Positions 1-64,000 of a DNA stretch of 64,000 nt are shown here, one piece after another. The stretch is from Martinezella rhizogenes (GTDB taxonomy: Bacteria > Pseudomonadota > Alphaproteobacteria > Rhizobiales > Rhizobiaceae), in assembly GCF_007002745.1 (NCBI RefSeq), contig NZ_SGNY01000001.1, positions 310,001-374,000 of the forward strand, written 5' to 3'. Under the pieces are notes generated by a model. That model did no database searches and had not been told where the DNA came from. It saw nothing but the letters and a program-made list of their open reading frames with translations. Every line of letters starts with the position of its first letter. The first letter of the stretch is position 1. Both the position numbers and the translations under genes were made by a program.

Positions 1-344
1 ACCCCGCCGGCAGACGTGCGGTCGTTCATGCTGAACACCTCGTTCGAGGCCTTGTCGTAAACCGCGACCGACCAGAAGGGCACAACGCCGACGGCGGTGA
101 GCCGGACGGGCTTTTCCTCAATATTGAACGTGCAGACCGCAACCCGCATGAAGGGATCGCCGCTGGCCAGCGTCTTTTTCTCCGTCGTCTCTTCGAGCAG
201 ATGAAACAGATGCGGCTTTCCTTCCGCAACGGCGCGGGTATAGGCATCGCGATTGCTGAAATGCGGTATCGCCAGAAGAATGATGACGTGCAGCACGGCG
301 GCGGCGACAAGGCCGGTGAGGATGGCGAGCAGGACCCTAAGCAT
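1..344 (-). CDS. DUF1254-family membrane protein, C-terminus cut by window edge
   Basis: The reverse strand opens with ATG at 344 and stays open to the window edge, giving about 114 residues that begin MLRVLLAILTGLVAAAVLHV, a hydrophobic N-terminal segment that should act as a membrane anchor or uncleaved signal. The start overlaps the stop of the upstream DUF1214 gene by 8 bases, so the two are translationally coupled. Rhizobia commonly carry a DUF1214 protein followed by a predicted integral membrane protein of the DUF1254/COG5436 type, and the motif region around FWSVAVYDKASNEVFSMNDR fits that family. Molecular function is unknown. The 3' end is missing from the window, so length cannot be judged. 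Confidence 0.75.
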   Translation of the reverse strand, partial: MLRVLLAILTGLVAAAVLHVIILLAIPHFSNRDAYTRAVAEGKPHLFHLLEETTEKKTLASGDPFMRVAVCTFNIEEKPVRLTAVGVVPFWSVAVYDKASNEVFSMNDRTSAGG

Positions 345-924
345 TGCCACACCCCAGCTTGCGGATCTGCGGCATGGCGATGTCGATCAGGCCGGAACTG
401 CCGGCAACCGGCGTGTCGAGCAGCGTCATGACCAGCTTGAATGTCTGGCCCTGCGGCACCGCCAGCCAATTATAGGTCTGGGCGTCGGGGGCGATGGTGA
501 TGTCGATGCCGCCATCGGCGCTGCGCAGAAGCGTGCGGGAATTCAGTGCAAACGGCCGCCCGGCATCTTCCGCCAGCACATTGCCCTGCTGATCGGCGGT
601 ATAAAGCGTCCAGAATCGCGAAGGCGGCACGGCGCCGGCCAGCCGGTAACGGCATTCGCCGCTGAGCCGCTGGCCATCGCTGTCGACGGAGGCGGTAAAG
701 GCCAGCCCCTCGGTAGTGCCATAAAGCAGCCTGCCGGCATCGGCACGGTGCGATTTGGCGTAAGGGTCGGCCTCGATCGTCTGCGCTTCGGGAAACGCAT
801 CCCAGGAACCAATGCGGATCGATCCGAAACCGGATGTCGCCTCAAGCGCCGCCAGTGTCACGGCAATACCGCCGCCAAAGGCGATCAGAAGGGCAATGCC
901 GACAAGGAATGGAACTCGGAACAC
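337..924 (-). CDS. DUF1214 domain-containing protein
   Basis: A 195-residue protein starting at GTG 924 (MFRVPFLVGIALLIAFGGG), with one N-terminal transmembrane or signal segment (about residues 5-27) and the rest predicted to be outside the cytoplasm. The middle contains GSWDAFPEAQTIEADPYAKS and SGECRYRLAGAVPPSRFWTL, which match the DUF1214 pattern in which a small beta-rich domain follows a membrane anchor. It overlaps the DUF1254-type gene downstream, so the two probably form a complex or act in one process. No enzymatic motif is visible and no substrate can be named. Confidence 0.8.
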   Translation of the reverse strand: MFRVPFLVGIALLIAFGGGIAVTLAALEATSGFGSIRIGSWDAFPEAQTIEADPYAKSHRADAGRLLYGTTEGLAFTASVDSDGQRLSGECRYRLAGAVPPSRFWTLYTADQQGNVLAEDAGRPFALNSRTLLRSADGGIDITIAPDAQTYNWLAVPQGQTFKLVMTLLDTPVAGSSGLIDIAMPQIRKLGCGNA

Positions 925-1035
925 GCTGTTTTCCCGTTTTTGAACAGGTCGAGGACTATCACTGATTCCCCGTTTGGAAAATGGTGCCCTTTGTTTAGTC
1001 TTTGTGAAAATGAGTGGAATTGCGAATTCCGGTTC

Positions 1036-1644
1036 TCACGCGCCCATGACCAGCTTGAAGGCGATGGCCCACATGGTGACCGCGATGACGCCTTCGAGAA
1101 TGCGCCAGGCGGAGGGTTTCTCGAAGATCGGCCGCAGCCAGCGCGCGCCATAACCCAGCGAAAAGAAGAACAGCACCGAGCCGGTGGCCGCACCTGCCGC
1201 AAAGGTCTTTTCGAAGCCGGGAAATTGCGTCGAGATGGTGCCGAGCAGCACGACGGTATCGAGATAGACATGCGGATTGAGGAAGGTGAGCGCCAGACAA
1301 ATGGCCAGCGTCTGCCACAGGCTCGCCTCCTGCCGCTCGGCCACCGACAGCGCTTCGGAAGATCGCAGCGCCGAATGCAGGCTTTTGGCGCCATACCAGA
1401 TGAGGAAGGCAGCCCCGGCATAACGCATGATGGGATCGAGCGCCGGCATGACGGCGCTGATCCGCTGAAACCCGAAAACGCCAACCGTGATCAGCAGCGC
1501 ATCGGCAATGGCGCAGGTGGCGCAGACCGCAAACACATGCGAGCGCGCCAACCCCTGCTTCAGCACGAAAGCATTCTGCGCGCCGATGGCAACGATGAGG
1601 CTGAGGCCCATCGTCAGGCCGGTGAAGAAGATTTGGATGTCCAT
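1036..1644 (-). CDS. LysE/ArgO-family amino acid exporter
   Basis: A 202-residue integral membrane protein (MDIQIFFTGLTMGLSLIVAIG...) with six hydrophobic segments and the family signature GAQNAFVLKQGL at about residues 21-32, which defines LysE/ArgO exporters of basic amino acids. These carriers expel lysine or arginine and analogues such as canavanine across the inner membrane. The gene is divergent from an ArgP/LysG-like regulator at 2020-2919, the standard arrangement in which the LysR protein, with lysine or arginine as co-effector, activates the exporter. Family membership is clear; the substrate (Arg or Lys) is inferred from the family and the neighbour. The 375-bp gap to the regulator (1645-2019) holds a palindromic repeat and the expected promoter/operator region. 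Confidence 0.9.
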   Translation of the reverse strand: MDIQIFFTGLTMGLSLIVAIGAQNAFVLKQGLARSHVFAVCATCAIADALLITVGVFGFQRISAVMPALDPIMRYAGAAFLIWYGAKSLHSALRSSEALSVAERQEASLWQTLAICLALTFLNPHVYLDTVVLLGTISTQFPGFEKTFAAGAATGSVLFFFSLGYGARWLRPIFEKPSAWRILEGVIAVTMWAIAFKLVMGA

Positions 1645-1828
1645 GCGTGTCGCGGCCCCTGCCTCTTTCCATGTGTAATGGCCGAAGGCGCTGCTTTCGG
1701 ACCGACTGCTTGGATATTTGGGTGGAATGGTTTAATCCAGTTAAATAAACTCAATCCAGATAAGTCTGGCTAATGCGCTACACGTTATTCAACGGACAGA
1801 TCTCATGAGCGGTCTTCTCACCTCCATC

Positions 1829-1943
1829 CTCATTCCTGTGCTCGTCACAGGAATCCAGCCGACGTGCGTCTGCACGGCGAGGGAGCCCTTCCAGCCCAAC
1901 GGCTTGGGGTGGCTGGATTCCCGTGACAAACACAGGAATGAGG
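1829..1943. repeat. Palindromic intergenic repeat, family A, copy 1
   Basis: About 115 bp flanked by CTCATTCCTGTG and CACAGGAATGAG, with an internal hairpin (ATTCCTGTG...CACAGGAAT within the left arm) and a core ending in GGGCTGGATTC-like sequence. Near-identical copies occur at 28174-28290 and 49362-49477, and a mosaic relative at 21101-21211. It lies in the gap between the LysE exporter and its regulator. It resembles the mosaic RIME/ABC-type elements described from rhizobia; no coding function is evident. Confidence 0.85.
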
Positions 1944-2019
1944 GCGGGGATGACCAGCGCCGATGGTTGAAGTCCTCATATGCGCTGTGTCAAAATCAGC
2001 CTTCACATCGAGTATCGTA

Positions 2020-2919
2020 ATGCTCGATTACCCTTCCATGCGCGCCGTGGCGCTCGTTGCCCAGACCGGCAGTTTCGAAAAGGCGGCGCAGGTGCTGTGT
2101 GTGACGCCTTCGGCCGTCTCGCAGCGCATCAAACAGCTGGAGGAGCGGCTGGGCGTGGTGCTGATCGTGCGTGGCAACCCTTGCGTGGCGACGGAAAAGG
2201 GCGAGTGGCTCTGCCGTCATATGGACCATGTCGGCATGCTGGAAAGTGAATTGTTCCGCCAGCTGCCGGCATTGGCGGAAGCGGGATCGGGGCAGGAGCG
2301 CGTGACGCTCAACATCGCCACCAATGCCGATAGCCTCGGCACCTGGTTTCTGGATGCGGTTTCGAAATTCACCGGCAGCAACGATTATCTCGTCAATATC
2401 GCGGTGGATGATCAGGATCACACGGTGGAATGGCTGCGCGGGGGCAGGGTGCTTGCCGCCGTCACCGCCCATGCCAAGCCCGTGCAGGGTTGCCGCGTCA
2501 CACCCCTCGGTGTGCTCAGATACCACGCGACCGCCAGCCCGGATTTCATGACCCGCCATTTCGCCGATGGCGTCACGCCCGCAGCCCTTGCCCGCGCCCC
2601 GGGCCTGACCTTCAACCAGAAGGACAGGCTGCAGGCGAGCTGGATCAGGCAGGCGCTGGGAGAAGACGTCTCCTATCCCACCCACTGGCTGCCCTCTACC
2701 GATGGTTTCGTGAAGGCAAGCCTTGCGGGCATGGGCTGGGGGCTTAATCCGGTGCAACTGGTGGCGGAGCATTTGAGGGGAGGCCGGCTCGTGGAGGTCG
2801 TTCCCGGCACGCCGCTCGATATTCCGCTTTACTGGCAGGTCAATCGTCTGGCCGCCGACCGTTTGGGCGCGCTGACATCGCATATGGTGGAGACGGCGAG
2901 GGCGGGGTTGTTGCGGTGA
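2020..2919 (+). CDS. LysR-family regulator, ArgP/LysG type
   Basis: A 299-residue LysR protein. An in-frame upstream start exists at 1963, but starting at ATG 2020 (MLDYPSMRAVALVAQTGSFE) gives the canonical N-terminus and a length close to E. coli ArgP (297 aa). The winged helix-turn-helix occupies residues 1-60 (FEKAAQVLCVTPSAVSQRIK, then LEERLGVVLIVR). The C-terminal effector domain follows, with VEWLRGGRVLAAVT as in ArgP. It is divergent from the LysE-type exporter, so it most likely activates export in response to Lys/Arg or canavanine. The effector is inferred from the family. Confidence 0.87.
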   Translation: MLDYPSMRAVALVAQTGSFEKAAQVLCVTPSAVSQRIKQLEERLGVVLIVRGNPCVATEKGEWLCRHMDHVGMLESELFRQLPALAEAGSGQERVTLNIATNADSLGTWFLDAVSKFTGSNDYLVNIAVDDQDHTVEWLRGGRVLAAVTAHAKPVQGCRVTPLGVLRYHATASPDFMTRHFADGVTPAALARAPGLTFNQKDRLQASWIRQALGEDVSYPTHWLPSTDGFVKASLAGMGWGLNPVQLVAEHLRGGRLVEVVPGTPLDIPLYWQVNRLAADRLGALTSHMVETARAGLLR

Positions 2920-2953
2920 GCTGCGGTGTGGAAAAACGGTAACGACGGAGTAC

Positions 2954-3120
2954 GAGGCTCACCCCCCTCTGCCCTGCCGGGCATCTCCCCCTCAAGGGGA
3001 GAGATCGATCTGCGGCAAGGTTCCGCCCATCTCAACGTTTGAGAATGAACTGGCGGTAGCGCCTCCTGCTGATCTCCCTCCTTGTGGGGGAGATGTCCGG
3101 CAGGACAGAGGGGGGTAAGC
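2954..3120. repeat. RIME-type palindromic repeat, family B, copy 1
   Basis: A 165-bp element with two large palindromic arms: CTCACCCCCCTCTGCCCTGC / GGCATCTCCCCCTC on the left, and TCCTTGTGGGGGAGATG / CAGGACAGAGGGGGGTAAGC on the right. The left and right ends are inverted copies of each other. A second copy is at 58901-59067. It fills the convergent gap between the LysR gene and the penicillin-binding protein gene, where it could also stop transcription from both sides. This two-palindrome layout matches the RIME elements described from Rhizobium. Confidence 0.85.
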
Positions 3121-3160
3121 CACACACTCCAACAGAAATCTTCAGGCAATGCGCCAGACG

Positions 3161-5353
3161 TCACCGCCGCGTCGCATCCTCCGCGCCTTCCCGCAGCGAC
3201 GCATCCGCCACCTTCTGCGTCGTCACGCTCAGGGCCGAAGCATCCTTCATCTTCTTGGCGATGGAGCGGATGACGCGTGTCGCCTCAGCCGAGAGTGAGC
3301 GCGGGCGGGTCAGCGCCGGCATGGCCGGTGTGCTGGCGGATGCGGATGCGACTTCTGCCGAGGGTTGCGGGCGCGCGCCCGTCGGCAGCGGATTCTGGAT
3401 GCCGGGGATCGGGCGCAGTTCCATGCCCTGATGGGCGTAGTCCATCAGCCGCTTGTAGGTCATGGCGGGAAGCGCGCCGCCGGTCATGTTGTTCATCGGC
3501 GTGAACTCGTCATTGCCGAACCAGACGGCGGTCGTATAGTTGCCGGTAAAGCCCACATACCAGGCGTCGCGATAGGCCTGCGACGTGCCGGTCTTGCCGC
3601 CGGAGACGATGCCGTTATCCAGCGCGCCGCGCCGGGCCGTGCCCATCACCGGAATGGTCACCAGCATCTGGTTCATCTTCGAATTGGCGTCTTCGGAAAG
3701 CACCCGCTTGGCGGGCGGCTCGTCATGGCTGAAATCGTAGAGAACGTTGCCCTCGTAATCCATCACCTGCTCGATGCCGTGGCGGCGCGACTGCATGCCA
3801 TCGGCCGGGAACACGGCATAGGCGGTGGCCTGATCGAGAACGGTGACTTCCGAAGTGCCGAGCGGAATGGTCTTGTCGCTGCGCAGTGGCGTGGCCACGC
3901 CCATGGCCTTGGCGGTATCGACAATCACCTGCGTGCCGAGCACATCCTTGGCGAGCCGCACAGGCACGGTATTGTAGGATTTGGCGAGCGCCATCTGCAG
4001 CGTCACCTTGCCGGCATAAGAACGGCCGTAATTCTGCGGCGACCAGCCGCGCCATGTCACCGGTGCGTCAGAAATCAGCGTTTCCGGCTTCATGCCCTTT
4101 TCCATGGCGGCCGAGTAGGTATAGACCTTGAAGGAGGAGCCCGGCTGGCGAAGGGCTGCGGTGGCGCGGTTGAACTGGCTTTCGCCATAGTCACGGCCGC
4201 CGACCATGGCGCGCACACCGCCGCCGTTTTCAATCATCACCATTGCGCCCTGCTTGACGCGGTAACCCTCGCCATATTCACGCAGCTCCATTTCCATCGC
4301 CTGTTCAGCCGCCTGCTGCAGGCCGGTATCGATGGTGGTGCGCACGACGACGGTGTGGTCCTTGAACTTGCCTTCGGCGGCCAGCCGCTGCACCTCGTCA
4401 AAGGCCCAGTCGAGGAAATAATCCGGCGCCTTCACATCGGCGCGGTCGATGACGGTGGCCGGGTTGCGCCGCGCGCCGATCACCTGGCCCTCGGTCATCA
4501 GCCCGCTCTGCACCAGGTTGGAAAGCACGGTATTGGCGCGGGCGCGCGCCGCCGGCAGGTTGACATGCGGCGCATATTTGGCCGGCGCCTTGAACAGACC
4601 GGCCAGAATGGCGGATTCCGAAAGCGTCACGTCGGTCAGGTTCTTGCCGAAATAAAACTGCGCCGCCGCAGCAGCACCAAAGGTGCCGCCGCCCATATAG
4701 GCGCGGTCGAGATAAAGGCTGAGGATTTCCTTCTTCGACATGTTGCTCTCAAGCCAGAGCGCGAGGAAGGCTTCCTTGATCTTGCGCTCCAGCGAGCGCT
4801 CATTGGTGAGAAACAGGTTCTTGGCGAGCTGCTGCGTCAGCGTCGAGCCGCCCTGCACCACACCGCCGGCGCGGGCATTTTCGCTCATGGCGCGGGCAAG
4901 GCCGATGAAGTCGATGCCGAAATGATCGAAGAAACGCCGGTCTTCGGTCGCCAGAACCGCCTTGATGAAATGGTCAGGCATCTGGTCGATCGGCACGCTG
5001 TCTTCGTGGATGATGCCGCGATGGCCAATGGTGTTGCCGTAACGGTCAAGGAAGGTGACGGCGAAATCGCCGCGATAACGCCAGTCCTTCTTGGTCTCTT
5101 CGAAAGCAGGCATGGCCAGCGCCAGAAGCACGACTGCACCTGCCGTTCCGAAGGTCAGCGCATCACAGGTCAGGTTGACGACAAGTTTCTTCCAGCCGCG
5201 CACATGCAATTTGCGCGAGGCGATGGTGACGTCTTCCCAGAAATCCACCAGCCGTGCCGCAGCCGTCCACAGGCCGCTATCGATGAAGCTATCGATCCGG
5301 AGCAGGATATGCCGCTTTTTGCGGCCGTTTTTATCGTCTTTTTCTTCCTGCAC
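3161..5353 (-). CDS. Class A penicillin-binding protein (PBP1A family), glycosyltransferase/transpeptidase
   Basis: A bifunctional peptidoglycan synthase of 730 residues. A basic cytoplasmic tail of about 65 residues precedes one membrane anchor (FGTAGAVVLLALAMPAF, about 70-86). The GT51 glycosyltransferase domain (about 110-290) shows ATEDRRFFDHFGID with the catalytic Glu, GGSTLTQQLAKN and LSLYLDRAYMG. The transpeptidase domain (about 340-640) has the active-site SxxK in PGSSFKVYTY, the SxN motif in AKSYNT and the KTG motif in GGKTGTSQAYRD. The C-terminal 90 residues are Pro/Ala/Ser rich and probably disordered. It stands alone, convergent with the LysR gene. A. tumefaciens has several class A PBPs; this may be the one named PBP1b2, but that assignment is from memory of gene order. 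Confidence 0.93.
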   Translation of the reverse strand: MQEEKDDKNGRKKRHILLRIDSFIDSGLWTAAARLVDFWEDVTIASRKLHVRGWKKLVVNLTCDALTFGTAGAVVLLALAMPAFEETKKDWRYRGDFAVTFLDRYGNTIGHRGIIHEDSVPIDQMPDHFIKAVLATEDRRFFDHFGIDFIGLARAMSENARAGGVVQGGSTLTQQLAKNLFLTNERSLERKIKEAFLALWLESNMSKKEILSLYLDRAYMGGGTFGAAAAAQFYFGKNLTDVTLSESAILAGLFKAPAKYAPHVNLPAARARANTVLSNLVQSGLMTEGQVIGARRNPATVIDRADVKAPDYFLDWAFDEVQRLAAEGKFKDHTVVVRTTIDTGLQQAAEQAMEMELREYGEGYRVKQGAMVMIENGGGVRAMVGGRDYGESQFNRATAALRQPGSSFKVYTYSAAMEKGMKPETLISDAPVTWRGWSPQNYGRSYAGKVTLQMALAKSYNTVPVRLAKDVLGTQVIVDTAKAMGVATPLRSDKTIPLGTSEVTVLDQATAYAVFPADGMQSRRHGIEQVMDYEGNVLYDFSHDEPPAKRVLSEDANSKMNQMLVTIPVMGTARRGALDNGIVSGGKTGTSQAYRDAWYVGFTGNYTTAVWFGNDEFTPMNNMTGGALPAMTYKRLMDYAHQGMELRPIPGIQNPLPTGARPQPSAEVASASASTPAMPALTRPRSLSAEATRVIRSIAKKMKDASALSVTTQKVADASLREGAEDATRR

Positions 5354-5520
5354 CTGGCGATGTTTTCCTGTTCAACGCAACGCGGCCCGTCGATATGCCT
5401 GCCCGATATTCCCGCTCCAACCCATTCCCGACGCAAAAGCGTGGCATGGTTATGTCGGAATTGCTTGACGTGGCGACTTCTTGCGGGCCAATGACCCTCA
5501 GCCGCCGCCAATATGCTAAA

Positions 5521-5554
5521 ATATCGTACAAACCAGCCCTTGGCGATACGATAT
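5521..5554. promoter_or_regulatory. Inverted repeat ATATCGTA-N18-TACGATAT upstream of the YcgN-family gene
   Basis: Two perfect 8-bp inverted half-sites (5521-5528 and 5547-5554) are centred 26 bp apart, about 65 bp upstream of the YcgN-family start. The location between divergent genes and the near-integral helical spacing suggest an operator for a dimeric or tetrameric regulator. The regulator is unknown. Confidence 0.45.
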
Positions 5555-5618
5555 AAAGGATTAGGGACCGGTTAAACACTCCCGTCCAAGAGATCAAAAT
5601 GAAACGGAAATGTTAACG

Positions 5619-6098
5619 ATGAATGACGCGCCGTTCTGGAAAACCAAATCGCTCACCGAGATGACCGGCGAGGAATGGGAAAGCCTGTGCGACGGCTGCG
5701 GCCTGTGCTGTCTCAACAAGCTGGAAGACTGGGACACCGGCGAAGTGGTGTTCACCTCGGTACGCTGTGTGCTGCTTGACGGTGAAAGCTGTCGATGCTC
5801 CGATTACGAAAACCGCCGCGCCACCGTGCCGGACTGTATCCAGCTTGACCTGAAGAAGGTGCATGAGATCGGCTGGCTGCCGCCCACCTGCGCCTATGCG
5901 CTGGTGCGTGATGGCAAGGATCTGTACTGGTGGCACTATCTCGTCTCCGGCGATACGGACACGGTGCATCAGGCCGGTATTTCGGCACGCGGCAGAACCG
6001 TCAGCGAGGCCGATGTGGATGTTGACGACTTCGAGGATTATGTGGTCGATTGGCCCCTGACAGTGGGTGAGAGGGCAGGCGAAAAGGAACGGACTTGA
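5619..6098 (+). CDS. YcgN-family cysteine-cluster protein (UPF0260)
   Basis: About 159 residues ([20 protein letters not shown]...). The N-terminal cysteine cluster CDGCGLCC (about residues 25-32) is followed by further conserved Cys residues in [22 protein letters not shown] and PTCAYAL, matching E. coli YcgN along its whole length, including WESLCDGCG and GKDLYWWH. The pattern suggests metal or Fe-S coordination, as in the wider Fe/Zn cysteine-cluster family; the biochemical role is not known. An ATG at 5610 is also in frame, but the GGAAA at 5606-5610 is spaced correctly only for 5619. It is divergent from the PBP gene, with a dyad in between. Confidence 0.88.
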
Positions 6099-6160
6099 CG
6101 GAAAGTGTGATTTTTCGTCTTGGTCCTATTCCTGCCCCATCAGTCACCTAAGGCATATCG

Positions 6161-6185
6161 CCCGAAAGTGTTTTGCGGTTTCGGG
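6161..6185. terminator. Hairpin CCCGAAA-N11-TTTCGGG
   Basis: A perfect 7-bp stem with an 11-base loop lies between the YcgN-family gene and the beta-lactamase gene. It resembles a short hairpin that recurs in rhizobial intergenic regions and could end the upstream transcript or belong to a repeat family. There is no T-tract directly after it. Confidence 0.45.
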
Positions 6186-6234
6186 AAAACGATACGCCTC
6201 AAACAATGACCGCTCTCACCATTCAGGCAAATGA

Positions 6235-7092
<858 letters not shown>

Positions 7093-7119
7093 AAGGATCG
7101 TCCGGCTTGGATTGCGCCT

Positions 7120-7455
7120 TTATCTGAAAAGTTCAGCGTGCGTTCCGGCGCGCGTGAATACGACGAGATTCTGCTTCTCATCGAGGATGTAGATCAACAG
7201 AAAGTCGCCGCCGACATGGCATTCGCGATGATCGCGCCATTCTCCGGTCAATTCATGGTCACGAAACTCTGCCGGTAACGGCCCCTCATTGGCGACGAGG
7301 AGAAGCATGATCTTCTTCAGTTTCTCCATATCGTAGCGCCCGGAATTGTTCAGACGCTGCCAGTCTTTAAGAAATTGCCGGGTGAAATCTGAACTGCGCG
7401 GCAACGTCGCACGTTTTGACGCGGCCGGTTTTTCACGGCGTTTGCCGTCTGTCAC
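7120..7455 (-). CDS. RelE/YafQ-family toxin of a type II toxin-antitoxin module
   Basis: A 111-residue basic protein. After a basic leader (MTDGKRREKPAASKRATL) the fold follows the YafQ/RelE pattern: FTRQFLKDWQRL, then LPAEFRDHELTGEWRDHRECHVGGDFLLIYILD with the conserved HELTGEWRDHRECH run, and VVFTRAGTHAELF at the end. YafQ-type toxins are ribosome-associated mRNA endonucleases. Its start overlaps the stop of the antitoxin gene by 4 bases (7452-7455), giving antitoxin-first translational coupling. Activity is inferred from family only. Confidence 0.88.
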   Translation of the reverse strand: MTDGKRREKPAASKRATLPRSSDFTRQFLKDWQRLNNSGRYDMEKLKKIMLLLVANEGPLPAEFRDHELTGEWRDHRECHVGGDFLLIYILDEKQNLVVFTRAGTHAELFR

Positions 7456-7727
7456 CGCTTGTCGCCGTCAAGGGCGTCAAGCATAGCTTCCGCTGTTTCG
7501 AAGCGGGAACGCCTCGCCGCCGCGATAGCACGTGCTTCTTCGATGGCGGCAAGCGTTTCGGCATTGGGTCGCGTCAGTTCGATGGGCAGGGCTTTTTCGC
7601 GGGCAATCCGCGTCAGCATCATGCGCATGACATCGGAAACGGTCAGGCCCAGACTGTCAAGCACGGCGGTCGCATCGTCCTTGATCGCCTGATCGATACG
7701 CGCTCTGACATAAGCATTTGCGGTCAT
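7452..7727 (-). CDS. RelB/DinJ-family antitoxin
   Basis: A 91-residue protein with an N-terminal ribbon-helix-helix (MTANAYVRARIDQAIKDDAT, then VLDSLGLTVSDVMRMMLTRI), exactly the RelB/DinJ arrangement. The C-terminal half (EEARAIAAARRSRFETAEAM) should wrap the toxin. It is the first gene of the operon with the YafQ-like toxin and probably represses its own promoter upstream of 7727. Confidence 0.9.
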   Translation of the reverse strand: MTANAYVRARIDQAIKDDATAVLDSLGLTVSDVMRMMLTRIAREKALPIELTRPNAETLAAIEEARAIAAARRSRFETAEAMLDALDGDKR

Positions 7728-7834
7728 GCTCGACCTCCTTTTGATAATGTTGTATGTAGCTCAAATGAGCATCATTTTCAATATTCGATGCACAGGTAAC
7801 GGAATGCCTTGAATCCGGGAAAGGACATCAGGAA

Positions 7835-8443
7835 ATGTCGAACGCCTCCCGCGATGTCATCGGGCTCTATACCGAACACGGCGCTGATTTCGACAGGGAG
7901 CGCGGCCGGTCCCTTGCCGAAAAACCATGGCTGGACAGGTTCGCCTCGCTTTTGCCCGGCGGCGGTTCCATTCTCGATATCGGCTGCGGTTCCGGCGAAC
8001 CGATTGCCGGCTATTTCATCGCCAATGGCTATGACGTCACGGGCATCGACGCGTCCCCGCCGCTGATCGAACTTTGCCGCAGCCGGTTTCCGGAAAATCT
8101 CTGGGCAATTGCCGACATGCGCGAGCTGGCTCTCGGTCGCCGTTTTGACGGCTTGATCGCCTGGCACAGTTTTTTCCACCTGAAGCCCGAAGATCAACGC
8201 CTGATGTTCGGCATTTTCCGCCAGCACGCCAATGACGGTGCGGCCTTGATGTTCACGGCCGGGCCGGGCCATGGCGAAGCGATCGGCACTTTTCAGGGCA
8301 AGCCGCTTTATCATGCCAGCCTTGCACGCGAAGATTATGAGAGCCTGCTCGCCGCACACGGGTTTCGGCTTCTCGATCACACCGTCAATGACCCGCAATG
8401 CGGTGGGGCAACGGTTTATCTCGCCAGACGCGTGGCGGCCTGA
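7835..8443 (+). CDS. Class I SAM-dependent methyltransferase
   Basis: A 202-residue protein with the class I methyltransferase core: motif I ILDIGCGSGEPIAGYF (about residues 48-63), motif II GYDVTGIDASPPLIELC with the acidic residue that holds the SAM ribose, and FDGLIAWHSFFHL at the motif IV position. The length is that of a bare methyltransferase domain, so the substrate is probably a small molecule. The neighbours (toxin-antitoxin module, copper locus) give no hint of substrate. Confidence 0.85.
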   Translation: MSNASRDVIGLYTEHGADFDRERGRSLAEKPWLDRFASLLPGGGSILDIGCGSGEPIAGYFIANGYDVTGIDASPPLIELCRSRFPENLWAIADMRELALGRRFDGLIAWHSFFHLKPEDQRLMFGIFRQHANDGAALMFTAGPGHGEAIGTFQGKPLYHASLAREDYESLLAAHGFRLLDHTVNDPQCGGATVYLARRVAA

Positions 8444-8552
8444 GAGGCGAACGCGCGGTTACCGGACACAAAGGTAAACGACGGAAATCCCTGCTTTTAT
8501 GGCTGGTGCCAGTGCTCACGATTGTGTGTTCAACAAAAACCTTGCCCACACC

Positions 8553-8583
8553 TTGACCTTCCCATCATGGAAAGCCCTACATA
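8553..8583 (+). promoter_or_regulatory. HmrR/CueR-type promoter of the copper ATPase gene
   Basis: A -35 element TTGACC (8553-8558) and a -10 element TACATA (8578-8583) are separated by 19 bp, the over-long spacer characteristic of MerR-family promoters. The spacer contains the dyad TTCCCATCATGGAA. The start codon of actP is at 8606. The downstream hmrR gene encodes the expected regulator, which twists this spacer in response to Cu(I). Confidence 0.8.
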
Positions 8584-8605
8584 GGGTCTCGAAAGGGGAT
8601 TTCCC

Positions 8606-11203
8606 ATGAACGAGACAGTCAGACACGCCCATTCGAACCAACCCGTTTCCATTCCCGTGGAAGGCATGACCTGCGCGTCATGCGTGCGGCGGGTGGAAAC
8701 GGCCGCGGCCAAGGTGCCGGGCGTTGCATCAAGCTCGGTGAACTTCGCCACGAAGAAGCTCACCGTCGAGCCCGCCGAGGGCTTTTCTGCCAGGACGCTC
8801 GGTGCCGCCATCAAGAAGGTCGGTTACAATATCGCACCGGACCGGCATGAATTTGCCGTCGAAGGCCTGCGCAATGACGCGGATGCCGGACGGTTGAAAA
8901 TCATTCTGGACGCCGTCGCCACTACCGTCGACGTGAAAGTGGACGCTGCCGCCGGTAAGGTGACGGTGGAAACCATCGGTGGCCGGCGTGAGCGGGATGC
9001 GCTGGTGGAAACGGCAAAGCTCGCCGGCTTTGCCTTGACGACGCGCAAGCCGCACGATCATTCCGCCCATCAAGACCCCAACCAGCACCAAAGCCAACAC
9101 CATGGACATCATCAGGGCCACAGCCAGATGGCGACGGCCGGCGAAAGCGGCGGCCATGACCATATGCAGCATGCAGGCGAAGAGGGCGCGCTGAAACGCG
9201 ACCTGACGATTGCCGCGATCCTGACCGCACCGCTTTTCGTGCTGGAAATGGGCGGCCATCTCTATGAGCCGATGCATCACTGGCTGATGGGCATCATCGA
9301 TACGCAGAACCTCTATTACATCTATTTCGTGCTGGCGACGGCGGTGATCTTCGGGCCGGGCCTGCGCTTTCTCAAGACCGGTTTTCCGGCGCTTTTGCGC
9401 GGCGCGCCGGAAATGAACTCGCTGGTGGCGCTGGGTGTCACGGCGGCCTATCTCTATTCCGTGGTGGCGACCTTCGCGCCCGATCTGCTGCCGGCAGAGG
9501 CGCAATTCGTCTACTACGAGGCGGCCACCGTTATCGTGACGCTGATCCTCACCGGACGGCTTCTCGAAGCCCGCGCCAGCGGCCGTACGGGAGACGCCAT
9601 CCGCAAGCTGATGAGCCTGCAGGCAAAGACCGCCCGGGTGGAGCGCGACGGTGCGACCATCGATATTTCCCCTGACGATCTGGTGACGGGCGATATCGTC
9701 GTCATCCGTCCCGGCGAAAGGCTGGCGGTGGATGGCGAAGTCGTCGAAGGCTCGTCCTATGTCGATGAGTCCATGATTTCCGGCGAACCCGTGCCGGTGG
9801 AAAAGACGGTCGGCGCAGCGGTCGTCGGCGGCACCATCAACAAGACCGGCGCCTTCAAGTTCAGGGCAACCAAGGTCGGCGCGGATACCATGCTGTCGCA
9901 GATCATCCGCATGGTGGAGGAGGCGCAAGGCTCCAAGCTGCCGATCCAGCTGCTGGTCGACCGCGTCACCGCACTGTTCGTGCCCGTTGTCATCGCGATT
10001 GCCGTGCTGACCTTCATCGTCTGGGCGATCTTCGGTCCTGAGCCTGCCTATACTTTCGCGCTGGTCAATGCGGTCGCGGTGCTCATCATTGCCTGCCCCT
10101 GCGCCATGGGTCTCGCCACGCCGACCTCGATCATGGTCGGTACCGGCCGGGCGGCGGAACTTGGTGTGCTGTTCCGCAAGGGACAGGCGTTGCAGGAACT
10201 GCGCTCGGCGCAGATCGTCGTGGTCGACAAGACCGGCACTGTGACCAAGGGCCGCCCGGAACTGACCGATCTGGTGGTTGCGGAAGGGTTTGCCGATAAC
10301 GAAGTGCTGGCGCTGGTCGCCGCCGTCGAAGGCCGTTCGGAACATCCGATTGCCGAAGCCATCGTCCGGGCTGCGGAAGAAAAGAAGGTTGCGACCCCTG
10401 CAGGACTCGAACCTGCGACCGTCGAGAACTTCGAAAGCGTGACGGGTTATGGCATCGCCGCCACCGTCAATGGCCGCAGGGTCGAAGTCGGCGCAGATCG
10501 GTTCATGGCCAAACTCGGCCATTCCGTGGAGATTTTCGCTGAAGCCGCCGCAAGGCTGGGTGACGAGGGCAAGACGCCGCTTTATGCCGCCATCGACGGC
10601 AGGCTGGCGGCTGCGATTGCCGTCGCCGATCCGCTGAAACCCTCGAGCGTCACCGCCATCCGGGCGCTGCAGGCGATGGGTATCGAAGTGGCGATGGTGA
10701 CGGGCGACAATGAACGCACGGCCAACGCCATCGCCCGGCAGGTCGGCATCTCCCGCGTGGTGGCGGAAGTGCTGCCCGAAGGCAAGGTGAAGGCGATCCA
10801 TGAAATGCGCGCCGGCGGCAAGGTGCTGGCCTTCGTGGGTGACGGCATCAATGACGCGCCGGCTCTGGCCGAGGCCGATATCGGTATCGCTGTTGGCACC
10901 GGCACGGATGTCGCCATCGAAAGCGCCGATGTGGTGCTGGTCGGCGGTGATCTTCTCGGCGCGGTCAATGCCATCGAGATGAGCCGGGCGACCATGCGCA
11001 ACATCAAGGAAAACCTGTTCTGGGCCTTTGGTTATAACGTGGCGCTGATACCGGTTGCGGCGGGCGTGCTTTATCCCGCCTTCGGCATCACGCTATCGCC
11101 GATGATCGGCGCGGGTGCCATGGCGCTGTCCAGCGTCTTTGTTCTCGCCAATGCACTGCGGTTGAAACGGGCGAAGGTCGCTCACAGGGAGGTGACATCG
11201 TGA
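8606..11203 (+). CDS. actP: Cu(I)-exporting P1B-type ATPase
   Basis: An 865-residue copper pump. Domain order: a heavy-metal-associated domain with [12 protein letters not shown] (about residues 20-31), a second HMA-like domain that has lost its CxxC ([12 protein letters not shown] at about 95-106), a His-rich linker (about 150-195: [19 protein letters not shown]), eight predicted membrane helices, the actuator motif SGEP, the CPC metal site in [11 protein letters not shown], the phosphorylation site DKTGT, the nucleotide-binding SEHPIAEAI, and the hinge [16 protein letters not shown]. The CPC motif with an HMA domain fits Cu(I) export from the cytoplasm. It overlaps hmrR (GTGA at 11200-11203), so pump and regulator share the copper-inducible transcript. 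Confidence 0.95.
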
Positions 11204-11622
11204 ATATCGGCCAGGCATCGGAAGCATCGGGCGTTTCCGCCAAGATGATCCGTTATTACGAGCAGATCGGCCTCATAACCCCCGCCGCCCGCACCGGCAA
11301 TAATTACCGGGTTTATGGCGACCAGGACGTGCACAATCTGCGCTTCATCAAGCGGGCGCGCACGCTCGGTTTCTCGCTGGAAGAAACCGAGACGCTGCTG
11401 AAACTCTGGCAGGACAAGAGCCGCGAGAGTTCGGCGGTGAAGGAGATCGCGCTCGTCCATATCGCCGATCTTGAGCAGAAGATCGCCGAGATGAAGAGCA
11501 TGGTGAAGACGCTGTCGCATCTCGCCCATTGCTGCGGCGGCGATAACCGGCCCGATTGCCCCATCCTCGATGATCTCGCCGGCGCTGAAAAGAGTGTCGG
11601 CGAGCCCGCAAGAACCCACTGA
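11200..11622 (+). CDS. hmrR: HmrR/CueR-type Cu(I)-responsive MerR regulator
   Basis: A 140-residue MerR protein starting at GTG 11200, overlapping the end of actP. The winged helix ([21 protein letters not shown], then [17 protein letters not shown]) is followed by the dimerisation helix. The metal-binding loop [17 protein letters not shown] (about 117-133) carries the cysteine pair that separates Cu(I) sensors from divalent-metal MerR proteins. It should activate the 19-bp-spacer promoter in front of actP. Confidence 0.93.
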
Positions 11623-11676
11623 ACTGCAATGACAGCCGGCACGACCATATCGCTACCGGTCAAAAGGAGAAAAACC

Positions 11677-11876
11677 ATGACTGCGACCACCTTCCTCGTG
11701 TCAGACATGACCTGCGGCCATTGTGAAAAGACCCTGCGCGGCGCTCTCGCCGACGTGCTGCCCGACGCGCCGTCAGCATCGATCTCGCCACCCACAAACT
11801 CACGGTGACGGGCGACGCCGCAACGGCGGAAGCGGCGATCCGCGATGCCGGTTATTCGCCGGAGCGGGTGGGCTGA
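11677..11876 (+). pseudogene. copZ: CopZ-like copper chaperone, disrupted by a single-base frameshift
   Basis: ATG 11677 (MTATTFLVSDMTCGHCEKTL) has a GGAGA ribosome site and encodes the first half of an HMA domain with the copper-binding MTCGHC. The frame then runs to an early TGA at 11806-11808, giving only 43 residues. Adding one base near 11768 restores a 66-residue protein that continues AVSIDLATHKLTVTGDAATA and DAGYSPERVG to the TGA at 11874-11876, a normal length and ending for CopZ. So this is a small copper chaperone gene with a one-base deletion, or a sequencing error in the GC run GACGCGCCG. It follows actP-hmrR as the expected third gene of the copper locus. Confidence 0.82.
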
Positions 11877-11945
11877 AAGGCGGCTTCCGTTTGCGCAAAG
11901 GTGAAAATGTGCTACATATGTTGCACAAAATTGGAGTGCGAACAG

Positions 11946-12212
11946 ATGACGGTGACCACAAAAATAAGACGGCAGGGCGGGGCTGCGGTGATGACTATCC
12001 CGCCCGCTCTTTTGAAGATGCTTGGGCTGGAGATCGGCGAGCAACTGACGCTCGCCGTCGACAATGGCACTTTGGTCGCCAGCCCGGTTCGACCGGAAAA
12101 GAAGCGCTTCACGCTCGCTGAGTTGTTGGAGGGTGCTGATGAAATCGCCGCGCTGAATGCCAGGGAACGGCAGTGGGATGAAGCGCTGCCGGTTGGCAAA
12201 GAGGCGCTTTGA
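11946..12212 (+). CDS. pemI: PemI/MazE-type antitoxin (AbrB/SpoVT fold)
   Basis: An 88-residue antitoxin starting at ATG 11946 (GGAG about 10 bases upstream); an upstream in-frame start at 11901 lacks such a site. The N-terminus (MTVTTKIRRQGGAAVMTIPP, then LLKMLGLEIGEQLTLAVDNG) is the AbrB/MazE swapped-hairpin DNA-binding domain. The acidic C-terminus (LAELLEGADEIAALN) should bind the toxin. Its TGA (12210-12212) overlaps the toxin ATG by one base. It probably autoregulates the operon with the toxin. Confidence 0.88.
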   Translation: MTVTTKIRRQGGAAVMTIPPALLKMLGLEIGEQLTLAVDNGTLVASPVRPEKKRFTLAELLEGADEIAALNARERQWDEALPVGKEAL

Positions 12213-12571
12213 TGGTTCGCAGCCAGATCCCGAAACGCGGCGACGTCTATCTGGTCGATCTGAACCCGGTTATCGGTAGTGAAATCAAGGACGAACACCA
12301 CTGCGTCGTCATCACGCCGAGAGAGATCAATGCGGTCGGCCTATGTCTCGTCGTTCCCGTGACCACCGGCGGGATGTTCACGCGCAAAGCAGGGCTTGCC
12401 GTGAACATATCCGGCCACAGAACGACTGGTGTCGCACTTTGCAATCAGGTGAGAAGCATGGACATCGTCGCCCGTGTTGCCCAGAAGAAAGCGAAATATC
12501 TTGAAACTCTTGATGATGCGACGATCGACGAAATCGCCGGACGTATCATCAGCATGATCGATCCTGCCTGA
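12212..12571 (+). CDS. pemK: PemK/MazF-family mRNA interferase toxin
   Basis: A 119-residue protein whose opening IPKRGDVYLVDLNPVIGSEI is the PemK/MazF signature, followed by HHCVVITPREIN, LVVPVTTGG and CNQVRSMDIVAR. These proteins cleave single-stranded RNA at short motifs and arrest growth when the antitoxin is degraded. ATG 12212 overlaps the antitoxin stop (TGATG); a TTG at 12209 is an alternative start. Cleavage specificity cannot be read from the sequence. Confidence 0.92.
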   Translation: MVRSQIPKRGDVYLVDLNPVIGSEIKDEHHCVVITPREINAVGLCLVVPVTTGGMFTRKAGLAVNISGHRTTGVALCNQVRSMDIVARVAQKKAKYLETLDDATIDEIAGRIISMIDPA

Positions 12572-12590
12572 GTCCCGCCAATGCGAGTTC

Positions 12591-12839
12591 CTAAACCTCG
12601 TCGAAAGCCCCGCCTTCCCGAGAGGGGTTGCGGTTGATCACCCGTTCTTCCGCATCGTCGGGAAGGGCCTCGTCGCTTTCCTGATAGGGATCATCCTCGC
12701 TCTCGGCCTCTTCCTCCTCGATTTCCTGTTCGATGGATTGCGGAATTTCTCCCTTGGCCGGAAGGGCGTCGATATCGAGATCGAGCAGATCCTCGTCCAT
12801 GGCGTCTTCATTGAGCGGCATGATTTTCTTGCGGTCCAT
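12591..12839 (-). CDS. Small highly acidic protein, probably general-stress induced
   Basis: An 82-residue protein with a long acidic run (about residues 15-65, including DEDLLDLDIDALP and EQEIEEEEAESEDDPYQ) and almost no hydrophobic core, so it is likely disordered. I do not recognise a family. The start at 12839 has an AAAGGA site nearby and lies 31 bases downstream of a perfect EcfG-type promoter (12870-12894), which supports it as a real gene and points to expression in the general stress response. Function is unknown. It is convergent with the pemK gene. Confidence 0.72.
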   Translation of the reverse strand: MDRKKIMPLNEDAMDEDLLDLDIDALPAKGEIPQSIEQEIEEEEAESEDDPYQESDEALPDDAEERVINRNPSREGGAFDEV

Positions 12840-12869
12840 GACGATATCCTTTCTATCGGTTCTTCAGCA

Positions 12870-12894
12870 AACGGCCGGGCGCGCGCGGGGTTCC
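12870..12894 (-). promoter_or_regulatory. EcfG (general stress sigma factor) promoter
   Basis: On the reverse strand GGAAC (12894-12890) is followed after exactly 16 bases by CGTT (12873-12870). This matches the alphaproteobacterial EcfG consensus GGAAC-N16/17-CGTT with no mismatch. It points at the small acidic gene starting at 12839. Confidence 0.8.
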
Positions 12895-13005
12895 TGCCGC
12901 CCGCCAATTCCTTCAAAGCAAATTGCGTGAAAAGCTGTCTTGACCTCAATGGTGCTTGAGGTTCTAGTTTGCCCGCCGTATCGCAAAAATGGAAAGGATA
13001 CGGCT

Positions 13006-14403
13006 TTGACGAGTATGGAAATGACGGAGAAAAACGGCTGGGGCGAATTACTGAGCGGAGCGAACCTCTCGCTTCTGACCGTCATTTCCTCCGGTATCGG
13101 CCTGCATGCCTTCAACCAGTTCGCGGTGGTGACGGCCTTGCCCGTCGCCGTCAACGAAATTGGCGGGGCTGCCTATTACAGCTGGGCCTATAGTCTCTAT
13201 TTCGTTGGTTCCGTGGCTGGTGGTGTTACCGCCGTGCTGTTTCGGGAGCGTTTTGGCGCCCGCGCCGTTTTGCTTCTGTGCTGCCTGATCTTTTCTTTCG
13301 GTTCGATTCTCTCCGCAATCGCCGGGGATTTCTTATGGGTGGTCGTCGGCCGGGCGTTGCAGGGGCTGGCCGACGGGCTGATCGTGGCGGTGTGCTACAG
13401 CCTCATACCCGCCGGTTTCCGCTCCGGCCTGTTGCCGAAGGTCTTTGCCATCGAGGCGGCGATCTGGGCGGTTGCTTCCTTCATCGGCCCGCTGACCGGC
13501 GGTTTCGCTACCGAACACCTGTCCTGGCGCGCCACCTTCCTGCTGTCGGCGCCGCTGATCGTGCTGCTGCTGGCCTACACGACCGTCGCCGTTTCCGCCG
13601 AGCGTCCGGTGGCGGCGACGCGCAAACCATTTGTGCCGCTGGTTCTGTGTCTCGTTGGCGCACTTGCCTTTTCCGCGCCTTCCGCCTTCGAGGATGCGAG
13701 CCTGCGGGCAATCTCGCTGCTGGCAGGTGCCGCGCTGTTATGGGCCTCGCTGCGGGTGGGCATCCGGCCTTCTTCCGGCCTGTTCCCGAAGGATTCCTTC
13801 CGGTTGAAAACGGTGCTGGGCAGCGGTTTCTGGGTATTGTTCCTGATGTCCTATGCCCATGCGCTGGGCAGTGTCTATCTCGCTTATGTCGCCATCAATC
13901 TGTGGCACTATGAGCCAACTTTTGCCGGTTTCATCGTGGTGACGATGCCGCTTGCCTGGAGCTTCGTGGCGATGCTGATCGGCAGTCTGCGCTCGATCCG
14001 CCTGAGGGAAATTTGCCTGCATTATGGCCCTTACCAGATGGTACCGGGCTGCGCCCTGCTGGGGCTGGGGCTTGCAAGCGGAAACTGGGGCGAAATGCTG
14101 CTCGGGCAAATCCTGATCGGGTCTGCCTTCGGCATGTCATGGGCCGGCATCAGCCAGGCCGCCATGGAGGCAGCCCCGGAGGAAGAGCGCAAGATGACGG
14201 GTGCATTGCTTCCCACGGTCGCGACGCTGGGGGCGGCGGCCGGTGCGGGTGCGAGCGGCACCGTCGCTGCCGCCACCGATCTCGTTGCGCAGATCGAGCG
14301 GGCGGATGTGACGATGCCGATGGCCTATCTTTACGGGCTGGGTGCCGCCGTCTCACTCATTGCGCTCCTTACCGCCCGCGGGCTGCGAAGCGCACGCGGC
14401 TGA
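13006..14403 (+). CDS. MFS transporter
   Basis: About 465 residues with 12 to 14 hydrophobic segments from residue 20 to the end. Characteristic MFS features are LFRERFGARAVLL in the loop after helix 2 (motif A region), VVGRALQGLADGLIV, and GPLTGGFATEHLSWRATFLLSAP (motif C-like). The N-terminus is uncertain: TTG 13006 has GGAAAGGA seven bases upstream, ATG 13015 is next, and an open frame extends to 12940. The overall pattern resembles drug:H+ antiporter-type carriers. Substrate is unknown. Confidence 0.85.
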   Translation: MTSMEMTEKNGWGELLSGANLSLLTVISSGIGLHAFNQFAVVTALPVAVNEIGGAAYYSWAYSLYFVGSVAGGVTAVLFRERFGARAVLLLCCLIFSFGSILSAIAGDFLWVVVGRALQGLADGLIVAVCYSLIPAGFRSGLLPKVFAIEAAIWAVASFIGPLTGGFATEHLSWRATFLLSAPLIVLLLAYTTVAVSAERPVAATRKPFVPLVLCLVGALAFSAPSAFEDASLRAISLLAGAALLWASLRVGIRPSSGLFPKDSFRLKTVLGSGFWVLFLMSYAHALGSVYLAYVAINLWHYEPTFAGFIVVTMPLAWSFVAMLIGSLRSIRLREICLHYGPYQMVPGCALLGLGLASGNWGEMLLGQILIGSAFGMSWAGISQAAMEAAPEEERKMTGALLPTVATLGAAAGAGASGTVAAATDLVAQIERADVTMPMAYLYGLGAAVSLIALLTARGLRSARG

Positions 14404-14430
14404 GCACAGGTTTCCGGCCAAGGCGAGAGG

Positions 14431-14604
14431 TCAGGACTGCGTGGCGGCGATGGTGATCGCCGCCAGATAAACGACGAAGGACATGATGGCGATCGCGCCG
14501 ATAATGACGACGATGCCTTTGCCGGCACGTTTTTTCTCCGCCTTGTTTTCATTGGCTTCGGTCGGAAACAGAATGGGGTCGCTGGTATCGCGGATTTTGG
14601 TCAT
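14431..14604 (-). CDS. Small single-pass membrane protein
   Basis: A 57-residue protein (MTKIRDTSDPILFPTEANEN...) started at ATG 14604 behind AAAAGGAGAAACGGC, an excellent ribosome site; an open frame reaches 14667 but lacks one. A charged cytoplasmic stretch (NKAEKKRAGKG) precedes one membrane helix (IVVIIGAIAIMSFVVYLAAITIA). It is convergent with the MFS gene and follows the GH32 gene direction. No family is recognised. Confidence 0.7.
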   Translation of the reverse strand: MTKIRDTSDPILFPTEANENKAEKKRAGKGIVVIIGAIAIMSFVVYLAAITIAATQS

Positions 14605-14675
14605 GCCGTTTCTCCTTTTGGCGAACTGGTCGGCTGTTGCTGGTCTATCAACCGCCATATCCGCCAAAAGGTTCC

Positions 14676-16394
14676 TCAGGGTTTGAGCGCCCAGCTGGTC
14701 GCGTGCACCACCGCACCGGCAGCCGCCTTCAGCAGCGCCGAACGCACGGGTTCGAAACCCTCGATGCGTTTTGTGCCCACATATCGGCCGCGATTGGCGA
14801 AGACTTCGATGGAGCCATAATCCAGGAAAATACGGATACGGGAGGCCCGTGCGCCCTTGGCGATATAATGCGGCGAGGGGCCATCGCGCCCGTCTTCATG
14901 ACGAATCCAGAGGCCGGTTTCATCGGAAACGAGACCGAGCGTGACCGTCGGATGCTCGAGCGCCAGCTCGAATGGCGCGCCAGCCTCGGCAAGCTCTATC
15001 AGAATTTCCACCGCGCCGTTGATGAAGGTCACACGTTCGCCGGCGGCAAGGCGCGTGCGGTCGAGAATATGGCTGCGCAGGCTTTCCGCAGCACCGATGG
15101 GCGGGGTCAGAAGCTCGCCGTTGACGTAATGAATCCGGCGCGGCAACGTCATGGAGGTGGGGAAATCGATCTCGGGGCTGGCATCCGCCCAATTGGCGAG
15201 CCAGCCGATGCCGATGATGCTGTCGCCATCCAGAAACGCCTGAAAGGCGTAATTATCGGTGCCGAAATCCAGTTCCTGACCCGATTCCTTGGTGAAGGCC
15301 TTGCCGTCGAACCAGCCGACATCGGCCATGGTGAGGTTCTTGCGGCCGGTTTCCGGGTCTTCCGAATGCATCAGCCCATAAATCAGCACCCAGCGGGTGG
15401 AGCGGGCATTGGCCGGACCGTCCAGCGGCAAGAGGCAGGGGCATTCGATCGCTGTGGTCTTGTAGCGCGTTTCCACCCACAGCTTGCCGACATAGGTCCA
15501 GCCGGATGCGGCGGTGGGGTCCAGCGTCTCGTAAAGCAGAATGACGCCACCGCCTTCGCTCTGGCTGCCAAGCAGCATTTTCCACAATCCATCGGGACCA
15601 CGAAAGACGTAAGGATCGCGGAAATCCGGCGTCAGCCCCTGTCCGTCCGGGCGTTGTGCGAGAACGACCTCTGCCTGCCCGGCCATGATGAGATCGGCGG
15701 AGGTGGCGGTCAGCTGGATCTGCTGTTCGGGAATGCGGTCCTGCACCTGTTCGGTGAAGAAGACGCGGATGCCGGTGCCTTCGACCAGCGGAATGGTGGA
15801 GCCGGAATAAGCCCCGCCGCGCTTGTCCGGCCGCGTCGTCAGGTCTTCGGATGGAAACAGGAAGATCGGCAGATGCCGCCAGCGCAGATAATCCGAAGAG
15901 ACCGCATGGCCCCAATGCATCGTGTTCCAGCGCAGCCCGTGCGAATAATGCTGATAGAAAAGATGCGGCCGGCCTTCGAAACGGCCAAAGCCATTAGGAT
16001 CGTTCATCCAGCCGAAGGGCGGGCGGAAGTGATAGCTATCGGGCAGCTCGGGAGCGGCATTGTCGGGCTTGGTATGAACGACGGTGATGCCGGTCTCGAG
16101 CACATCGGAAGCGGTAAACCAGTAGATGACGGAAACGGCTGTCGTCACCGTATCGTAACTCAGTTCCACATGGCCGCCGCCGAACACCTGATAGATTCGA
16201 AAACCGAACTCTTCGGTATTGACGCTTGAAACTTCAGCGAATTTTCCATTCTGGTTGGAGAAGGAGACGGCGCCGGGTTCGGCGGTCTTTTTCGCCTTGA
16301 GCCAGACATGGAAGGTGGCGTTGACCGGCAGGTCGGTGTGGAGGGTGCGGATGGCGCTTTCCGGCTCGGCGTTTAAGGCTTCAACGACGGTCAT
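14676..16394 (-). CDS. Glycoside hydrolase family 32 beta-fructosidase
   Basis: A 572-residue protein. An N-terminal beta-rich region of about 130 residues precedes the five-bladed propeller with the GH32 signatures: FGWMNDPNGFGRF (nucleophile Asp, about residue 152), FRDPYVFR (transition-state Asp) and ECPCLLPL (acid/base Glu). A C-terminal beta-sandwich follows, with GSIEVFANRGRYVGTKR. No signal peptide is visible, so it probably acts in the cytoplasm on sucrose or short fructans; levanase or sucrose hydrolase activity cannot be separated from sequence. The extra N-terminal domain before WMNDPNG is longer than in the basic sucrose-6-phosphate hydrolases. AAAGGAACGGGA lies just upstream of the start. 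Confidence 0.9.
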   Translation of the reverse strand: MTVVEALNAEPESAIRTLHTDLPVNATFHVWLKAKKTAEPGAVSFSNQNGKFAEVSSVNTEEFGFRIYQVFGGGHVELSYDTVTTAVSVIYWFTASDVLETGITVVHTKPDNAAPELPDSYHFRPPFGWMNDPNGFGRFEGRPHLFYQHYSHGLRWNTMHWGHAVSSDYLRWRHLPIFLFPSEDLTTRPDKRGGAYSGSTIPLVEGTGIRVFFTEQVQDRIPEQQIQLTATSADLIMAGQAEVVLAQRPDGQGLTPDFRDPYVFRGPDGLWKMLLGSQSEGGGVILLYETLDPTAASGWTYVGKLWVETRYKTTAIECPCLLPLDGPANARSTRWVLIYGLMHSEDPETGRKNLTMADVGWFDGKAFTKESGQELDFGTDNYAFQAFLDGDSIIGIGWLANWADASPEIDFPTSMTLPRRIHYVNGELLTPPIGAAESLRSHILDRTRLAAGERVTFINGAVEILIELAEAGAPFELALEHPTVTLGLVSDETGLWIRHEDGRDGPSPHYIAKGARASRIRIFLDYGSIEVFANRGRYVGTKRIEGFEPVRSALLKAAAGAVVHATSWALKP

Positions 16395-16489
16395 TCCCGT
16401 TCCTTTCGTTGCTGCAATTCTGGTTCAGAAAACGCAACGAATGGGACGAAAGAAAGTTCAACCGCCGTAGCTTTCGCCCAAGCGGGCTA

Positions 16490-17707
16490 TTAGGTCTGTT
16501 CCTGCGCTGCGGTTTCGTATTTGCCGTCCAGTTCGAACACCAGCCCATCGGGATGATAGAAGGTGCGGCCTTCGCCGGAAAAATAGGCCGCGACGATCTG
16601 GTTGGTCAGGCGCGAGCCGAAGCCCGTGCGTGTCGGCGCGCTGACGGGTGGCCCGCCTGTCTCGCGCCAGCGCAGTTCGAAACGGTCGTTCCTGTCCAGC
16701 GTCCAGCGAATATCAACACTGCCGCGTTCATTGGAAAGTGCGCCATATTTCAATGCATTCGTGGCCAGTTCATAAACCGCCAGCGACAGGCCGAGCGCCT
16801 GTTGCGGGGCGATGTCCACGTCCGGTCCGGAAATGGTCACCCGCGCCCTGTCATCGAGATGAGGATAGACGGAATCGCAGACAAGGGCGGTGATGCCGGC
16901 GCCTTTGCCCGACGCGTGCATGAGGTTCTGGGCGTTGCCGAGTGCGGCGATGCGCTTCTTGATCGTGTCGCGCGCTTCTTCCAGCGTCTGGGAATGGCGC
17001 ATGGTGGCGCTGACGACGGCCGTGGTGATCGCCATGGTATTCTTGACCCGGTGGACGAGTTCGCGCCGTAGCACTTCTTCACGTTTGCGGCCTTCCACCG
17101 TCGCCGTCGTCTCGATCGTGATGTTGATCAGCCCGGCGACATTGCCGTCATCGTCATAAAGCGGGCTGTAGGAAAAGGTCCAGTAGGTGTCTTCCGGATA
17201 ACCGTTGCGATCCATGACGAGATGCAGGTCTTCGGCAAATGTGCCCTTGCCGGACAATGCGGTTTCCACAAAATGTTTCACATCGTCCCAGACGTCGGAC
17301 CAGATGACACGAAACGGCTTGCCGAGCGCATCCCGTTCCTTGAGACCCAGAAACGGCCGATAGGCATCATTATAGATGATGTTGAGATCGGGCCCCCAGA
17401 ACAGGCAGATCGCGTGGCCCTGCTTGAGCATGGTCCGCACCGTGGTCTTCAGCGCGACGGGCCATGTGTCCACCGGTCCCGCCGCCGTTGATGCCCAGTC
17501 GAAAAGCCGGATGGCTTTGCCCATTTCACTATCGTCATCGGGGAAATGCGGCACGAACTCATCCTGTAGCGCGGGGCTGATTACCCCATCTATGTAGGGA
17601 CTAATACCCCTCGAGTTCAAACTGAATTTCTCTAAAGCCTGGCGCGGCCTGTCGAATTTGCCGCTGGCACCCTCGCAACTGGGCGCAAAAACCGCCATAT
17701 CAGGCAA
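16490..17707 (-). CDS. HWE-family sensor histidine kinase with PAS domain
   Basis: A soluble kinase of up to 405 residues. A PAS domain (about 75-205, with FWGPDLNIIYNDAYRPFLG and WTFSYSPLYDDDGNVAGLI) precedes the HWE-type phosphoacceptor RRELVHRVKNTMA (His about residue 219). The ATPase lacks a classical F box and carries AVYELATNALKYGALS and RWRETGGPPV, the W-x-E of the HWE name. The start is uncertain. ATG 17707 leaves only 17 bases to the divergent selO start; a GTG at 17554 after AGGATGAG would free about 170 bp for promoters and fits the usual N-terminus of relatives. No response regulator is adjacent. Such kinases often answer light or stress; none is indicated here. Confidence 0.87.
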   Translation of the reverse strand: MPDMAVFAPSCEGASGKFDRPRQALEKFSLNSRGISPYIDGVISPALQDEFVPHFPDDDSEMGKAIRLFDWASTAAGPVDTWPVALKTTVRTMLKQGHAICLFWGPDLNIIYNDAYRPFLGLKERDALGKPFRVIWSDVWDDVKHFVETALSGKGTFAEDLHLVMDRNGYPEDTYWTFSYSPLYDDDGNVAGLINITIETTATVEGRKREEVLRRELVHRVKNTMAITTAVVSATMRHSQTLEEARDTIKKRIAALGNAQNLMHASGKGAGITALVCDSVYPHLDDRARVTISGPDVDIAPQQALGLSLAVYELATNALKYGALSNERGSVDIRWTLDRNDRFELRWRETGGPPVSAPTRTGFGSRLTNQIVAAYFSGEGRTFYHPDGLVFELDGKYETAAQEQT

Positions 17708-17724
17708 AAGCAGGGAGTTTAACC

Positions 17725-19188
17725 GTGATCAGATTCGACAATTCCTATGCCCGCCTGCCGGAACGGTTCAGCGCCGCCGTGCTGCCGACGCCGGTGAAGG
17801 CGCCGCGCCTCATCGCCTTCAATCGCAAGCTTGCAGACGAACTCCTTCTGGATGTTTCCGGCCTTGACGATGAAAGGCTGGCGGCGATCTTTTCCGGCAA
17901 TGTTGTGCCGCAGGGGGCAGAGCCGCTGGCCATGGCCTATGCCGGTCACCAGTTCGGCGGCTTCGTGCCGCAGCTGGGCGATGGCCGCGCCATTCTTCTT
18001 GGCGAAGTCATCGACAAAAACGGCAAACGGCGGGATATCCAGCTGAAGGGCTCTGGTCCTACGCCCTTTTCGCGCCGCGGAGACGGGCGTGCGGCGCTTG
18101 GCCCGGTGCTGCGGGAATATATCGTCTCCGAAGCGATGCATGCGCTTGGCATTCCCGCCACGCGGGCCTTGGCGGCGGTTCTGAGCGGCGAAAGGGTGCA
18201 ACGCGAAGTGGGTCTGCCGGGTGGCGTTTTCACCCGCGTTGCGGCAAGCCACATCCGTGTCGGCACCTTCCAGTTCTTTGCTGCGCGCGAGGATGATGAG
18301 GCGATCAGGAACCTCGCGGATTACGTGATCGATCGCCATTATCCCGAGGCAAAAACCGCTGACAATCCTTACCTCGCTTTGCTGCGCGGCATCGCTGAAA
18401 GGCAATGCGACCTCATCGCCCGCTGGATGATGGTGGGCTTTATTCATGGCGTGATGAATACCGATAATATGGCGGTATCCGGCGAGACCATCGATTTCGG
18501 CCCGTGCGCCTTCCTTGATGAATACCACCCCAACAAGGTGTTTTCCTCCATCGATGCGCAGGGTCGTTATGCCTATAATAACCAGCCGGGCATCGCCCAA
18601 TGGAACATCGCCAGGCTGGCGGAATGCCTGTTGCCGCTGCTCGATCCTCAAGTGGAAAAGGCCGCCGAACTTGCCAATGCCGTGCTGGCCGATTTCGCCG
18701 CTGCCTTTCCCAAACGCTGGCTGGCCGGCATGCGCGAAAAACTCGGCCTGACGCTGGAAGAGGAAGGTGATCTCGATCTCGTGCAGGCACTTCTGGCTCT
18801 GATGCAGGCATCGGAAGCGGACTACACGCTGACCTTCCGGCGTCTTTCCCACGCAGCGAATGACGATGCCGAACCATTTCGCGGCATGTTCATCGATATT
18901 GCCGGGGCGGATGAATTTCTGGCCCGCTGGCGGGAGCGCGCTGGCCGCGAGGATATTTCCGATGCCGACAGGTCACGGGCGATGTTATCAGTCAATCCGG
19001 CGGTCATCCCGCGTAACCACCGTATCGAGGAACTGATCGAAGCGGCGGTGGAGGACGATGATTTCGAGCCGTTCCACGCCATGCTGACGGCAATCGCGAC
19101 GCCCTTCGAGGAGCGGTCGGACAATTTTGTCTACATGCAGCCGCCGATGAGCCATGAGCGGGTGTTCAGGACATTTTGCGGGACGTAA
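17725..19188 (+). CDS. selO: SelO/YdiU protein adenylyltransferase (pseudokinase fold)
   Basis: A 487-residue SelO-family protein starting at GTG 17725 behind AGGGAG. Diagnostic segments are AYAGHQFGGFVPQLGDGRA, DIQLKGSGPTPFSRRGDGRAALG, HGVMNTDNMAVSGETIDFGPC and YAYNNQPGIAQWN, covering the inverted-nucleotide kinase-like active site. SelO transfers AMP to Ser/Thr/Tyr of target proteins and is linked to oxidative stress. The extreme C-terminus FRTFCGT has a cysteine third from the end, where eukaryotic SelO has selenocysteine. Length is normal. It is divergent from the HWE kinase gene. Confidence 0.94.
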   Translation: MIRFDNSYARLPERFSAAVLPTPVKAPRLIAFNRKLADELLLDVSGLDDERLAAIFSGNVVPQGAEPLAMAYAGHQFGGFVPQLGDGRAILLGEVIDKNGKRRDIQLKGSGPTPFSRRGDGRAALGPVLREYIVSEAMHALGIPATRALAAVLSGERVQREVGLPGGVFTRVAASHIRVGTFQFFAAREDDEAIRNLADYVIDRHYPEAKTADNPYLALLRGIAERQCDLIARWMMVGFIHGVMNTDNMAVSGETIDFGPCAFLDEYHPNKVFSSIDAQGRYAYNNQPGIAQWNIARLAECLLPLLDPQVEKAAELANAVLADFAAAFPKRWLAGMREKLGLTLEEEGDLDLVQALLALMQASEADYTLTFRRLSHAANDDAEPFRGMFIDIAGADEFLARWRERAGREDISDADRSRAMLSVNPAVIPRNHRIEELIEAAVEDDDFEPFHAMLTAIATPFEERSDNFVYMQPPMSHERVFRTFCGT

Positions 19189-19234
19189 CCAAAGGTCGAT
19201 CCCGCAGTGTTGGAACGAGTGGTTGCGTCTTTCG

Positions 19235-19356
19235 CCTTCTCCCCGAGGGGGAGAAGGTCGCGGCAGCGGGTTGAGGGGGCAAGCTCGCCGGATTTCGGAG
19301 AGAAAGCCCCCTCATCCGACCCTTCGGGCCACCTTCTCCCCGACCGGGGAGAAGAA
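19235..19356. repeat. Palindromic intergenic repeat, family C, copy 1
   Basis: About 120 bp bounded by CTTCTCCCCGAGGGGGAGAA and CTTCTCCCCGACCGGGGAGA, each end a strong hairpin, with a middle section rich in CCCCTC/GAGGGGG pairing across the element. Other copies are at 26586-26706 and 31960-32080, and a half copy at 51741-51767. It sits between the convergent selO and dehydrogenase genes and may terminate both. Confidence 0.85.
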
Positions 19357-19381
19357 ACATGCCGCAACGTTGAGCCTTAAA

Positions 19382-20482
19382 TCACCCCACCCGGGCCAGC
19401 GGCTCATGCGAGCCATAATACCGGCCGAACCGGTTTTCGAGGAATTTCGGCAGCGCTACTTCTTCCTGCCGCACGAAGCCCTTCTGCGGCAGGGAACCCT
19501 CGGCAAGCAGATCGAGAACCGTGCAGATGCCTGCTGCGGTGGTGATCTGGATGGCGCTCATCATCCGGCCGGAAACAGGGCCGGCATAAACCTTGTTGGC
19601 ATAGGTCTCCTGCAGGAAACGGCCGTTGCGGGTGCCGCAGACCGTGACGAAGACGATGACCACGTCCTGCATGGTGCCGGGCAGGGCGTTTTCGAACAGG
19701 TCCTTCAGCACGTCGCGGCGGTTGCGCAGGTTGAGGTCGTTCAGAAGCGCCTTCATGATCGCCACATGGCCGGGATAACGGATGGTGCGGTAATTCATCG
19801 TCCGCACCTTGCCTTCCAGCGTGGCGCACAGGGTGCCGAGGCCGCCCGAGGTGTTGAAGGCCTCGTAGGTGACGCCGTCGAGCGAAAATTCCTCGCGCTC
19901 TTCCAGCGCCGGAACGGCGGTGAGGCGACCTTCGACAATGGCTTCGCAGGGCTCGATATATTCGTTGATCAGCCCGTCCGTACTCCAGGTGAGATTGTAG
20001 TTGAGCGCGTTGGACGGATATTGCGGCAGTGCGCCGACACGCATGCGCACGCTGTCCAGCTTGTCGAAGCGGGCGGCGAGATCGGCGGCGACGATGGAGA
20101 TGAAGCCGGGCGCCAGACCGCATTGCGGAATGAGCGCGGTCTCAGCCGTTTCCGAGAGCGCCTTGACCTTTCGGGTGGATTCCACGTCTTCGGTGAGATC
20201 GAGATAATGCGTGCCCACAGTGACCGCAGCTTCCGCAATGCCCGCCGTCAGGTGGAATGGGGCGGCGGACAGCACGGCGAATTTGCCCTTCAGCAGTGCT
20301 TCCAGCGCCGGGCGATCGGCGATGTCGACGATCTCGGTATCGACGCGTTCATGTGCCGGCACGTTGGCCAGCTGGTCGGCCGAGCGGTCGGCAACCGTGA
20401 TGCGATAATCGCCCGTTGCGGCCAGCATCCAGGCGATCGCTGAACCGATATTGCCCGCGCCGATGACGACAATGTTTTTCAT
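19382..20482 (-). CDS. Saccharopine dehydrogenase-family oxidoreductase, possibly lysine 6-dehydrogenase
   Basis: 366 residues from ATG 20482 (MKNIVVIGAGNIGSAIAWML; the open frame reaches 20536). The N-terminal Rossmann fold has GAGNIG and the family core FAVLSAAPFHLTAGIAEAAV and GTHYLDLTED, followed by the C-terminal catalytic domain (QCGLAPGFIS, TSGGLGTLCATLEGKV, TIRYPGH). The family includes saccharopine dehydrogenases and lysine 6-dehydrogenase; an NAD-dependent lysine dehydrogenase with a subunit of about this size has been described from A. tumefaciens, so lysine catabolism is a good guess but not shown here. It is divergent from an Lrp/AsnC regulator, the usual partner of amino acid catabolic genes. 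Confidence 0.85.
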   Translation of the reverse strand: MKNIVVIGAGNIGSAIAWMLAATGDYRITVADRSADQLANVPAHERVDTEIVDIADRPALEALLKGKFAVLSAAPFHLTAGIAEAAVTVGTHYLDLTEDVESTRKVKALSETAETALIPQCGLAPGFISIVAADLAARFDKLDSVRMRVGALPQYPSNALNYNLTWSTDGLINEYIEPCEAIVEGRLTAVPALEEREEFSLDGVTYEAFNTSGGLGTLCATLEGKVRTMNYRTIRYPGHVAIMKALLNDLNLRNRRDVLKDLFENALPGTMQDVVIVFVTVCGTRNGRFLQETYANKVYAGPVSGRMMSAIQITTAAGICTVLDLLAEGSLPQKGFVRQEEVALPKFLENRFGRYYGSHEPLARVG

Positions 20483-20629
20483 GTTTTTGTTCCCCGCAGT
20501 AAATTCGCATGTCTTTGCGCAACAAATGCGCCTCAAAGACAGAATGCCAGCTTTTATTGACGATTCGCAGCTTCATTATGTGCAGATAGCGGTCTATTAT
20601 TGAACAGTTAGACGACAGGATTGATCATT

Positions 20630-21061
20630 ATGGCAATCGCCGACAAGGACCGGGCGCTGCTGGCCCTGCTTTCCGAAAATGCCCGCATGCCGGTGGCGGA
20701 ACTGGCGCGCAAACTCGGCCTTTCCCGCACCACCGTGCAGGCGCGCATCGAGCGGCTGGAGGCCGACGGCGTGATTGCCGGTTATGGCCTCAGGCTTTCG
20801 GAAAGCTATCTTTCCGGGCTGGTGCGCGCCCATGTGCTGATCACCATCGCACCCAAGGCGCTGCCCGGCGTGACAGCCGCACTTGCCGCCATCAAGGAGG
20901 TCACGACGTTGCATTCGGTGAGCGGCACATTTGACCTGATTGCCATTCTGGCCGCCCCTTCGATCCTCGATCTCGACCGGCTGATAGACCGCATCGGCGC
21001 GCTTGACGGCGTGGAGCGCACGCTGTCGTCGATCATTCTGTCGACGCGGATTTCGCGGTAG
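20630..21061 (+). CDS. Lrp/AsnC-family transcriptional regulator
   Basis: A 143-residue protein started at ATG 20630 with AGGA nine bases upstream. The helix-turn-helix is at residues 4-50 (DKDRALLALLSENARMPVAE, LGLSRTTVQARIERLEADGV) and the RAM effector domain follows (VRAHVLITIAPKALPGVTAA, SGTFDLIAILAAP). It is divergent from the saccharopine/lysine dehydrogenase-family gene, 147 bp away, and is probably its amino acid-responsive regulator. Confidence 0.9.
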   Translation: MAIADKDRALLALLSENARMPVAELARKLGLSRTTVQARIERLEADGVIAGYGLRLSESYLSGLVRAHVLITIAPKALPGVTAALAAIKEVTTLHSVSGTFDLIAILAAPSILDLDRLIDRIGALDGVERTLSSIILSTRISR

Positions 21062-21100
21062 GGATGTTTTGGGAAGTGTAAGGCACGCAAAACCCACTTC

Positions 21101-21211
21101 CGTCATGCCGGACTTGATCCGGCATCCAGCCGCAGCGTCTGCGCGGCGAATAGAGTCTTTTCAGCCCAAGGACTTGGGCTGGCTGGATACCGGCTCAAGG
21201 CCGGTATGACG
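21101..21211. repeat. Palindromic intergenic repeat, mosaic of family A
   Basis: Outer arms CGTCATGCCGGACTTGATCC and GGCTCAAGGCCGGTATGACG form a different palindrome from family A, but the central 60 bp (from CCAGCCG to GACTTGGGCTGGCTGG) are nearly identical to the core of family A copies 2 and 3. The element therefore shares a core and differs in its exchangeable ends, as in mosaic rhizobial elements. Confidence 0.82.
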
Positions 21212-21291
21212 GAAACAATGTTCTACGCAACGAAGCGGCAAAGGCGCTTGTCTCTCCCATGCTTTTGTCACTACGCGAGGGCGAAGACCAT

Positions 21292-21660
21292 CTAAGCAAC
21301 CGCCCTCTCGTCATAAGCCCTCTGCGCCGCCATCACCGCATCAATATTGCCCTCGGCCCAATGGGCGAGCGCCGCCACCGTGTCGGTGAGCGTCCGCCCC
21401 AGCGGCGTCAGCGAATATTCCACCGTGACAGGAACCGTTGGAAAGGCCTGCCGGGAAATCAGCCCGTCACGCTCGAGCTTCTTCAGCGTCTGCGACAGAA
21501 CCTTCTGCGAAATGCCCTTGATCTCGCGCCGCAGCAGGTTGAAGCGCACGGGATCGCGCCGCAGCTTGTCGAGGATCAACAGCGCCCATTTGTCGGCGAT
21601 CCTGTCCAGCACCATACGTGTCGGGCAGCGGTCCTCATAAACGTCATAGACATTCGCCAT
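21292..21660 (-). CDS. HxlR-family transcriptional regulator
   Basis: A 122-residue winged-helix protein with the HxlR landmarks CPTRMVLDRIADKWALLILD, RFNLLRREIKGISQKVLSQT and LERDGLISRQAFPTVPVTVEYSLT. The Cys at about residue 12 is the position used for redox or aldehyde sensing in several family members. It is divergent from the NmrA-like reductase gene, with a perfect dyad (21692-21709) between them, so it likely represses that gene and itself. Confidence 0.92.
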   Translation of the reverse strand: MANVYDVYEDRCPTRMVLDRIADKWALLILDKLRRDPVRFNLLRREIKGISQKVLSQTLKKLERDGLISRQAFPTVPVTVEYSLTPLGRTLTDTVAALAHWAEGNIDAVMAAQRAYDERAVA

Positions 21661-21691
21661 CGATTTTACCCTGTTGTTTCAAGGCCATGCC

Positions 21692-21709
21692 GGTTTCCGC
21701 AAGGAAACC
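21692..21709. promoter_or_regulatory. GGTTTCC-GCAA-GGAAACC dyad, candidate HxlR operator
   Basis: A perfect 18-bp palindrome with a 4-base centre lies between the divergent HxlR and NmrA-like genes. A further half-site GGTTTCC occurs near 21774, just upstream of the reductase start. Position and symmetry fit a dimeric winged-helix regulator. Confidence 0.6.
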
Positions 21710-21803
21710 AGATAACCGAAAAGTGCTCTCTTTTCATGATTTCGCAAACGCAGTACCTGTATTTCCGAAACATGGTTTCCATTAGATACTAAGGATATTT
21801 GAG

Positions 21804-22643
21804 ATGACAGGCAAGATACTTGTAATCGGTTCCACCGGCACCATCGGTACGCCGCTGGTCAAGGCACTCGTGGCAAAGGGCGAAAGCGTCAAGGCTGCCT
21901 CGCGCAGCGGCAATGCGGCGGATGGCGCCGAAGGGGTGCGCTTCGATTATACCGACCGGGCGACTTACGCCGATGCATTCGACGGCGTGGACCGGCTGTT
22001 CCTGATCCTGGCGGGCGGGCGTCTGGACGCCATCGACGCGCTGACGCCCGTTGTCGAGGAGGCGGCTCGTCGCAAGGTGGAGGTCGTTTTCCTCAGCGTT
22101 CTCGGTGTCGATGCCGACGATTCCATTCCCTATCGCCAGATCGAGCTGAAGATCATTGCGTCGGGTACGCCTTACGTCATCCTGCGCCCCAACTGGTTTG
22201 CCGATAATTTTCACAGCTACTGGAAGGCCGGCATTGAGCATGGCGAGATCGCCGTGCCGGCCGGCGAGGGCAAGTCGAGCTTCATCGACGTGCGCGATAT
22301 CGCCGATAGCGCCGCCGCCGCGCTGACCTCCGATGCCTTTAATGGCAAGGCCTTCAACCTGACCGGGCCGAAGGCCTTCGGTTACGGCGAGGCAGCCGCG
22401 GTGATTTCAAAGGCTATCGGCAAGCCGGTGTCTTATGCCGCCGTTTCGGACGAGGTCTTCATCGGCATCCTCACCGGTGCGGGCGTGCCGAAGGATTACG
22501 CCTCTTTCCTCGCCTCGATCTTTCATCCCGTGCGTGAAGGCTGGACAGCGGTGGTGACCGGTGATGTCGAGACCCTGACCGGGCATGCGCCGCGCTCGCT
22601 GGAAACCTATGTGGCCGACCATCTGGACGCGCTGAAAGGCTGA
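21804..22643 (+). CDS. NmrA-like NAD(P)-binding reductase (SDR superfamily, atypical)
   Basis: A 279-residue protein with the N-terminal dinucleotide motif VIGSTGTIGTPLVKALVAKG (GxxGxxG), then DRLFLILAGGRLDAIDAL and ILRPNWFADNFHSYW, as in NmrA-like proteins and quinone reductase QorB. The catalytic YxxxK of classical SDRs is not evident, so it may sense redox state or reduce quinones or aldehydes. The divergent HxlR gene makes an inducible stress or detoxification role likely, as in YtfG/YtfH-type pairs. Confidence 0.85.
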   Translation: MTGKILVIGSTGTIGTPLVKALVAKGESVKAASRSGNAADGAEGVRFDYTDRATYADAFDGVDRLFLILAGGRLDAIDALTPVVEEAARRKVEVVFLSVLGVDADDSIPYRQIELKIIASGTPYVILRPNWFADNFHSYWKAGIEHGEIAVPAGEGKSSFIDVRDIADSAAAALTSDAFNGKAFNLTGPKAFGYGEAAAVISKAIGKPVSYAAVSDEVFIGILTGAGVPKDYASFLASIFHPVREGWTAVVTGDVETLTGHAPRSLETYVADHLDALKG

Positions 22644-22670
22644 CGCCGGCAAGCGATAGGCCCGCCGCGC

Positions 22671-24404
22671 TCACGCCGGATCGGCGGAGCCGCGGCGGCC
22701 CTTGAAGAACATCTTCAGCCGCTGGATCTCCTCGGCGCTCCAGCCGTCGGGCTGCGTCACCTCCGTCCATGCATCGATGTAATGTTCCGGCGCATAGACA
22801 TGGCCGTAACCGATCGGTGCGGTGGTGGCGGAGGCGACATCGAGGCCGAGCTGCAGCAGCGTCACCACCGGGAACCAGCGGAACGACGTGGAAACATCCG
22901 GCCCGTGATGTGCCATCCACTCTGGACGCCGATAGAGCGAAGCGGTTTCGAAGAAGGTGATCGGGTCACTCGCATATTGCAGATAGACGATCCGCATCGG
23001 CCCCCATTTCGCATCGGGCATATGGGCGGTGGTATACTGGTTGGCAAAACGGATGACGGAGGAATCGCGGAAACGCGGCAGCCATTCCGGCGTGCCTTCA
23101 ACCCGGCCATTGGTGGCCATGCGCCATGTGGGGCTGGAGAACGGCGGGCCGCTCCACAGCGCGCCCTGGAACGGGTCTGACAGCACATCGTAAAGATCGG
23201 AGGATTTCTGCGAGTTGAGCGAACCGAGGCTGAGGCCATGCAGATAAAGCTTCGGCCGTGTTTCTTTCGGCAGGGTGGTCCAATAGGCGTAGACGGCTTG
23301 AAACAGCGCCCGCGCCGTTTCCACACCATAGTCAGGTTCGGTCAGCAGCGCGATCCAGCTGGAAAGATAGGAATATTGCACGGCAACGCTGGCGATGTCG
23401 CCATCATGCAGATATTCGACCGTATCCAGCGCTTCGGGGTCGATCCAGCCGGTGCCGGTGGGGATGACGACCAGCAGCACCTTGCGTTCGAAGCCGCCGA
23501 CCCGCTTCAGTTCCTCCAGCGCCAGTTTGGCTCTTGCTTCGGGTGTCGAAGCGGAATTCAGGCCGGCATAGACCCGGAGCGGTTCGCTGGCCGGACGATG
23601 GGTGAAGGCGGTGATTTCCTGCGCTTCAGGCCCGCCTGCCACGAATTCACGTCCGCGGCGGCCAAGCGATTCCCATGTCATGAGCGACGCGCTGCTGCCG
23701 GTCTTCAGCGGATCGGACGGGCGCGGCACGTCAGGCTCGATCAGCGCATCCACCTGTTTCAGCGAGGAATCGGCAAATTTCAGGCCGATATCGAAGATCA
23801 GGCCATTGAGCAGCATCCACGACAGCACGATGGCAGCGGCTATGCCGAGAACATTGGCGAGCCGGCGCGGCAGGAAATGCCGACTGCGCGCGGCAAAGAA
23901 CCGGCGGATAAGCTGGAAAAGCCGGCCGGCGCCAATGAGCACCGCGGCGACCAGCACCGCGATGCCGCCGGTCTTGGTGGGATGGGCGCTGGGCAGCGGA
24001 TCGAGCTCCATCAGCACGCGAATGGAATTCTGCCAGTCCTTAGCCTGCCACAAAAACGCAATCGCCGTGATGGCGGCGGCCAGCGCGATGAGAAAACGAA
24101 TGCCGCGCGTGTTGTGTCGCGACGGTTCAGGCAGTTCCAGATAGGCCCAGATGGCGTGCAGGGCGACGCCGATCAGATAACCGATGGCAAAGGAAAACCC
24201 GCACAGAACCCCCTGCATCAGCCATGTGCGCGGCAGAAGCGAGGGGGTGAGCGAAGCGCAGAACAGGACCGTGCCGAAGACGATGCCGGTTGCCGAAAGA
24301 CCCGCAAACAACCGCTCAACCCATTGTTTCACCAACTTGACTTGCCCCTTCTGCTCATTGCCTGGCGCGGAGTGTAATATGCGGCGGGCGAGGGTGCAAA
24401 TCAT
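22671..24404 (-). CDS. Membrane-anchored alpha/beta hydrolase-fold protein
   Basis: Up to 577 residues. The N-terminal half has about five membrane helices (for example GIVFGTVLFCASL, LCGFSFAIGYLIGVALHAIW, GIRFLIALAAAITAIAFLW, GIAVLVAAVLIGAG, NVLGIAAAIVLSWMLLNGLI). The C-terminal half is an alpha/beta hydrolase domain with the nucleophile elbow LYLHGLSLGSL (Ser about residue 395) after KVLLVVIPTGTGWIDP. It matches the COG4425/Abhydrolase_9 type of predicted membrane hydrolase. The start is uncertain: TTG 24335 or GTG 24332 behind AGAAGGGG may be used instead. Substrate is unknown. Confidence 0.8.
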   Translation of the reverse strand: MICTLARRILHSAPGNEQKGQVKLVKQWVERLFAGLSATGIVFGTVLFCASLTPSLLPRTWLMQGVLCGFSFAIGYLIGVALHAIWAYLELPEPSRHNTRGIRFLIALAAAITAIAFLWQAKDWQNSIRVLMELDPLPSAHPTKTGGIAVLVAAVLIGAGRLFQLIRRFFAARSRHFLPRRLANVLGIAAAIVLSWMLLNGLIFDIGLKFADSSLKQVDALIEPDVPRPSDPLKTGSSASLMTWESLGRRGREFVAGGPEAQEITAFTHRPASEPLRVYAGLNSASTPEARAKLALEELKRVGGFERKVLLVVIPTGTGWIDPEALDTVEYLHDGDIASVAVQYSYLSSWIALLTEPDYGVETARALFQAVYAYWTTLPKETRPKLYLHGLSLGSLNSQKSSDLYDVLSDPFQGALWSGPPFSSPTWRMATNGRVEGTPEWLPRFRDSSVIRFANQYTTAHMPDAKWGPMRIVYLQYASDPITFFETASLYRRPEWMAHHGPDVSTSFRWFPVVTLLQLGLDVASATTAPIGYGHVYAPEHYIDAWTEVTQPDGWSAEEIQRLKMFFKGRRGSADPA

Positions 24405-24560
24405 GTTGGCAGGATAAAAATCACTAAAATAGGAAAATAATCCTTTACACCGTGACGGTGGTTTGGTAGTGTTTGGCTACGGTCGGAGATTTGCGGCTGA
24501 CGGCAGAGGCCGGTTCGAAGGGTTGCCTTCGGGGTTGATTGCAAACGTCCGGCAATTCTC

Positions 24561-24640
24561 GATGTCATCCTCGCCCTTGAGGCGAGGATCCATAACCGCC
24601 GAAGACGTGGATCCTCGGGTCAAGCCCGAGGACGACGACG
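24561..24640. repeat. Palindromic intergenic repeat, family D
   Basis: About 80 bp with two hairpins (CCTCGCCCTTGAGGCGAGG and CCTCGGGTCAAGCCCGAGG) flanking CCGCCGAAGACG; the two arms are also inverted repeats of each other around GGATC. It is the only copy seen here. It sits in the 336-bp gap 24405-24740 between the hydrolase gene and the first GTA gene; the rest of that gap is AT-richer, presumably promoter sequence. Confidence 0.75.
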
Positions 24641-24740
24641 GAGCTTGAGGCTTGCCTGCAATTTGAACCCGTTCCGTGTGGCATTTCCACCAGCCGGTGC
24701 GTCCTGTCGCATTCACATTATTTTCTCTCAGGCCGACCCC

Positions 24741-25268
24741 ATGACGAATTCTGACACTTGCGACCCGGCGCTCTACAGCGCGTGGCCGGAACGATCTGCC
24801 TATGCGGGCGAGGGCATGCCGGATACCGCGCCTGAGACAAAGTCGCGGGCCGACAAGCTGGCTGCCGAGGATGCGGCGCGTAACGGCGAGCTAAGGCAGA
24901 TGCTGAACGAGATGACGGAAGAGATGCGGGATCAGTTCCATCTGTACCGCACCCTGCGGCAGGAGAGCGAGGCGGCCCTGTTGGGGGCTGCGGATGACGC
25001 TCCCGGCAAACAGGCGCGTGCCGATGTGAAGGCTGCGACGGATCAGCTTTCGCTGATCGTGCGCACGCTGGAGCGGATCGACGCGCTGCAACGGGTGCTG
25101 GCGGAAGAGAGGGAAGCGCTTGCCGCTGAGGACGAAACCGATACCGAGGATTACGAGGCCGCAGTGGCGCATTTCCTGAGGCGCATCGACGAACTGGCCG
25201 ACCAGAAATGCCGCGCCAAGCTGGAGGCGATGCTGACGCCGGTTGCAGCCGGGGAACCTGATGCATGA
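24741..25268 (+). CDS. GTA g1-position protein (putative small terminase)
   Basis: 175 residues from ATG 24741 (MTNSDTCDPALYSAWPERSA; an open frame extends to 24645). It is mostly helical and charged with a probable coiled coil (about 60-150: LRQMLNEMTEEMRDQFHLYR, QLSLIVRTLERIDALQRVLA). It ends in an ATGA overlap with the large terminase gene, the position of g1 in the Rhodobacter capsulatus GTA cluster, where g1 acts as the small terminase. Sequence similarity alone would not identify it; the call rests on position and composition. Confidence 0.7.
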   Translation: MTNSDTCDPALYSAWPERSAYAGEGMPDTAPETKSRADKLAAEDAARNGELRQMLNEMTEEMRDQFHLYRTLRQESEAALLGAADDAPGKQARADVKAATDQLSLIVRTLERIDALQRVLAEEREALAAEDETDTEDYEAAVAHFLRRIDELADQKCRAKLEAMLTPVAAGEPDA

Positions 25269-26524
25269 CGGAGCTTTCGCCCGACCCTCATATCCAGGAT
25301 CAGGTCTTTGCCCTTTCGCGCGACTGGCGTTTCCTTGGCAACCTGCCGCAGCAGCCGCCTGGGGGCGACTGGCGGACATGGCTTTTGATCGGCGGGCGCG
25401 GTTCCGGCAAGACCCGCGCCGGTGCCGAGTGGGTGCACGGCATTGCTTCCGCCGGCAAACAATCGGATTTGCGCATCGCGCTCATTGCGGAAACGCTGGG
25501 TGACGCCCGTGAGGTGATGATCGACGGTATTTCCGGTATCTGCCGCATCGCCCGCCGTCGCCGTCCCGCTTTCGAAGTCACGCGTCGCCGGCTCCTCTGG
25601 CCGAATGGCGCGATGGCGCAGGTGTTTTCCTCGGAAGACCCCGAAAGCCTGCGCGGCCCGCAATTCCACATGGCATGGGCGGATGAGCTGGGAAAATGGA
25701 AATATCCGCAGGAAACCTGGGACATGCTGCAATTCGGCCTTCGACTGGGCGAGGCACCGCGGCAACTGGTGACCACGACGCCGCGGCCCATTCCGTTGTT
25801 GAAGGCGCTGCTGGCCGATCCTTCGACCCGGGTTGCGCGAATGCCGACCGCCATGAATGCGCAGAACCTCTCGCCCGGTTTCCTGAAGGCCATGCAGGAC
25901 CGTTATGGCGGCACGCGGCTGGGGCGTCAGGAAATCGGCGGCGAGCTGATCGACGAGCGCGAGGGCGCCTTGTGGAAACGCGCCGATCTGGAAACAATTG
26001 TCGAGGGGACGGATGAGCCGCCCTCGCGGATCGTGGTGGCGGTCGATCCGCCTGCCGGTGCTGGTGAAAATTCCTGCTGCGGCATCGTCGTTGCGGGGCT
26101 TGGCATGTCGGGCAAACTCGCCGTGCTTGCGGATTGTTCGGTGGAAGGCGAAACACCGGCCGGCTGGGCCCGCGCCGTGGTCGCCGCCTTCCGCCGCCAC
26201 GCGGCTGACCGGGTGGTGGCCGAGGTCAATCAGGGCGGAGAGATGGTGCGGGCGATGCTGCAAAGCGTGGACGCCGACCTGCCGCTCACTCTGGTGCGGG
26301 CCAGCCGTGGCAAGTTTACCCGCGCCGAGCCGGTCGCCGCACTTTACGAGCAGGGCAGGGTGCGTCACGCGGCGCGGTTTGAGAAGCTCGAAGACCAGAT
26401 GACGGATTTTGGGCCTGACGGCCTGTCATCCGGTCGCTCGCCCGACCGGCTGGACGCACTTGTCTGGGCGATAACGGCGCTGACGACGATGGTGGTGAAT
26501 GAGCCGAGGGTGCGCGGGATGTGA
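25265..26524 (+). CDS. GTA large terminase (g2), DNA-packaging ATPase/nuclease
   Basis: A 419-residue packaging motor. Walker A is LIGGRGSGKTRAGAEW (about residues 40-55); Walker B is HMAWADELGKWK (about 136-147); TTTPRPIPLLKALL is the coupling motif region. The C-terminal RNase H-like nuclease contains VVAVDPPAGAGE and DRVVAEVNQGGEM. It is the second gene of the GTA cluster and overlaps g1. In RcGTA this enzyme packages about 4-kb pieces of host DNA by headful. The next cluster gene (portal) is 1.8 kb downstream, after inserted genes. Confidence 0.92.
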   Translation: MTELSPDPHIQDQVFALSRDWRFLGNLPQQPPGGDWRTWLLIGGRGSGKTRAGAEWVHGIASAGKQSDLRIALIAETLGDAREVMIDGISGICRIARRRRPAFEVTRRRLLWPNGAMAQVFSSEDPESLRGPQFHMAWADELGKWKYPQETWDMLQFGLRLGEAPRQLVTTTPRPIPLLKALLADPSTRVARMPTAMNAQNLSPGFLKAMQDRYGGTRLGRQEIGGELIDEREGALWKRADLETIVEGTDEPPSRIVVAVDPPAGAGENSCCGIVVAGLGMSGKLAVLADCSVEGETPAGWARAVVAAFRRHAADRVVAEVNQGGEMVRAMLQSVDADLPLTLVRASRGKFTRAEPVAALYEQGRVRHAARFEKLEDQMTDFGPDGLSSGRSPDRLDALVWAITALTTMVVNEPRVRGM

Positions 26525-26585
26525 GGCGATGTTGGCCCACGTTCCGGCGTCACGGGTATGATAGGCAAACGGGTGCGTCTTGCGT

Positions 26586-26706
26586 TCTTCTCCCCGAGGG
26601 GGAGAAGGTCGCGGCAGCGGGATGAGGGGGCTACGGTCAAGATATTCGGAGAGGTTACCCCCTGATCTGACCCTTTGGGCCATCTTCTCCCCGGCGGGGA
26701 GAAGAA
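26586..26706. repeat. Palindromic intergenic repeat, family C, copy 2
   Basis: About 120 bp closely similar to the copies at 19235-19356 and 31960-32080, with the CTTCTCCCCGAGGGGGAGAA hairpin at one end and TCTTCTCCCCGGCGGGGAGA at the other. It follows the terminase gene and probably ends its transcript or that of the small antisense gene. Confidence 0.85.
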
Positions 26707-26750
26707 ATTTTTAGCTCCGTATCCGCCCATGATCGGGCGCCGGACAAGTC

Positions 26751-26858
26751 TTACTTCTTCGGAGATTGCGCCGGTTTCGGCTGGGAGCCGGTTTCGCGCA
26801 TCTGGCGCCACTCGTTTTCGAGACGGTCATAAACGGTCTGGGGGATTGTCGCTGTCAT
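26751..26858 (-). CDS. 35-residue antisense-strand microprotein within the GTA cluster
   Basis: ATG 26858 follows AAGGAGGAATGCCACC, a near-perfect ribosome site, and the frame reads MTATIPQTVYDRLENEWRQM, then RETGSQPKPAQSPKK to TAA at 26751-26753. The sequence is a short amphipathic helix followed by a basic Pro-rich tail. No family is recognised. The excellent ribosome site and codon choice argue that it is translated. It is oriented against the GTA genes and lies between the terminase and endolysin genes. Confidence 0.62.
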   Translation of the reverse strand: MTATIPQTVYDRLENEWRQMRETGSQPKPAQSPKK

Positions 26859-26974
26859 GGTGGCATTCCTCCTTGAATTGTTAACGCAGCTGGATTGCGC
26901 GGTGAATGGAGTTAGCGCGCCAAGGTTTCGGAACTCAAGGAATTTTTTACCCCAAAACCACGGCCTGCGGATTA

Positions 26975-27003
26975 AAATCGATTAAGGTTTTTTCAAATCG
27001 ATT
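26975..27003. promoter_or_regulatory. Two AAATCGATT sites exactly 20 bp apart
   Basis: AAATCGATT occurs at 26975-26983 and 26995-27003, two helical turns apart, in an AT-rich gap 67-95 bases upstream of the endolysin gene and 117-145 bases upstream of the small antisense gene. Each copy contains the palindrome ATCGAT. The arrangement looks like a tandem operator on one face of the helix; the regulator is unknown. Confidence 0.45.
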
Positions 27004-27069
27004 TAGTCCTGACGGCCGTCATGTGGAAAAACCGGGCGATATATCGCCTCTCATTTTCAGGAGCCGGCT

Positions 27070-27708
27070 ATGGCCTATGACGAGGCGCGATTCTTCGCGT
27101 CTGTGCGGGTTTCGATCTTTGGTGGCCGCCTGCGTGCCGCGCAACTTGCGGGGATAAAGACGATACTTGCCGGATGTGCAAAGGCCGTGCCGCAAAGCGA
27201 AGCGCGCTGGCTGGCCTATATGCTGGCGACCAGCTTTCACGAAACGGCTGCCACCATGCAGCCGGTGCGCGAGACGCTGGCGGCAAGCGATGCGGAGGCG
27301 ATTGCGCGGCTGGACCGTGCCTTTGCGGCCGGCCGCCTGCCGATGGTTCGCAAGCCTTACTGGCAACGGGACACGGACGGAAAAAGCTGGCTGGGGCGAG
27401 GCTTCGTGCAGCTGACACATCGCCGCAACTACGAGGCCATGTCGGTGCTGACAGGCATCGACCTTGTGGAACGGCCTGAGCGGGCCATGGAAACGGAGGT
27501 GGCAACAGCCATCCTGATCCACGGCATGATCGCCGGCAGCTTTACCGGCCGCCGGCTTGCCGATTTCTTCGGCGCGCAGCGGGAGGACTGGGAGGGTGCA
27601 CGCGCCATCATCAATGGCAGCGACCGGGCGCGGCTTGTGGCTGGCCACGCACGCGCATTTCATCGCGCCCTTGTCGCGGCGCGGATTGAACCGGGGCGGG
27701 CCAGATGA
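27070..27708 (+). CDS. GH19-type endolysin/lysozyme-like muramidase
   Basis: A 212-residue soluble protein with the GH19 chitinase/lysozyme pattern: WLAYMLATSFHETAATMQPV (catalytic Glu in HET, about residue 59), SWLGRGFVQLTHRRNYEAMS and a C-terminal EDWEGARAIINGSDRARLVA. Phage endolysins of this type cleave peptidoglycan. There is no signal peptide, so export would need a holin; a holin-like protein lies at the far end of the GTA cluster (42244-42450). The gene stands between the GTA terminase and portal genes, so a role in GTA release is a reasonable inference. Confidence 0.82.
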   Translation: MAYDEARFFASVRVSIFGGRLRAAQLAGIKTILAGCAKAVPQSEARWLAYMLATSFHETAATMQPVRETLAASDAEAIARLDRAFAAGRLPMVRKPYWQRDTDGKSWLGRGFVQLTHRRNYEAMSVLTGIDLVERPERAMETEVATAILIHGMIAGSFTGRRLADFFGAQREDWEGARAIINGSDRARLVAGHARAFHRALVAARIEPGRAR

Positions 27709-27765
27709 TAACCCGTTACGCGCGCCCAGAAGGCCGCCTTCGAATTTTGCATGACAGGTGACACC

Positions 27766-28074
27766 GTGATCCGCCATATCGTTTTTTTCACCGTTCCCGA
27801 GGAAAACCGCGACGCCGTGCGCAAGGGGCTTTCCGGCCTCACCGCGATCCCGCATGCGCTGACGCTGGAAATCGGCGAGAACGTGAAGAAGGACCAATGG
27901 GGCAACTCGGTCGATTTCATCGTTTACGGCGAGTTCGAAAACGAGGCGGCGCTGGCGGCCTACAAGGCCGACCCCGCCTATGATCTCTCGACCCGCACGG
28001 TGAAGCCGCTGCGCGAAACCCGCGTCGCCGCTGATTTCAACAGCGACACGGCGGTGAAAGCGCCGATCCGGTAA
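27766..28074 (+). CDS. Dabb-family stress-responsive alpha/beta barrel protein
   Basis: 102 residues from GTG 27766 (VIRHIVFFTVPEENRDAVRK; ATG 27751 is an alternative with no ribosome site). The ferredoxin-like Dabb fold is recognised by IRHIVFFTV at the start, NSVDFIVYGEFENEAALAAY in the middle, and HA and YDLS at the usual spots. Such proteins act as small dimeric enzymes or stress proteins; no reaction can be assigned. It follows the endolysin gene by 57 bases and is not a known GTA component. Confidence 0.8.
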   Translation: MIRHIVFFTVPEENRDAVRKGLSGLTAIPHALTLEIGENVKKDQWGNSVDFIVYGEFENEAALAAYKADPAYDLSTRTVKPLRETRVAADFNSDTAVKAPIR

Positions 28075-28173
28075 ACGTCCGGTTTCGGCTGCGAAAGTGA
28101 CGTGCATCCACACGTAGTCTGCTGAGAACGCGAGAAAACCTTTCCTCCGTCGTGGGGCTGACGCCCCCGGTAC

Positions 28174-28290
28174 CCTCATTCCTGTGCTTGTCACAGGAAT
28201 CCAGCCGACGCGCGTCGGCGCGGCGGGAAGAGTCTTTTCAGCCCAAGGACTTGGGCTGGCTGGATCCCTGTGACAAGCACAGGGATGAGG
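28174..28290. repeat. Palindromic intergenic repeat, family A, copy 2
   Basis: About 117 bp, nearly identical to the copy at 49362-49477 (shared core GAGTCTTTTCAGCCCAAGGA, then CTTGGGCTGGCTGGAT) and similar to 1829-1943. The outer arms CTCATTCCTGTG and CACAGGGATGAG are inverted repeats. It sits in the 257-bp gap before the GTA portal gene. Confidence 0.85.
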
Positions 28291-28330
28291 GCATCGGGGC
28301 CTGAGCCGCCATCAAAACAAGGACAACCCA

Positions 28331-29497
28331 ATGCGATTTCCGTTTTCCCTGCCGTGGCTGCGCCCGGCGGATGGCAAAGCCGTGCCCGAAAGCAAAATGA
28401 CGTCGGGTGCCTTCATGGCGGTGGCGAGGCAGGGCGGGCAGGCCTTCTGGTCCGGCCGGTCCTATGCCGCACTTGCCCGCGAAGGCTTCATGAAAAACCC
28501 GGTCGCCCACCGTGCCGCCCGCATGGTGGCGGAAGCGGCCGCATCGGTGAACTGGCTGCTTTATGACGGCGACGAGGAAATCGGCGATCATCCGCTGCTG
28601 GCGCTCCTGACGAAGCCGGGCGCCCATATGGGCGGGCCGGATTTTTTCGAGGCGCTGTATGGTCACCTGATGCTGGCCGGAAATGCCTATGTCGAACCTC
28701 TGATGATCGGCGGGCGTTTAAGGGAATTGCATCTGCTGCGGCCGGATCGGGTAAGCATTGTCGAGGGGGCAGATGGCTGGCCGGTGGCTTATGACTACCG
28801 CGCCGAAGGGCGCGCGTCGCGCCGCATCGCCGCCGAGCGCGATGGGCTGGGGCTGCTGCATCTGAAACTTTTCCATCCGCTGGATGACCGGGCAGGTTTT
28901 GCGCCGCTGGCTTCCGCAGGTGCAGCACTTGATCTGCACAACGCCGCGAGCCAGTGGAACAAGCGCCTGCTGGACAATTCCGCCCGGCCTTCGGGCGCGC
29001 TGGTCTATCAGCCGAAGGAAGGCGGCAATCTTTCCACCGAGCAATATGAACGGCTGAAGCGCGAGCTGGAGGAGGGGTATCAGGGAGCGATGAACGCCGG
29101 CCGACCGCTGCTTCTGGAAGGCGGGCTGGACTGGAAGGCAATGGGCCTTTCGCCGCGCGACATGGATTTTCTGGAAGCCCGCAACGGAGCCGCCCGCGAT
29201 ATCGCGCTGGCGCTCGGCGTGCCGCCGATGCTGATCGGCATTCCCGGCGACAATACCTATGCCAATTACCAGGAGGCGAACCGCGCCTTTTATCGTCTCA
29301 CCGTGCTGCCGCTCGTCAACCGCACGGCGGCAAGATTGTGCGGCTGGCTCGCACCGGTCTTCGGCGCGGGGCTGCGGTTGGAGCCGGATCTCGACAAGAT
29401 CGCCGGGCTCGCCGGCGAGCGGGATGCGCTGTGGAGCCGTATCGGCGCGGCCTCGTTTCTGAGCGCCGAGGAAAAACGCGAAGCCGTCGGTTACTGA
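28331..29497 (+). CDS. GTA portal protein (g3), HK97 type
   Basis: A 388-residue portal protein. Typical segments are AREGFMKNPVAHRAARMVAE, HPLLALLTKPGAHMGGPDFF, LYGHLMLAGNAYVEPLMIGG, LHLLRPDRVSIVEG and DIALALGVPPMLIGIPGDNT with the conserved NYQEANRAFYRLTVLPLVNR. The portal forms the dodecameric DNA gate of the head. It is the third structural gene of the RcGTA order (g3), with a repeat and inserted genes separating it from the terminase. Confidence 0.95.
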   Translation: MRFPFSLPWLRPADGKAVPESKMTSGAFMAVARQGGQAFWSGRSYAALAREGFMKNPVAHRAARMVAEAAASVNWLLYDGDEEIGDHPLLALLTKPGAHMGGPDFFEALYGHLMLAGNAYVEPLMIGGRLRELHLLRPDRVSIVEGADGWPVAYDYRAEGRASRRIAAERDGLGLLHLKLFHPLDDRAGFAPLASAGAALDLHNAASQWNKRLLDNSARPSGALVYQPKEGGNLSTEQYERLKRELEEGYQGAMNAGRPLLLEGGLDWKAMGLSPRDMDFLEARNGAARDIALALGVPPMLIGIPGDNTYANYQEANRAFYRLTVLPLVNRTAARLCGWLAPVFGAGLRLEPDLDKIAGLAGERDALWSRIGAASFLSAEEKREAVGY

Positions 29498-29692
29498 GGG
29501 GGCTAACCGCGCTTTCACAGCCGTCTGTTTCTGCTGAACCATTTTCTGAAGTGGCGGATTCTCTTTGTGAGGCTTTCCGCCCAAGCTTCTCCGAAGACTC
29601 GTGAAATCACCCACCGCAGGCGCACACACAGCACCTGCGGGCGACGCGGTGCGTTCGCCCGATTGCAACATCCTAAACCGGAATGATTACCC

Positions 29693-30013
29693 ATGTCTGA
29701 ATTCGCCAATGAGGCCGGCATCTGGGCCGCCCGCATCACCGGCGCCGTCGCGGGTGCCGGCGTGTCGCTTGTTTATCTGCTGCCGAAAAGCAAACGTGAA
29801 GCCGCGAGCCGTTTCATCACCGGCGTGTCCTGCGGCATGATCTTCGGCGGGCCGATCGGCCAGTGGATCGTGCAGCAGCTCGACATTGCCGGCGCGCTTT
29901 CCGGCCGGGAAATCATGGTGGCGGGCTCCGCCGCCGCAAGCATGATGGCCTGGTGGGGGCTGGGCGTGATGGTGCGCGTGGCCAGCCACTATGGCACACG
30001 CCCGCGCAGCTGA
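29693..30013 (+). CDS. DUF6107-like small membrane protein at the GTA g3.5 position
   Basis: A 106-residue protein with three hydrophobic segments (AGAGVSLVYLLP, FITGVSCGMIFGGPIGQWIV, MVAGSAAASMMAWWGLGVMV) and a short basic C-terminus. It occupies the slot between portal (g3) and prohead protease (g4) where RcGTA has the small gene g3.5. The membrane character is different from a capsid part, so a role in lysis or head assembly at the membrane is only conjecture. The 196-bp gap before it holds a 7-bp hairpin (CCGCAGG/CCTGCGG, 29614-29640) but no gene. Confidence 0.75.
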   Translation: MSEFANEAGIWAARITGAVAGAGVSLVYLLPKSKREAASRFITGVSCGMIFGGPIGQWIVQQLDIAGALSGREIMVAGSAAASMMAWWGLGVMVRVASHYGTRPRS

Positions 30014-30059
30014 ACCCGCGCCGCAAGGCGGCTTCATTTTCACATCGCAGGAGTTTCCC

Positions 30060-30632
30060 ATGCACGCCTATCGCGGGCCGCGTCCCGCCACGCGCAAATT
30101 CGCCAGTCTGGAACTGCGAGGCATCGCCGGCGACGGCACGTTTTCCGGTTATGCCAGCGTCTTCGGCGAGGTCGACCTCGGCCGTGACGTGATCGAGCGC
30201 GGCGCTTTCCGCCGCTCCATCGAGGAGCGGGGAGCGGCCGGCATCCGCATGCTCTACCAGCACGATCCGGCCGAGCCGATCGGCGCCTGGCGCACCATCC
30301 GCGAGGACGAACGCGGGCTTTATGTCGAGGGCGTTCTGGCGCCGGGTGTTGCCCGCTCGTGCGAGGTGCATTCGTTGATGAAGACCGGCGCGCTGGACGG
30401 GCTGTCGATCGGTTTCCGCACCGTTCGCTCGGGCAAGGCCGAACGTTCCGGTGTCCGGCGCATTCTGGAGGCCGATCTCTGGGAAATCTCGGTCGTGACC
30501 TTTCCGATGCTGCCTTCGGCCCGGGTGTCCGACGTCAAACATGCCCGCTTTTTCCGTGACCGCGAGACCGAACTGGCGCGCAGCATGCGCCGCGCCGCCC
30601 GCTCGCTGTTCGACACCGCGTTCAAACGCTGA
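30060..30632 (+). CDS. GTA prohead protease (g4), HK97 family
   Basis: 190 residues from ATG 30060 behind AGGAG. The U35/HK97 prohead protease core is clear: FSGYASVFGEVDLGRDVIER, AFRRSIEERG, IRMLYQHDPAEPIGAWRTI (catalytic His in QHD, about residue 66), VHSLMKTGALDGLSIGFRTV (catalytic Ser in LSIGF) and DLWEISVVTFPMLPSA. It removes the scaffold part of the major capsid protein during head maturation. It lies directly before the capsid gene. Confidence 0.94.
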   Translation: MHAYRGPRPATRKFASLELRGIAGDGTFSGYASVFGEVDLGRDVIERGAFRRSIEERGAAGIRMLYQHDPAEPIGAWRTIREDERGLYVEGVLAPGVARSCEVHSLMKTGALDGLSIGFRTVRSGKAERSGVRRILEADLWEISVVTFPMLPSARVSDVKHARFFRDRETELARSMRRAARSLFDTAFKR

Positions 30633-30668
30633 CTTCCCGACACGTATTTCCGAAACAAGGATGGCGAC

Positions 30669-31937
30669 ATGACAGACCAGATGACAAAACCGGCGGCAAT
30701 GACCGTTGCGCCGCAGGTAAAGGCCGTGCCCGACACGATGACGGCGGCCTTCGACGAGTTCATGGAGGCCTTCGAGGCTTTTCGCGAAACCAACGACCAG
30801 CGGCTCAATGACATCGAACGCAAGATGGGTGCGGATATCGTGACCCGCGACAAGCTCGATCGTATCGACAGGGCGCTCGACGATAACAGAAAGATCATGG
30901 ACGATCTGGCGCTCAGGAAGGCGCGGCCTGCGCTTGGCCGGAGGGACGCGCCCTCGCACGATGCCGAAGAGCATAAGGCCGCCTTCGAGGCCTATATCCG
31001 CCGGGGTGAGGAGGGCGCGCTGCGTGATCTGGAGGCCAAGGCCTTTGCCGGATCGAGCGGCGCGGATGGCGGCTTTCTGGTGCCGACAGAGACGGATGGC
31101 GAGATTGGCCGGCGCATGACGGCGATTTCGCCGATCCGGGCGCTCGCCACTGTGCGGCAGGTGTCCACGGCCGTGCTGAAGAAACCCTTCGCCGCCGGCG
31201 GACTGGCCACCGGCTGGGTCTCCGAAACCGCGGCCCGTCCCGAGACGGCGACACCGAAGCTGTCTGAGCTTTCTTTCCCGACCATGGAACTCTACGCCAT
31301 GCCCGCCGCGACCCAGGGCCTGCTGGACGACGCGGCTGTTGATGTCGAGGCATGGATCGCCTCGGAAGTGGATATCGCCTTTGCCGAACAGGAGGCTGCC
31401 GCTTTCATTGCCGGTGATGGCGTCAACAAACCCAAAGGTTTTCTCGCCTATACAGCCGTTGCCAATGACAGCTGGAGCTGGGGCAATATCGGTTATGTCG
31501 CGACCGGCGTTTCGGCCGGCTTCGCTTCCGCCGGGCCGATGGATGTGCTGCTCGATGCCATCTATGGCCTGAAGGCCGGCCACCGCCAGAATGGCGCGTT
31601 CCTGATGAACCGCAAGACGCAGGCGGCGCTGCGCCGTTTCAAGGATACGACCGGCGCTTACCTCTGGCACCCGCCCGCCGCCGCCGGCCAGCCCGCCTCG
31701 CTGATGGGCTTTCCGGTAACGGAGGCGGAAGACATGCCGAATGTCGCGGCCAACAGTTTCGCCATCGCCTTTGGCGATTTCCGCTCCGGTTATCTCGTCG
31801 TCGACCGCACCGGCGTGCGCATCCTGCGCGATCCCTATTCGGCCAAACCCTATGTGCTGTTCTACACCACCAAGCGCGTGGGTGGCGGCGTACAGAATTT
31901 CGAGGCGATCAAGCTGGTGAAATTCGGGGTGAATTGA
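30669..31937 (+). CDS. GTA major capsid protein (g5), HK97 type
   Basis: A 422-residue protein. The first 110 residues are a helical delta/scaffold domain (FDEFMEAFEAFRETNDQRLN, then RIDRALDDNRKIMDDLALRK) that the g4 protease should remove. The mature HK97 fold follows: FAGSSGADGGFLVPTETDGE, YAMPAATQGLLDDAAVDVEA, FIAGDGVNKPKGFL, FLMNRKTQAALRRFKDTTGA and DFRSGYLVVDRTGVRILRDP. It forms the GTA head shell. AAGGATGGCGAC precedes the start. Confidence 0.96.
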   Translation: MTDQMTKPAAMTVAPQVKAVPDTMTAAFDEFMEAFEAFRETNDQRLNDIERKMGADIVTRDKLDRIDRALDDNRKIMDDLALRKARPALGRRDAPSHDAEEHKAAFEAYIRRGEEGALRDLEAKAFAGSSGADGGFLVPTETDGEIGRRMTAISPIRALATVRQVSTAVLKKPFAAGGLATGWVSETAARPETATPKLSELSFPTMELYAMPAATQGLLDDAAVDVEAWIASEVDIAFAEQEAAAFIAGDGVNKPKGFLAYTAVANDSWSWGNIGYVATGVSAGFASAGPMDVLLDAIYGLKAGHRQNGAFLMNRKTQAALRRFKDTTGAYLWHPPAAAGQPASLMGFPVTEAEDMPNVAANSFAIAFGDFRSGYLVVDRTGVRILRDPYSAKPYVLFYTTKRVGGGVQNFEAIKLVKFGVN

Positions 31938-31959
31938 CCCTCGACGGTGCCGCTCGTTT

Positions 31960-32080
31960 CTTCTCCCCGCCGGGGAGAAGGTGGCCCGAAGGGCCGGATG
32001 AGGGGGCAACGTTGCCGGATACCATTACCCTTGCCCCCTCATCCCGCTGCCGCGGACTTCTCCCCCATGGGGAGAAGAAA
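31960..32080. repeat. Palindromic intergenic repeat, family C, copy 3
   Basis: About 120 bp with end hairpins TTCTTCTCCCCGCCGGGGAG and ACTTCTCCCCCATGGGGAGA, matching the copies at 19235 and 26586. It separates the capsid and head-tail connector genes in the middle of the GTA structural operon, so it would have to be read through. Confidence 0.85.
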
Positions 32081-32135
32081 CTTGTTGCACCCGCTCGCTC
32101 ATCCAGCGCGTAATTGCGTCATCCCCGGAGACCCC

Positions 32136-32705
32136 ATGACCTACGCCCTCATAAATCCGCCGCAGGCGGAGCCGCTGACCCTTGCCGAGGTCAAGGCGCA
32201 TCTGCGTCTCGACGGCAGCGACGAGGATGCGCTTCTTACAGCGCTGATCCGCACCGCCCGCGAGCATCTGGAGCGCGTGACCGGCCTTTGCCTGCTGCGC
32301 CAGACATGGCGGCTTTATCTCGACCAATGGCCGCAGACGGGTGTGATTCCGATTGCCAAGACACCGGTGCAAACCATCGAAACGATTCTGGTTTTTGGCA
32401 TCGACGGGCGCGAGACCAATATCACCGCCGCTGATAAGTTACTGGACGGCGCGGCCCGTCCGGCGCGGCTGTGGCTGCGCGATCCGCCGGCCCCCGGACG
32501 GGTGATGAACGGTATCGAGATCGATTTCATCGCCGGTTATGGCGAAGCCGGGACGGATGTGCCGGATACGCTGAAACGTGCCATGCTGATGCATGTGGCG
32601 CAGATGTTTGCCTTTCGCGGCGCCGTTGCCCTGGAAAATCAGCCCGCAGTGGTTCCGGCTGGTTACGAGCGGCTGGTGGCGCCCTTCTGCCGCATGGGGC
32701 TTTAA
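32136..32705 (+). CDS. GTA head-tail connector/adaptor (g6), gp6-like
   Basis: 189 residues from ATG 32136 (GGAG seven bases upstream; a longer open frame starts inside the repeat). The gp6-like connector fold shows PLTLAEVKAHLRLDGSDEDA, LLTALIRTAREHLERVTG, LYLDQWP, IEIDFIAGYG and DTLKRAMLMHVAQMFAFRGA. It forms the ring under the portal. The position after the capsid gene fits g6 of the RcGTA cluster. Confidence 0.9.
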   Translation: MTYALINPPQAEPLTLAEVKAHLRLDGSDEDALLTALIRTAREHLERVTGLCLLRQTWRLYLDQWPQTGVIPIAKTPVQTIETILVFGIDGRETNITAADKLLDGAARPARLWLRDPPAPGRVMNGIEIDFIAGYGEAGTDVPDTLKRAMLMHVAQMFAFRGAVALENQPAVVPAGYERLVAPFCRMGL

Positions 32706-32708
32706 GCC

Positions 32709-33044
32709 ATGAACCTCGTTTTTCTCGACCCCGGTAGGCTGACGGCGCGGCTGGAGCTGGAAATGCGGACGGAGATGCCGGACGGGCAGGGTGGTGCGCT
32801 GGAAAGCTGGGCTGTCCTGTGCTCGCTCTGGGCGGCGATCGAACCGGTTTCGGAGGCGTTCCATGAGCGTGCCTCGGCCGAGGGCGTGGCGATCACCCAT
32901 CGCGTCTGGCTCACCTGGCGCAGCGATATCGCGGCCGGCATGCGCTTTCGCAAGGGCCGGCGCATTTTGGGCATCCGCACGGTGATGGATCCGGACGAGA
33001 CCCGCCGCTTCATCGTCTGCCGCTGCGAGGAGGAAAGCCTGTGA
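32709..33044 (+). CDS. GTA head-tail stopper/closure protein (g7)
   Basis: A 111-residue beta-barrel protein of the SPP1 gp16/head-closure family: LDPGRLTARLELEMRTEMPD, GALESWAVLCSLWAAIEPVS, HRVWLTWRSDIAAGMRFRKG and RRILGIRTVMDPDETRRFI. It plugs the filled head before tail joining. It sits 3 bases after g6 and overlaps g8 by 4 bases. Confidence 0.88.
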   Translation: MNLVFLDPGRLTARLELEMRTEMPDGQGGALESWAVLCSLWAAIEPVSEAFHERASAEGVAITHRVWLTWRSDIAAGMRFRKGRRILGIRTVMDPDETRRFIVCRCEEESL

Positions 33045-33436
33045 GCGCTGCAAACGCACTTCTGAAGGCGGTTTTTGCGCGGTTGACGGGCGATGGAGTG
33101 CTGATGGCGCTGACATCAGGCGGCATCGTCGACCGGCTTCTGCCGCGCGCGCTTATGCCCTGCATCGTCATCGGCGAAATTGACAGCCGGGATTATTCGA
33201 CCGCGACGGAAAAGGCCGAGGAACATGTCCTGTCGCTGGAAATCTGGAGCGACGCCGCCGGCCGCAAACAGGCCGGCGAAATCACAGAGCGGGTGAAAAC
33301 CCTGCTCGACGATGCCGCCCTGCCACTCGCCAATGTCTCGCTGGTCAACCTGCAACTGCGCTCCTGCCGCTCGCGGCGCGAAGCAAAGTCACGGAATTTC
33401 ATCGCGGACATGCGTTTCCGCGCGGTAACGGAATGA
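33041..33436 (+). CDS. GTA tail terminator (g8), DUF3168
   Basis: A 131-residue DUF3168 protein (SAANALLKAVFARLTGDGVL, YSTATEKAEEHVLSLEIWSD, then AGRKQAGEITERVKTLLDDA and a C-terminal RNFIADMRFRAVTE). It caps the tail tube and joins it to the head. It overlaps g7. Immediately downstream, instead of g9, lies an antisense MFS gene. Confidence 0.9.
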   Translation: MSAANALLKAVFARLTGDGVLMALTSGGIVDRLLPRALMPCIVIGEIDSRDYSTATEKAEEHVLSLEIWSDAAGRKQAGEITERVKTLLDDAALPLANVSLVNLQLRSCRSRREAKSRNFIADMRFRAVTE

Positions 33437-33443
33437 GCCTCTT

Positions 33444-34643
33444 TCAGGAACCCTGCCTGCGCATGGTCTTCCAGAGTACGAGCAGCAGCACAAATGAAAT
33501 GCCGATCAGCACGGAAGCGATGGTCAGCATGGCCGAAACCCCGCCGCGATCCAGCGCCAGCGTGAAGATAACAGGCGCAAAGGCGATGGCGAGGTTCTGC
33601 GGCAGGGAAATGCGCGCGGCCTGAAGGCCATATTCTTCCGGCGAAAACACCGCCAGCGGCAACACGGCCCGGCTGACGGTGAGCACGCCCGCCCCAAAAC
33701 CGAAGAATACGATAAAACCGATGAAAGCCGGCATGGCCGGCGCAAAGGCCAGCAGCAGCAGGAGCGACACGAGCAGCAGACAGAGGCCGATCATGGCGGT
33801 GACGAACGGGTTGCCGTGTTTGCCAAGCAGGAAATCCAGCCCGCGCGCGGTGATCGCAAGCACGCTGCGGGCGGATGCCAGCTGCACGGCCAGCGATTGT
33901 GTTGCCCCTGCCTGGACCAGCAGCAAGGGCAGCAGCGGCGACAGGCCGAAGGTCGTAAACGCGCTGATCGTCGTCATTGCGGCCAGAAGCATGAAGGCGC
34001 GGCGTGTATCGACGGGCGGGCGCGAAGCCCCGGTCACCTCCCGCGACACCGCGGCCTTGCGGGCCGGTCGCCCGGGAAGCACGAAGACGTAGAGGGGCAG
34101 AAGCACGAGGAGTTGGAGACCGGCATAGGCGACAAGCGTGCCGCGCCAGCCGAGATGCTGGTCGGCAAGCGCAGTGACCGGTAGGAAAACCGCCGCCGAA
34201 AGCCCGGTAAACAGCATCAGCAGCGTCAGCAACCGGCCGCTTTCCGCCCCGACGCGCTCCACCACAGCGGCATGGGCGGCCGTCGTCAGGCCACAGGTGG
34301 CGGCAAAACCGATCACGGCCCAGCCGAGCAGATAACTTGTCACGCCGCCCGCAAAGGCGAGCACGGCAAAACCGGCGGCAAACAGCAATGAACCCGCCAC
34401 AAGCACGGGTGCCGCGCCGTGGCGCACCAGCGTTCTTCCCAGAAGCGGACCGCAGAGCGCGCTGATCGTCATCATGACGGTGAGGCCGGCGAAAACCACC
34501 TCGTTGGCGATGGCCAGTTCCTGCCCGATCCGCGGGCCGAGCACGGCCAGCATGTCGAACCCGCTGCCCCAGCTGATGATCTGCCCAACCGCAAGCACGC
34601 CGATAAGGCGCGCGCGGGACGGGAAGGGAGCGGCTTCGGACAT
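33444..34643 (-). CDS. MFS transporter inserted antisense inside the GTA operon
   Basis: 399 residues from ATG 34643 (MSEAAPFPSRARLIGVLAVG; the open frame reaches 34694). Twelve hydrophobic segments are visible, with MFS motifs in LCGPLLGRTLVRHGAAPVLV (loop 2-3), LLMLFTGLSAAVFLPVTALA and LDFLLGKHGNPFVTAMIG. It resembles uncharacterised rhizobial MFS carriers of the YcaD/arabinose-efflux type; the substrate is unknown. It ends 7 bases after the stop of g8 and starts 92 bases before g9, so it splits the GTA structural genes on the opposite strand. Its composition resembles its surroundings, so the insertion looks old. Confidence 0.87.
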   Translation of the reverse strand: MSEAAPFPSRARLIGVLAVGQIISWGSGFDMLAVLGPRIGQELAIANEVVFAGLTVMMTISALCGPLLGRTLVRHGAAPVLVAGSLLFAAGFAVLAFAGGVTSYLLGWAVIGFAATCGLTTAAHAAVVERVGAESGRLLTLLMLFTGLSAAVFLPVTALADQHLGWRGTLVAYAGLQLLVLLPLYVFVLPGRPARKAAVSREVTGASRPPVDTRRAFMLLAAMTTISAFTTFGLSPLLPLLLVQAGATQSLAVQLASARSVLAITARGLDFLLGKHGNPFVTAMIGLCLLLVSLLLLLAFAPAMPAFIGFIVFFGFGAGVLTVSRAVLPLAVFSPEEYGLQAARISLPQNLAIAFAPVIFTLALDRGGVSAMLTIASVLIGISFVLLLVLWKTMRRQGS

Positions 34644-34735
34644 GATGAAAATCAGGGGTGCGGAATGCGGAGAAACAATTGGTAGCAGGCCCATTGCGGC
34701 CCGGCAACATCAATCGAAACGGTAAGGAGAACAAC

Positions 34736-35143
34736 ATGGTGGCGCAGAAGGGCAAGGACCTGCTGCTGAAGATCAACAATGCCGGTTCCTATGTGACCGT
34801 GGCGGGACTGAGAACAAAGCGGCTGGCCTTCAACGCGCAGGCCGTGGACATAACCGATGGCGAAAGTGCGGGGCGCTGGCGCGAGCTTCTGGCCGGCGCC
34901 GGCGTTCAGCGGGCGTCGCTGACGGCATCCGGCATCTTCAAGGATCAGGCGAGCGACGCATCGGTACGCGGCGCGTTTTTTGCCGGCAGCATTCCGGGCT
35001 GGCAACTCCTCATCCCCGATTTCGGTACCGTGACCGGGCCGTTCCAGATCGTCGCGCTCGAATATTCCGGTCGCCACGATGGCGAGGTGCAATTCGAGAT
35101 CGCGCTGGAATCGGCCGGTCCTCTCACATTCGGAGCACTGTGA
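34736..35143 (+). CDS. GTA major tail tube protein (g9), TP901-1 family
   Basis: 135 residues from ATG 34736 behind AAGGAGAACAAC. The tube protein pattern is MVAQKGKDLLLKINNAGSYV, TVAGLRTKRLAFNAQAVDIT, RWRELLAGAGVQRASLTASG and a C-terminal YSGRHDGEVQFEIALESAGP. It forms the GTA tail tube. The 92-bp gap to the antisense MFS gene must hold a promoter if transcription from g8 does not read through 1.2 kb of opposite-strand gene. Confidence 0.92.
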   Translation: MVAQKGKDLLLKINNAGSYVTVAGLRTKRLAFNAQAVDITDGESAGRWRELLAGAGVQRASLTASGIFKDQASDASVRGAFFAGSIPGWQLLIPDFGTVTGPFQIVALEYSGRHDGEVQFEIALESAGPLTFGAL

Positions 35144-35502
35144 TGCCGCAGGGTTTGCGTTACGGGCGGGCGAACCGCCATCGCGGCGAGATCGAGGCGC
35201 TGATCGACGGTGAAAGGCGCATTCTCTGCCTGACGCTCGGGGCGCTGGCCGAACTCGAAACCGCTTTTCAGGCCGATGATCTCACCGCGCTCGCTGAACG
35301 CTTTGCGACCGGCCGCATGAAGGCCGCCGATATGATCCGGGTCATCGGCGCCGGCCTGCGCGGCGCGGGCAATGTGTTTTCCGACGAAGACGTGGCTGCG
35401 GCAACCGTGGAGGGCGGCATCGCCAGCCATGCCGCGATCGTCGCCGATCTTCTGACCGCCACCTTCGGCGGCCCGAAAGGAGAAACACAGCCGGACCCTT
35501 GA
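35143..35502 (+). CDS. GTA tail assembly chaperone (g10-like)
   Basis: 119 residues from ATG 35143, overlapping the g9 stop by one base (GTG 35140 is an alternative). It contains RHRGEIEALIDGERRILCLT, LGALAELETAFQADDLTALA and MIRVIGAGLRGAGNVFSDED, the pattern of the GTA-specific g10 family that precedes the tape measure gene. It probably keeps the tape measure protein soluble during tail assembly. It overlaps the next small gene (TTGA, 35499-35502), the usual place for a paired chaperone extension. Confidence 0.82.
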   Translation: MPQGLRYGRANRHRGEIEALIDGERRILCLTLGALAELETAFQADDLTALAERFATGRMKAADMIRVIGAGLRGAGNVFSDEDVAAATVEGGIASHAAIVADLLTATFGGPKGETQPDP

Positions 35503-35711
35503 GTGCCGCAGCAGGCGAGGCGAGACCCCGTCCTTTCCCCTGGGAGGCGGTCATCCATGCCGGCTTCTGCCTGCTGCGGCTTTCCTCCGAAACCTTCTGG
35601 CGGCTGACGCCAAGGGAATTTTTCGCGATGACGGGTGGCGCACGCGCCATCTCCCGCAGCCCTGATCGTCAGGCGATGGAGGCGATGATGCGGCTGTTTC
35701 CGGACGGGTGA
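35499..35711 (+). CDS. GTA tail assembly chaperone, second small protein (g10.1-like, rcc01693 type)
   Basis: A 70-residue protein starting at TTG 35499, overlapping the preceding stop. Characteristic run: FPWEAVIHAGFCLLRLSSET, then FWRLTPREFFAMTGGA, typical of the rcc01693 family found between g10 and g11. The overlap resembles the frameshifted chaperone pairs of tailed phages, though here a separate start is present. A T8 tract in a small hairpin (35741-35760) lies in the gap to the tape measure gene. Confidence 0.8.
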   Translation: MSAAAGEARPRPFPWEAVIHAGFCLLRLSSETFWRLTPREFFAMTGGARAISRSPDRQAMEAMMRLFPDG

Positions 35712-35813
35712 GGCGGACTTGTCTCGTTGCGGAAGCGGGGCGTTTTTTTTCGTGAAAACGGCCAGACAATTCAAAAACATATCGTTCCGAGTTGAATCAG
35801 AAAGGCAAGCGCG

Positions 35814-36395
35814 ATGGCAGGCGAAGGATCGATTGCGGAGAACCGCGAGGAGGCGGAAGCGCTTGCGGATGTGATGGGCGATCTCGAAAAGCGCTCCGAG
35901 CGGTTCGGGGCGGCGCTGACATCGGCCTTGCAAGCGGCAACAACGGGCGGCAAGGGGCTGGACGAGGTGCTGCGCGGGCTTGGAGAACGCCTGTCGGGCA
36001 TTGCGCTTTCCGCCGGGTTGAAGCCGCTGGAGAACATGATCGGCAATGCCGTCGGCGGGCTTTTGAACGGCGGCGGCTCGTTGTTTGCCTTTGCCGATGG
36101 CGGGGTGCCGGGGCGCAGCATCACGCCCTTTGCTGATGGCGGCGTGGTTTCCAGCCCCGCCTTTTTTCCGATGGGCGGTGGGCTGGGCTTGATGGGCGAG
36201 GCGGGAGCGGAAGCCATCCTGCCGCTGAAACGTGGCTCGGATGGCGCGCTGGGTGTCGCCGCACCGGCGGGCGGTGGTGGTGCGCAGATCGTCTTCAACG
36301 TGACGGCCACCGATGCAGCGAGTTTTAGAAAAAGCGAAGGCCAGATCGCCGCCATGCTGGCCCGCAGCGTCGGGCGCGGCCAGCGCGGTTTGTGA
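35814..36395 (+). CDS. GTA tape measure protein (g11), short
   Basis: A 193-residue protein. The first 90 residues are helical (REEAEALADVMGDLEKRSER, LDEVLRGLGERLSGIALSAG) and are followed by the Gly-rich region typical of tape measure C-termini (ADGGVPGRSITPFADGGVVS, GLMGEAGAEAILPLKRG) and QIVFNVTATDAASFRKSEGQ. GTA tape measures are short, around 200 residues, in line with the short GTA tail. It should set tail length and be ejected with the DNA. Confidence 0.88.
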   Translation: MAGEGSIAENREEAEALADVMGDLEKRSERFGAALTSALQAATTGGKGLDEVLRGLGERLSGIALSAGLKPLENMIGNAVGGLLNGGGSLFAFADGGVPGRSITPFADGGVVSSPAFFPMGGGLGLMGEAGAEAILPLKRGSDGALGVAAPAGGGGAQIVFNVTATDAASFRKSEGQIAAMLARSVGRGQRGL

Positions 36396-36441
36396 CGTAG
36401 CGACCCTTTCAACACAGCAAAAAGATTCGTGGAACAACGAC

Positions 36442-37080
36442 ATGACGGCATTTCATGAAGTGCGGTTTCCGCTGCGGCTGGCGCTTGGTGTGAGCGGCGG
36501 GCCGGTGCGGCGTACCGATATCGTCAATCTGTCCAATGGGCGCGAGAGCCGCAACCAGCGCTGGAAGAATGCGAGGCGCGCTTATGATGCCGGGTCCGGC
36601 ATCCGCTCGGTGGCCGATCTTTATGAGGTGCTCGGCTTTTTCGAGGCGCGGCGCGGTGAGCTTTATGGTTTCCGCTTTCGTGACCCCGTCGATTGCAAAT
36701 CCTGCCCGCCGGGCGGGACACCTGCCGCCACAGATCAGAGGATCGGCACCGGCGATGGCGCAACCGCACAGTTTCAGCTGGTGAAGACCTATGCCGATGC
36801 CGGCGGTGCCTTGATCAGGCGGGTGGAAAAGCCGGTCGAGGGCTCTGTCCTCGTTTCCGTCGAGGGGGTGAAGGTCCCGCCTTCGGATGTGTCGGTGGAT
36901 CATCTAACCGGCATCGTGACGTTTCGTGCCGGCAAGGTGCCACCTGCAGGTGCGGCGATCCGGGCGGGTTTCGAATTCGACGTGCCGGTGCGCTTTGCGA
37001 TCGATCGCATCGACGTCAACCTCACCGCCTTCGAGGCCGGCCGCATTCCCTCCATTCCCTTGATGGAAATCCTGCCATGA
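36442..37080 (+). CDS. GTA distal tail protein (g12), DUF2460
   Basis: 212 residues from ATG 36442. The DUF2460 family is clear from FHEVRFPLRLALGVSGGPVR, RTDIVNLSNGRESRNQRWKN, YDAGSGIRSVADLYEVLGFF and ELYGFRFRDPVDCKS, and ends with DRIDVNLTAFEAGRIPSIPL. It forms the ring at the tail tip onto which the hub assembles. It overlaps g13 (ATGA, 37077-37080). Confidence 0.92.
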   Translation: MTAFHEVRFPLRLALGVSGGPVRRTDIVNLSNGRESRNQRWKNARRAYDAGSGIRSVADLYEVLGFFEARRGELYGFRFRDPVDCKSCPPGGTPAATDQRIGTGDGATAQFQLVKTYADAGGALIRRVEKPVEGSVLVSVEGVKVPPSDVSVDHLTGIVTFRAGKVPPAGAAIRAGFEFDVPVRFAIDRIDVNLTAFEAGRIPSIPLMEILP

Positions 37081-37961
37081 AAACCGTTCCTCCGGCCCTT
37101 GCCACGCATCTGCAGGGCGATGCCACCACCACCTGCCATTGCTGGAAGGTGACGCTGAAGGATGGCGTTGTGATCGGCTTTACCGACCACGATGAGACGT
37201 TATCCTTTGCCGGCACGGCCTATCTGGCCGCCAGCGGTTTCGGGGCGAGCGACAGCGACAGCGAAACCGGGCTGGGCGCGAGTGCCGGCGAGGTGGCGGG
37301 CGGTTTTTCCAGCGAGGCGATTTCGGAAAGCGATCTGGCCGCCGGGCGTTTCGATGGCGCGAGAGTGGAGCTTTTTCTCGTCAACTGGCAGACGCCGGAT
37401 GAGCATGTGCTGCTTTCCATGCGCGAGATCGGCGAGGTGACGCGGGCGGGCGGGGCGTTTCACGCCGAGTTGCGCAGCCTTGCCCATCGCCTCGGCCAGC
37501 CGCAGGGCCGGGTCTATGGGCGGCGTTGCGATGCCGCACTGGGTGACCGGCGCTGCGGCGTCGATCTTTCGCGGTTCACCGGCAATGGCCGCGTGGTGGC
37601 GGTGGATGCGGTGGGCAACCTGCTGGTCTCGGGGCTTGATGCTTTCGCCGATGGTTTCTTTAGCCGGGGGAAGTTGCGGTTTTTGAGCGGCGTGCTCGCC
37701 GGCAGGGGTTTCGATCTCGACGGTCATGTGCGACGCGACGGCGGCGCGCTTCTGTCCTTCTGGCTCGCGCCGGAACGCATGCCATTGCCGGGAGACGGTT
37801 TTTCCATAACCGCCGGCTGTGACAAGAGTTTCGCCACGTGCCGAACGAAATTCGCCAATCACCTGAATTTCAGGGGCTTCCCGCACCTGCCGGGGGCGGA
37901 TTTCGCCTATTCTTACGCCAGCGGCGGCCAGACCCATGATGGCAAGGCACTATTTCCATGA
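37077..37961 (+). CDS. GTA baseplate hub protein (g13), DUF2163
   Basis: 294 residues from ATG 37077. Markers are HLQGDATTTCHCWKVTLKDG, GFTDHDETLSFAGTAYLAAS, RCDAALGDRRCGVDLSRFTG and CDKSFATCRTKFANHLNFRG near the end, with paired cysteines that bind an Fe-S cluster in the RcGTA hub. It bridges the distal tail ring and the megatron. It overlaps g14 by 4 bases. Confidence 0.92.
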   Translation: MKTVPPALATHLQGDATTTCHCWKVTLKDGVVIGFTDHDETLSFAGTAYLAASGFGASDSDSETGLGASAGEVAGGFSSEAISESDLAAGRFDGARVELFLVNWQTPDEHVLLSMREIGEVTRAGGAFHAELRSLAHRLGQPQGRVYGRRCDAALGDRRCGVDLSRFTGNGRVVAVDAVGNLLVSGLDAFADGFFSRGKLRFLSGVLAGRGFDLDGHVRRDGGALLSFWLAPERMPLPGDGFSITAGCDKSFATCRTKFANHLNFRGFPHLPGADFAYSYASGGQTHDGKALFP

Positions 37962-38392
37962 ACAATACCGGAGAAAAAGTACTGGCGCTGGCGCAGGGCT
38001 GGCTGGGCACGCCTTACCGGCACCAGGCCTCCTTGCGGGGTGTGGGCTGCGATTGCCTCGGCCTGGTCAGGGGCATCTGGCGTGAATTGTACGGCGCCGA
38101 GCCGGAGCTGTTGCCGCCCTATGCGCCTGATTGGGCCGAACGCGGCGGTGAAGACCGGCTGATGGCGGCGGCGAAGCGTTACTTTCTTGCGGTGCCTGAT
38201 ATGGACGAGGCGAGGCCGGGAGACCTCTTGCTGTTTCGCTGGCGGGCCGATGCGGCGGCGAAACATCTCGGCATTCTCGCCGAGCCTCAGCATTTCATTC
38301 ATGCCTATGAACAGGCGGCGGTGGTGTGTTCGGCACTGGTGCCGGGCTGGAGACGGCGCGTGGCGGGCGTCTTCCGTTTTCCCGATCCCTGA
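37958..38392 (+). CDS. GTA NlpC/P60-family peptidoglycan endopeptidase (g14)
   Basis: A 144-residue NlpC/P60 peptidase with the catalytic Cys in HQASLRGVGCDCLGLVRGIW (about residue 29) and the catalytic His in AKHLGILAEPQHFIHAYE (about residue 94). It sits in the tail tip and should cut recipient peptidoglycan during DNA delivery. It overlaps g13 and is followed 17 bases later by g15. Confidence 0.93.
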   Translation: MNNTGEKVLALAQGWLGTPYRHQASLRGVGCDCLGLVRGIWRELYGAEPELLPPYAPDWAERGGEDRLMAAAKRYFLAVPDMDEARPGDLLLFRWRADAAAKHLGILAEPQHFIHAYEQAAVVCSALVPGWRRRVAGVFRFPDP

Positions 38393-38409
38393 TATTTTTC
38401 GAGGCAAGC

Positions 38410-41400
38410 ATGGCGACCATAGTTTTTCAGGCGGCGGGTGCGGCGCTCGGTGGCATTTTCGGCCCCGTGGGTGCCATTATTGGCCAGGCGGCCGGTGCGC
38501 TGGCGGGCAATACCGTCGACCGTGCCCTGCTTTCCAGCGGCCGCACCGTATCGGGCGCACGGCTTTCGACGGCGCGTATTCCGGGGGCGGATGAGGGAGC
38601 GGCGATCAACCGGCTTTACGGAACGGCAAGGATCGGCGGTACGCTGATCTGGGCGACGCGGTTTGAGGAAATCGTCGAGGTGGAGCGGCGGGGCGGCAAG
38701 GGCAATCGCGGCCCGAAGGTGGAGACTTTTCGTTACTTCGCCAATCTCGCCATTGGCCTCTGCGAAGGCGAGGCGGCCATGGTGCGGCGCATCTGGGCCG
38801 ATGGACGCGAAGTTGATCTCACCGGCATCGAGATGCGGTTTTATCCCGGCAGCGAAACGCAATTGCCGGATCCGCTGATTGAGGCGAAACAGGGCAGCGG
38901 CAATGCGCCTGCCTTTCGCGGGCTGGCCTATGTGGTCTTTGAACGCCTGCCGCTCGACGACTATGGTAATCGTATTCCGCTGATGCAGTTCGAAGTCGTG
39001 CGGCCCGTTGGCCGGCTGGAAAAATCGATCCGCGCCATCACCGTCATTCCAGGGGCAACGGAGCATGGTTACGCCACGGTGCCGGTTTCCGAGCGCACCG
39101 GCATGGGACAAAGCCGTGTGATGAACCGCAACGGCCTGACTGCAGCGACCGACTGGCAGGCGGCCATCGACGAATTGCAGGCGCTTTGCACCAACCTGCA
39201 AAGCGTGGCGCTGGTGGTGAGCTGGTTCGGCACGGATATGCGGGCGGGCGAGTGCCGCATTCTGCCCGGCGTTGAAGTGGCGGCCCGCGATGGCGAAACG
39301 GTGCCATGGTCGGTTGTCGGCCTTTCGCGTGGTGAGGCGCATCCGGTCAGCCATCATGGCGGCGGCCCGGCCTATGGCGGCACGCCTGATGATGAAAGCG
39401 TGCTGCAGGCGATAGCCGACCTGAAGTCTCGTGGATTGAAGGTCTGCCTTTATCCCTTCGTGATGATGGACGTGCCCGCCGGCAATGGTCTGCCGGATCC
39501 CTATGGCAAGGGTGAACAGGATGCTTATGGCTGGCGCGGGCGCATCACCTGTTTTCCCGCACCCGAAAGGCCCGGTTCTCCCGACCGCAGCGCTACGGCG
39601 CGCCGGGAGGTCGAGCGGTTTTGCCACCGCGATGAGGGTTATCGCCGTATGGTGCTGCATTATGCGGCGCTTGTGGCGAAAGCGGGCGGGGTGGATGCTT
39701 TCCTGATCGGCTCGGAGCTGCGCGGGCTGACGCGCCTGCGCGATAAGAACGATGCCTTCCCCTTTGTGGAGGAGCTGGTGCGGCTGGCGGGTGATGTGCG
39801 CGCCATCATGGGACCGGCGGTGAAGCTGACTTATGCGGCGGACTGGAGCGAATATTTCGGCCATCAGCCGGCGGATGGTTCGGGAGATGTCTTTTTCCAT
39901 CTCGATCCGCTCTGGGCGAGCCCTGATATCGACGCCATCGGTATCGACAATTATATGCCGCTGTCCGACTGGCGCAACGAGGATGCCGCAAACGGCAATC
40001 CGGATGGCATGACTGGCCCGGATGATGCTGACGCTTTCCGACGCGCCATCACGGCAGGTGAGGGTTTCGACTGGTATTATGCCAGCAATGCCGACCGCGC
40101 GGCGCGGCGACGCACGCCCATTACCGACGGGCTGAAGGGCAGGCCGTGGGTCTTCCGCTACAAGGACATCGGGAATTGGTGGGGAAACCGCCATTACGAC
40201 CGGGTGCGGGGCGTGGAGAAACCCACGCCGACGCTCTGGGTGCCGGGCTCGAAACCCATCTGGTTCACCGAACTCGGCTGCCCGGCGGTGGACAAGAGCG
40301 CCGCGCGCCCGAATGTCTTTCCTGATCCAAAATCGGCGGAAAACGCCTTTCCCTATTTCTCCGGCCGGAACCGGGCAGACAGCCAGCAACGGCGGTTTCT
40401 GGAAGCGCATCTCGACCATTGGGATCAGGGCGATACGGCGATGGTGGATAAAAACCGGGTCTATCTCTGGACCTGGGATGCGCGGCCCTATCCCGCCTTT
40501 CCGCAGAATGGCGCGGTGTGGAGCGATGGCGGCAACTGGCGCACCGGCCATTGGCTGAACGGCCGGCTGGGCACGGCGACACTTGCCGATACCATCGCTG
40601 CGATCCTGACCGATCACGGCTTTCCCGCTTTCGACGTCTCCGCCGTCAGCGGCGACATGACCGGTTATGTGCAGGGTGATGTGACCTCGGCCCGCGCCCT
40701 GCTGGAGCCGCTGATGGCGGCGTTTCAGCTGGATGTGGCAGAAGACGGCGGCACCCTGCGTTTCCGCTCCCGCAACACGGCGGTTTTGCCGGTCCGGGAT
40801 ATTTCCGTGCTTGCCGATCTCGATGGCGAGCCGCTCTGGTCGGAAAATCGCGGCCATGACAGCGATTTTGCGGCTGAAGTCATGCTGACCTCGTTCAACC
40901 CGGCGCTCGATTACGAACAGGCTGGCGCGCGTTCCCGTCGTATCGACAATGCCGGCAGCCGGGTGATGCGGCTCGACCTCAACGCCGCCTTGCCGACGGA
41001 AACGGCGGAGGCCGCCGTCGAGGCGGTGCTGCGCGACAACCGTCAGGCGCGGCGCACAGTGCGTTTTGCCCTGCCGCCCACCGATATTGCCCTCGAACCC
41101 GGCGATTGTATCCGCCTGCCGGACGGCGCTTTTCCACAGGCGCCGGCAGGCCGGTTTCTGGTCAGCCGGATCGAGGATGGCGCGGTGCGGCAGGTGGAGG
41201 CACGCGCCTTTTCCGCTGCCCTTTCCGCTTTTACCGGCATGGTGGATGAGCGGCGCGTTGGCAATGCAAGCGGTGCCGAGGGGTTTGCGCCGGAAGTGCT
41301 GTTTCTCGACCTGCCGCATCATGATGGCGTCGCGCCGGAGCATTCGGCGAGGATCGCAGCCTTCGCAAGGCCATGGCGGCCGATCCTCGTTTCCGCATCC

Positions 41401-41937
41401 TCCGGCACGGAAGGTTACAGGCAACGCGCCGTGCTCGACCAGCCGGCCATGATCGGCGCGCTGGCGATGCCGCTTTTGCCCGGCCCTTCGGGCCGTTTCG
41501 ACCGGACGAATGCTGTCCTGATCGACCTGGCTTTCGGCGGGCTCGCCTCGGCAAACGAGCTGTCGGTGCTGAACGGTGAAAACCGCATCGCCATCAAGGC
41601 CGCAAACGGCGTCTGGGAGATCGTCGCCTTCGCAAAGGCCGAAGAAATTGCGCCCTCGCGCTGGCTGCTCTCCAGCCTCCTGCGCGGACTTGCGGGCACG
41701 GAAGATGCGTTGGCCGCCGGCGCGCCGGCAGGCGCACCGGCGGTGATGCTGGATGCGGCGGTGCAGCCGCTCGGCCTTGCCGTTGGCGAACGGGGACGGC
41801 GGCTGAACTGGATCGTCGAGGCGGCGGGAAAAGCCGGCGCTTCGGCCGGGCCTTTCGCCTTCGAGGGTGGATTGCGGGCGCAGATGCCGCTTTCCCCGGG
41901 CATCTTTCCGGCGAGCGGAAAAAGGATGGCGTGCTGA
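38410..41937 (+). CDS. GTA host-specificity/baseplate megatron (g15), frameshifted near its 3' end
   Basis: 1175 residues from ATG 38410 (MATIVFQAAGAALGGIFGPV). An N-terminal phage tail hub domain with a hydrophobic start is followed by a large TIM-barrel glycosidase-like domain (about 400-760: VCLYPFVMMDVPAGNGLPDP, GSELRGLTRLRDKNDAFPFV, LTYAADWSEYFGHQPADGSG, KPIWFTELGCPAVDKSAARP) and a phage-tail/carbohydrate-binding region. The frame ends early (SPGIFPASGKRMAC) at 41935-41937. The lost end continues in another frame as 41901-42209: inserting one base near 41898 (TCCCCGGGCATC) would give LSP-HLSGERKKDGVLIRWK and a protein of about 1266 residues, the usual GTA g15 size. Confidence 0.9.
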   Translation: MATIVFQAAGAALGGIFGPVGAIIGQAAGALAGNTVDRALLSSGRTVSGARLSTARIPGADEGAAINRLYGTARIGGTLIWATRFEEIVEVERRGGKGNRGPKVETFRYFANLAIGLCEGEAAMVRRIWADGREVDLTGIEMRFYPGSETQLPDPLIEAKQGSGNAPAFRGLAYVVFERLPLDDYGNRIPLMQFEVVRPVGRLEKSIRAITVIPGATEHGYATVPVSERTGMGQSRVMNRNGLTAATDWQAAIDELQALCTNLQSVALVVSWFGTDMRAGECRILPGVEVAARDGETVPWSVVGLSRGEAHPVSHHGGGPAYGGTPDDESVLQAIADLKSRGLKVCLYPFVMMDVPAGNGLPDPYGKGEQDAYGWRGRITCFPAPERPGSPDRSATARREVERFCHRDEGYRRMVLHYAALVAKAGGVDAFLIGSELRGLTRLRDKNDAFPFVEELVRLAGDVRAIMGPAVKLTYAADWSEYFGHQPADGSGDVFFHLDPLWASPDIDAIGIDNYMPLSDWRNEDAANGNPDGMTGPDDADAFRRAITAGEGFDWYYASNADRAARRRTPITDGLKGRPWVFRYKDIGNWWGNRHYDRVRGVEKPTPTLWVPGSKPIWFTELGCPAVDKSAARPNVFPDPKSAENAFPYFSGRNRADSQQRRFLEAHLDHWDQGDTAMVDKNRVYLWTWDARPYPAFPQNGAVWSDGGNWRTGHWLNGRLGTATLADTIAAILTDHGFPAFDVSAVSGDMTGYVQGDVTSARALLEPLMAAFQLDVAEDGGTLRFRSRNTAVLPVRDISVLADLDGEPLWSENRGHDSDFAAEVMLTSFNPALDYEQAGARSRRIDNAGSRVMRLDLNAALPTETAEAAVEAVLRDNRQARRTVRFALPPTDIALEPGDCIRLPDGAFPQAPAGRFLVSRIEDGAVRQVEARAFSAALSAFTGMVDERRVGNASGAEGFAPEVLFLDLPHHDGVAPEHSARIAAFARPWRPILVSASSGTEGYRQRAVLDQPAMIGALAMPLLPGPSGRFDRTNAVLIDLAFGGLASANELSVLNGENRIAIKAANGVWEIVAFAKAEEIAPSRWLLSSLLRGLAGTEDALAAGAPAGAPAVMLDAAVQPLGLAVGERGRRLNWIVEAAGKAGASAGPFAFEGGLRAQMPLSPGIFPASGKRMAC

Positions 41938-42209
41938 TCCGATGGAAACGCCGGAGCCGGATGGAGGCCGATGGCTGGGATGCGAGCGACATCCCGCTGG
42001 ACGAGCCTTTCGAGCGATACCGTGTCGAGGTGCTGGAAGGTGAGGCCGTCAAACGAGTGTCGGAGGTTTCCGAACCCCGCTGGTTTTACCCTGTCGCAGC
42101 CGAACTCACAGATTTCCCGGTCCTGCGGGATCACATTTCCGTGCGTGTCCGCCAGCTCGGTCGCGCGGTGCCTCTGGGAGTGGTGGCGCAAGCCTTTCTC
42201 CCGCTCTGA
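41901..42209 (+). pseudogene. Out-of-frame C-terminal remnant of GTA g15
   Basis: In the frame running from CAT 41901 to TGA 42209 the codons read HLSGERKKDGVLIRWKRRSR, then MEADGWDASDIPLDEPFERY, RVEVLEGEAVKRVSEVSEPR and VAAELTDFPVLRDHISVRVR. This is the normal fibronectin-like end of GTA g15 proteins. A GTG at 41931 could start a 92-residue fragment on its own, but no ribosome site is near. It is best read as the end of g15 separated by a one-base loss. Confidence 0.82.
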
Positions 42210-42243
42210 CAACTGCCTGAAAAACAACGCAAAGGATGAGAGA

Positions 42244-42450
42244 ATGGACAGTACCAAGGCATGGTATCAATCACGTACCATCTGGGGCGCGCTGATTGCG
42301 GTTTTTGCGCCGCTTTTCAGCATTGCCGGCCTCGATCTGCCGGCCGGCCTGCACGGTGAGCTGGCGGAAGGGCTGGTAACGGTGGCGGGCGGAATTGGTG
42401 GCCTGATTGCACTTTATGGCCGCCTTTCGGCAACCCGCGCCATCCGCTGA
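42244..42450 (+). CDS. Small membrane protein, holin-like
   Basis: A 68-residue protein with two hydrophobic segments (TIWGALIAVFAPLFSIAGLD and VTVAGGIGGLIALYGRLSAT) linked by a short polar stretch, and charged ends. This is the class of small two-helix membrane protein often found at the end of GTA and phage lysis regions, consistent with a holin that would let the GH19 endolysin (27070-27708) reach the wall. Function is inferred from topology and position; no conserved motif proves it. A strong hairpin follows at 42471. Confidence 0.65.
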   Translation: MDSTKAWYQSRTIWGALIAVFAPLFSIAGLDLPAGLHGELAEGLVTVAGGIGGLIALYGRLSATRAIR

Positions 42451-42470
42451 CGATAATCGCTGCAGCAGAA

Positions 42471-42498
42471 CCCCCGCCGCGGCTCCTGGCGGCGGGGG
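42471..42498 (+). terminator. Strong hairpin at the end of the GTA cluster
   Basis: CCCCCGCCGC and GCGGCGGGGG form a perfect 10-bp GC stem with the loop GGCTCCTG, 21 bases after the holin-like gene. There is no U-tract, but the stability makes it a likely transcription end of the GTA operon. Confidence 0.7.
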
Positions 42499-42586
42499 CA
42501 GCATTCATTTGCCATTCAGACGCTTTGCGCTACATATTCGGTCACAATAAGGTTCGAGACGCACCCGGTTTTTGGAAGTTTGTAGA

Positions 42587-42841
42587 ATGGCATCACCTCT
42601 CATCATCGCGACGCTTGCAGCCGGGCTTTCCGGTTTCACGGCGCCCGAGGCTGATCAGCAGGGCCACTACATTCTGGCTGCCAGCGATTGCGGCGCAGCC
42701 GTCGCCCGTGTTGTACGCGAAACCGGTGGCCAGCTTCTTTCGGTCTATCCTTCCGGCGACGGCCAGTCCTGTGTCGTCACCGTTCTCGTCCAGGGCAATG
42801 GCGAGCGCCCGCGCAAGGTAACGATGCGCGTGCCGATGTAG
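42587..42841 (+). CDS. feuN: FeuN-like small periplasmic regulator of FeuPQ
   Basis: 84 residues from ATG 42587 with a short N-terminal signal (MASPLIIATLAAGLSGFTAP). The mature part contains GHYILAASDCGAAVARVVRE and QLLSVYPSGDGQSCVVTVLV with two cysteines, a PepSY-like small fold. It lies 91 bases before a PhoP-like response regulator and its kinase. In Sinorhizobium meliloti a protein of this size and position (FeuN) is an essential negative modulator of the FeuPQ two-component system, which controls the cyclic glucan exporter gene ndvA. Identity is by synteny, size and secretion signal. Confidence 0.8.
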   Translation: MASPLIIATLAAGLSGFTAPEADQQGHYILAASDCGAAVARVVRETGGQLLSVYPSGDGQSCVVTVLVQGNGERPRKVTMRVPM

Positions 42842-42932
42842 CTTGCCCGCATCGCCGAAATATCGGAAAACAATCCGAGACACTTAGCATGACCGGAACG
42901 CAGGCGGGCCGGGACACAGGAAAGGGCGGACA

Positions 42933-43604
42933 ATGCGTATTCTCGTTGTTGAGGATGATGCCAATCTCAATCGTCAGCTGACCGACGCGCTGAAAGAGGC
43001 CGGTTATGTTGTCGATCAGGCATTTGACGGCGAGGAAGGGCATTATCTAGGCGATACCGAACCCTATGACGCCATCGTCCTCGATATCGGCCTGCCGCAG
43101 CTGGATGGCATCACCGTCGTTGAAAAATGGCGTGCGGCCGGCAAGGCCATGCCGGTCCTCATCCTCACTGCCCGCGACCGCTGGAGCGACAAGGTGGCTG
43201 GCATCGATGCCGGCGCCGATGATTACGTGACCAAGCCTTTCCATGTGGAAGAAGTGCTTGCCCGCGTGCGCGCGCTCATCCGCCGCGCCGCCGGCCACGC
43301 TTCCTCCGAACTGGTCTGCGGTCCGGTCCGGCTCGACACCAAATCCTCCAAGGCGACCGTCAATGGCACGACGCTGAAGCTCACCTCGCACGAGTTCCGC
43401 CTTTTGTCCTATCTCATGCATCACATGGGCGAAGTCGTCTCGCGCACGGAACTGGTCGAACATATGTACGATCAGGATTTCGACCGCGATTCCAACACGA
43501 TCGAGGTGTTTGTCGGACGTTTGCGCAAGAAGCTCGGGGTTGATCTGATCGAGACGATCCGTGGTCTCGGTTACCGGATGCAAGCGCCGGCAGATGCGAA
43601 GTAA
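42933..43604 (+). CDS. feuP: FeuP, OmpR/PhoP-family response regulator
   Basis: A 223-residue regulator: receiver domain (RILVVEDDANLNRQLTDALK, phospho-acceptor Asp in YDAIVLDIGLPQLDGITVVE at about residue 51, and Lys in DDYVTKPFHVEEVLARVRAL), then the OmpR-type winged helix (LKLTSHEFRLLSYLMHHMGE, TIEVFVGRLRKKLG, IRGLGYRM). The feuN-feuP-feuQ order and the ccm operon downstream match S. meliloti, where FeuP activates ndvA for export of cyclic beta-glucan in low-osmolarity conditions. The kinase gene overlaps its end. Confidence 0.9.
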   Translation: MRILVVEDDANLNRQLTDALKEAGYVVDQAFDGEEGHYLGDTEPYDAIVLDIGLPQLDGITVVEKWRAAGKAMPVLILTARDRWSDKVAGIDAGADDYVTKPFHVEEVLARVRALIRRAAGHASSELVCGPVRLDTKSSKATVNGTTLKLTSHEFRLLSYLMHHMGEVVSRTELVEHMYDQDFDRDSNTIEVFVGRLRKKLGVDLIETIRGLGYRMQAPADAK

Positions 43605-44994
43605 TTCTCTCACCGCCCGCGTTCTGCTGCTCGCGTCCGCCTGGTCGGCGCTGGCGCTGGTGGTGATCGCCGTCGTTATTTCGACGCTTTACCGGCAGGG
43701 CGTGGAGCGCAGCTTCACCGATCTTCTGCGGGCGCAGCTCTATAACGTCATCAATTCCGTGACGATTTCCAACGAAAATACGCTGGCCGGCAGCCCGCAG
43801 CTCGGCGATCTCCGGTTTTCGCAGCCCGATACCGGTTGGTACTGGGTGGTGGAGCCGCTCGGCAATTTCCAGACTGCGCCGCTGGTGTCTTCCTCGCTCG
43901 GCGTGTCGACGCTGCCGGTGCCGAGCATTCTCGACGCCCCCTTCGACAACAGATACGAGCGCTTTTATGCCGTCACCGACGAGGCCGGCAACAAGGTGCG
44001 TGTGGCGGAAACGGAAGTCGTGCTGGACGGGGAGGGCCGGGCGGCCCGTTTCCGTGTTTCCGGCAATCTGAATGTCGTCGAAGACGATGTCCGTGATTTT
44101 TCCAACAGCCTCTATCTGGCGCTGGCCGTCTTTGGTGTCGGCAGTCTGGTCGTCAACGGTCTGGCCATTCTCTACAGTCTGCGGCCGCTTGATCAGGCCC
44201 GTGTGGCGCTCGGCAAGATAAGGGGCGGGGAGGCGGAAAGCCTCGAAGGTGAATTCCCGCGTGAAATCCAGCCGCTCGCCAATGAGGTCAATGCGCTGAT
44301 CGACAGCAACCGCCGACTGGTGGAGCGTGCCCGCATGCAGGTCGGCAATCTCGCGCATTCGCTGAAAACGCCGATTGCCGTGCTTTTGAACGAGGCCCGC
44401 ACGCTGGAGCCGCAGCATGGTGATCTGGTGCGCGCGCAAGCCGATGCCATGCAGGCGCAGGTGCAATCCTATCTCTCCCGCGCCCGCATCGCCGCCCAGC
44501 GCGGCTCGATCCTTGCCCGCGTGGAAGCGGAACCGGCGCTGGAACGGCTGGTGCGTGTGATGCGCCGCCTGAACCCCGAAAAGCAGTTCGTGCTGAATTT
44601 CGAGCAACCGGGCGCGGTACTCGGCATGGAGCAGCAGGATCTGGAGGAAGTCGTCGGCAACCTTCTGGAAAATGCCGCGCGTTTTGCGCAGACCAGAGTG
44701 GTCGTCACGCTTGCCACCGGCACGCACCCTTCTTCCGATGCCGAAATAGGCCGCCGGTCCTGGGTGGAGCTGACGGTGGAGGATGACGGGCCGGGGCTGG
44801 AGCCGGAACAGATCAGCGAAGCGATGAAGCGCGGCCGGCGGCTGGACGAGAGCCGTCCGGGCACCGGGCTCGGCCTGTCGATCGTTTCCGAGGTGGTGTC
44901 AGAATACCATGGCCGCTTTTCGCTGTCGCGCAGCGCCATCGGTGGGCTGAAAGCCGATCTGATTTTGCCGGGCCTTTCAAAAGAGCTTGCGTGA
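43594..44994 (+). CDS. feuQ: FeuQ, PhoQ-like sensor histidine kinase
   Basis: 466 residues from ATG 43594, overlapping feuP by 11 bases. The layout is TM1 (about 8-28, VLLLASAWSALALVVIAVVI), a periplasmic sensor of about 135 residues, TM2 (about 170-190, LYLALAVFGVGSLVVNGLAI), HAMP, phosphoacceptor VGNLAHSLKTPIAVLLNEAR (His about residue 254), N box DLEEVVGNLLENAARFA and G boxes DDGPGLEPEQI and GTGLGLSIVSEV. The HSLKTP phosphoacceptor is of the PhoQ type. It partners FeuP and is held in check by FeuN in S. meliloti. Confidence 0.9.
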   Translation: MRSNSLTARVLLLASAWSALALVVIAVVISTLYRQGVERSFTDLLRAQLYNVINSVTISNENTLAGSPQLGDLRFSQPDTGWYWVVEPLGNFQTAPLVSSSLGVSTLPVPSILDAPFDNRYERFYAVTDEAGNKVRVAETEVVLDGEGRAARFRVSGNLNVVEDDVRDFSNSLYLALAVFGVGSLVVNGLAILYSLRPLDQARVALGKIRGGEAESLEGEFPREIQPLANEVNALIDSNRRLVERARMQVGNLAHSLKTPIAVLLNEARTLEPQHGDLVRAQADAMQAQVQSYLSRARIAAQRGSILARVEAEPALERLVRVMRRLNPEKQFVLNFEQPGAVLGMEQQDLEEVVGNLLENAARFAQTRVVVTLATGTHPSSDAEIGRRSWVELTVEDDGPGLEPEQISEAMKRGRRLDESRPGTGLGLSIVSEVVSEYHGRFSLSRSAIGGLKADLILPGLSKELA

Positions 44995-45099
44995 AGCAAG
45001 AAAAAAGGCAAGAAATTCAATGGCACCATATTGGGTGCAATGCGGTAGAAAAGAGGACAGGGTTTGGTTGACGTGTATGATGGCTGTCGCTCCGTGACG

Positions 45100-45528
45100 A
45101 TGCGTTCGCTGGTGTCACGCCCGGCACTTCTCTCGATCCTGTGCGTTTCGATGCTGAGCGCCTGCACCACCACGGGCACGCGCCCGGCCGGTGGCGGCCT
45201 GTTCGGCCGCTCGGCACAGCCTTCGACACCTTTCCTTGCCAATCTTGAGGGCGGCATTGTCGGGCGAAGCGGCGTGCAGCTCGACAGGGGCGATCAGACC
45301 AAGGCGCTTGAGGCGGAATACAAGGCGCTGGAAACGGCGCCTGTCGGCACGCCCGTTGCCTGGAACGGCGATGACGCCAAGGGCCAGGTGGTCGCCAATG
45401 CGCCCTATCAGGTGGGCAATCAGAACTGCCGGCAATATTCGCACAGCCTCACCGTGGATGGACGCGAGACCAAGGTGCGCGGTGCGGCCTGCCGCAATGC
45501 CGATGGCAGCTGGTCGCCTTTGACCTGA
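45100..45528 (+). CDS. Putative outer membrane lipoprotein (surface-antigen family)
   Basis: 142 residues from ATG 45100 with a lipoprotein signal ending in the lipobox LSAC (MRSLVSRPALLSILCVSMLS then AC). The mature part contains LEGGIVGRSGVQLDRGDQTK, a probable glycine-zipper stretch, and NQNCRQYSHSLTVDGRETKV with CRNADGSWSPL near the end, the pattern of the RT0821/Lpp0805 (17-kDa-antigen-like) surface proteins. A GTG at 45094 is an alternative start. Function is unknown; it lies between feuQ and the ccm operon. Confidence 0.82.
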   Translation: MRSLVSRPALLSILCVSMLSACTTTGTRPAGGGLFGRSAQPSTPFLANLEGGIVGRSGVQLDRGDQTKALEAEYKALETAPVGTPVAWNGDDAKGQVVANAPYQVGNQNCRQYSHSLTVDGRETKVRGAACRNADGSWSPLT

Positions 45529-45533
45529 CGGGT

Positions 45534-45547
45534 TTGACGTAAATCAA
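45534..45547 (+). promoter_or_regulatory. FNR/FixK-type anaerobox TTGACGTAAATCAA upstream of ccmI
   Basis: TTGA-N6-TCAA with the inner bases C...A fits the TTGAT-N4-ATCAA consensus with one mismatch and resembles FnrL/FnrN sites of alphaproteobacteria. It lies 142 bases upstream of ccmI, the first gene of the cytochrome c maturation operon. Confidence 0.7.
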
Positions 45548-45688
45548 GGCCACCGACCTCCGGCAATGACAAGAAGAGGCACGGCGGAACGGCCGAAACA
45601 GGGCTTGCGGTGCGGCGTGATGTCTCAAATTCACGTCATCCCCGCGCTTCATGTTTCCATGTGCCGCGCATTCGAGTAATTGAGCCTT

Positions 45689-46852
45689 ATGTTCTGGATT
45701 GTCGTTGCGATATTGACGGCGGCTGTCGCCGTCGTCCTGATGTACCCGCTGATGCGGAAGACCGAGGCGCCTGAGACGCGCCGCGACGGTGAGGTTGCCG
45801 TTTACCGCGACCAGCTGGCGGAACTGGACCGTGAACGTGCGGCGGGTCTGATCGGCGAAACCGAGGCGGATTACGCCCGCGCCGAAATCGGCCGCCGCCT
45901 GCTTGCCGCCGCCGAGGCGGAAGAGGAGCAGGGCAAGCAGGACCGGCCGCGCCGGCACAATCTTGCCGCGAGCCTAATCACTGTTCTTTTGCCCGCACTC
46001 GGGCTCTGTCTTTACGTCTGGAACGGCAGTCCGGAAGTGCCGGACATGCCGCTCGAGGCGCGTCTTGAAAAACCCGGCAATGACATGAACCTGCTGGTCG
46101 CCCGCGCCGAAAGGCATCTGGCGCAGAACCCGGATGACGGCGCCGGCTGGGATATTCTGGCCCCGATCTATTTCAAGACACTGCGGCTTGGCGATGCCGA
46201 GCTTGCCTATCGCAATGCGCTTCGTATTCTGGGGCCAAGCGCCGAACGGCTGACGGGCCTTGGCGAAACGCTGGTGGCTGGCAATGACGGCATCGTCATC
46301 GAGGCAGCGCGTGATGCCTTTGCTGAGGCCGAAAAGCTGAAACCCGGCAATCCGCGCGCCCGCTTTTATCTGGCGCTGTCGCTGGAACAGGCGGGCAAGG
46401 CGGAAGAAGCGCGCGCGGCCTTTGCGGCGCTGGAGGCCGATGCACCGGCTGGCGCACCCTGGCTGCCGCTGGTTCGCGAACATATTACCCGCACCGGCGG
46501 CGAGACGGCCCCAGCCGCGCCCGGTCCGACCGCGCAGGATATGGCGGCTGCGAATGACATGACAGCCACCGACCGGCAGGCGATGATCGAGGGCATGGTG
46601 GCAAGCCTCGACGCCAAGCTGAAGGAAAACCCGGCCGATTTTGAAGGATGGATGCGGCTTGTGCGCGCCTATGCCGTGCTGAAGAATGAAGCCAGGGCCG
46701 GTGAAGCCCTGAGGGCCGGCCTGCAGGCTTTCCCGCCGGAGGGTGAGCAGGGCCGGCAACTGCTGGCGCTGGCGAAGGAACTGGGCGTTTCCGCCGGGCC
46801 GATCCGCACCAACGGGCAACAGGATGCCGCGCCGCAGGGAGTGACGCAATGA
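45689..46852 (+). CDS. ccmI: Cytochrome c maturation protein CcmI (CycH)
   Basis: 387 residues from ATG 45689 ([20 protein letters not shown]). Two N-terminal membrane helices (about 1-20 and 95-113, [20 protein letters not shown]) flank a cytoplasmic leucine-rich loop with [20 protein letters not shown]; a periplasmic TPR domain follows ([60 protein letters not shown]). CcmI delivers apocytochrome c to the CcmFH haem ligation complex. It starts the operon ccmI-E-F-H, with 4-base overlaps throughout. Confidence 0.95.
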
Positions 46853-47361
46853 CCCGCAAACAGAAACGTCTGGCAATCATCGGCGGCGGCATGAGCTTCA
46901 TCGTTGCAGCCGTGCTGCTCGTCATGTTCGCTTTCGGCCAGTCCATCGCCTATTTTTACATGCCGGCCGATCTGGAAAAGACGCCCGTCAATCCCGGCAC
47001 CCGCATCCGCCTTGGTGGTCTGGTGGCGGAAGGTTCGATCAAGCGCGGCGAGGGCCGCACGGTGAGCTTCACCGTGACGGATGGCGAGGCCAATGTACCC
47101 GTCAGCTACACCGGCATCCTTCCCGATCTTTTCCGCGAAGGGCAGGGCGTCGTGACCGAGGGCGTGTTCGATGTCGCGACCCGTGGCTTCGTGGCTGACA
47201 GCGTGCTGGCCAAGCATGACGAGAATTACATGCCGAAGGAAGTGGCCGACCGGCTGAAGGACAAGGGCCTGTGGCAGCATGGCGGTGACGGCGAGAACCC
47301 CGCCGCCGCAACGCCATCGGCCGGTGCCGTCTCCACTGACAAGACCGGAGCGACAAAATGA
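46849..47361 (+). CDS. ccmE: Periplasmic haem chaperone CcmE (CycJ)
   Basis: A 170-residue protein with a basic N-terminal anchor ([20 protein letters not shown]), the OB-fold ([40 protein letters not shown]) and the haem-binding motif [14 protein letters not shown], in which the His (about residue 124) forms the covalent bond to haem. It passes haem to CcmF. A Pro/Ala-rich tail follows. It overlaps ccmI and ccmF. Confidence 0.96.
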
Positions 47362-49349
47362 TCAACGAGATCGGCCATTATGTTCTGGTTCTGGCGCTTG
47401 GCGTGGGGCTCATCGTCTCGACGCTGCCGGTCATCGGCGCGCGCCGCAACGACCGGGCACTGATGGATGTCGCCTCGCTTGGCTCCGTCATGATGTTCCT
47501 GCTGGTGGGTTTTTCCTTCGCGGCGCTGACGCGGGCCTATGCGGTCTCGGATTTCTCCGTGCGCAACGTCTGGGAAAACTCCCATTCGCTGATGCCTATG
47601 CTCTACAAGCTGACCGGCGTGTGGGGAAACCATGAAGGCTCCATGCTCCTCTGGCTGCTCATTCTGGTGTTTTTCAGCGCGCTCGTCGCCGCCTTCGGCC
47701 GCAACCTGCCGGAAACGCTCAAAGCCAATGTTCTGGCCGTACAGGCCTGGATTTCCGTCGCCTTCCTGCTGTTTATCCTGCTCACCTCCAATCCGTTTCT
47801 GCGTCTGTCACCGGTGCCGGCCGAGGGGCAGGACCTGAACCCCATCCTTCAGGATTTTGGCCTCGCCATCCACCCGCCGCTGCTTTACCTCGGTTATGTC
47901 GGCTTTTCGGTCTGCTTTTCCTTCGCCGTTGCGGCGCTTTTGGAAGGCCGCATCGACGCCGCCTGGGCGCGTTGGGTAAGGCCCTGGACGCTCGCCGCAT
48001 GGACTTTCCTGACCGCCGGCATCTCCATGGGCTCCTACTGGGCCTATTATGAACTCGGCTGGGGCGGCTGGTGGTTCTGGGATCCGGTGGAAAATGCCTC
48101 CTTCATGCCGTGGCTGGCTGGAACGGCACTTCTGCATTCGGCGCTCGTCATGGAAAAGCGCGAGGCACTGAAAATCTGGACCGTGCTTCTGGCGATCATG
48201 ACCTTCTCGCTGTCGCTGCTCGGCACCTTTCTCGTCCGCTCCGGCGTCTTGACCTCGGTGCATGCCTTCGCCACCGATCCGAGCCGCGGCATCTTCATCC
48301 TCGGTATTCTGACCATCTTCATCGGTGGAGCCTTAGCGCTCTTTGCATGGCGCGCGCCATCGCTGAAGGTCGGCGGCCTGTTTGCGCCGATCTCGCGCGA
48401 AGGGGCACTCGTCCTCAACAATCTCATTCTCACGGTCTCGACTGCCACGGTGCTGATCGGCACGCTCTATCCACTCATTTTGGAAACCCTGACGGGCGAA
48501 AAAATCTCGGTCGGTGCACCCTTCTTCAATCTCACCTTCGGCCTGCTGATGATCCCGATCCTGATCGTCACGCCGTTTGGGCCGATGCTGGCGTGGAAGC
48601 GCGGCGATCTTCTCGGCGCCTTCCAGCGGCTTTATGTGGCCGCCGCCATTGCAGCCCTTGCCGGGCTGACGCTCTGGTACGTGGAAAATGGCGGCCCGGT
48701 ACTGGCGGCACTCGGAATCGCCGCCGGTTTCTGGCTGATTTTCGGTGCGTTTGCCGATCTCTGGTATCGCGCCAATTTCGGCAAACTGGCCTTCGGCATC
48801 GCATTCCGCCGTCTGAAGGGCCTGCCGCGCTCTGCCTTCGGCACGGCCCTGGCACATATGGGCGTCGGCATTACCGTGCTCGGCATCGTCATCGTCACCA
48901 CCTATGAGACCGAAACCGTCCTGGAAATGAAACAGGGCATGGTGGCGGAAGCGGGCGGTTACAGCCTCACCTTTGATGGTATCCGCCACGCTGTCGGCCC
49001 CAACTTCACCGAGGATCGCGGCCATTTCACGGTGCGCAAGGCGGGGGTTGAGGTGGGCGACGTCTGGTCCTCGAAGCGGCTCTATACCGCGCGGCGCATG
49101 CCGACGACGGAAGCCGGTATTCTGACCTTCGGCCTCAGCCAGCTTTATGTCTCGCTGGGTGACCCGATGACCGATGGCGGCATGGTGGTGCGCATCTGGT
49201 GGAAACCCTTCATTCTGTGCATCTGGGGCGGCACGCTGTTCATGATGGTGGGCGGCTTCATCTCGCTGTCCGACAGGCGTTTGAGGGTGGGGGCACCAAA
49301 TCGCAAGGCGAAGCCAGTACGGGCGGCAATGCCGGAGGCGGCGGAATGA
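47358..49349 (+). CDS. ccmF: Haem lyase subunit CcmF (CycK)
   Basis: A 663-residue integral membrane protein with about 15 helices. The haem-handling WWD domain is [18 protein letters not shown] (about residues 235-252), and conserved histidines occur in [30 protein letters not shown] and [13 protein letters not shown]. CcmF with CcmH and CcmI attaches haem to CxxCH motifs of apocytochromes. Its TGA (47358 gene, stop 49347-49349) overlaps an ATG at 49346 in ATGA form, the normal coupling to ccmH. Confidence 0.97.
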
Positions 49350-49936
49350 GTGTGGCGCTTTCCTCATTCCTGTGCTTGTCACAGGAATCCAGTCGACGCG
49401 CGTCTGCGCGGCGGGAGAGTTTTTTCAGCCCAAGGACCTGGGCTGGCTGGATTCCTGTGACAAGCACAGGAATGAGGAAGATCGTGGCGGGGCTTACGCT
49501 TCTTCTCGCACTCCTGTTTGCCCCATGGCCCGCCTTCGCCTTCAACCCCGACGAGGTCCTTAAAGACCCCGTGCTGGAACAGCGCGCCCGCAACCTGACG
49601 TCTCAGCTGCGCTGCATGGTCTGCCAGAACCAGTCCATCGATGACAGCAACGCCGAGCTTGCGCGCGATTTGCGCGTTCTGGTGCGCGAGCGGCTGGTTC
49701 AGGGTGACAGCGACAAGGCCGTCATCGATTACGTCGTGTCGCGTTATGGCGAATTCGTGCTGTTGAAACCCCGCCTCAGCCTTCGCACCGTGCTTTTGTG
49801 GGGCGCACCCGTCGGCCTTACCCTTGCGGGCATTTTCGCCGTTTTCGTCTTTTCGCGCCGTCGTGCAACGCAGGAGCGGCCACAAAAACTGAGCGCGGAC
49901 GAAGAAGAGAGAATCCGTAATCTCATTGAAAAATAA
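49346..49936 (+). CDS. ccmH: CcmH (CycL), with a repeat element in frame at its 5' end
   Basis: CcmH reduces apocytochrome c cysteines for haem attachment. The recognised protein is 154 residues from ATG 49472: signal peptide [23 protein letters not shown], then the [10 protein letters not shown] motif (redox Cys pair), and a membrane helix ([20 protein letters not shown]) near the end. However, the ATG at 49346 that overlaps the ccmF stop (ATGA) has an ideal GGAGG seven bases upstream. It reads in frame through a family A palindromic repeat ([20 protein letters not shown]...VTSTG, 42 residues) into the signal peptide. Start 49472 has only a weak site, so the 42-residue extension is likely translated. 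The 3' end has a terminator. Confidence 0.9.
49362..49477. repeat. Palindromic repeat, family A, copy 3, inserted in frame in ccmH
   Basis: About 116 bp with arms CTCATTCCTGTGCTTGTCAC and GTGACAAGCACAGGAATGAG, nearly identical to the copy at 28174-28290. It lies between the coupled ccmH start (49346) and the ccmH signal peptide (49472) without introducing a stop or changing the frame. Confidence 0.88.
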
Positions 49937-49967
49937 CCGGTTTCCATGTCGGCCCCCGGTTCTTTTT
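49935..49967 (+). terminator. Rho-independent terminator of the ccm operon
   Basis: AACCGG (49935-49940) and CCGGTT (49956-49961) form a stem followed by CTTTTT. It begins at the ccmH stop codon and is placed to end the ccmIEFH transcript. Confidence 0.65.
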
Positions 49968-50091
49968 CAACATTACGGATTTTTCATTCGTCAGACACTT
50001 CGCCGTAAGGTGTTGCCTCCTATATCTTCATCATCCACCGCTTCTCCCCCGGTCAAACGGGCTCCAGTCTGAATGAAGAAAGAAGGTACCA

Positions 50092-51645
50092 ATGTCTCAC
50101 TCTCAAAACGGACGTTTCTCGCTGAAAACGGCTCTGAAGGCCACGACCGTCGGCGGCCTTGCCGCGCTGATGCTGTCAACCGGCATCGCCGCTCCGATCG
50201 CCCATTCGCTTGCAGCACCCGTCGAAGTAACCGCGCCGCAGGTTCCGAGCTTTGCCAATGTGGTTGATGCGGTTTCGCCCGCCGTCGTCTCCGTTCGCGT
50301 CCAGTCGAACGTGCAGCCCGCTTCCGATGATTCCAGCAACTTTTCCTTCAATTTCGGCGGCCGTGGTCTCGACCAGCTGCCGGACGATCATCCGCTGAAG
50401 CGCTTCTTCAAGGAATTTGGCGGCCCCAATCAGGACCGTTCCGAGCGTGGCCCGAACCGCCACCGTGACGGCAAGGGCCCGCTGCGCCCGGTCGCCCAGG
50501 GCTCGGGCTTCTTCATCTCCGAAGACGGTTATGTCGTCACCAACAACCACGTTGTCGATGACGGCTCCGCCTATACGATCGTGATGAATGACGGCACCGA
50601 ACTGGATGCCAAGCTTGTCGGCCGTGATCCGCGCACCGATCTGGCGCTGCTGAAGGTCGATGTGAACCGCAAGTTCACCTATGTGAAATTCGCCGATGAC
50701 ACCAAGATCCGCGTCGGTGACTGGGTCGTCGCCGTCGGCAACCCCTTCGGTCTCGGCGGTACGGTGACCTCGGGCATTATCTCCGCCCGTGGCCGCGACA
50801 TCGGCTCCGGCCCCTATGACGACTACCTGCAGATCGACGCTGCCGTGAACCGTGGTAACTCCGGTGGCCCCGCCTTCAACCTCAACGGTGAAGTGGTCGG
50901 CATCAACACCGCCATCTTCTCGCCTTCCGGCGGCAATGTCGGCATCGCCTTCGCCATCCCCGCATCGGTCGCCAAGGACGTCATTGCCGACCTGCAGAAG
51001 GACGGCAAGGTCGAGCGCGGCTGGCTCGGCGTGCAGATCCAGCCCGTCAGCAAGGATATCGCCGAATCGCTCGGTCTTTCCGAGGCAAGCGGCGCACTCG
51101 TTGTCTCGCCGCAGTCCGGCTCGCCGGGCGACAAGGCCGGCATCAAGCAGGGTGACATCATCACGGCCGTCAATGGCGAGCCGGTCAAGGATGCCCGCGA
51201 CCTGTCGCGCCGCATCGGTGGCATGGCCCCCAACGCCAAGGTTGAAATCTCGCTCTGGCGCGGTGGCAAATCGCAGTCGGTAACCGTGACGCTCGGCGAT
51301 CTCGCAAGCGACGACGCTTCCAAGGCGACGCCCAGCCAGAACGACGACAAGGGCGGTCAGTCCTCCAGCGAGAAGGTGCTCTCCAGCCTCGGCCTGACGG
51401 TTTCGCCCGCCGATGACGGCAACGGCCTTGCCATCACCGATGTCGATCCCGACAGCGATGCTGCCGCCCGCGGCCTGAAGACCGGTGAGAAGATCACCTC
51501 GGTCAACAACCAGCAGGTCGCTTCCGCCGCCGATATCGAGAAGATCCTCGAGCAGGCCAAGAAGGACGGACGTTCCAAGGCGCTGTTCCAGATCCAAACG
51601 GACGACGGCAGCCGCTTCATCGCGCTGGATATCGACCAGGGTTGA
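50092..51645 (+). CDS. degP: Periplasmic serine protease DegP/HtrA
   Basis: A 517-residue protein with a signal region (about 1-40) and the trypsin-like catalytic triad: His in VTNNHVVDD (about residue 155), Asp in DPRTDLALLKVD (about 185) and Ser in NRGNSGGPAFN (about 260). Two PDZ domains follow (about 300-385 and 420-505; VERGWLGVQIQPVSKDIAES, GDIITAVNGEPVKDARDL, AARGLKTGEKITSVNNQQV). It degrades or refolds misfolded envelope proteins. It is followed by a hairpin and by a two-component pair that may respond to envelope stress, the same order as in Sinorhizobium. Confidence 0.96.
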   Translation: MSHSQNGRFSLKTALKATTVGGLAALMLSTGIAAPIAHSLAAPVEVTAPQVPSFANVVDAVSPAVVSVRVQSNVQPASDDSSNFSFNFGGRGLDQLPDDHPLKRFFKEFGGPNQDRSERGPNRHRDGKGPLRPVAQGSGFFISEDGYVVTNNHVVDDGSAYTIVMNDGTELDAKLVGRDPRTDLALLKVDVNRKFTYVKFADDTKIRVGDWVVAVGNPFGLGGTVTSGIISARGRDIGSGPYDDYLQIDAAVNRGNSGGPAFNLNGEVVGINTAIFSPSGGNVGIAFAIPASVAKDVIADLQKDGKVERGWLGVQIQPVSKDIAESLGLSEASGALVVSPQSGSPGDKAGIKQGDIITAVNGEPVKDARDLSRRIGGMAPNAKVEISLWRGGKSQSVTVTLGDLASDDASKATPSQNDDKGGQSSSEKVLSSLGLTVSPADDGNGLAITDVDPDSDAAARGLKTGEKITSVNNQQVASAADIEKILEQAKKDGRSKALFQIQTDDGSRFIALDIDQG

Positions 51646-51656
51646 TAGGTTGACAG

Positions 51657-51688
51657 GCGATGCCGGTTCTTTGGGGAGCCGGCATCGC
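51657..51688 (+). terminator. Perfect hairpin downstream of degP
   Basis: GCGATGCCGG (51657-51666) pairs with CCGGCATCGC (51679-51688) around the loop TTCTTTGGGGAG. The 10-bp stem begins 12 bases after the degP stop. No U-tract follows, but the position suggests a terminator or attenuator between degP and the response regulator. Confidence 0.65.
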
Positions 51689-51740
51689 ATCTCGCTCTCG
51701 AGACGGGGCGATTGAATATGGCAGGGCGCTACGGCCCGTT

Positions 51741-51767
51741 TTCTTCTCCCCGGCGGGGAGAAGAAAG
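51741..51767. repeat. Half copy of palindromic repeat family C
   Basis: TTCTTCTCCCCGGCGGGGAG is the terminal hairpin of family C on its own, in the leader of the response regulator gene. A full copy would be 120 bp. Confidence 0.7.
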
Positions 51768-51809
51768 GACCCGCAACGCCGGTCCAGGCAGTATCGCGGA
51801 GGAAACCTC

Positions 51810-52568
51810 ATGGAAAACAAGGTTCAGGAAATGTCTGTCGCATCTCTTTCCGGTTGTGCGGAAAAGGGCGAGGGCGCTATTGTCCCGCACATGAAGATTC
51901 TTGTCATTGAAGACGACCTAGAGGCTGCGGCCTATATGACCAAGGCGTTCCGCGAAGCCGGGATCGTCGCCGATCACGCGAGCGACGGTGAGAGCGGCCT
52001 GTTCATGGGCTGCGAGAACGCCTACGACGTCATGGTGATCGACCGCATGTTGCCGCGCCGCGACGGGCTTTCCGTCATAAGCGAGCTGCGCCGTCGCGGC
52101 ATCGAGACGCCGGTTCTGATCCTCTCCGCGCTGGGGCAGGTGGATGACCGCGTCACCGGCCTGCGCGCCGGCGGCGATGATTATCTGCCGAAGCCCTATG
52201 CCTTTTCGGAATTGCTTGCCCGCATCGAAGTGCTGGGCCGCCGCAAGGGCAAGCCCGAGCAAGACATGGTCTACCGGGTCGGTGATCTCGAACTTGACCG
52301 CCTGTCGCATGATGTCCGTCGCGGCGGCAAGGAAATCCTGCTGCAGCCGCGCGAATTCCGCCTGCTGGAATATTTGATGAAAAATGCCGGCCAGGTGGTC
52401 ACCCGCACCATGCTCTTGGAAAACGTCTGGGATTATCATTTCGACCCGCAGACCAATGTTATCGACGTGCATGTCTCCCGTCTGCGCTCGAAGATCGAGA
52501 AGGACTTCGAGAAGCCGCTGCTGAAGACCATTCGCGGTGCCGGTTACATGATGAAGGACGAGGGCTGA
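51810..52568 (+). CDS. OmpR-family response regulator, degP-linked
   Basis: 252 residues from ATG 51810, chosen because GGAGG lies seven bases upstream; the conserved receiver starts at ATG 51891 (MKILVIEDDLEAAAYMTKAF), which lacks such a site and would give 225 residues. The receiver has the phospho-acceptor Asp in YDVMVIDRMLPRRDGLSVIS and Lys in DDYLPKPYAFSELLARIEVL. The winged helix follows (LQPREFRLLEYLMKNAGQVV, NVIDVHVSRLRSKIEKDFEK, IRGAGYMMKDEG). The kinase gene starts directly at its stop. It probably controls envelope functions given the link to degP, which is inferred. Confidence 0.9.
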   Translation: MENKVQEMSVASLSGCAEKGEGAIVPHMKILVIEDDLEAAAYMTKAFREAGIVADHASDGESGLFMGCENAYDVMVIDRMLPRRDGLSVISELRRRGIETPVLILSALGQVDDRVTGLRAGGDDYLPKPYAFSELLARIEVLGRRKGKPEQDMVYRVGDLELDRLSHDVRRGGKEILLQPREFRLLEYLMKNAGQVVTRTMLLENVWDYHFDPQTNVIDVHVSRLRSKIEKDFEKPLLKTIRGAGYMMKDEG

Positions 52569-53987
52569 TTGGCGAAAATGGCCCGCCTCAGAATATTGTT
52601 CCGGTCGACCGCGGTGCGCCTCTCGGCGCTCTATATCCTTTTATTCGCGCTCTGCGCCGCCTTTCTGGTCTTCTACGTCACCGCACTTTCCGAAAAGCTG
52701 CTGAACCAGCAGACGCGTGATGCCGTCTTGCAGGAAGTATCTGATGTGCAGCGCATCTATAATCGCGGCGGCATCAACCCGCTGCTCAGGATGATGGAGC
52801 GCCGCGCCCGCCAGCCGGGCGCGAGCCTTTACGTCATTGCCGGCCCGAACGGCGAAATCCTTGCCGGTAACGTTGCCTCCGTGCAGCCCGGTGTCTTCGA
52901 CAAGGAAGGCTGGACGGGCTTTCCCTTCCGTTACGAGCGTTATTCCGAAAGCGGCGACAGCGTGCAGCACCTCGCCACCGCCAATATTTTCCTGCTGGAT
53001 AATGGCCTGCGCATCCTGATCGGCCGCGACCTTGGCGAGCCGACCAAGTTCCGGGCGCTGGTGCGCAATGCGCTGATGGTGGCGCTGGCGATCATGAGCG
53101 GCGGCGCGCTGCTCATCTGGTTCGGCATCGGCCGCAATGCGCTGAAGCGCATCGATCGCATGTCGGCGGCGACCAAGAAGATCATGGCCGGTGATCTGTC
53201 GCAGCGCCTGCCGCAGGGCCGCTCGGGAGATGAGTTCGACCGGCTGTCCGGCTCGCTCAATGCCATGCTCGGCCGCATCGAAAAACTGAACGAGGGCCTG
53301 CGGCAGGTCTCCGACAATATCGCCCACGACCTGAAGACACCGCTGACCCGGCTGCGCAACAAGGCCGCCGCAGCACTTGACGACGATGACGAGACCAAAA
53401 GGCGCTCAGCGCTTGAGGGCATCATCGCTGAGTCCGATCAGCTCATCCGCACCTTCAACGCGCTGCTGATGATCTCCCGCGTCGAGGCCGGCTCGATCGC
53501 CGCTGAAATGACCGATGTGGACGTCTCGGCAATCGCCGCAGACAGCGCCGAACTTTACGAGCCGGTGGCCGAAGATGCCGGCCTTGTGCTGGAAACCCAG
53601 ATAGAGCCCGGACTTTCGGTGCAGGGCAACCGCGAACTGATCGGCCAGGCGCTGTCGAACCTCATCGACAACGCCATGAAATATGCCTGTGAAAGCGAAG
53701 GCGACAAAAAGCTCGTCATTCGTCTGGCGAGAGAAGAAGAAGCAATCGTGCTTTCCGTCGCCGATAATGGCCCCGGCATTCCCGCCGACAAGCGCGGCGA
53801 GGTGCTGAAACGTTTCGTGCGGCTGGATGAAAGCCGTTCCAAACCGGGCACCGGCCTTGGCCTCTCCCTGGTGGAGGCCGTGATGGAACTGCATGGCGGA
53901 TCGCTGCTGCTGTCCGACACCGATGCGTCGAATGCCGCCTGCCCGGGGCTGACAGTTTCGATGGTATTTCCCGTCTCAAAACCATAA
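52569..53987 (+). CDS. Sensor histidine kinase partner of the degP-linked regulator
   Basis: 472 residues starting at TTG 52569, directly after the regulator stop. TM1 (about 17-40, LSALYILLFALCAAFLVFYV), a periplasmic sensor of about 125 residues, TM2 (about 169-190, MVALAIMSGGALLIWFGIG), HAMP, then the phosphoacceptor VSDNIAHDLKTPLTRLRNKA (His about residue 255), N box IGQALSNLIDNAMKYA and G boxes VADNGPGIPADKRG and GTGLGLSLVEAV. The HDLKTPL type is that of EnvZ/CpxA-like kinases. The signal is unknown. Confidence 0.92.
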   Translation: MAKMARLRILFRSTAVRLSALYILLFALCAAFLVFYVTALSEKLLNQQTRDAVLQEVSDVQRIYNRGGINPLLRMMERRARQPGASLYVIAGPNGEILAGNVASVQPGVFDKEGWTGFPFRYERYSESGDSVQHLATANIFLLDNGLRILIGRDLGEPTKFRALVRNALMVALAIMSGGALLIWFGIGRNALKRIDRMSAATKKIMAGDLSQRLPQGRSGDEFDRLSGSLNAMLGRIEKLNEGLRQVSDNIAHDLKTPLTRLRNKAAAALDDDDETKRRSALEGIIAESDQLIRTFNALLMISRVEAGSIAAEMTDVDVSAIAADSAELYEPVAEDAGLVLETQIEPGLSVQGNRELIGQALSNLIDNAMKYACESEGDKKLVIRLAREEEAIVLSVADNGPGIPADKRGEVLKRFVRLDESRSKPGTGLGLSLVEAVMELHGGSLLLSDTDASNAACPGLTVSMVFPVSKP

Positions 53988-54184
53988 GCCAAGCCATACG
54001 GCGATCTCGTCGCTGCAAGCGATGGCGTTGCCTTGCGTCAGCGCGGGTAACGGTTAGGCGGATCACCGAAATTTGCGCAGACATTCTTTCCCGGTCGGAA
54101 AAATAGCTCCCATCCGAGATTGAATTGACAGGTGATCGGAAGAATATTCATGGGGATGATTGCTGCACTTTATGCGTCGGTCTG

Positions 54185-54640
54185 ATGGCGATCGACAAGA
54201 GGACTTGGCGACAGATGGCAGGCACCACTCCCACAGCCAGCGACCGGCATCGCCCGGTCATTCTGTTCGATGCCGAATGTGTGCTGTGTTCCGTGAATGC
54301 GCAGTTTGTGCTGCGGCACGATAAGGCAGGGTACTTCCGGCTGGCGTCGATGCAGGGAGAGGTCGGCGCGGAAATCTATCGGCGTCATGGCATTGACCCC
54401 ACCAATCCGGCAAGCATGCTGGTCGTCGAAGGCGACAGGGTGCGGCAGGACAGCGACGCGGTGCTGAGCATCTATGAGGCGCTTGGCATGCCGTGGCGGC
54501 TTGTTGCCATAATGCGCGTCATTCCCGCCTCCTTACGCGATCCCCTTTATCGCTTCGTTGCACGCAATCGCTACCGGTGGTTTGGAAAGCGTGAGCAATG
54601 CTGGGTAGCGCCGCCGGAATACAGGGACAGGATCCTTTAA
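54185..54640 (+). CDS. DCC-family (DUF393) thiol-disulfide oxidoreductase-like protein
   Basis: About 151 residues from ATG 54185 (ATG 54215 and the open frame from 54125 are alternatives). The family motif is VILFDAECVLCSVNAQFVLR, the DxxCxxC of the DCC family, followed by FRLASMQGEVGAEIY and DPLYRFVARNRYRWFGKREQ with the terminal CWV. These proteins share a thioredoxin-like motif; a redox role is presumed. It stands alone between the two-component pair and the convergent outer membrane protein gene. Confidence 0.82.
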   Translation: MAIDKRTWRQMAGTTPTASDRHRPVILFDAECVLCSVNAQFVLRHDKAGYFRLASMQGEVGAEIYRRHGIDPTNPASMLVVEGDRVRQDSDAVLSIYEALGMPWRLVAIMRVIPASLRDPLYRFVARNRYRWFGKREQCWVAPPEYRDRIL

Positions 54641-54734
54641 CCGGGTTGATGGCAGGTGGACGCTCGACGTTCGGACGGATGCGCGACCATATTGGGGATG
54701 TGGTCGCGCGCCCTCGTAGATGGGTCGCCCCAAC

Positions 54735-55592
54735 TCAGAACGTATAGGCCACGCCCACCATCGCAAATGGCTGTATGTCCTTTTTCACCACCGGGCTGTC
54801 CTTGGCGTCGCCCAAGAGAAAACCGACGCCGCCGGTCCCGGTGATCGTCCAGTTCTCCGTAATCAAGTAGGAGACCGAGGCGCTGGCGTCGATGCGTTTG
54901 AAGCCGGCTTTGGCGTCGTAGCGGCGCAGGCCGGAGCGGGCCGATTGCGCCGAGGTGACGCCGAAATAGGATTTCATGTGGTTGTCATCCGCCCAGGTGG
55001 CGGAGAGGTCTGCGCCGAGAATGAACTGGTCGACCTTGTGCGAGACGCTGGCGCCGACGGTGGCGGTCAGGCCTTCGCTGCCGCCAATGGTCTTGTCCAC
55101 CTTGGCGTAGATTTCGAACGGGTCCATGCCGTAGGCGATGACGCCGCCGACCACGCCGCCGGCCTTGATGTCGCCCATCCCGCGCAGGTTCTTCCTGTCG
55201 TCCTTTTCCTTGCGACCGCCTTCCCAGCCGCCCTTGATGCCCAGTCTGAAACCGTTCTGGTTCAGAACATTAACGGTGACACCGCTGAAATCGATGCTCA
55301 GCGTATCGCCATATTGCACGGAAACCAGGGGTACGGCGCCGGCTTCCAGCTTGTCGGAGCCTTCATATTTGGGGGCATAGGCCGCGCCGACGCCGAGCGT
55401 GATCTTCCAGTCGCTGGAGCTGCTGTAGCGGGCATTGTCGAAATTGCCCTGCGGATCGGCGAGCCTGTCCGATTTGCCGATATCGGCGGCAGAAGCGGGC
55501 GTGGAAATGATCTGCGCCATGGGCAGTGCTGTCAGGCACAATGCCATCGCACGCAGGTTCTTTTGCCATTTCACCGTAAAAAATTGTTTCAT
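54735..55592 (-). CDS. MipA/OmpV-family outer membrane protein
   Basis: 285 residues from ATG 55592 (ATG 55598 is also possible; an open frame runs to 55742). The signal peptide ends at PASAADIG (about residue 36). The mature protein is an outer membrane beta-barrel with amphipathic strands: SDWKITLGVGAAYAPKYEGS, RLGIKGGWEGGRKEKDDRKN, DQFILGADLSATWADDNHMK, and a final strand that ends in VGVAYTF, with the C-terminal aromatic typical of barrel proteins. MipA is a murein-synthesis scaffold in E. coli, whereas OmpV-type proteins have other roles; neither can be chosen here. Confidence 0.88.
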   Translation of the reverse strand: MKQFFTVKWQKNLRAMALCLTALPMAQIISTPASAADIGKSDRLADPQGNFDNARYSSSSDWKITLGVGAAYAPKYEGSDKLEAGAVPLVSVQYGDTLSIDFSGVTVNVLNQNGFRLGIKGGWEGGRKEKDDRKNLRGMGDIKAGGVVGGVIAYGMDPFEIYAKVDKTIGGSEGLTATVGASVSHKVDQFILGADLSATWADDNHMKSYFGVTSAQSARSGLRRYDAKAGFKRIDASASVSYLITENWTITGTGGVGFLLGDAKDSPVVKKDIQPFAMVGVAYTF

Positions 55593-55919
55593 GATCATAT
55601 CCGTTGCAGCATCGAGCGTTGGAAAACCGGGGAGTCGGGTTTCGTTGAGGAGGACGCTACGCGGGCACAGTTGCGGAGACATTACGTGGTGCCGGGACTT
55701 GCACTTCGGAGCGAAAAACCGGGGCGCGGCCTTGGAAAACATCGCCGGAAACGGTTTTCCTCATCGCAAAGCGCCTCGCATTTGTTACAACGCCAAGTCT
55801 ATGCGCCCGAAGGCTTCGGCAGAGGATGGCGGCGGAACGGTTTGCGGGGAGCGGCCCGTTCCTGAAAATGCTGCAGGCGGAAGAGCGTGGATGAGAAAGC
55901 GGCAAGAGGGAGAGAGACA
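55593..55919. other. 327-bp gap between the outer membrane protein and glnE genes
   Basis: A divergent intergenic region. It contains a GC-poorer stretch from 55760 to 55800 (CATCGCAAAGCG and CATTTGTTACAACG) and no recognisable repeat, ORF with a ribosome site, or EcfG/CtrA/FNR match. It presumably holds the promoters of both genes. Nothing more can be supported. Confidence 0.4.
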
Positions 55920-58889
55920 GTGACGAAACCCCAAAACGCCGAAAGGCGGCTGAGCGAGGTTCTGCCGGGCGTGATCCGCCCCTATACGCAGACGGAACTG
56001 AAATCCGTTCTTTCAACGCTGAAGGACATCGGCAAGGTTGAGCCGGCGGTGGCGGCGTTGCTGGCGGACGAAAGCCCGCTTAAGGATTTTATCGCTGCGG
56101 CCTTCACCCTGTCACCCTATCTGCGCGACATGGCGGCGGCGGATGAGGGGCTGCTGACGCTGGCGATTTCCAAACCGCTGACGCCGCTGCTCACCGATCT
56201 CGTTCGTGACGCGCGCGATTGCTGGAAACCCGGGCAGGAAGGCGGCTTACCCGTCGAAAACGAGGTGATGTCGCGGCTGAGAATCGCCAAGCGGCGGCTC
56301 TCCTTCGTCGCGGCGCTTGCCGATCTGGCGCGCATCTTCACCGCCCGCGATACGACACGCTGGCTGAGCGAGATGGCGGATGCATCGCTTTCCGCCGCCA
56401 TCGATCACCTGCTGCTTTCCGCCCATGAGAGCGGCAAGCTGAAACTGAAGAACGTCGCCGCGCCGAGCGAAGGCTCCGGCCTGATCGTGCTCGGCATGGG
56501 CAAGCTCGGCGCGCGCGAACTCAACTATTCCTCCGATATTGATGCCGTGGTGTTCTTCGAACCCTCGGCTGGCATCATGGACGACCCCTATGATGCCACG
56601 GAGAATTTCGGCCGCATGATGCGCCGTCTTGTGCGTATCATGCAGGAGCGTACGGCGGATGGTTATGTCTTCCGCACCGATCTCAGGCTGCGTCCCGATC
56701 CCGGTTCGACGCCGCTTGCCATTCCCGTGGAAGCGGCGCTGCTTTATTACGAGGGCAGGGGCCAGAACTGGGAGCGCGCCGCCTATATCAAGGCGCGGCC
56801 GGTGGCCGGCGACATCAAGGCGGGTGAGAATTTCCTGCGTGAGCTGACGCCTTTCATTTTCCGCAAATATCTCGATTATGCGGCGATTGCCGATATCCAC
56901 TCCATCAAGCGGCAAATCCATGCGCATAAGGGCCACGGCGCCATTGCGGTGAAGGGCCACAACGTCAAGCTCGGGCGCGGCGGCATTCGCGAAATCGAGT
57001 TCTTCGCCCAGACGCAGCAGCTTATCGCCGGCGGTCGCATGCCGCCGCTTCGTGTGCGGGCGACGGAGGAGGCGCTTGCGGCGCTGACGGAAGCGAAATG
57101 GATCGATGCCGAAACGCGTGACAGCCTGACGGAAGCCTATTGGTTCCTGCGCGAAGTGGAGCATCGCATCCAGATGGTGCGCGACGAGCAGACTCATGTG
57201 CTGCCGGACACCGAAGCCGAACTGAAGCGCATCGCCTTCATGCTCGGTTTTGCCGATACCAAGTCCTTTTCCGAGAAGCTGGAGGAGGTGCTGCGGCTGG
57301 TGGAGCGCCGTTATTCGGCGTTGTTCGAGCAGGAGACGAAACTGTCAGGCGAGGCCGGCAATCTGGTCTTCACCGGCCAGAAGGACGATCCCGATACGTT
57401 AAAGACGCTCTCCACGCTGGGCTTCGAGCGGCCGGAGGATATTTCCCGCGTCATCCGCACCTGGCACAATGGCCGCTACCGGGCGACACAATCGGTGGAG
57501 GCGCGCGAGCGGCTGACGGAACTGACGCCGGACCTGCTGCGGGCCTTCGGCGAAAGCAAAAGGGCCGATGAGGCGTTGCTGCGCTTCGACAATTTCCTCT
57601 CCGGCCTGCCGGCTGGCATCCAGCTGTTTTCGCTGCTTGGCAACAATCCGGCGCTTCTGTCGCTCCTGGTAACGATCATGTCTTCGGCCCCGCGTCTTGC
57701 CGAAATCATCGCCGCCCGCCCGCATGTCTTCGACGGCATGCTGGACCCGGCGCTGATGAGCGACGTGCCGACGCGCGAATATCTCGCTCACCGCATGGGC
57801 AATTTCCTCTCCAATGCCCGCCATTACGAGGATATTCTCGACCGGCTGCGCATCTTCGCCGCCGAACAGCGGTTTCTGATCGGGGTGCGGCTCTTGACCG
57901 GCGCGATCCGTGGCGAGGTCGCCGCCCGCGCTTTCACCCATCTTGCCGATCTGGTGATAGAGGCGGCGCTGAATGCCGTGCTGGCGGAAATGGAAGCGGC
58001 GCATGGGCCTTATCCCGGCGGCCGTGTCGCCGTCATGGGCATGGGCAAGCTTGGCTCCTTCGAACTCACCGCCGGTTCTGATGTCGATCTCATCCTGCTT
58101 TACGATTATGACGATGCCGCCCAGGAATCCACGGGCGTTAAACCGCTTGATGTTGTGCGGTATTTCACCCGCGTCACCCAGAGGCTTATCGCGGCACTGT
58201 CTGCCCCGACGGCGGAAGGTGTGCTTTACGAGGTGGACATGCGGCTGCGCCCCTCCGGCAACAAGGGGCCGGTGGCGACGCGTATTTCCGCCTTCGAGAA
58301 ATACCAGCGCGAGGAAGCCTGGACCTGGGAGCACATGGCGCTTTCCCGCGCCCGGCTGATCTGCGGCGAAACCTCGCTGATGGAAGACGCGCGCCGCATC
58401 ATCGCCTCCATCCTTTCGCAGAAGCGCGACGTGGCCAAGGTTTCCGCCGATGTGCTGGAAATGCGAAACCTCATCGAGCAGGAGAAGCCACCGGAGAATA
58501 TCTGGGACTTCAAGCTTATCAATGGCGGTTTGGTTGATCTGGAATTCATCACCCAATACCTGGCGCTGGTCGGCCCCGTAAAAGGCCTTGCCCCTCATGA
58601 GCCGGGCCGTAACACGGCCGAGGCGCTGCAGGTGCTGGCCGCACCCGTCATGGAGCCGCAGGCGTTCGACGACTGCATGGCGGCGATGGGGCTCTATACC
58701 GAAATCTCGCAGATCGTGCGGCTGTGTATAGACGGCGCCTTCAATCCGAAGGAAGCGCCGGCCGGATTGACCGACCTCGTCTGCCGGGCGGGGGATTGCC
58801 CTGACATTGCGACGCTGGAGGGTGAGGTGAAGCGGCTGGCGAAAGCGGTGCGGAAGGTGTTTGTGGGGACGGTGAAGAATGGGGGGTAG
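55920..58889 (+). CDS. glnE: Glutamine synthetase adenylyltransferase/deadenylase GlnE
   Basis: 989 residues from GTG 55920 behind AGGGAGAGA (GTG 55887 is an alternative). Two nucleotidyltransferase domains are seen: N-terminal deadenylase (GMGKLGARELNYSSDIDAVV, about 193-212) and C-terminal adenylyltransferase (GMGKLGSFELTAGSDVDLIL, about 703-722), each with the GMGKLG-x(8,9)-SD(I/V)D signature. Between them lies the PII/GlnB-responsive region, and DLRLRPDPGSTPLAIPVEAA and DMRLRPSGNKGPVATRISAF follow each domain. It adds or removes AMP on glutamine synthetase according to nitrogen state. The gene is adjacent to pleC, as in S. meliloti. Confidence 0.97.
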   Translation: MTKPQNAERRLSEVLPGVIRPYTQTELKSVLSTLKDIGKVEPAVAALLADESPLKDFIAAAFTLSPYLRDMAAADEGLLTLAISKPLTPLLTDLVRDARDCWKPGQEGGLPVENEVMSRLRIAKRRLSFVAALADLARIFTARDTTRWLSEMADASLSAAIDHLLLSAHESGKLKLKNVAAPSEGSGLIVLGMGKLGARELNYSSDIDAVVFFEPSAGIMDDPYDATENFGRMMRRLVRIMQERTADGYVFRTDLRLRPDPGSTPLAIPVEAALLYYEGRGQNWERAAYIKARPVAGDIKAGENFLRELTPFIFRKYLDYAAIADIHSIKRQIHAHKGHGAIAVKGHNVKLGRGGIREIEFFAQTQQLIAGGRMPPLRVRATEEALAALTEAKWIDAETRDSLTEAYWFLREVEHRIQMVRDEQTHVLPDTEAELKRIAFMLGFADTKSFSEKLEEVLRLVERRYSALFEQETKLSGEAGNLVFTGQKDDPDTLKTLSTLGFERPEDISRVIRTWHNGRYRATQSVEARERLTELTPDLLRAFGESKRADEALLRFDNFLSGLPAGIQLFSLLGNNPALLSLLVTIMSSAPRLAEIIAARPHVFDGMLDPALMSDVPTREYLAHRMGNFLSNARHYEDILDRLRIFAAEQRFLIGVRLLTGAIRGEVAARAFTHLADLVIEAALNAVLAEMEAAHGPYPGGRVAVMGMGKLGSFELTAGSDVDLILLYDYDDAAQESTGVKPLDVVRYFTRVTQRLIAALSAPTAEGVLYEVDMRLRPSGNKGPVATRISAFEKYQREEAWTWEHMALSRARLICGETSLMEDARRIIASILSQKRDVAKVSADVLEMRNLIEQEKPPENIWDFKLINGGLVDLEFITQYLALVGPVKGLAPHEPGRNTAEALQVLAAPVMEPQAFDDCMAAMGLYTEISQIVRLCIDGAFNPKEAPAGLTDLVCRAGDCPDIATLEGEVKRLAKAVRKVFVGTVKNGG

Positions 58890-58900
58890 GGTTGGTGGGT

Positions 58901-59067
58901 GAGGCTTCACCCCCCTCTGCCCTGCCGGGCATCTCCCCCTCAAGGGGGGAGATTAGCTAGAAGGATGCTCCCCGGCAAATTCGCAACGTTTGAGATGATC
59001 GAGCGATTGCAGCTGGTCGATCTCCCTCCTTGTGGGGGAGATGCCCGGCAGGGCAGAGGGGGGTATG
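58901..59067. repeat. RIME-type palindromic repeat, family B, copy 2
   Basis: About 167 bp with the same ends as 2954-3120 (TTCACCCCCCTCTGCCCTGC on the left, GGGCAGAGGGGGGTATGG on the right) and inner arms CATCTCCCCCTCAAGGGGGG and TCCCTCCTTGTGGGGGAGAT. It lies between the convergent glnE and pleC genes and may end both transcripts. Confidence 0.87.
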
Positions 59068-59088
59068 GCACCCACCAATATTACCCAA

Positions 59089-61425
59089 TCAATGCACCGT
59101 CCCGCAATGCCCCGCCACATGCGGAATAATAATCGTCACCACCGTGCCGCGACCCTCACACGAGCGGATCTTCATCGTCCCCCCATGCAGCTTCACGAGC
59201 GAGCGGGAAATGGCAAGCCCAAGGCCTGAGCCGCCCTGGCTCTTGGCATATTGGCTCTGCACCTGCTCAAAGGGTTGGCCGATCTTTTCCAAAGCCTGGG
59301 TGGGAATGCCGATGCCGGTATCGGCGATGGTGAGGATCATCGCGGCCTCGTGCACATGGGTGCGCAGCGCGATGCGACCGCCATCACCGGTGAATTTCAC
59401 AGCGTTTGACAGCAGGTTGAGCATGATCTGCTTCATGGCGCGGCGGTCGCCCTGCATCGTCAGCCCGGCGCAGACCTTCTGCTGCACGGTGATGTTCTTC
59501 TGTTCAGCCTGAATGGCGGTCAGACGCAGGGTTTCCTCGATCAGCGGCGCGAGATCGATGGTCTCGCGGTTGATGCGCATATGGCCCGCCTCGATCTTCG
59601 ACATGTCGAGAATATCGTTGATGACATTCAAGAGGTGCTTGCCGCTGTCATGGATATCGCGGGCATATTCGGAATATTTCGGCGAACCGACCGGCCCGAA
59701 CATCTCGTTTTGCAGGATTTCGGAAAAGCCGAGAATGGCGTTGAGCGGCGTGCGCAGCTCATGGCTCATATTGGCGAGGAATTCGGATTTCGCCCGGTTG
59801 GCGGCCTGGGCGCGCTCTTTTTCGGCAAGGTAATTGGCGTTGGCGTCGGAAAGCTCGGTCTTCTGCCGCTCCAGCTTGTGCTGTGAGGCGGAGAGGTCGC
59901 CGATGGTCGCCATCAGCCGGCGCTCGGAATCGCGCAGCCGTTCCTGATGGCGCTTGAGCAACGTGATGTCGGTGCCGACGGAAACGAGGCCGCCATCATG
60001 GGTGCGGCGCTCATTGATCTGCAGCCAGCGCTCGTCGGCCAGCTGCACTTCCGTGGTGCGCGATAGACCGGACTGGTCGGCATCGGCAACGCGACGCTCC
60101 ACCACGGGGCGGGCTGCGGCCGCATGCACGGTGCTTTTTTCGGTGCCGGCCACCAGCACGCTGTCAGGCAGGCCATAGGCCTTCTGATAGTGGGTGTTGC
60201 ACATCACCAGACGGTCATTCTTGTCCCATAGCACGAAGGCTTCCGAGGTGGATTCGATCGCGTCGGCAAGACGCTGGTCGGCCTCGGCGTAACGCTGGGC
60301 GAGGCGGTGCTGTTCGGTGACGTCCATGGCGATGCCGATGACACGCGGACCGTTATTGGTGCGGATGACCTGGGCGCGGGCGCGCAGCCAGACATAATGG
60401 CCCTTGGCGTGGCGCATGCGGAAAATCTGGTCGATCTGGCGCAGATTGCCGCAACCGACGGCGCGGGCCAGTTCATAGAGATTGCCGTCTTCGGAATGCA
60501 TCATTCGGGCGGCATCGGAAAAGGACAGTGGTGCAGCCTTGGGCGGCATGCCCAGAATTTCGTAAAGCGAACCGGACCAGAACATGCGGCGTGAGGAAAG
60601 ATCGAAATCCCACAACCCGCAGCGGCCGCGCGACAGCGCCGTTTCCACCCGCAGGTTGGATTCGGCGAAGATGTCGTCGGCATCGCGGGCGCGCTTCACC
60701 TGCATGTAATAGGCGTAGAGCACCACGAGCAGGATCGAGGAAATGCCGGCAAACAGCGTGACGTTCATGGCGATTTCGCTGCGCCAGAAGGAGCGGATCG
60801 GCTGCAGCGAACGCGCCGCGATGACCATCGCGCCATCATCGCCGAAGGGGATCATCGTCGCGTAATGCTGCTGGCCGTCAATATTGGTCTCGATGGTGCC
60901 GGGTGCGCCGGGAAAACGCTGCACGATGGCGATTTCCGGAAGCAAAGCGGGAAGCGACGTGCCGATATAAAGCATTGCTTCCTTGCCGGCGCCGGCAAAA
61001 ATCCGGCCATTGCTGCCTGAGAGCAGCACGATGGTGCCATCGGCAAGACTGCCCGATGGCAGCGCCGAAACGAGGCTTGCTTCCGCGCGGGCGCGGTCCT
61101 GCGCGGGAAAGACGGTGCCGTTGTTGAGAAGCGCTGCCTTGGCGGTCAGCGCCGTCAGCGCCGTGGAATGGCGGGCGGCCTCTTCCATGCGGCTATATTC
61201 CGCGACGATGCCGAGCATGCGCGAGGCCGCGACGACGACCAGAAAGGCGAGGATGAGAATGGGTATCAGCCGCTTCAGCAGCGTCTCGACCTGCGGCGCC
61301 GGGCGGTCGGAGCCATTCATCAAACCCATCAGGTCGCTGGAGAGCTTCTCGCCCCAGGCCGCAAGATCAGAAAATTTGGCATACGGCCGCTCATCGCCCG
61401 CAGTCGCCCGCCGCACGTTCGTCAT
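59089..61425 (-). CDS. pleC: PleC/PdhS-family cell-cycle sensor histidine kinase
   Basis: A 778-residue kinase. TM1 at about 50-73 (LIPILILAFLVVVAASRMLG), a periplasmic region of about 140 residues, TM2 at about 220-242 (VTLFAGISSILLVVLYAYYM), two PAS domains (about 260-385 and 395-505), then the phosphoacceptor FLANMSHELRTPLNAILGFS (His about residue 550), N box IMLNLLSNAVKFTGDGG and G boxes TIADTGIGIPTQALEKIG and GGSGLGLAISRSLVKLHGG. The HELRTPLNAI motif and the glnE neighbour match the alphaproteobacterial PleC/DivJ kinases that act on DivK and PleD to set cell polarity. A CtrA box and GANTC sites lie upstream. Confidence 0.87.
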   Translation of the reverse strand: MTNVRRATAGDERPYAKFSDLAAWGEKLSSDLMGLMNGSDRPAPQVETLLKRLIPILILAFLVVVAASRMLGIVAEYSRMEEAARHSTALTALTAKAALLNNGTVFPAQDRARAEASLVSALPSGSLADGTIVLLSGSNGRIFAGAGKEAMLYIGTSLPALLPEIAIVQRFPGAPGTIETNIDGQQHYATMIPFGDDGAMVIAARSLQPIRSFWRSEIAMNVTLFAGISSILLVVLYAYYMQVKRARDADDIFAESNLRVETALSRGRCGLWDFDLSSRRMFWSGSLYEILGMPPKAAPLSFSDAARMMHSEDGNLYELARAVGCGNLRQIDQIFRMRHAKGHYVWLRARAQVIRTNNGPRVIGIAMDVTEQHRLAQRYAEADQRLADAIESTSEAFVLWDKNDRLVMCNTHYQKAYGLPDSVLVAGTEKSTVHAAAARPVVERRVADADQSGLSRTTEVQLADERWLQINERRTHDGGLVSVGTDITLLKRHQERLRDSERRLMATIGDLSASQHKLERQKTELSDANANYLAEKERAQAANRAKSEFLANMSHELRTPLNAILGFSEILQNEMFGPVGSPKYSEYARDIHDSGKHLLNVINDILDMSKIEAGHMRINRETIDLAPLIEETLRLTAIQAEQKNITVQQKVCAGLTMQGDRRAMKQIMLNLLSNAVKFTGDGGRIALRTHVHEAAMILTIADTGIGIPTQALEKIGQPFEQVQSQYAKSQGGSGLGLAISRSLVKLHGGTMKIRSCEGRGTVVTIIIPHVAGHCGTVH

Positions 61426-61450
61426 TGTCCCGCCTTTGTGATGTCCCCAT

Positions 61451-61499
61451 GATTCGAAGCGCCGCCGCTCGAATATGGCTAGTGAATCAAATGCGATTC
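61451..61499 (-). promoter_or_regulatory. Three CcrM (GANTC) methylation sites upstream of pleC
   Basis: GATTC at 61451-61455, GAATC at 61484-61488 and GATTC at 61495-61499 lie within 49 bp, upstream of the pleC start at 61425. CcrM methylates GANTC and couples such promoters to replication in alphaproteobacteria. Confidence 0.65.
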
Positions 61500-61519
61500 G
61501 CCCTGTCCAGAGGCAAAAG

Positions 61520-61534
61520 TTAAAAGAATTTTAA
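61520..61534 (-). promoter_or_regulatory. Perfect CtrA box TTAA-N7-TTAA upstream of pleC
   Basis: GTTAA-AAGAATT-TTAAC is a symmetrical full CtrA site (TTAA at 61520-61523 and 61531-61534), about 95 bp upstream of the pleC start. CtrA controls cell-cycle genes in rhizobia through this motif. Confidence 0.75.
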
Positions 61535-61662
61535 CCCCTTGAACCGACTCCGTATTTTTTCGGGACGCTTTCTTCCAGCCCCGTCGAACTCGGGAATTAT
61601 GAGTGAAATCAGTGAGCCGGCACTAGAATACCGGCTGTCGCGGGAGGCGGGGGAAGCGGCTT

Positions 61663-61983
61663 TCAGACGCCGTCGAAAGCGTCGAGAGCCGGGCCAAGCG
61701 CGCTGACGACGCCGTTCCCGGCGGCCGGCAGACCAGTCAGCACCGCGCTGATGATATCCTCACGGCTTGCGCCACGCGCCTTGGCTTCCATGACATGAAA
61801 GGCGATGCCGCTTTCAAGGCGCAGCGCGGCCAGAATGCCGATATAGATCAGGCTCTGGGTCTTCACATCAAGCGTGGATGCCACACCCAGTTTCTGCACG
61901 GCCTGAAGCCATGCCGCATTGTGGGCGGGAGCGTCCGTCATGAAGCGTTGAAACGAAGCGCTGGCCTTGGACATGTCGGTCAT
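61663..61983 (-). CDS. Carboxymuconolactone decarboxylase-family (AhpD-like) protein lacking the CxxC
   Basis: 106 residues from ATG 61983 with an AAAGGAA ribosome site (an open frame continues to 62034). The CMD/AhpD fold is seen in ALRLESGIAFHVMEAKARGA and SREDIISAVLTGLPAAGNGV, but the Cys pair of AhpD (ExxxCxxC) is absent: the sequence at that place is ESGIAFH. A peroxidase or thiol role is therefore unlikely; a decarboxylase-like or unknown role is left. It lies downstream of pepN on the same strand, with a large palindrome between them. Confidence 0.82.
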   Translation of the reverse strand: MTDMSKASASFQRFMTDAPAHNAAWLQAVQKLGVASTLDVKTQSLIYIGILAALRLESGIAFHVMEAKARGASREDIISAVLTGLPAAGNGVVSALGPALDAFDGV

Positions 61984-62048
61984 CTGCAATTCCTTTCTGC
62001 TGCCGGGCCGGTCCTGGCCCCTTGAGACCATCATGTTGCGGAATGCAT

Positions 62049-62080
62049 TACGCCGCCTTGATGGATATCAAGACGGCGTA
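62049..62080. promoter_or_regulatory. Large palindrome with a perfect FNR/FixK box, between pepN and the CMD-family gene
   Basis: TTGATGGATATCAA (62058-62071) is an exact TTGAT-N4-ATCAA site, nested in a longer palindrome whose outer arms are TACGCCG (62049-62055) and CGGCGTA (62074-62080). It lies 66 to 97 bases upstream of the CMD-family start and about 40 bases downstream of the pepN stop. It could be an operator or a pepN terminator; no T-tract follows on the reverse strand. Confidence 0.55.
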
Positions 62081-62119
62081 ACGGCATGTTCGAAAATGGT
62101 GGCAAAGCGGAAGCTTGGC

Positions 62120-64000
62120 TTAGCCTTTCAGGATACGCCCGACAATGTCGCTCACATCCGTGGACAGGCCCTTGGCGTCGGCAATCGTCGACAGTGCGGC
62201 CTTCGCGTGTTCGGCGCGGCTTGCCTCCAGAGACCGCCATGAACGCATGGAGGTGAGAATGCGCGCGGCAAGCTGCGGGTTGCGCTTGTCGATGGCGATG
62301 ATCTGCTCCGCCAGGAACCGATAGGCTGCGCCGTCTGCGCGGTGGAAGCCGGTGGGGTTGGCAAAGGCCAGCGTGCCGACCAGCGAACGCACCCGGTTCG
62401 GATTGGTGGCGATGAAATGTTTCGATTTCATCAGCGCCTTGATGCGATCAAGCGCGCCGTTGCCGGGAATGGCGGCCTGCAGCGAGAACCACTTGTCGAG
62501 AACCAGCGCATTGTCGGCGAAGCGCGTTTCGAAAGCCGTAAGCGCTTCTTTCGTCTCGGCACTCTCGGGGAAACGCTGGGTCAATACGCTGAGCGCATGT
62601 GCGAGATCGGTCATGTTGGTGGCGTCGGCATAGGCTTTTGCCGCGCGGGCAGGGGTTTCCTCGGCAAAGGCAAGGAAGCTGAGAGCGCCATTGCGAAGCG
62701 AACGGCGTCCGGCACTGTCCGCATCCGGACTGTAGGCCTCGCCGTTACCCGACGCTTCCGCAAGCTGCCTGAAGGTTTCAAGCCCGGCTGTTGCGATCGC
62801 CTTTATCGTGGCGTTGCGCGCCTTGTGAATGGCGTCCGGATCGGTATTGCCACCCAGTTCGCGAGCGATATCCGTTTCGCTTGGCAGCGCCAGCGCCTGT
62901 GCGCGGAAAGCGGGTTCGAGCGAGGAATCGCCGACGATTTCAATAAGCGTTGCGATGAGCTCGGCGTCCGTGCGCACTTCACCGCCATTCTGCACCGCTT
63001 TGGTGGCGGCAATCAGTGCTGGCAAGGCAAGATCGGTCAGCGCCTGAAAACGGGCAAACATATCCGTCTCGTGCCGGGCGATCTGCACCAGATCGGCGGC
63101 GTTCTGCTCGAAATGCAGATTGACCGGCGCCGAGAAGCTGCGATTGATCGACAGCACGGGCCGCGAGGAAATGCCGGAGAAGGAGAAGGTCTGGTTGCGC
63201 TCGGTCAGGTGCAGCACGCCATCCCGATATTCGCCGCCGGCGACTGCCTGTGGCTCGGCGATCTGACCATTGTCGAGAATAAGCGCCAGCGACAGCGGGA
63301 TGTGCCGTGGCTGTTTTACCGGCTGGCCGGGTGTCGGCGCCACGGTCTGTTCCAGCGTCAGGCTGAACGTCGCCTTGCCGGCATCATAAGCGGAGGAGAC
63401 GGAGACCAGCGGCGTGCCGGCCTCGGTGTACCATAGCGAAAACTGCGACAGATCGCGGCCGCTGGCATCGGCAAAGCTCTTGACGAAATCTTCAACCGTC
63501 GCCGCTTCGCCGTCATGACGTTCGAAATAAAGGTCCATGCCCTTCTTGAAATCGTCAGCACCGAGGATCGTGGCGATCATGCGGGTGACTTCGGCGCCCT
63601 TTTCATAAACGGTCGTCGTGTAGAAATTGTTGATTTCGCGGTAAGTGTCTGGGCGTGGCGGATGCGCCAGCGGACCGGAATCCTCCGGAAATTGCTCCGA
63701 TTTCAGATGGCGCACATCGGCGATGCGCTTGACCGGGCGCGAGCGCATGTCGGCGGAAAATTCCTGGTCGCGATAGACCGTCAGGCCTTCCTTCAGGCAC
63801 AGCTGGAACCAGTCGCGGCAGGTGATGCGGTTGCCGGTCCAGTTGTGGAAATATTCATGCGCGATGATGCGCTCGATATTGGCGTAGTCCGCGTCAGAGG
63901 CGGTTTCCGGGTCAGCCAGCACGAATTTGTCGTTGAAGACGTTGAGACCCTTGTTCTCCATCGCCCCCATGTTGAAATCGGATACGGCGACGATCATGAA
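62120..64000 (-). CDS. pepN: Aminopeptidase N (M1 family), N-terminus outside the window
   Basis: The C-terminal about 626 residues of a PepN-type alanyl aminopeptidase; the N-terminal part lies beyond position 64000. The exopeptidase motif GAMENKG is at the start of the visible part, followed by the zinc site HEYFHNWTGNRITC (HExxH with the downstream Glu in LKEGLTVYRDQE). The FNPD-less C-terminal helical array follows, with FHRADGAAYRFLAEQIIAID and RMRSWRSLEASRAEHAK-like repeats near the end. It trims N-terminal residues from peptides in the cytoplasm. The full protein is usually about 880 residues, so roughly 250 are missing. Confidence 0.95.
   Translation of the reverse strand, partial: FMIVAVSDFNMGAMENKGLNVFNDKFVLADPETASDADYANIERIIAHEYFHNWTGNRITCRDWFQLCLKEGLTVYRDQEFSADMRSRPVKRIADVRHLKSEQFPEDSGPLAHPPRPDTYREINNFYTTTVYEKGAEVTRMIATILGADDFKKGMDLYFERHDGEAATVEDFVKSFADASGRDLSQFSLWYTEAGTPLVSVSSAYDAGKATFSLTLEQTVAPTPGQPVKQPRHIPLSLALILDNGQIAEPQAVAGGEYRDGVLHLTERNQTFSFSGISSRPVLSINRSFSAPVNLHFEQNAADLVQIARHETDMFARFQALTDLALPALIAATKAVQNGGEVRTDAELIATLIEIVGDSSLEPAFRAQALALPSETDIARELGGNTDPDAIHKARNATIKAIATAGLETFRQLAEASGNGEAYSPDADSAGRRSLRNGALSFLAFAEETPARAAKAYADATNMTDLAHALSVLTQRFPESAETKEALTAFETRFADNALVLDKWFSLQAAIPGNGALDRIKALMKSKHFIATNPNRVRSLVGTLAFANPTGFHRADGAAYRFLAEQIIAIDKRNPQLAARILTSMRSWRSLEASRAEHAKAALSTIADAKGLSTDVSDIVGRILKG

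Follow-up and report, generated by a model that had tools for sequence, protein, structure and literature searches.

The 5' end of ccmH, where this gene overlaps the end of ccmF, very probably acts as a permissive landing pad for palindromic repeats. From the junction sequences compared here, we propose that ccmH would be started at an overlapping ATGA, that an inserted repeat would be translated as a longer n-region of the CcmH signal peptide, and that the added residues would be removed on export. The case in the window, by which we mean the whole stretch of 64,000 nucleotides from Martinezella rhizogenes, appears to be one instance of a pattern in which several repeat families occupy the same ccmH site in several genera.

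The genes in the window are ordered ccmE, ccmF and ccmH. The two genes upstream of ccmH match the Pfam families CcmF and CcmE, and the CcmH domain (PF03918, E 5.7e-53) covers residues 54-193 of the 196-residue protein. The features are as follows, all on the + strand:

47358..49349, +, ccmF (cycK), an open reading frame with the Pfam domains CcmF_C and Cytochrom_C_asm, whose stop codon overlaps the ccmH start (ATGA)
49334..49338, +, GGAGG, ribosome-binding site of the ATGA start of ccmH, 7 nt from the ATG, read from the sequence
49346..49349, +, ATGA overlap of the ccmF stop and the ccmH start, read from the sequence
49346..49936, +, ccmH (cycL), an open reading frame with the Pfam CcmH domain, including the repeat-encoded 42-residue N-terminal extension and the stop codon
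49346..49471, +, the extension, 42 in-frame codons of mostly repeat DNA, from the translation
49360..49392, +, left arm of a perfect 33-nt inverted repeat, from arm comparison
49362..49477, +, family A palindromic repeat of 116 bp, bounds by BLAST, with the consensus ends CCTCATTCC and GG(A)ATGAGG
49447..49479, +, right arm of the perfect 33-nt inverted repeat, which holds the second ATG and is paired in the predicted RNA
49472..49474, +, second in-frame ATG, inside the repeat end, abutted by AGGA with no spacer
49472..49540, +, core of the CcmH signal peptide (23 residues), from the translation, with the putative cleavage site after AFA placed by the Ala-X-Ala rule
1827..1943, +, full-length family A copy elsewhere in the window (genome match at 311827-311943)
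28174..28290, +, full-length family A copy elsewhere in the window (genome match at 338174-338290)

A sequence-only reading of this DNA had described a 116-bp family A repeat between the ATGA overlap and the signal peptide, adding 42 codons with no stop and keeping the frame. Re-reading the sequence confirmed the repeat at the 5' end of ccmH and found GGAGG at 49334-49338, ATGA at 49346-49349 and the ATG at 49472 all where that reading had placed them. The ccmH frame (49346-49936, 196 aa) is free of stops and runs open from the repeat through the second ATG at 49472 and the signal peptide into the CcmH domain. The two ATG codons are 126 nt, or 42 codons, apart.

The palindromy of the window repeat is far beyond chance. 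Its two arms (49360-49392 and 49447-49479) are 100% complementary over 33 nt, and the predicted RNA hairpin reaches -106.5 kcal/mol (z -10.6, with none of 200 shuffles as good). A search for a known RNA family matched nothing but microRNA families, all of them scoring far under the gathering thresholds, and we rejected these as hairpin look-alikes. The source genome (G000) has at least 60 listed matches to family A, many of them the two strands of one palindrome, and 40 of 92 candidates were scored; 18 of the listed rows span the full length or nearly so, while others represent a core form of about 73 bp. Forty other repeat loci of this genome, corresponding to 39 copies (the best match of L240 is the same copy as L213), were scanned for open reading frames, scoring only those closed within the stretch taken. 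At 37 of the 40 loci no scored frame lies over the repeat, and the other three show weak overlaps (L003 and L232 among them), so family A is normally intergenic. We also considered other genic, in-frame family A copies among the listed rows of the genus, and discarded them as spurious because the ten longest stop-free frames carry no Pfam domain; the open reading frames overlapping these ten do so in 8 of 9 cases, with no overlapping frame found at L249, and the family A frame at L251 holds a stop; L252 was set aside. At L211 (1001-1116), a family A copy lies shortly upstream of the gene for a probable secreted protein; a start inside the repeat is possible there, but the more plausible start lies further on and has a signal-like sequence.

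The junction is free of the insert in one genome of the same species, L014 (...GGCGGAATGAGG...). L014 matches the window with 98.3% identity in the final 600 nt of ccmF and with 97.2% over 390 nt of the mature part of ccmH, although the pair is not a clean single-event comparison, since signal-peptide residues differ between L006 and L014. The motif GGAATGAG stands at the end of ccmF (49343-49350) and again at the end of the repeat (49469-49476), so a deletion between the two copies would give an empty allele again. Gain and loss of the insert are therefore not always distinguishable, and some empty alleles may be secondary losses. As the motif belongs, by eye, to both the site and the element end, no clean target-site duplication is callable.

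We collected 199 ccmF-ccmH loci, comprising 39 from the genus (the window's own included), 80 from named genomes and 80 from a family-wide draw, the latter being the best-scoring listed genomes outside the genus among 291 that bear ccmH. The sampled genomes include Agrobacterium and others, mostly Rhizobiaceae. Of these loci 197 were parsed, with L092 and L199 left out for lack of a ccmF match, yielding 178 distinct junctions, where near-identical junctions one base apart count as distinct. A junction was called filled when 130 nt or more separate the ccmH start from the AFA of the signal peptide. Forty-three of the 178 junctions are filled by this definition, with start-to-AFA distances of 147-324 nt, and the commonest value overall is 51 nt; 17 are of middle length (84-115 nt) and 118 are empty. 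The 105-nt leader of L042 (MTVRAHPTPWRSTGMLRR...), one of middle length, may hold a decayed repeat. With duplicates kept, filled junctions make up 15/39 in the genus, 27/79 in the named genomes and 6/79 in the family-wide draw, shares that are not unbiased frequencies because the genomes were sampled partially. Four of the 178 junctions (L118, L121, L172 and L203), all below the 130-nt threshold, are not clean in-frame overlaps. In L172, ccmF appears to be cut short by a stop that precedes an intact, empty ATGA start of ccmH; this locus looks mis-parsed on that account, and a ccmF frameshift or a sequencing error is possible.

For the sequence-only reading, an unrelated ccmH start in relatives without the repeat would have spoken against an extension. 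The comparison of junctions turned out otherwise, as insert-free ccmH begins at this overlap too (of the 118 empty junctions, 100 have ATGA and 12 have GTGA).

Clustering of the inserts at a 62% identity cut-off, with a shuffled maximum of 56%, produced nine types (three groups and six singletons), which differ in their translated text. In all 43 filled junctions, including all 31 outside family A, the insert has a length divisible by three and is stop-free, and none of the 43 has an out-of-frame length or a stop. The same insert DNA is open in 14/43 and 16/43 cases in the other two forward frames, and the corresponding Fisher p of 1e-14 for coding versus other frames would hold only for independent rows, whereas these rows are related. 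For family A the frame test is weaker, because a second + frame is also open in 10 of the 12 ccmH copies, because copies with a length divisible by three occur elsewhere (12/12 at ccmH versus 17/28 outside ccmH, two of the 28 being badly trimmed), and because the second ATG is constant. About a third of the listed family A copies, by hand count, have a stop in the coding frame.

How often the site has been filled was estimated on a ccmF tree of 176 of the 178 rows, the two with a short ccmF being left out. With equal costs, the filled or empty state requires at least 27 changes and the insert type at least 35. With losses almost free, the tree still calls for 15 or more gains or type switches, then together with 43 losses. 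A single gain is enough once insert types are disregarded and losses cost nothing, so the count of gains depends on how the types were clustered and on one gene tree; the existence of several insert types speaks against a single early gain. Fifteen or more gains at the ccmH site are probable, given this tree and these types, and a length divisible by three would arise by chance over 15 gains with a probability of (1/3)^15, or about 7e-8. In a tree of 40 family A copies, six ccmH copies fall into one starred clade and six lie among others. The ccmH label requires 5 changes on this tree versus a shuffled mean of 10.5, and none of 500 shuffles was as low. A single origin of the ccmH copies of family A appears in 0% of the bootstrap trees, and the starred branches are compatible with one. 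The family A copy of L006 sits in a loose group (support 82/0) that holds copies from its own genome and from others. Gene conversion could leave the same picture as separate insertions of family A.

The inserts lie in the n-region of the signal peptide, ahead of its hydrophobic core. The best hydrophobic 13-residue stretch has a median score of 0.71 in the extensions (maximum 1.88) versus 2.61 in the signal peptides (minimum 1.80). Net charge is positive in 42 of the 43 extensions, or in 41 by a slightly shorter stretch; we do not attribute this to selection for a positive extension, because the other frames are as charged (43/43 in frame +1). Cleavage by signal peptidase follows the Ala-X-Ala rule, from which we take the window CcmH to be cut after AFA. 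On the reading we favor, ribosomes ending ccmF would reinitiate at the overlapping ATGA with GGAGG in front of it and translate the inserted repeat in frame. The CcmH precursor would thereby receive a longer n-region, by 42 residues in the window, and signal peptidase would remove the extension together with the signal peptide, leaving the mature CcmH unchanged and the insert presumably neutral for CcmH function. We propose that such inserts survive at ccmH for this reason, and that inserts shifting the frame or bearing a stop are absent presumably because they abolish CcmH. The usual niche of the element at gene ends would here coincide with the start of a cleavable leader.

An alternative is recurrent adaptation, in which a hairpin just after the ccmF stop is useful, for instance for mRNA stability or for a lower CcmH:CcmF ratio, and repeats were recruited for it. 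The folding of the inserts agrees with this view, with 40 of 43 at z < -3 against mononucleotide shuffles, although folding is expected of any palindromic repeat. The position is also suggestive. The ccmE-ccmF junction is a plain overlap in 112 of 136 scored loci, and among the same 136 a ccmE-ccmF spacer of at least 80 nt occurs in 4, versus a long ccmF-ccmH insert in 28; on the other hand, 118 of the 178 ccmF-ccmH junctions do without an insert.

The inserts also diverge slowly, which would fit a useful hairpin. Pooled over 27 between-species pairs from six hand-picked sets, including family A and L058/L059, pS is 0.125 in the extension, 0.428 in the signal peptide and 0.395 in mature ccmH, and pN is 0.073, 0.176 and 0.050, respectively. 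Slowly diverging inserts were seen at L036, L038, L041, L057, L062, L114, L125, L074, L078, L128 and L129. Late insertion can explain the low divergence of family A. It is not an easy explanation for two other sets, because their ccmH copies are closer across species (94% and 97% identical) than to the other copies scored in their own genomes, which reach 82% or less over long matches in one set and 94% over a 53-nt part but 79% over about 100 nt in the other (40 candidates scored per genome). In six of seven sets the predicted stems are less changed than the loops, clearly in Q (0.062 vs 0.294) and N2 (0.115 vs 0.261) and slightly in the others, and in N the two are equal. Summed over the seven sets, however, 65 of 97 stem substitutions break a pair and 32 keep it. 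Constraint on the hairpin is thus possible, with mixed evidence from these comparisons, and we regard recruitment for a useful hairpin as improbable. A combined view, in which the n-region is a true insertion hot spot where about nine types turned coding and the hairpin-forming extension was put to use, for instance in the output of CcmH relative to CcmF, seems a little less improbable, yet still unlikely.

The second alternative concerns the start codon. Of the 43 filled junctions, 42 retain the start-stop overlap (ATGA in 35, GTGA in 7), L057 having a TAATG overlap, and each of the 43 has at least one of six SD-like words, chosen loosely, ahead of the start. No ATG that leaves a leader of 15 residues or more is found within 120 nt in 21/43, and no ATG, GTG or TTG in 11/43. 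Three junctions (L062, L080 and L109) have no usable start between codon 2 and the signal peptide when 15-residue leaders are allowed, as against four without a later start under a strict distance rule; in these three the extension must be translated, provided that CcmH is made with a signal peptide from one of the usual start codons. The family A repeat might instead donate a start codon, its end (GGAATGAGG) supplying the working start at 49472 and the upstream frame being incidental. This would fit the second ATG kept in all 12 family A alleles, 111-153 nt from the first, and the start context of several empty alleles, which is the same GGAATGAGG as the repeat end. L090, of another insert type, likewise has an ATG that leaves a plausible leader of 18 residues, a length seen in one empty allele. 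However, the two ATG codons stay in one frame in 12/12 alleles, at distances of 111, 126, 129, 150 and 153 nt, and the frame is also kept in insert types without such an ATG (21 of the 43 filled junctions), for which reason we rejected the second ATG as the sole start. In addition, the ATG at 49472 and its AGGA lie inside the paired 33-nt arm without an SD spacer; the sequence-only reading had rightly seen a start made by the repeat end with a poor ribosome site, as AGGA touches the ATG. We consider start-codon donation improbable as well.

That reading had left the choice between an extension and a new start codon. The extension is favored, with 43/43 inserts in frame and open and 3/43 lacking a later start; the new start does not hold as the main reading, even though its ATG is present in 12/12 family A alleles. 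We infer that ccmH in the window is read mainly from 49346, and the ATG at 49472 could act as a minor start in family A alleles. That the extension reflects an annotation or assembly artefact, or a frame open by chance, is hardly credible: GC-rich repeats are often open-framed, and 10 of 12 family A alleles have two open forward frames, but the same junction structure recurs in many separate genomes and record sets, and a length divisible by three in 43/43 is not an effect of composition.

Several known systems resemble the landing pad proposed here in part. Rickettsia palindromic elements (RPEs) are described as palindromic repeats of 105-146 bp that fall into several families and lie as in-frame fusions within conserved protein genes (PMC2229807, PMC10969869), and as spread over many unrelated genes, with 44 in R. 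conorii (PMC10969869). The family A repeat is similar in being a palindrome of about 100-150 bp in many copies, with a stop-free, in-frame insertion in a conserved protein gene at ccmH. It differs in that different families have repeatedly entered a single gene, at a stretch that cleavage probably removes. RPEs often lie inside the mature protein. No spread of family A over many unrelated genes was found among the copies examined, nearly all of which, other than those at ccmH, are intergenic. The comparison with Rickettsia drawn in the sequence-only reading is apt, but in-frame small palindromic or MITE elements are reported from enterobacteria and Neisseria too (PMC2229807), and reviews describe in-frame Correia fusions (PMC2229807, PMC2759123, PMC10969869). 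The enterobacterial elements RU-1 (ERIC), RU-2 (YPAL) and RU-3 are small and MITE-like, with open frames fused to genes (Delihas 2007; PMC2229807, PMC2759123), and one fusion of RU-2 makes up part of the signal peptide in a putative exported protein (PMC2229807). By the accounts in these sources, RU fusions are described locus by locus, in conserved and putative genes, whereas here one site of a respiratory assembly gene carries nine insert types and has an insert-free allele in the same species. Rhizobium-specific intergenic mosaic elements (RIME), together with the Sm-repeats and the AB and C motifs of Sinorhizobium, are repeated sequences of rhizobial genomes, with conserved secondary structure, and are described as intergenic (PMC2573895). 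Compared by that description, the family A copy at ccmH differs by lying in an open, conserved frame, while most other copies examined are intergenic. MITEs are short, with inverted terminal ends and many copies (PMC10969869); family A shares the shortness, the terminal inverted repeats and the copy number, but a clear target-site duplication was not seen by eye at the ccmH site. In the literature titles and abstracts searched, we found no report of repeats in ccmH or cycL or of a recurrent landing site in a signal peptide. In-frame palindromic repeats as such are already known; what seems new is the recurrent landing pad for several families in one signal peptide.

At the ccmH junction, nature has in effect run a replicated experiment on the making of protein from repeat DNA, confined to one short, probably discarded stretch of a conserved gene and with insert-free alleles available for comparison down to the same species. 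For annotation, it is a warning that in many rhizobia the true start of CcmH may precede the obvious signal peptide by tens of codons. More generally, the landing-pad model predicts that, in compact operons, mobile palindromes would find safe sites at gene starts that overlap the preceding gene and are followed by a cleavable signal peptide.
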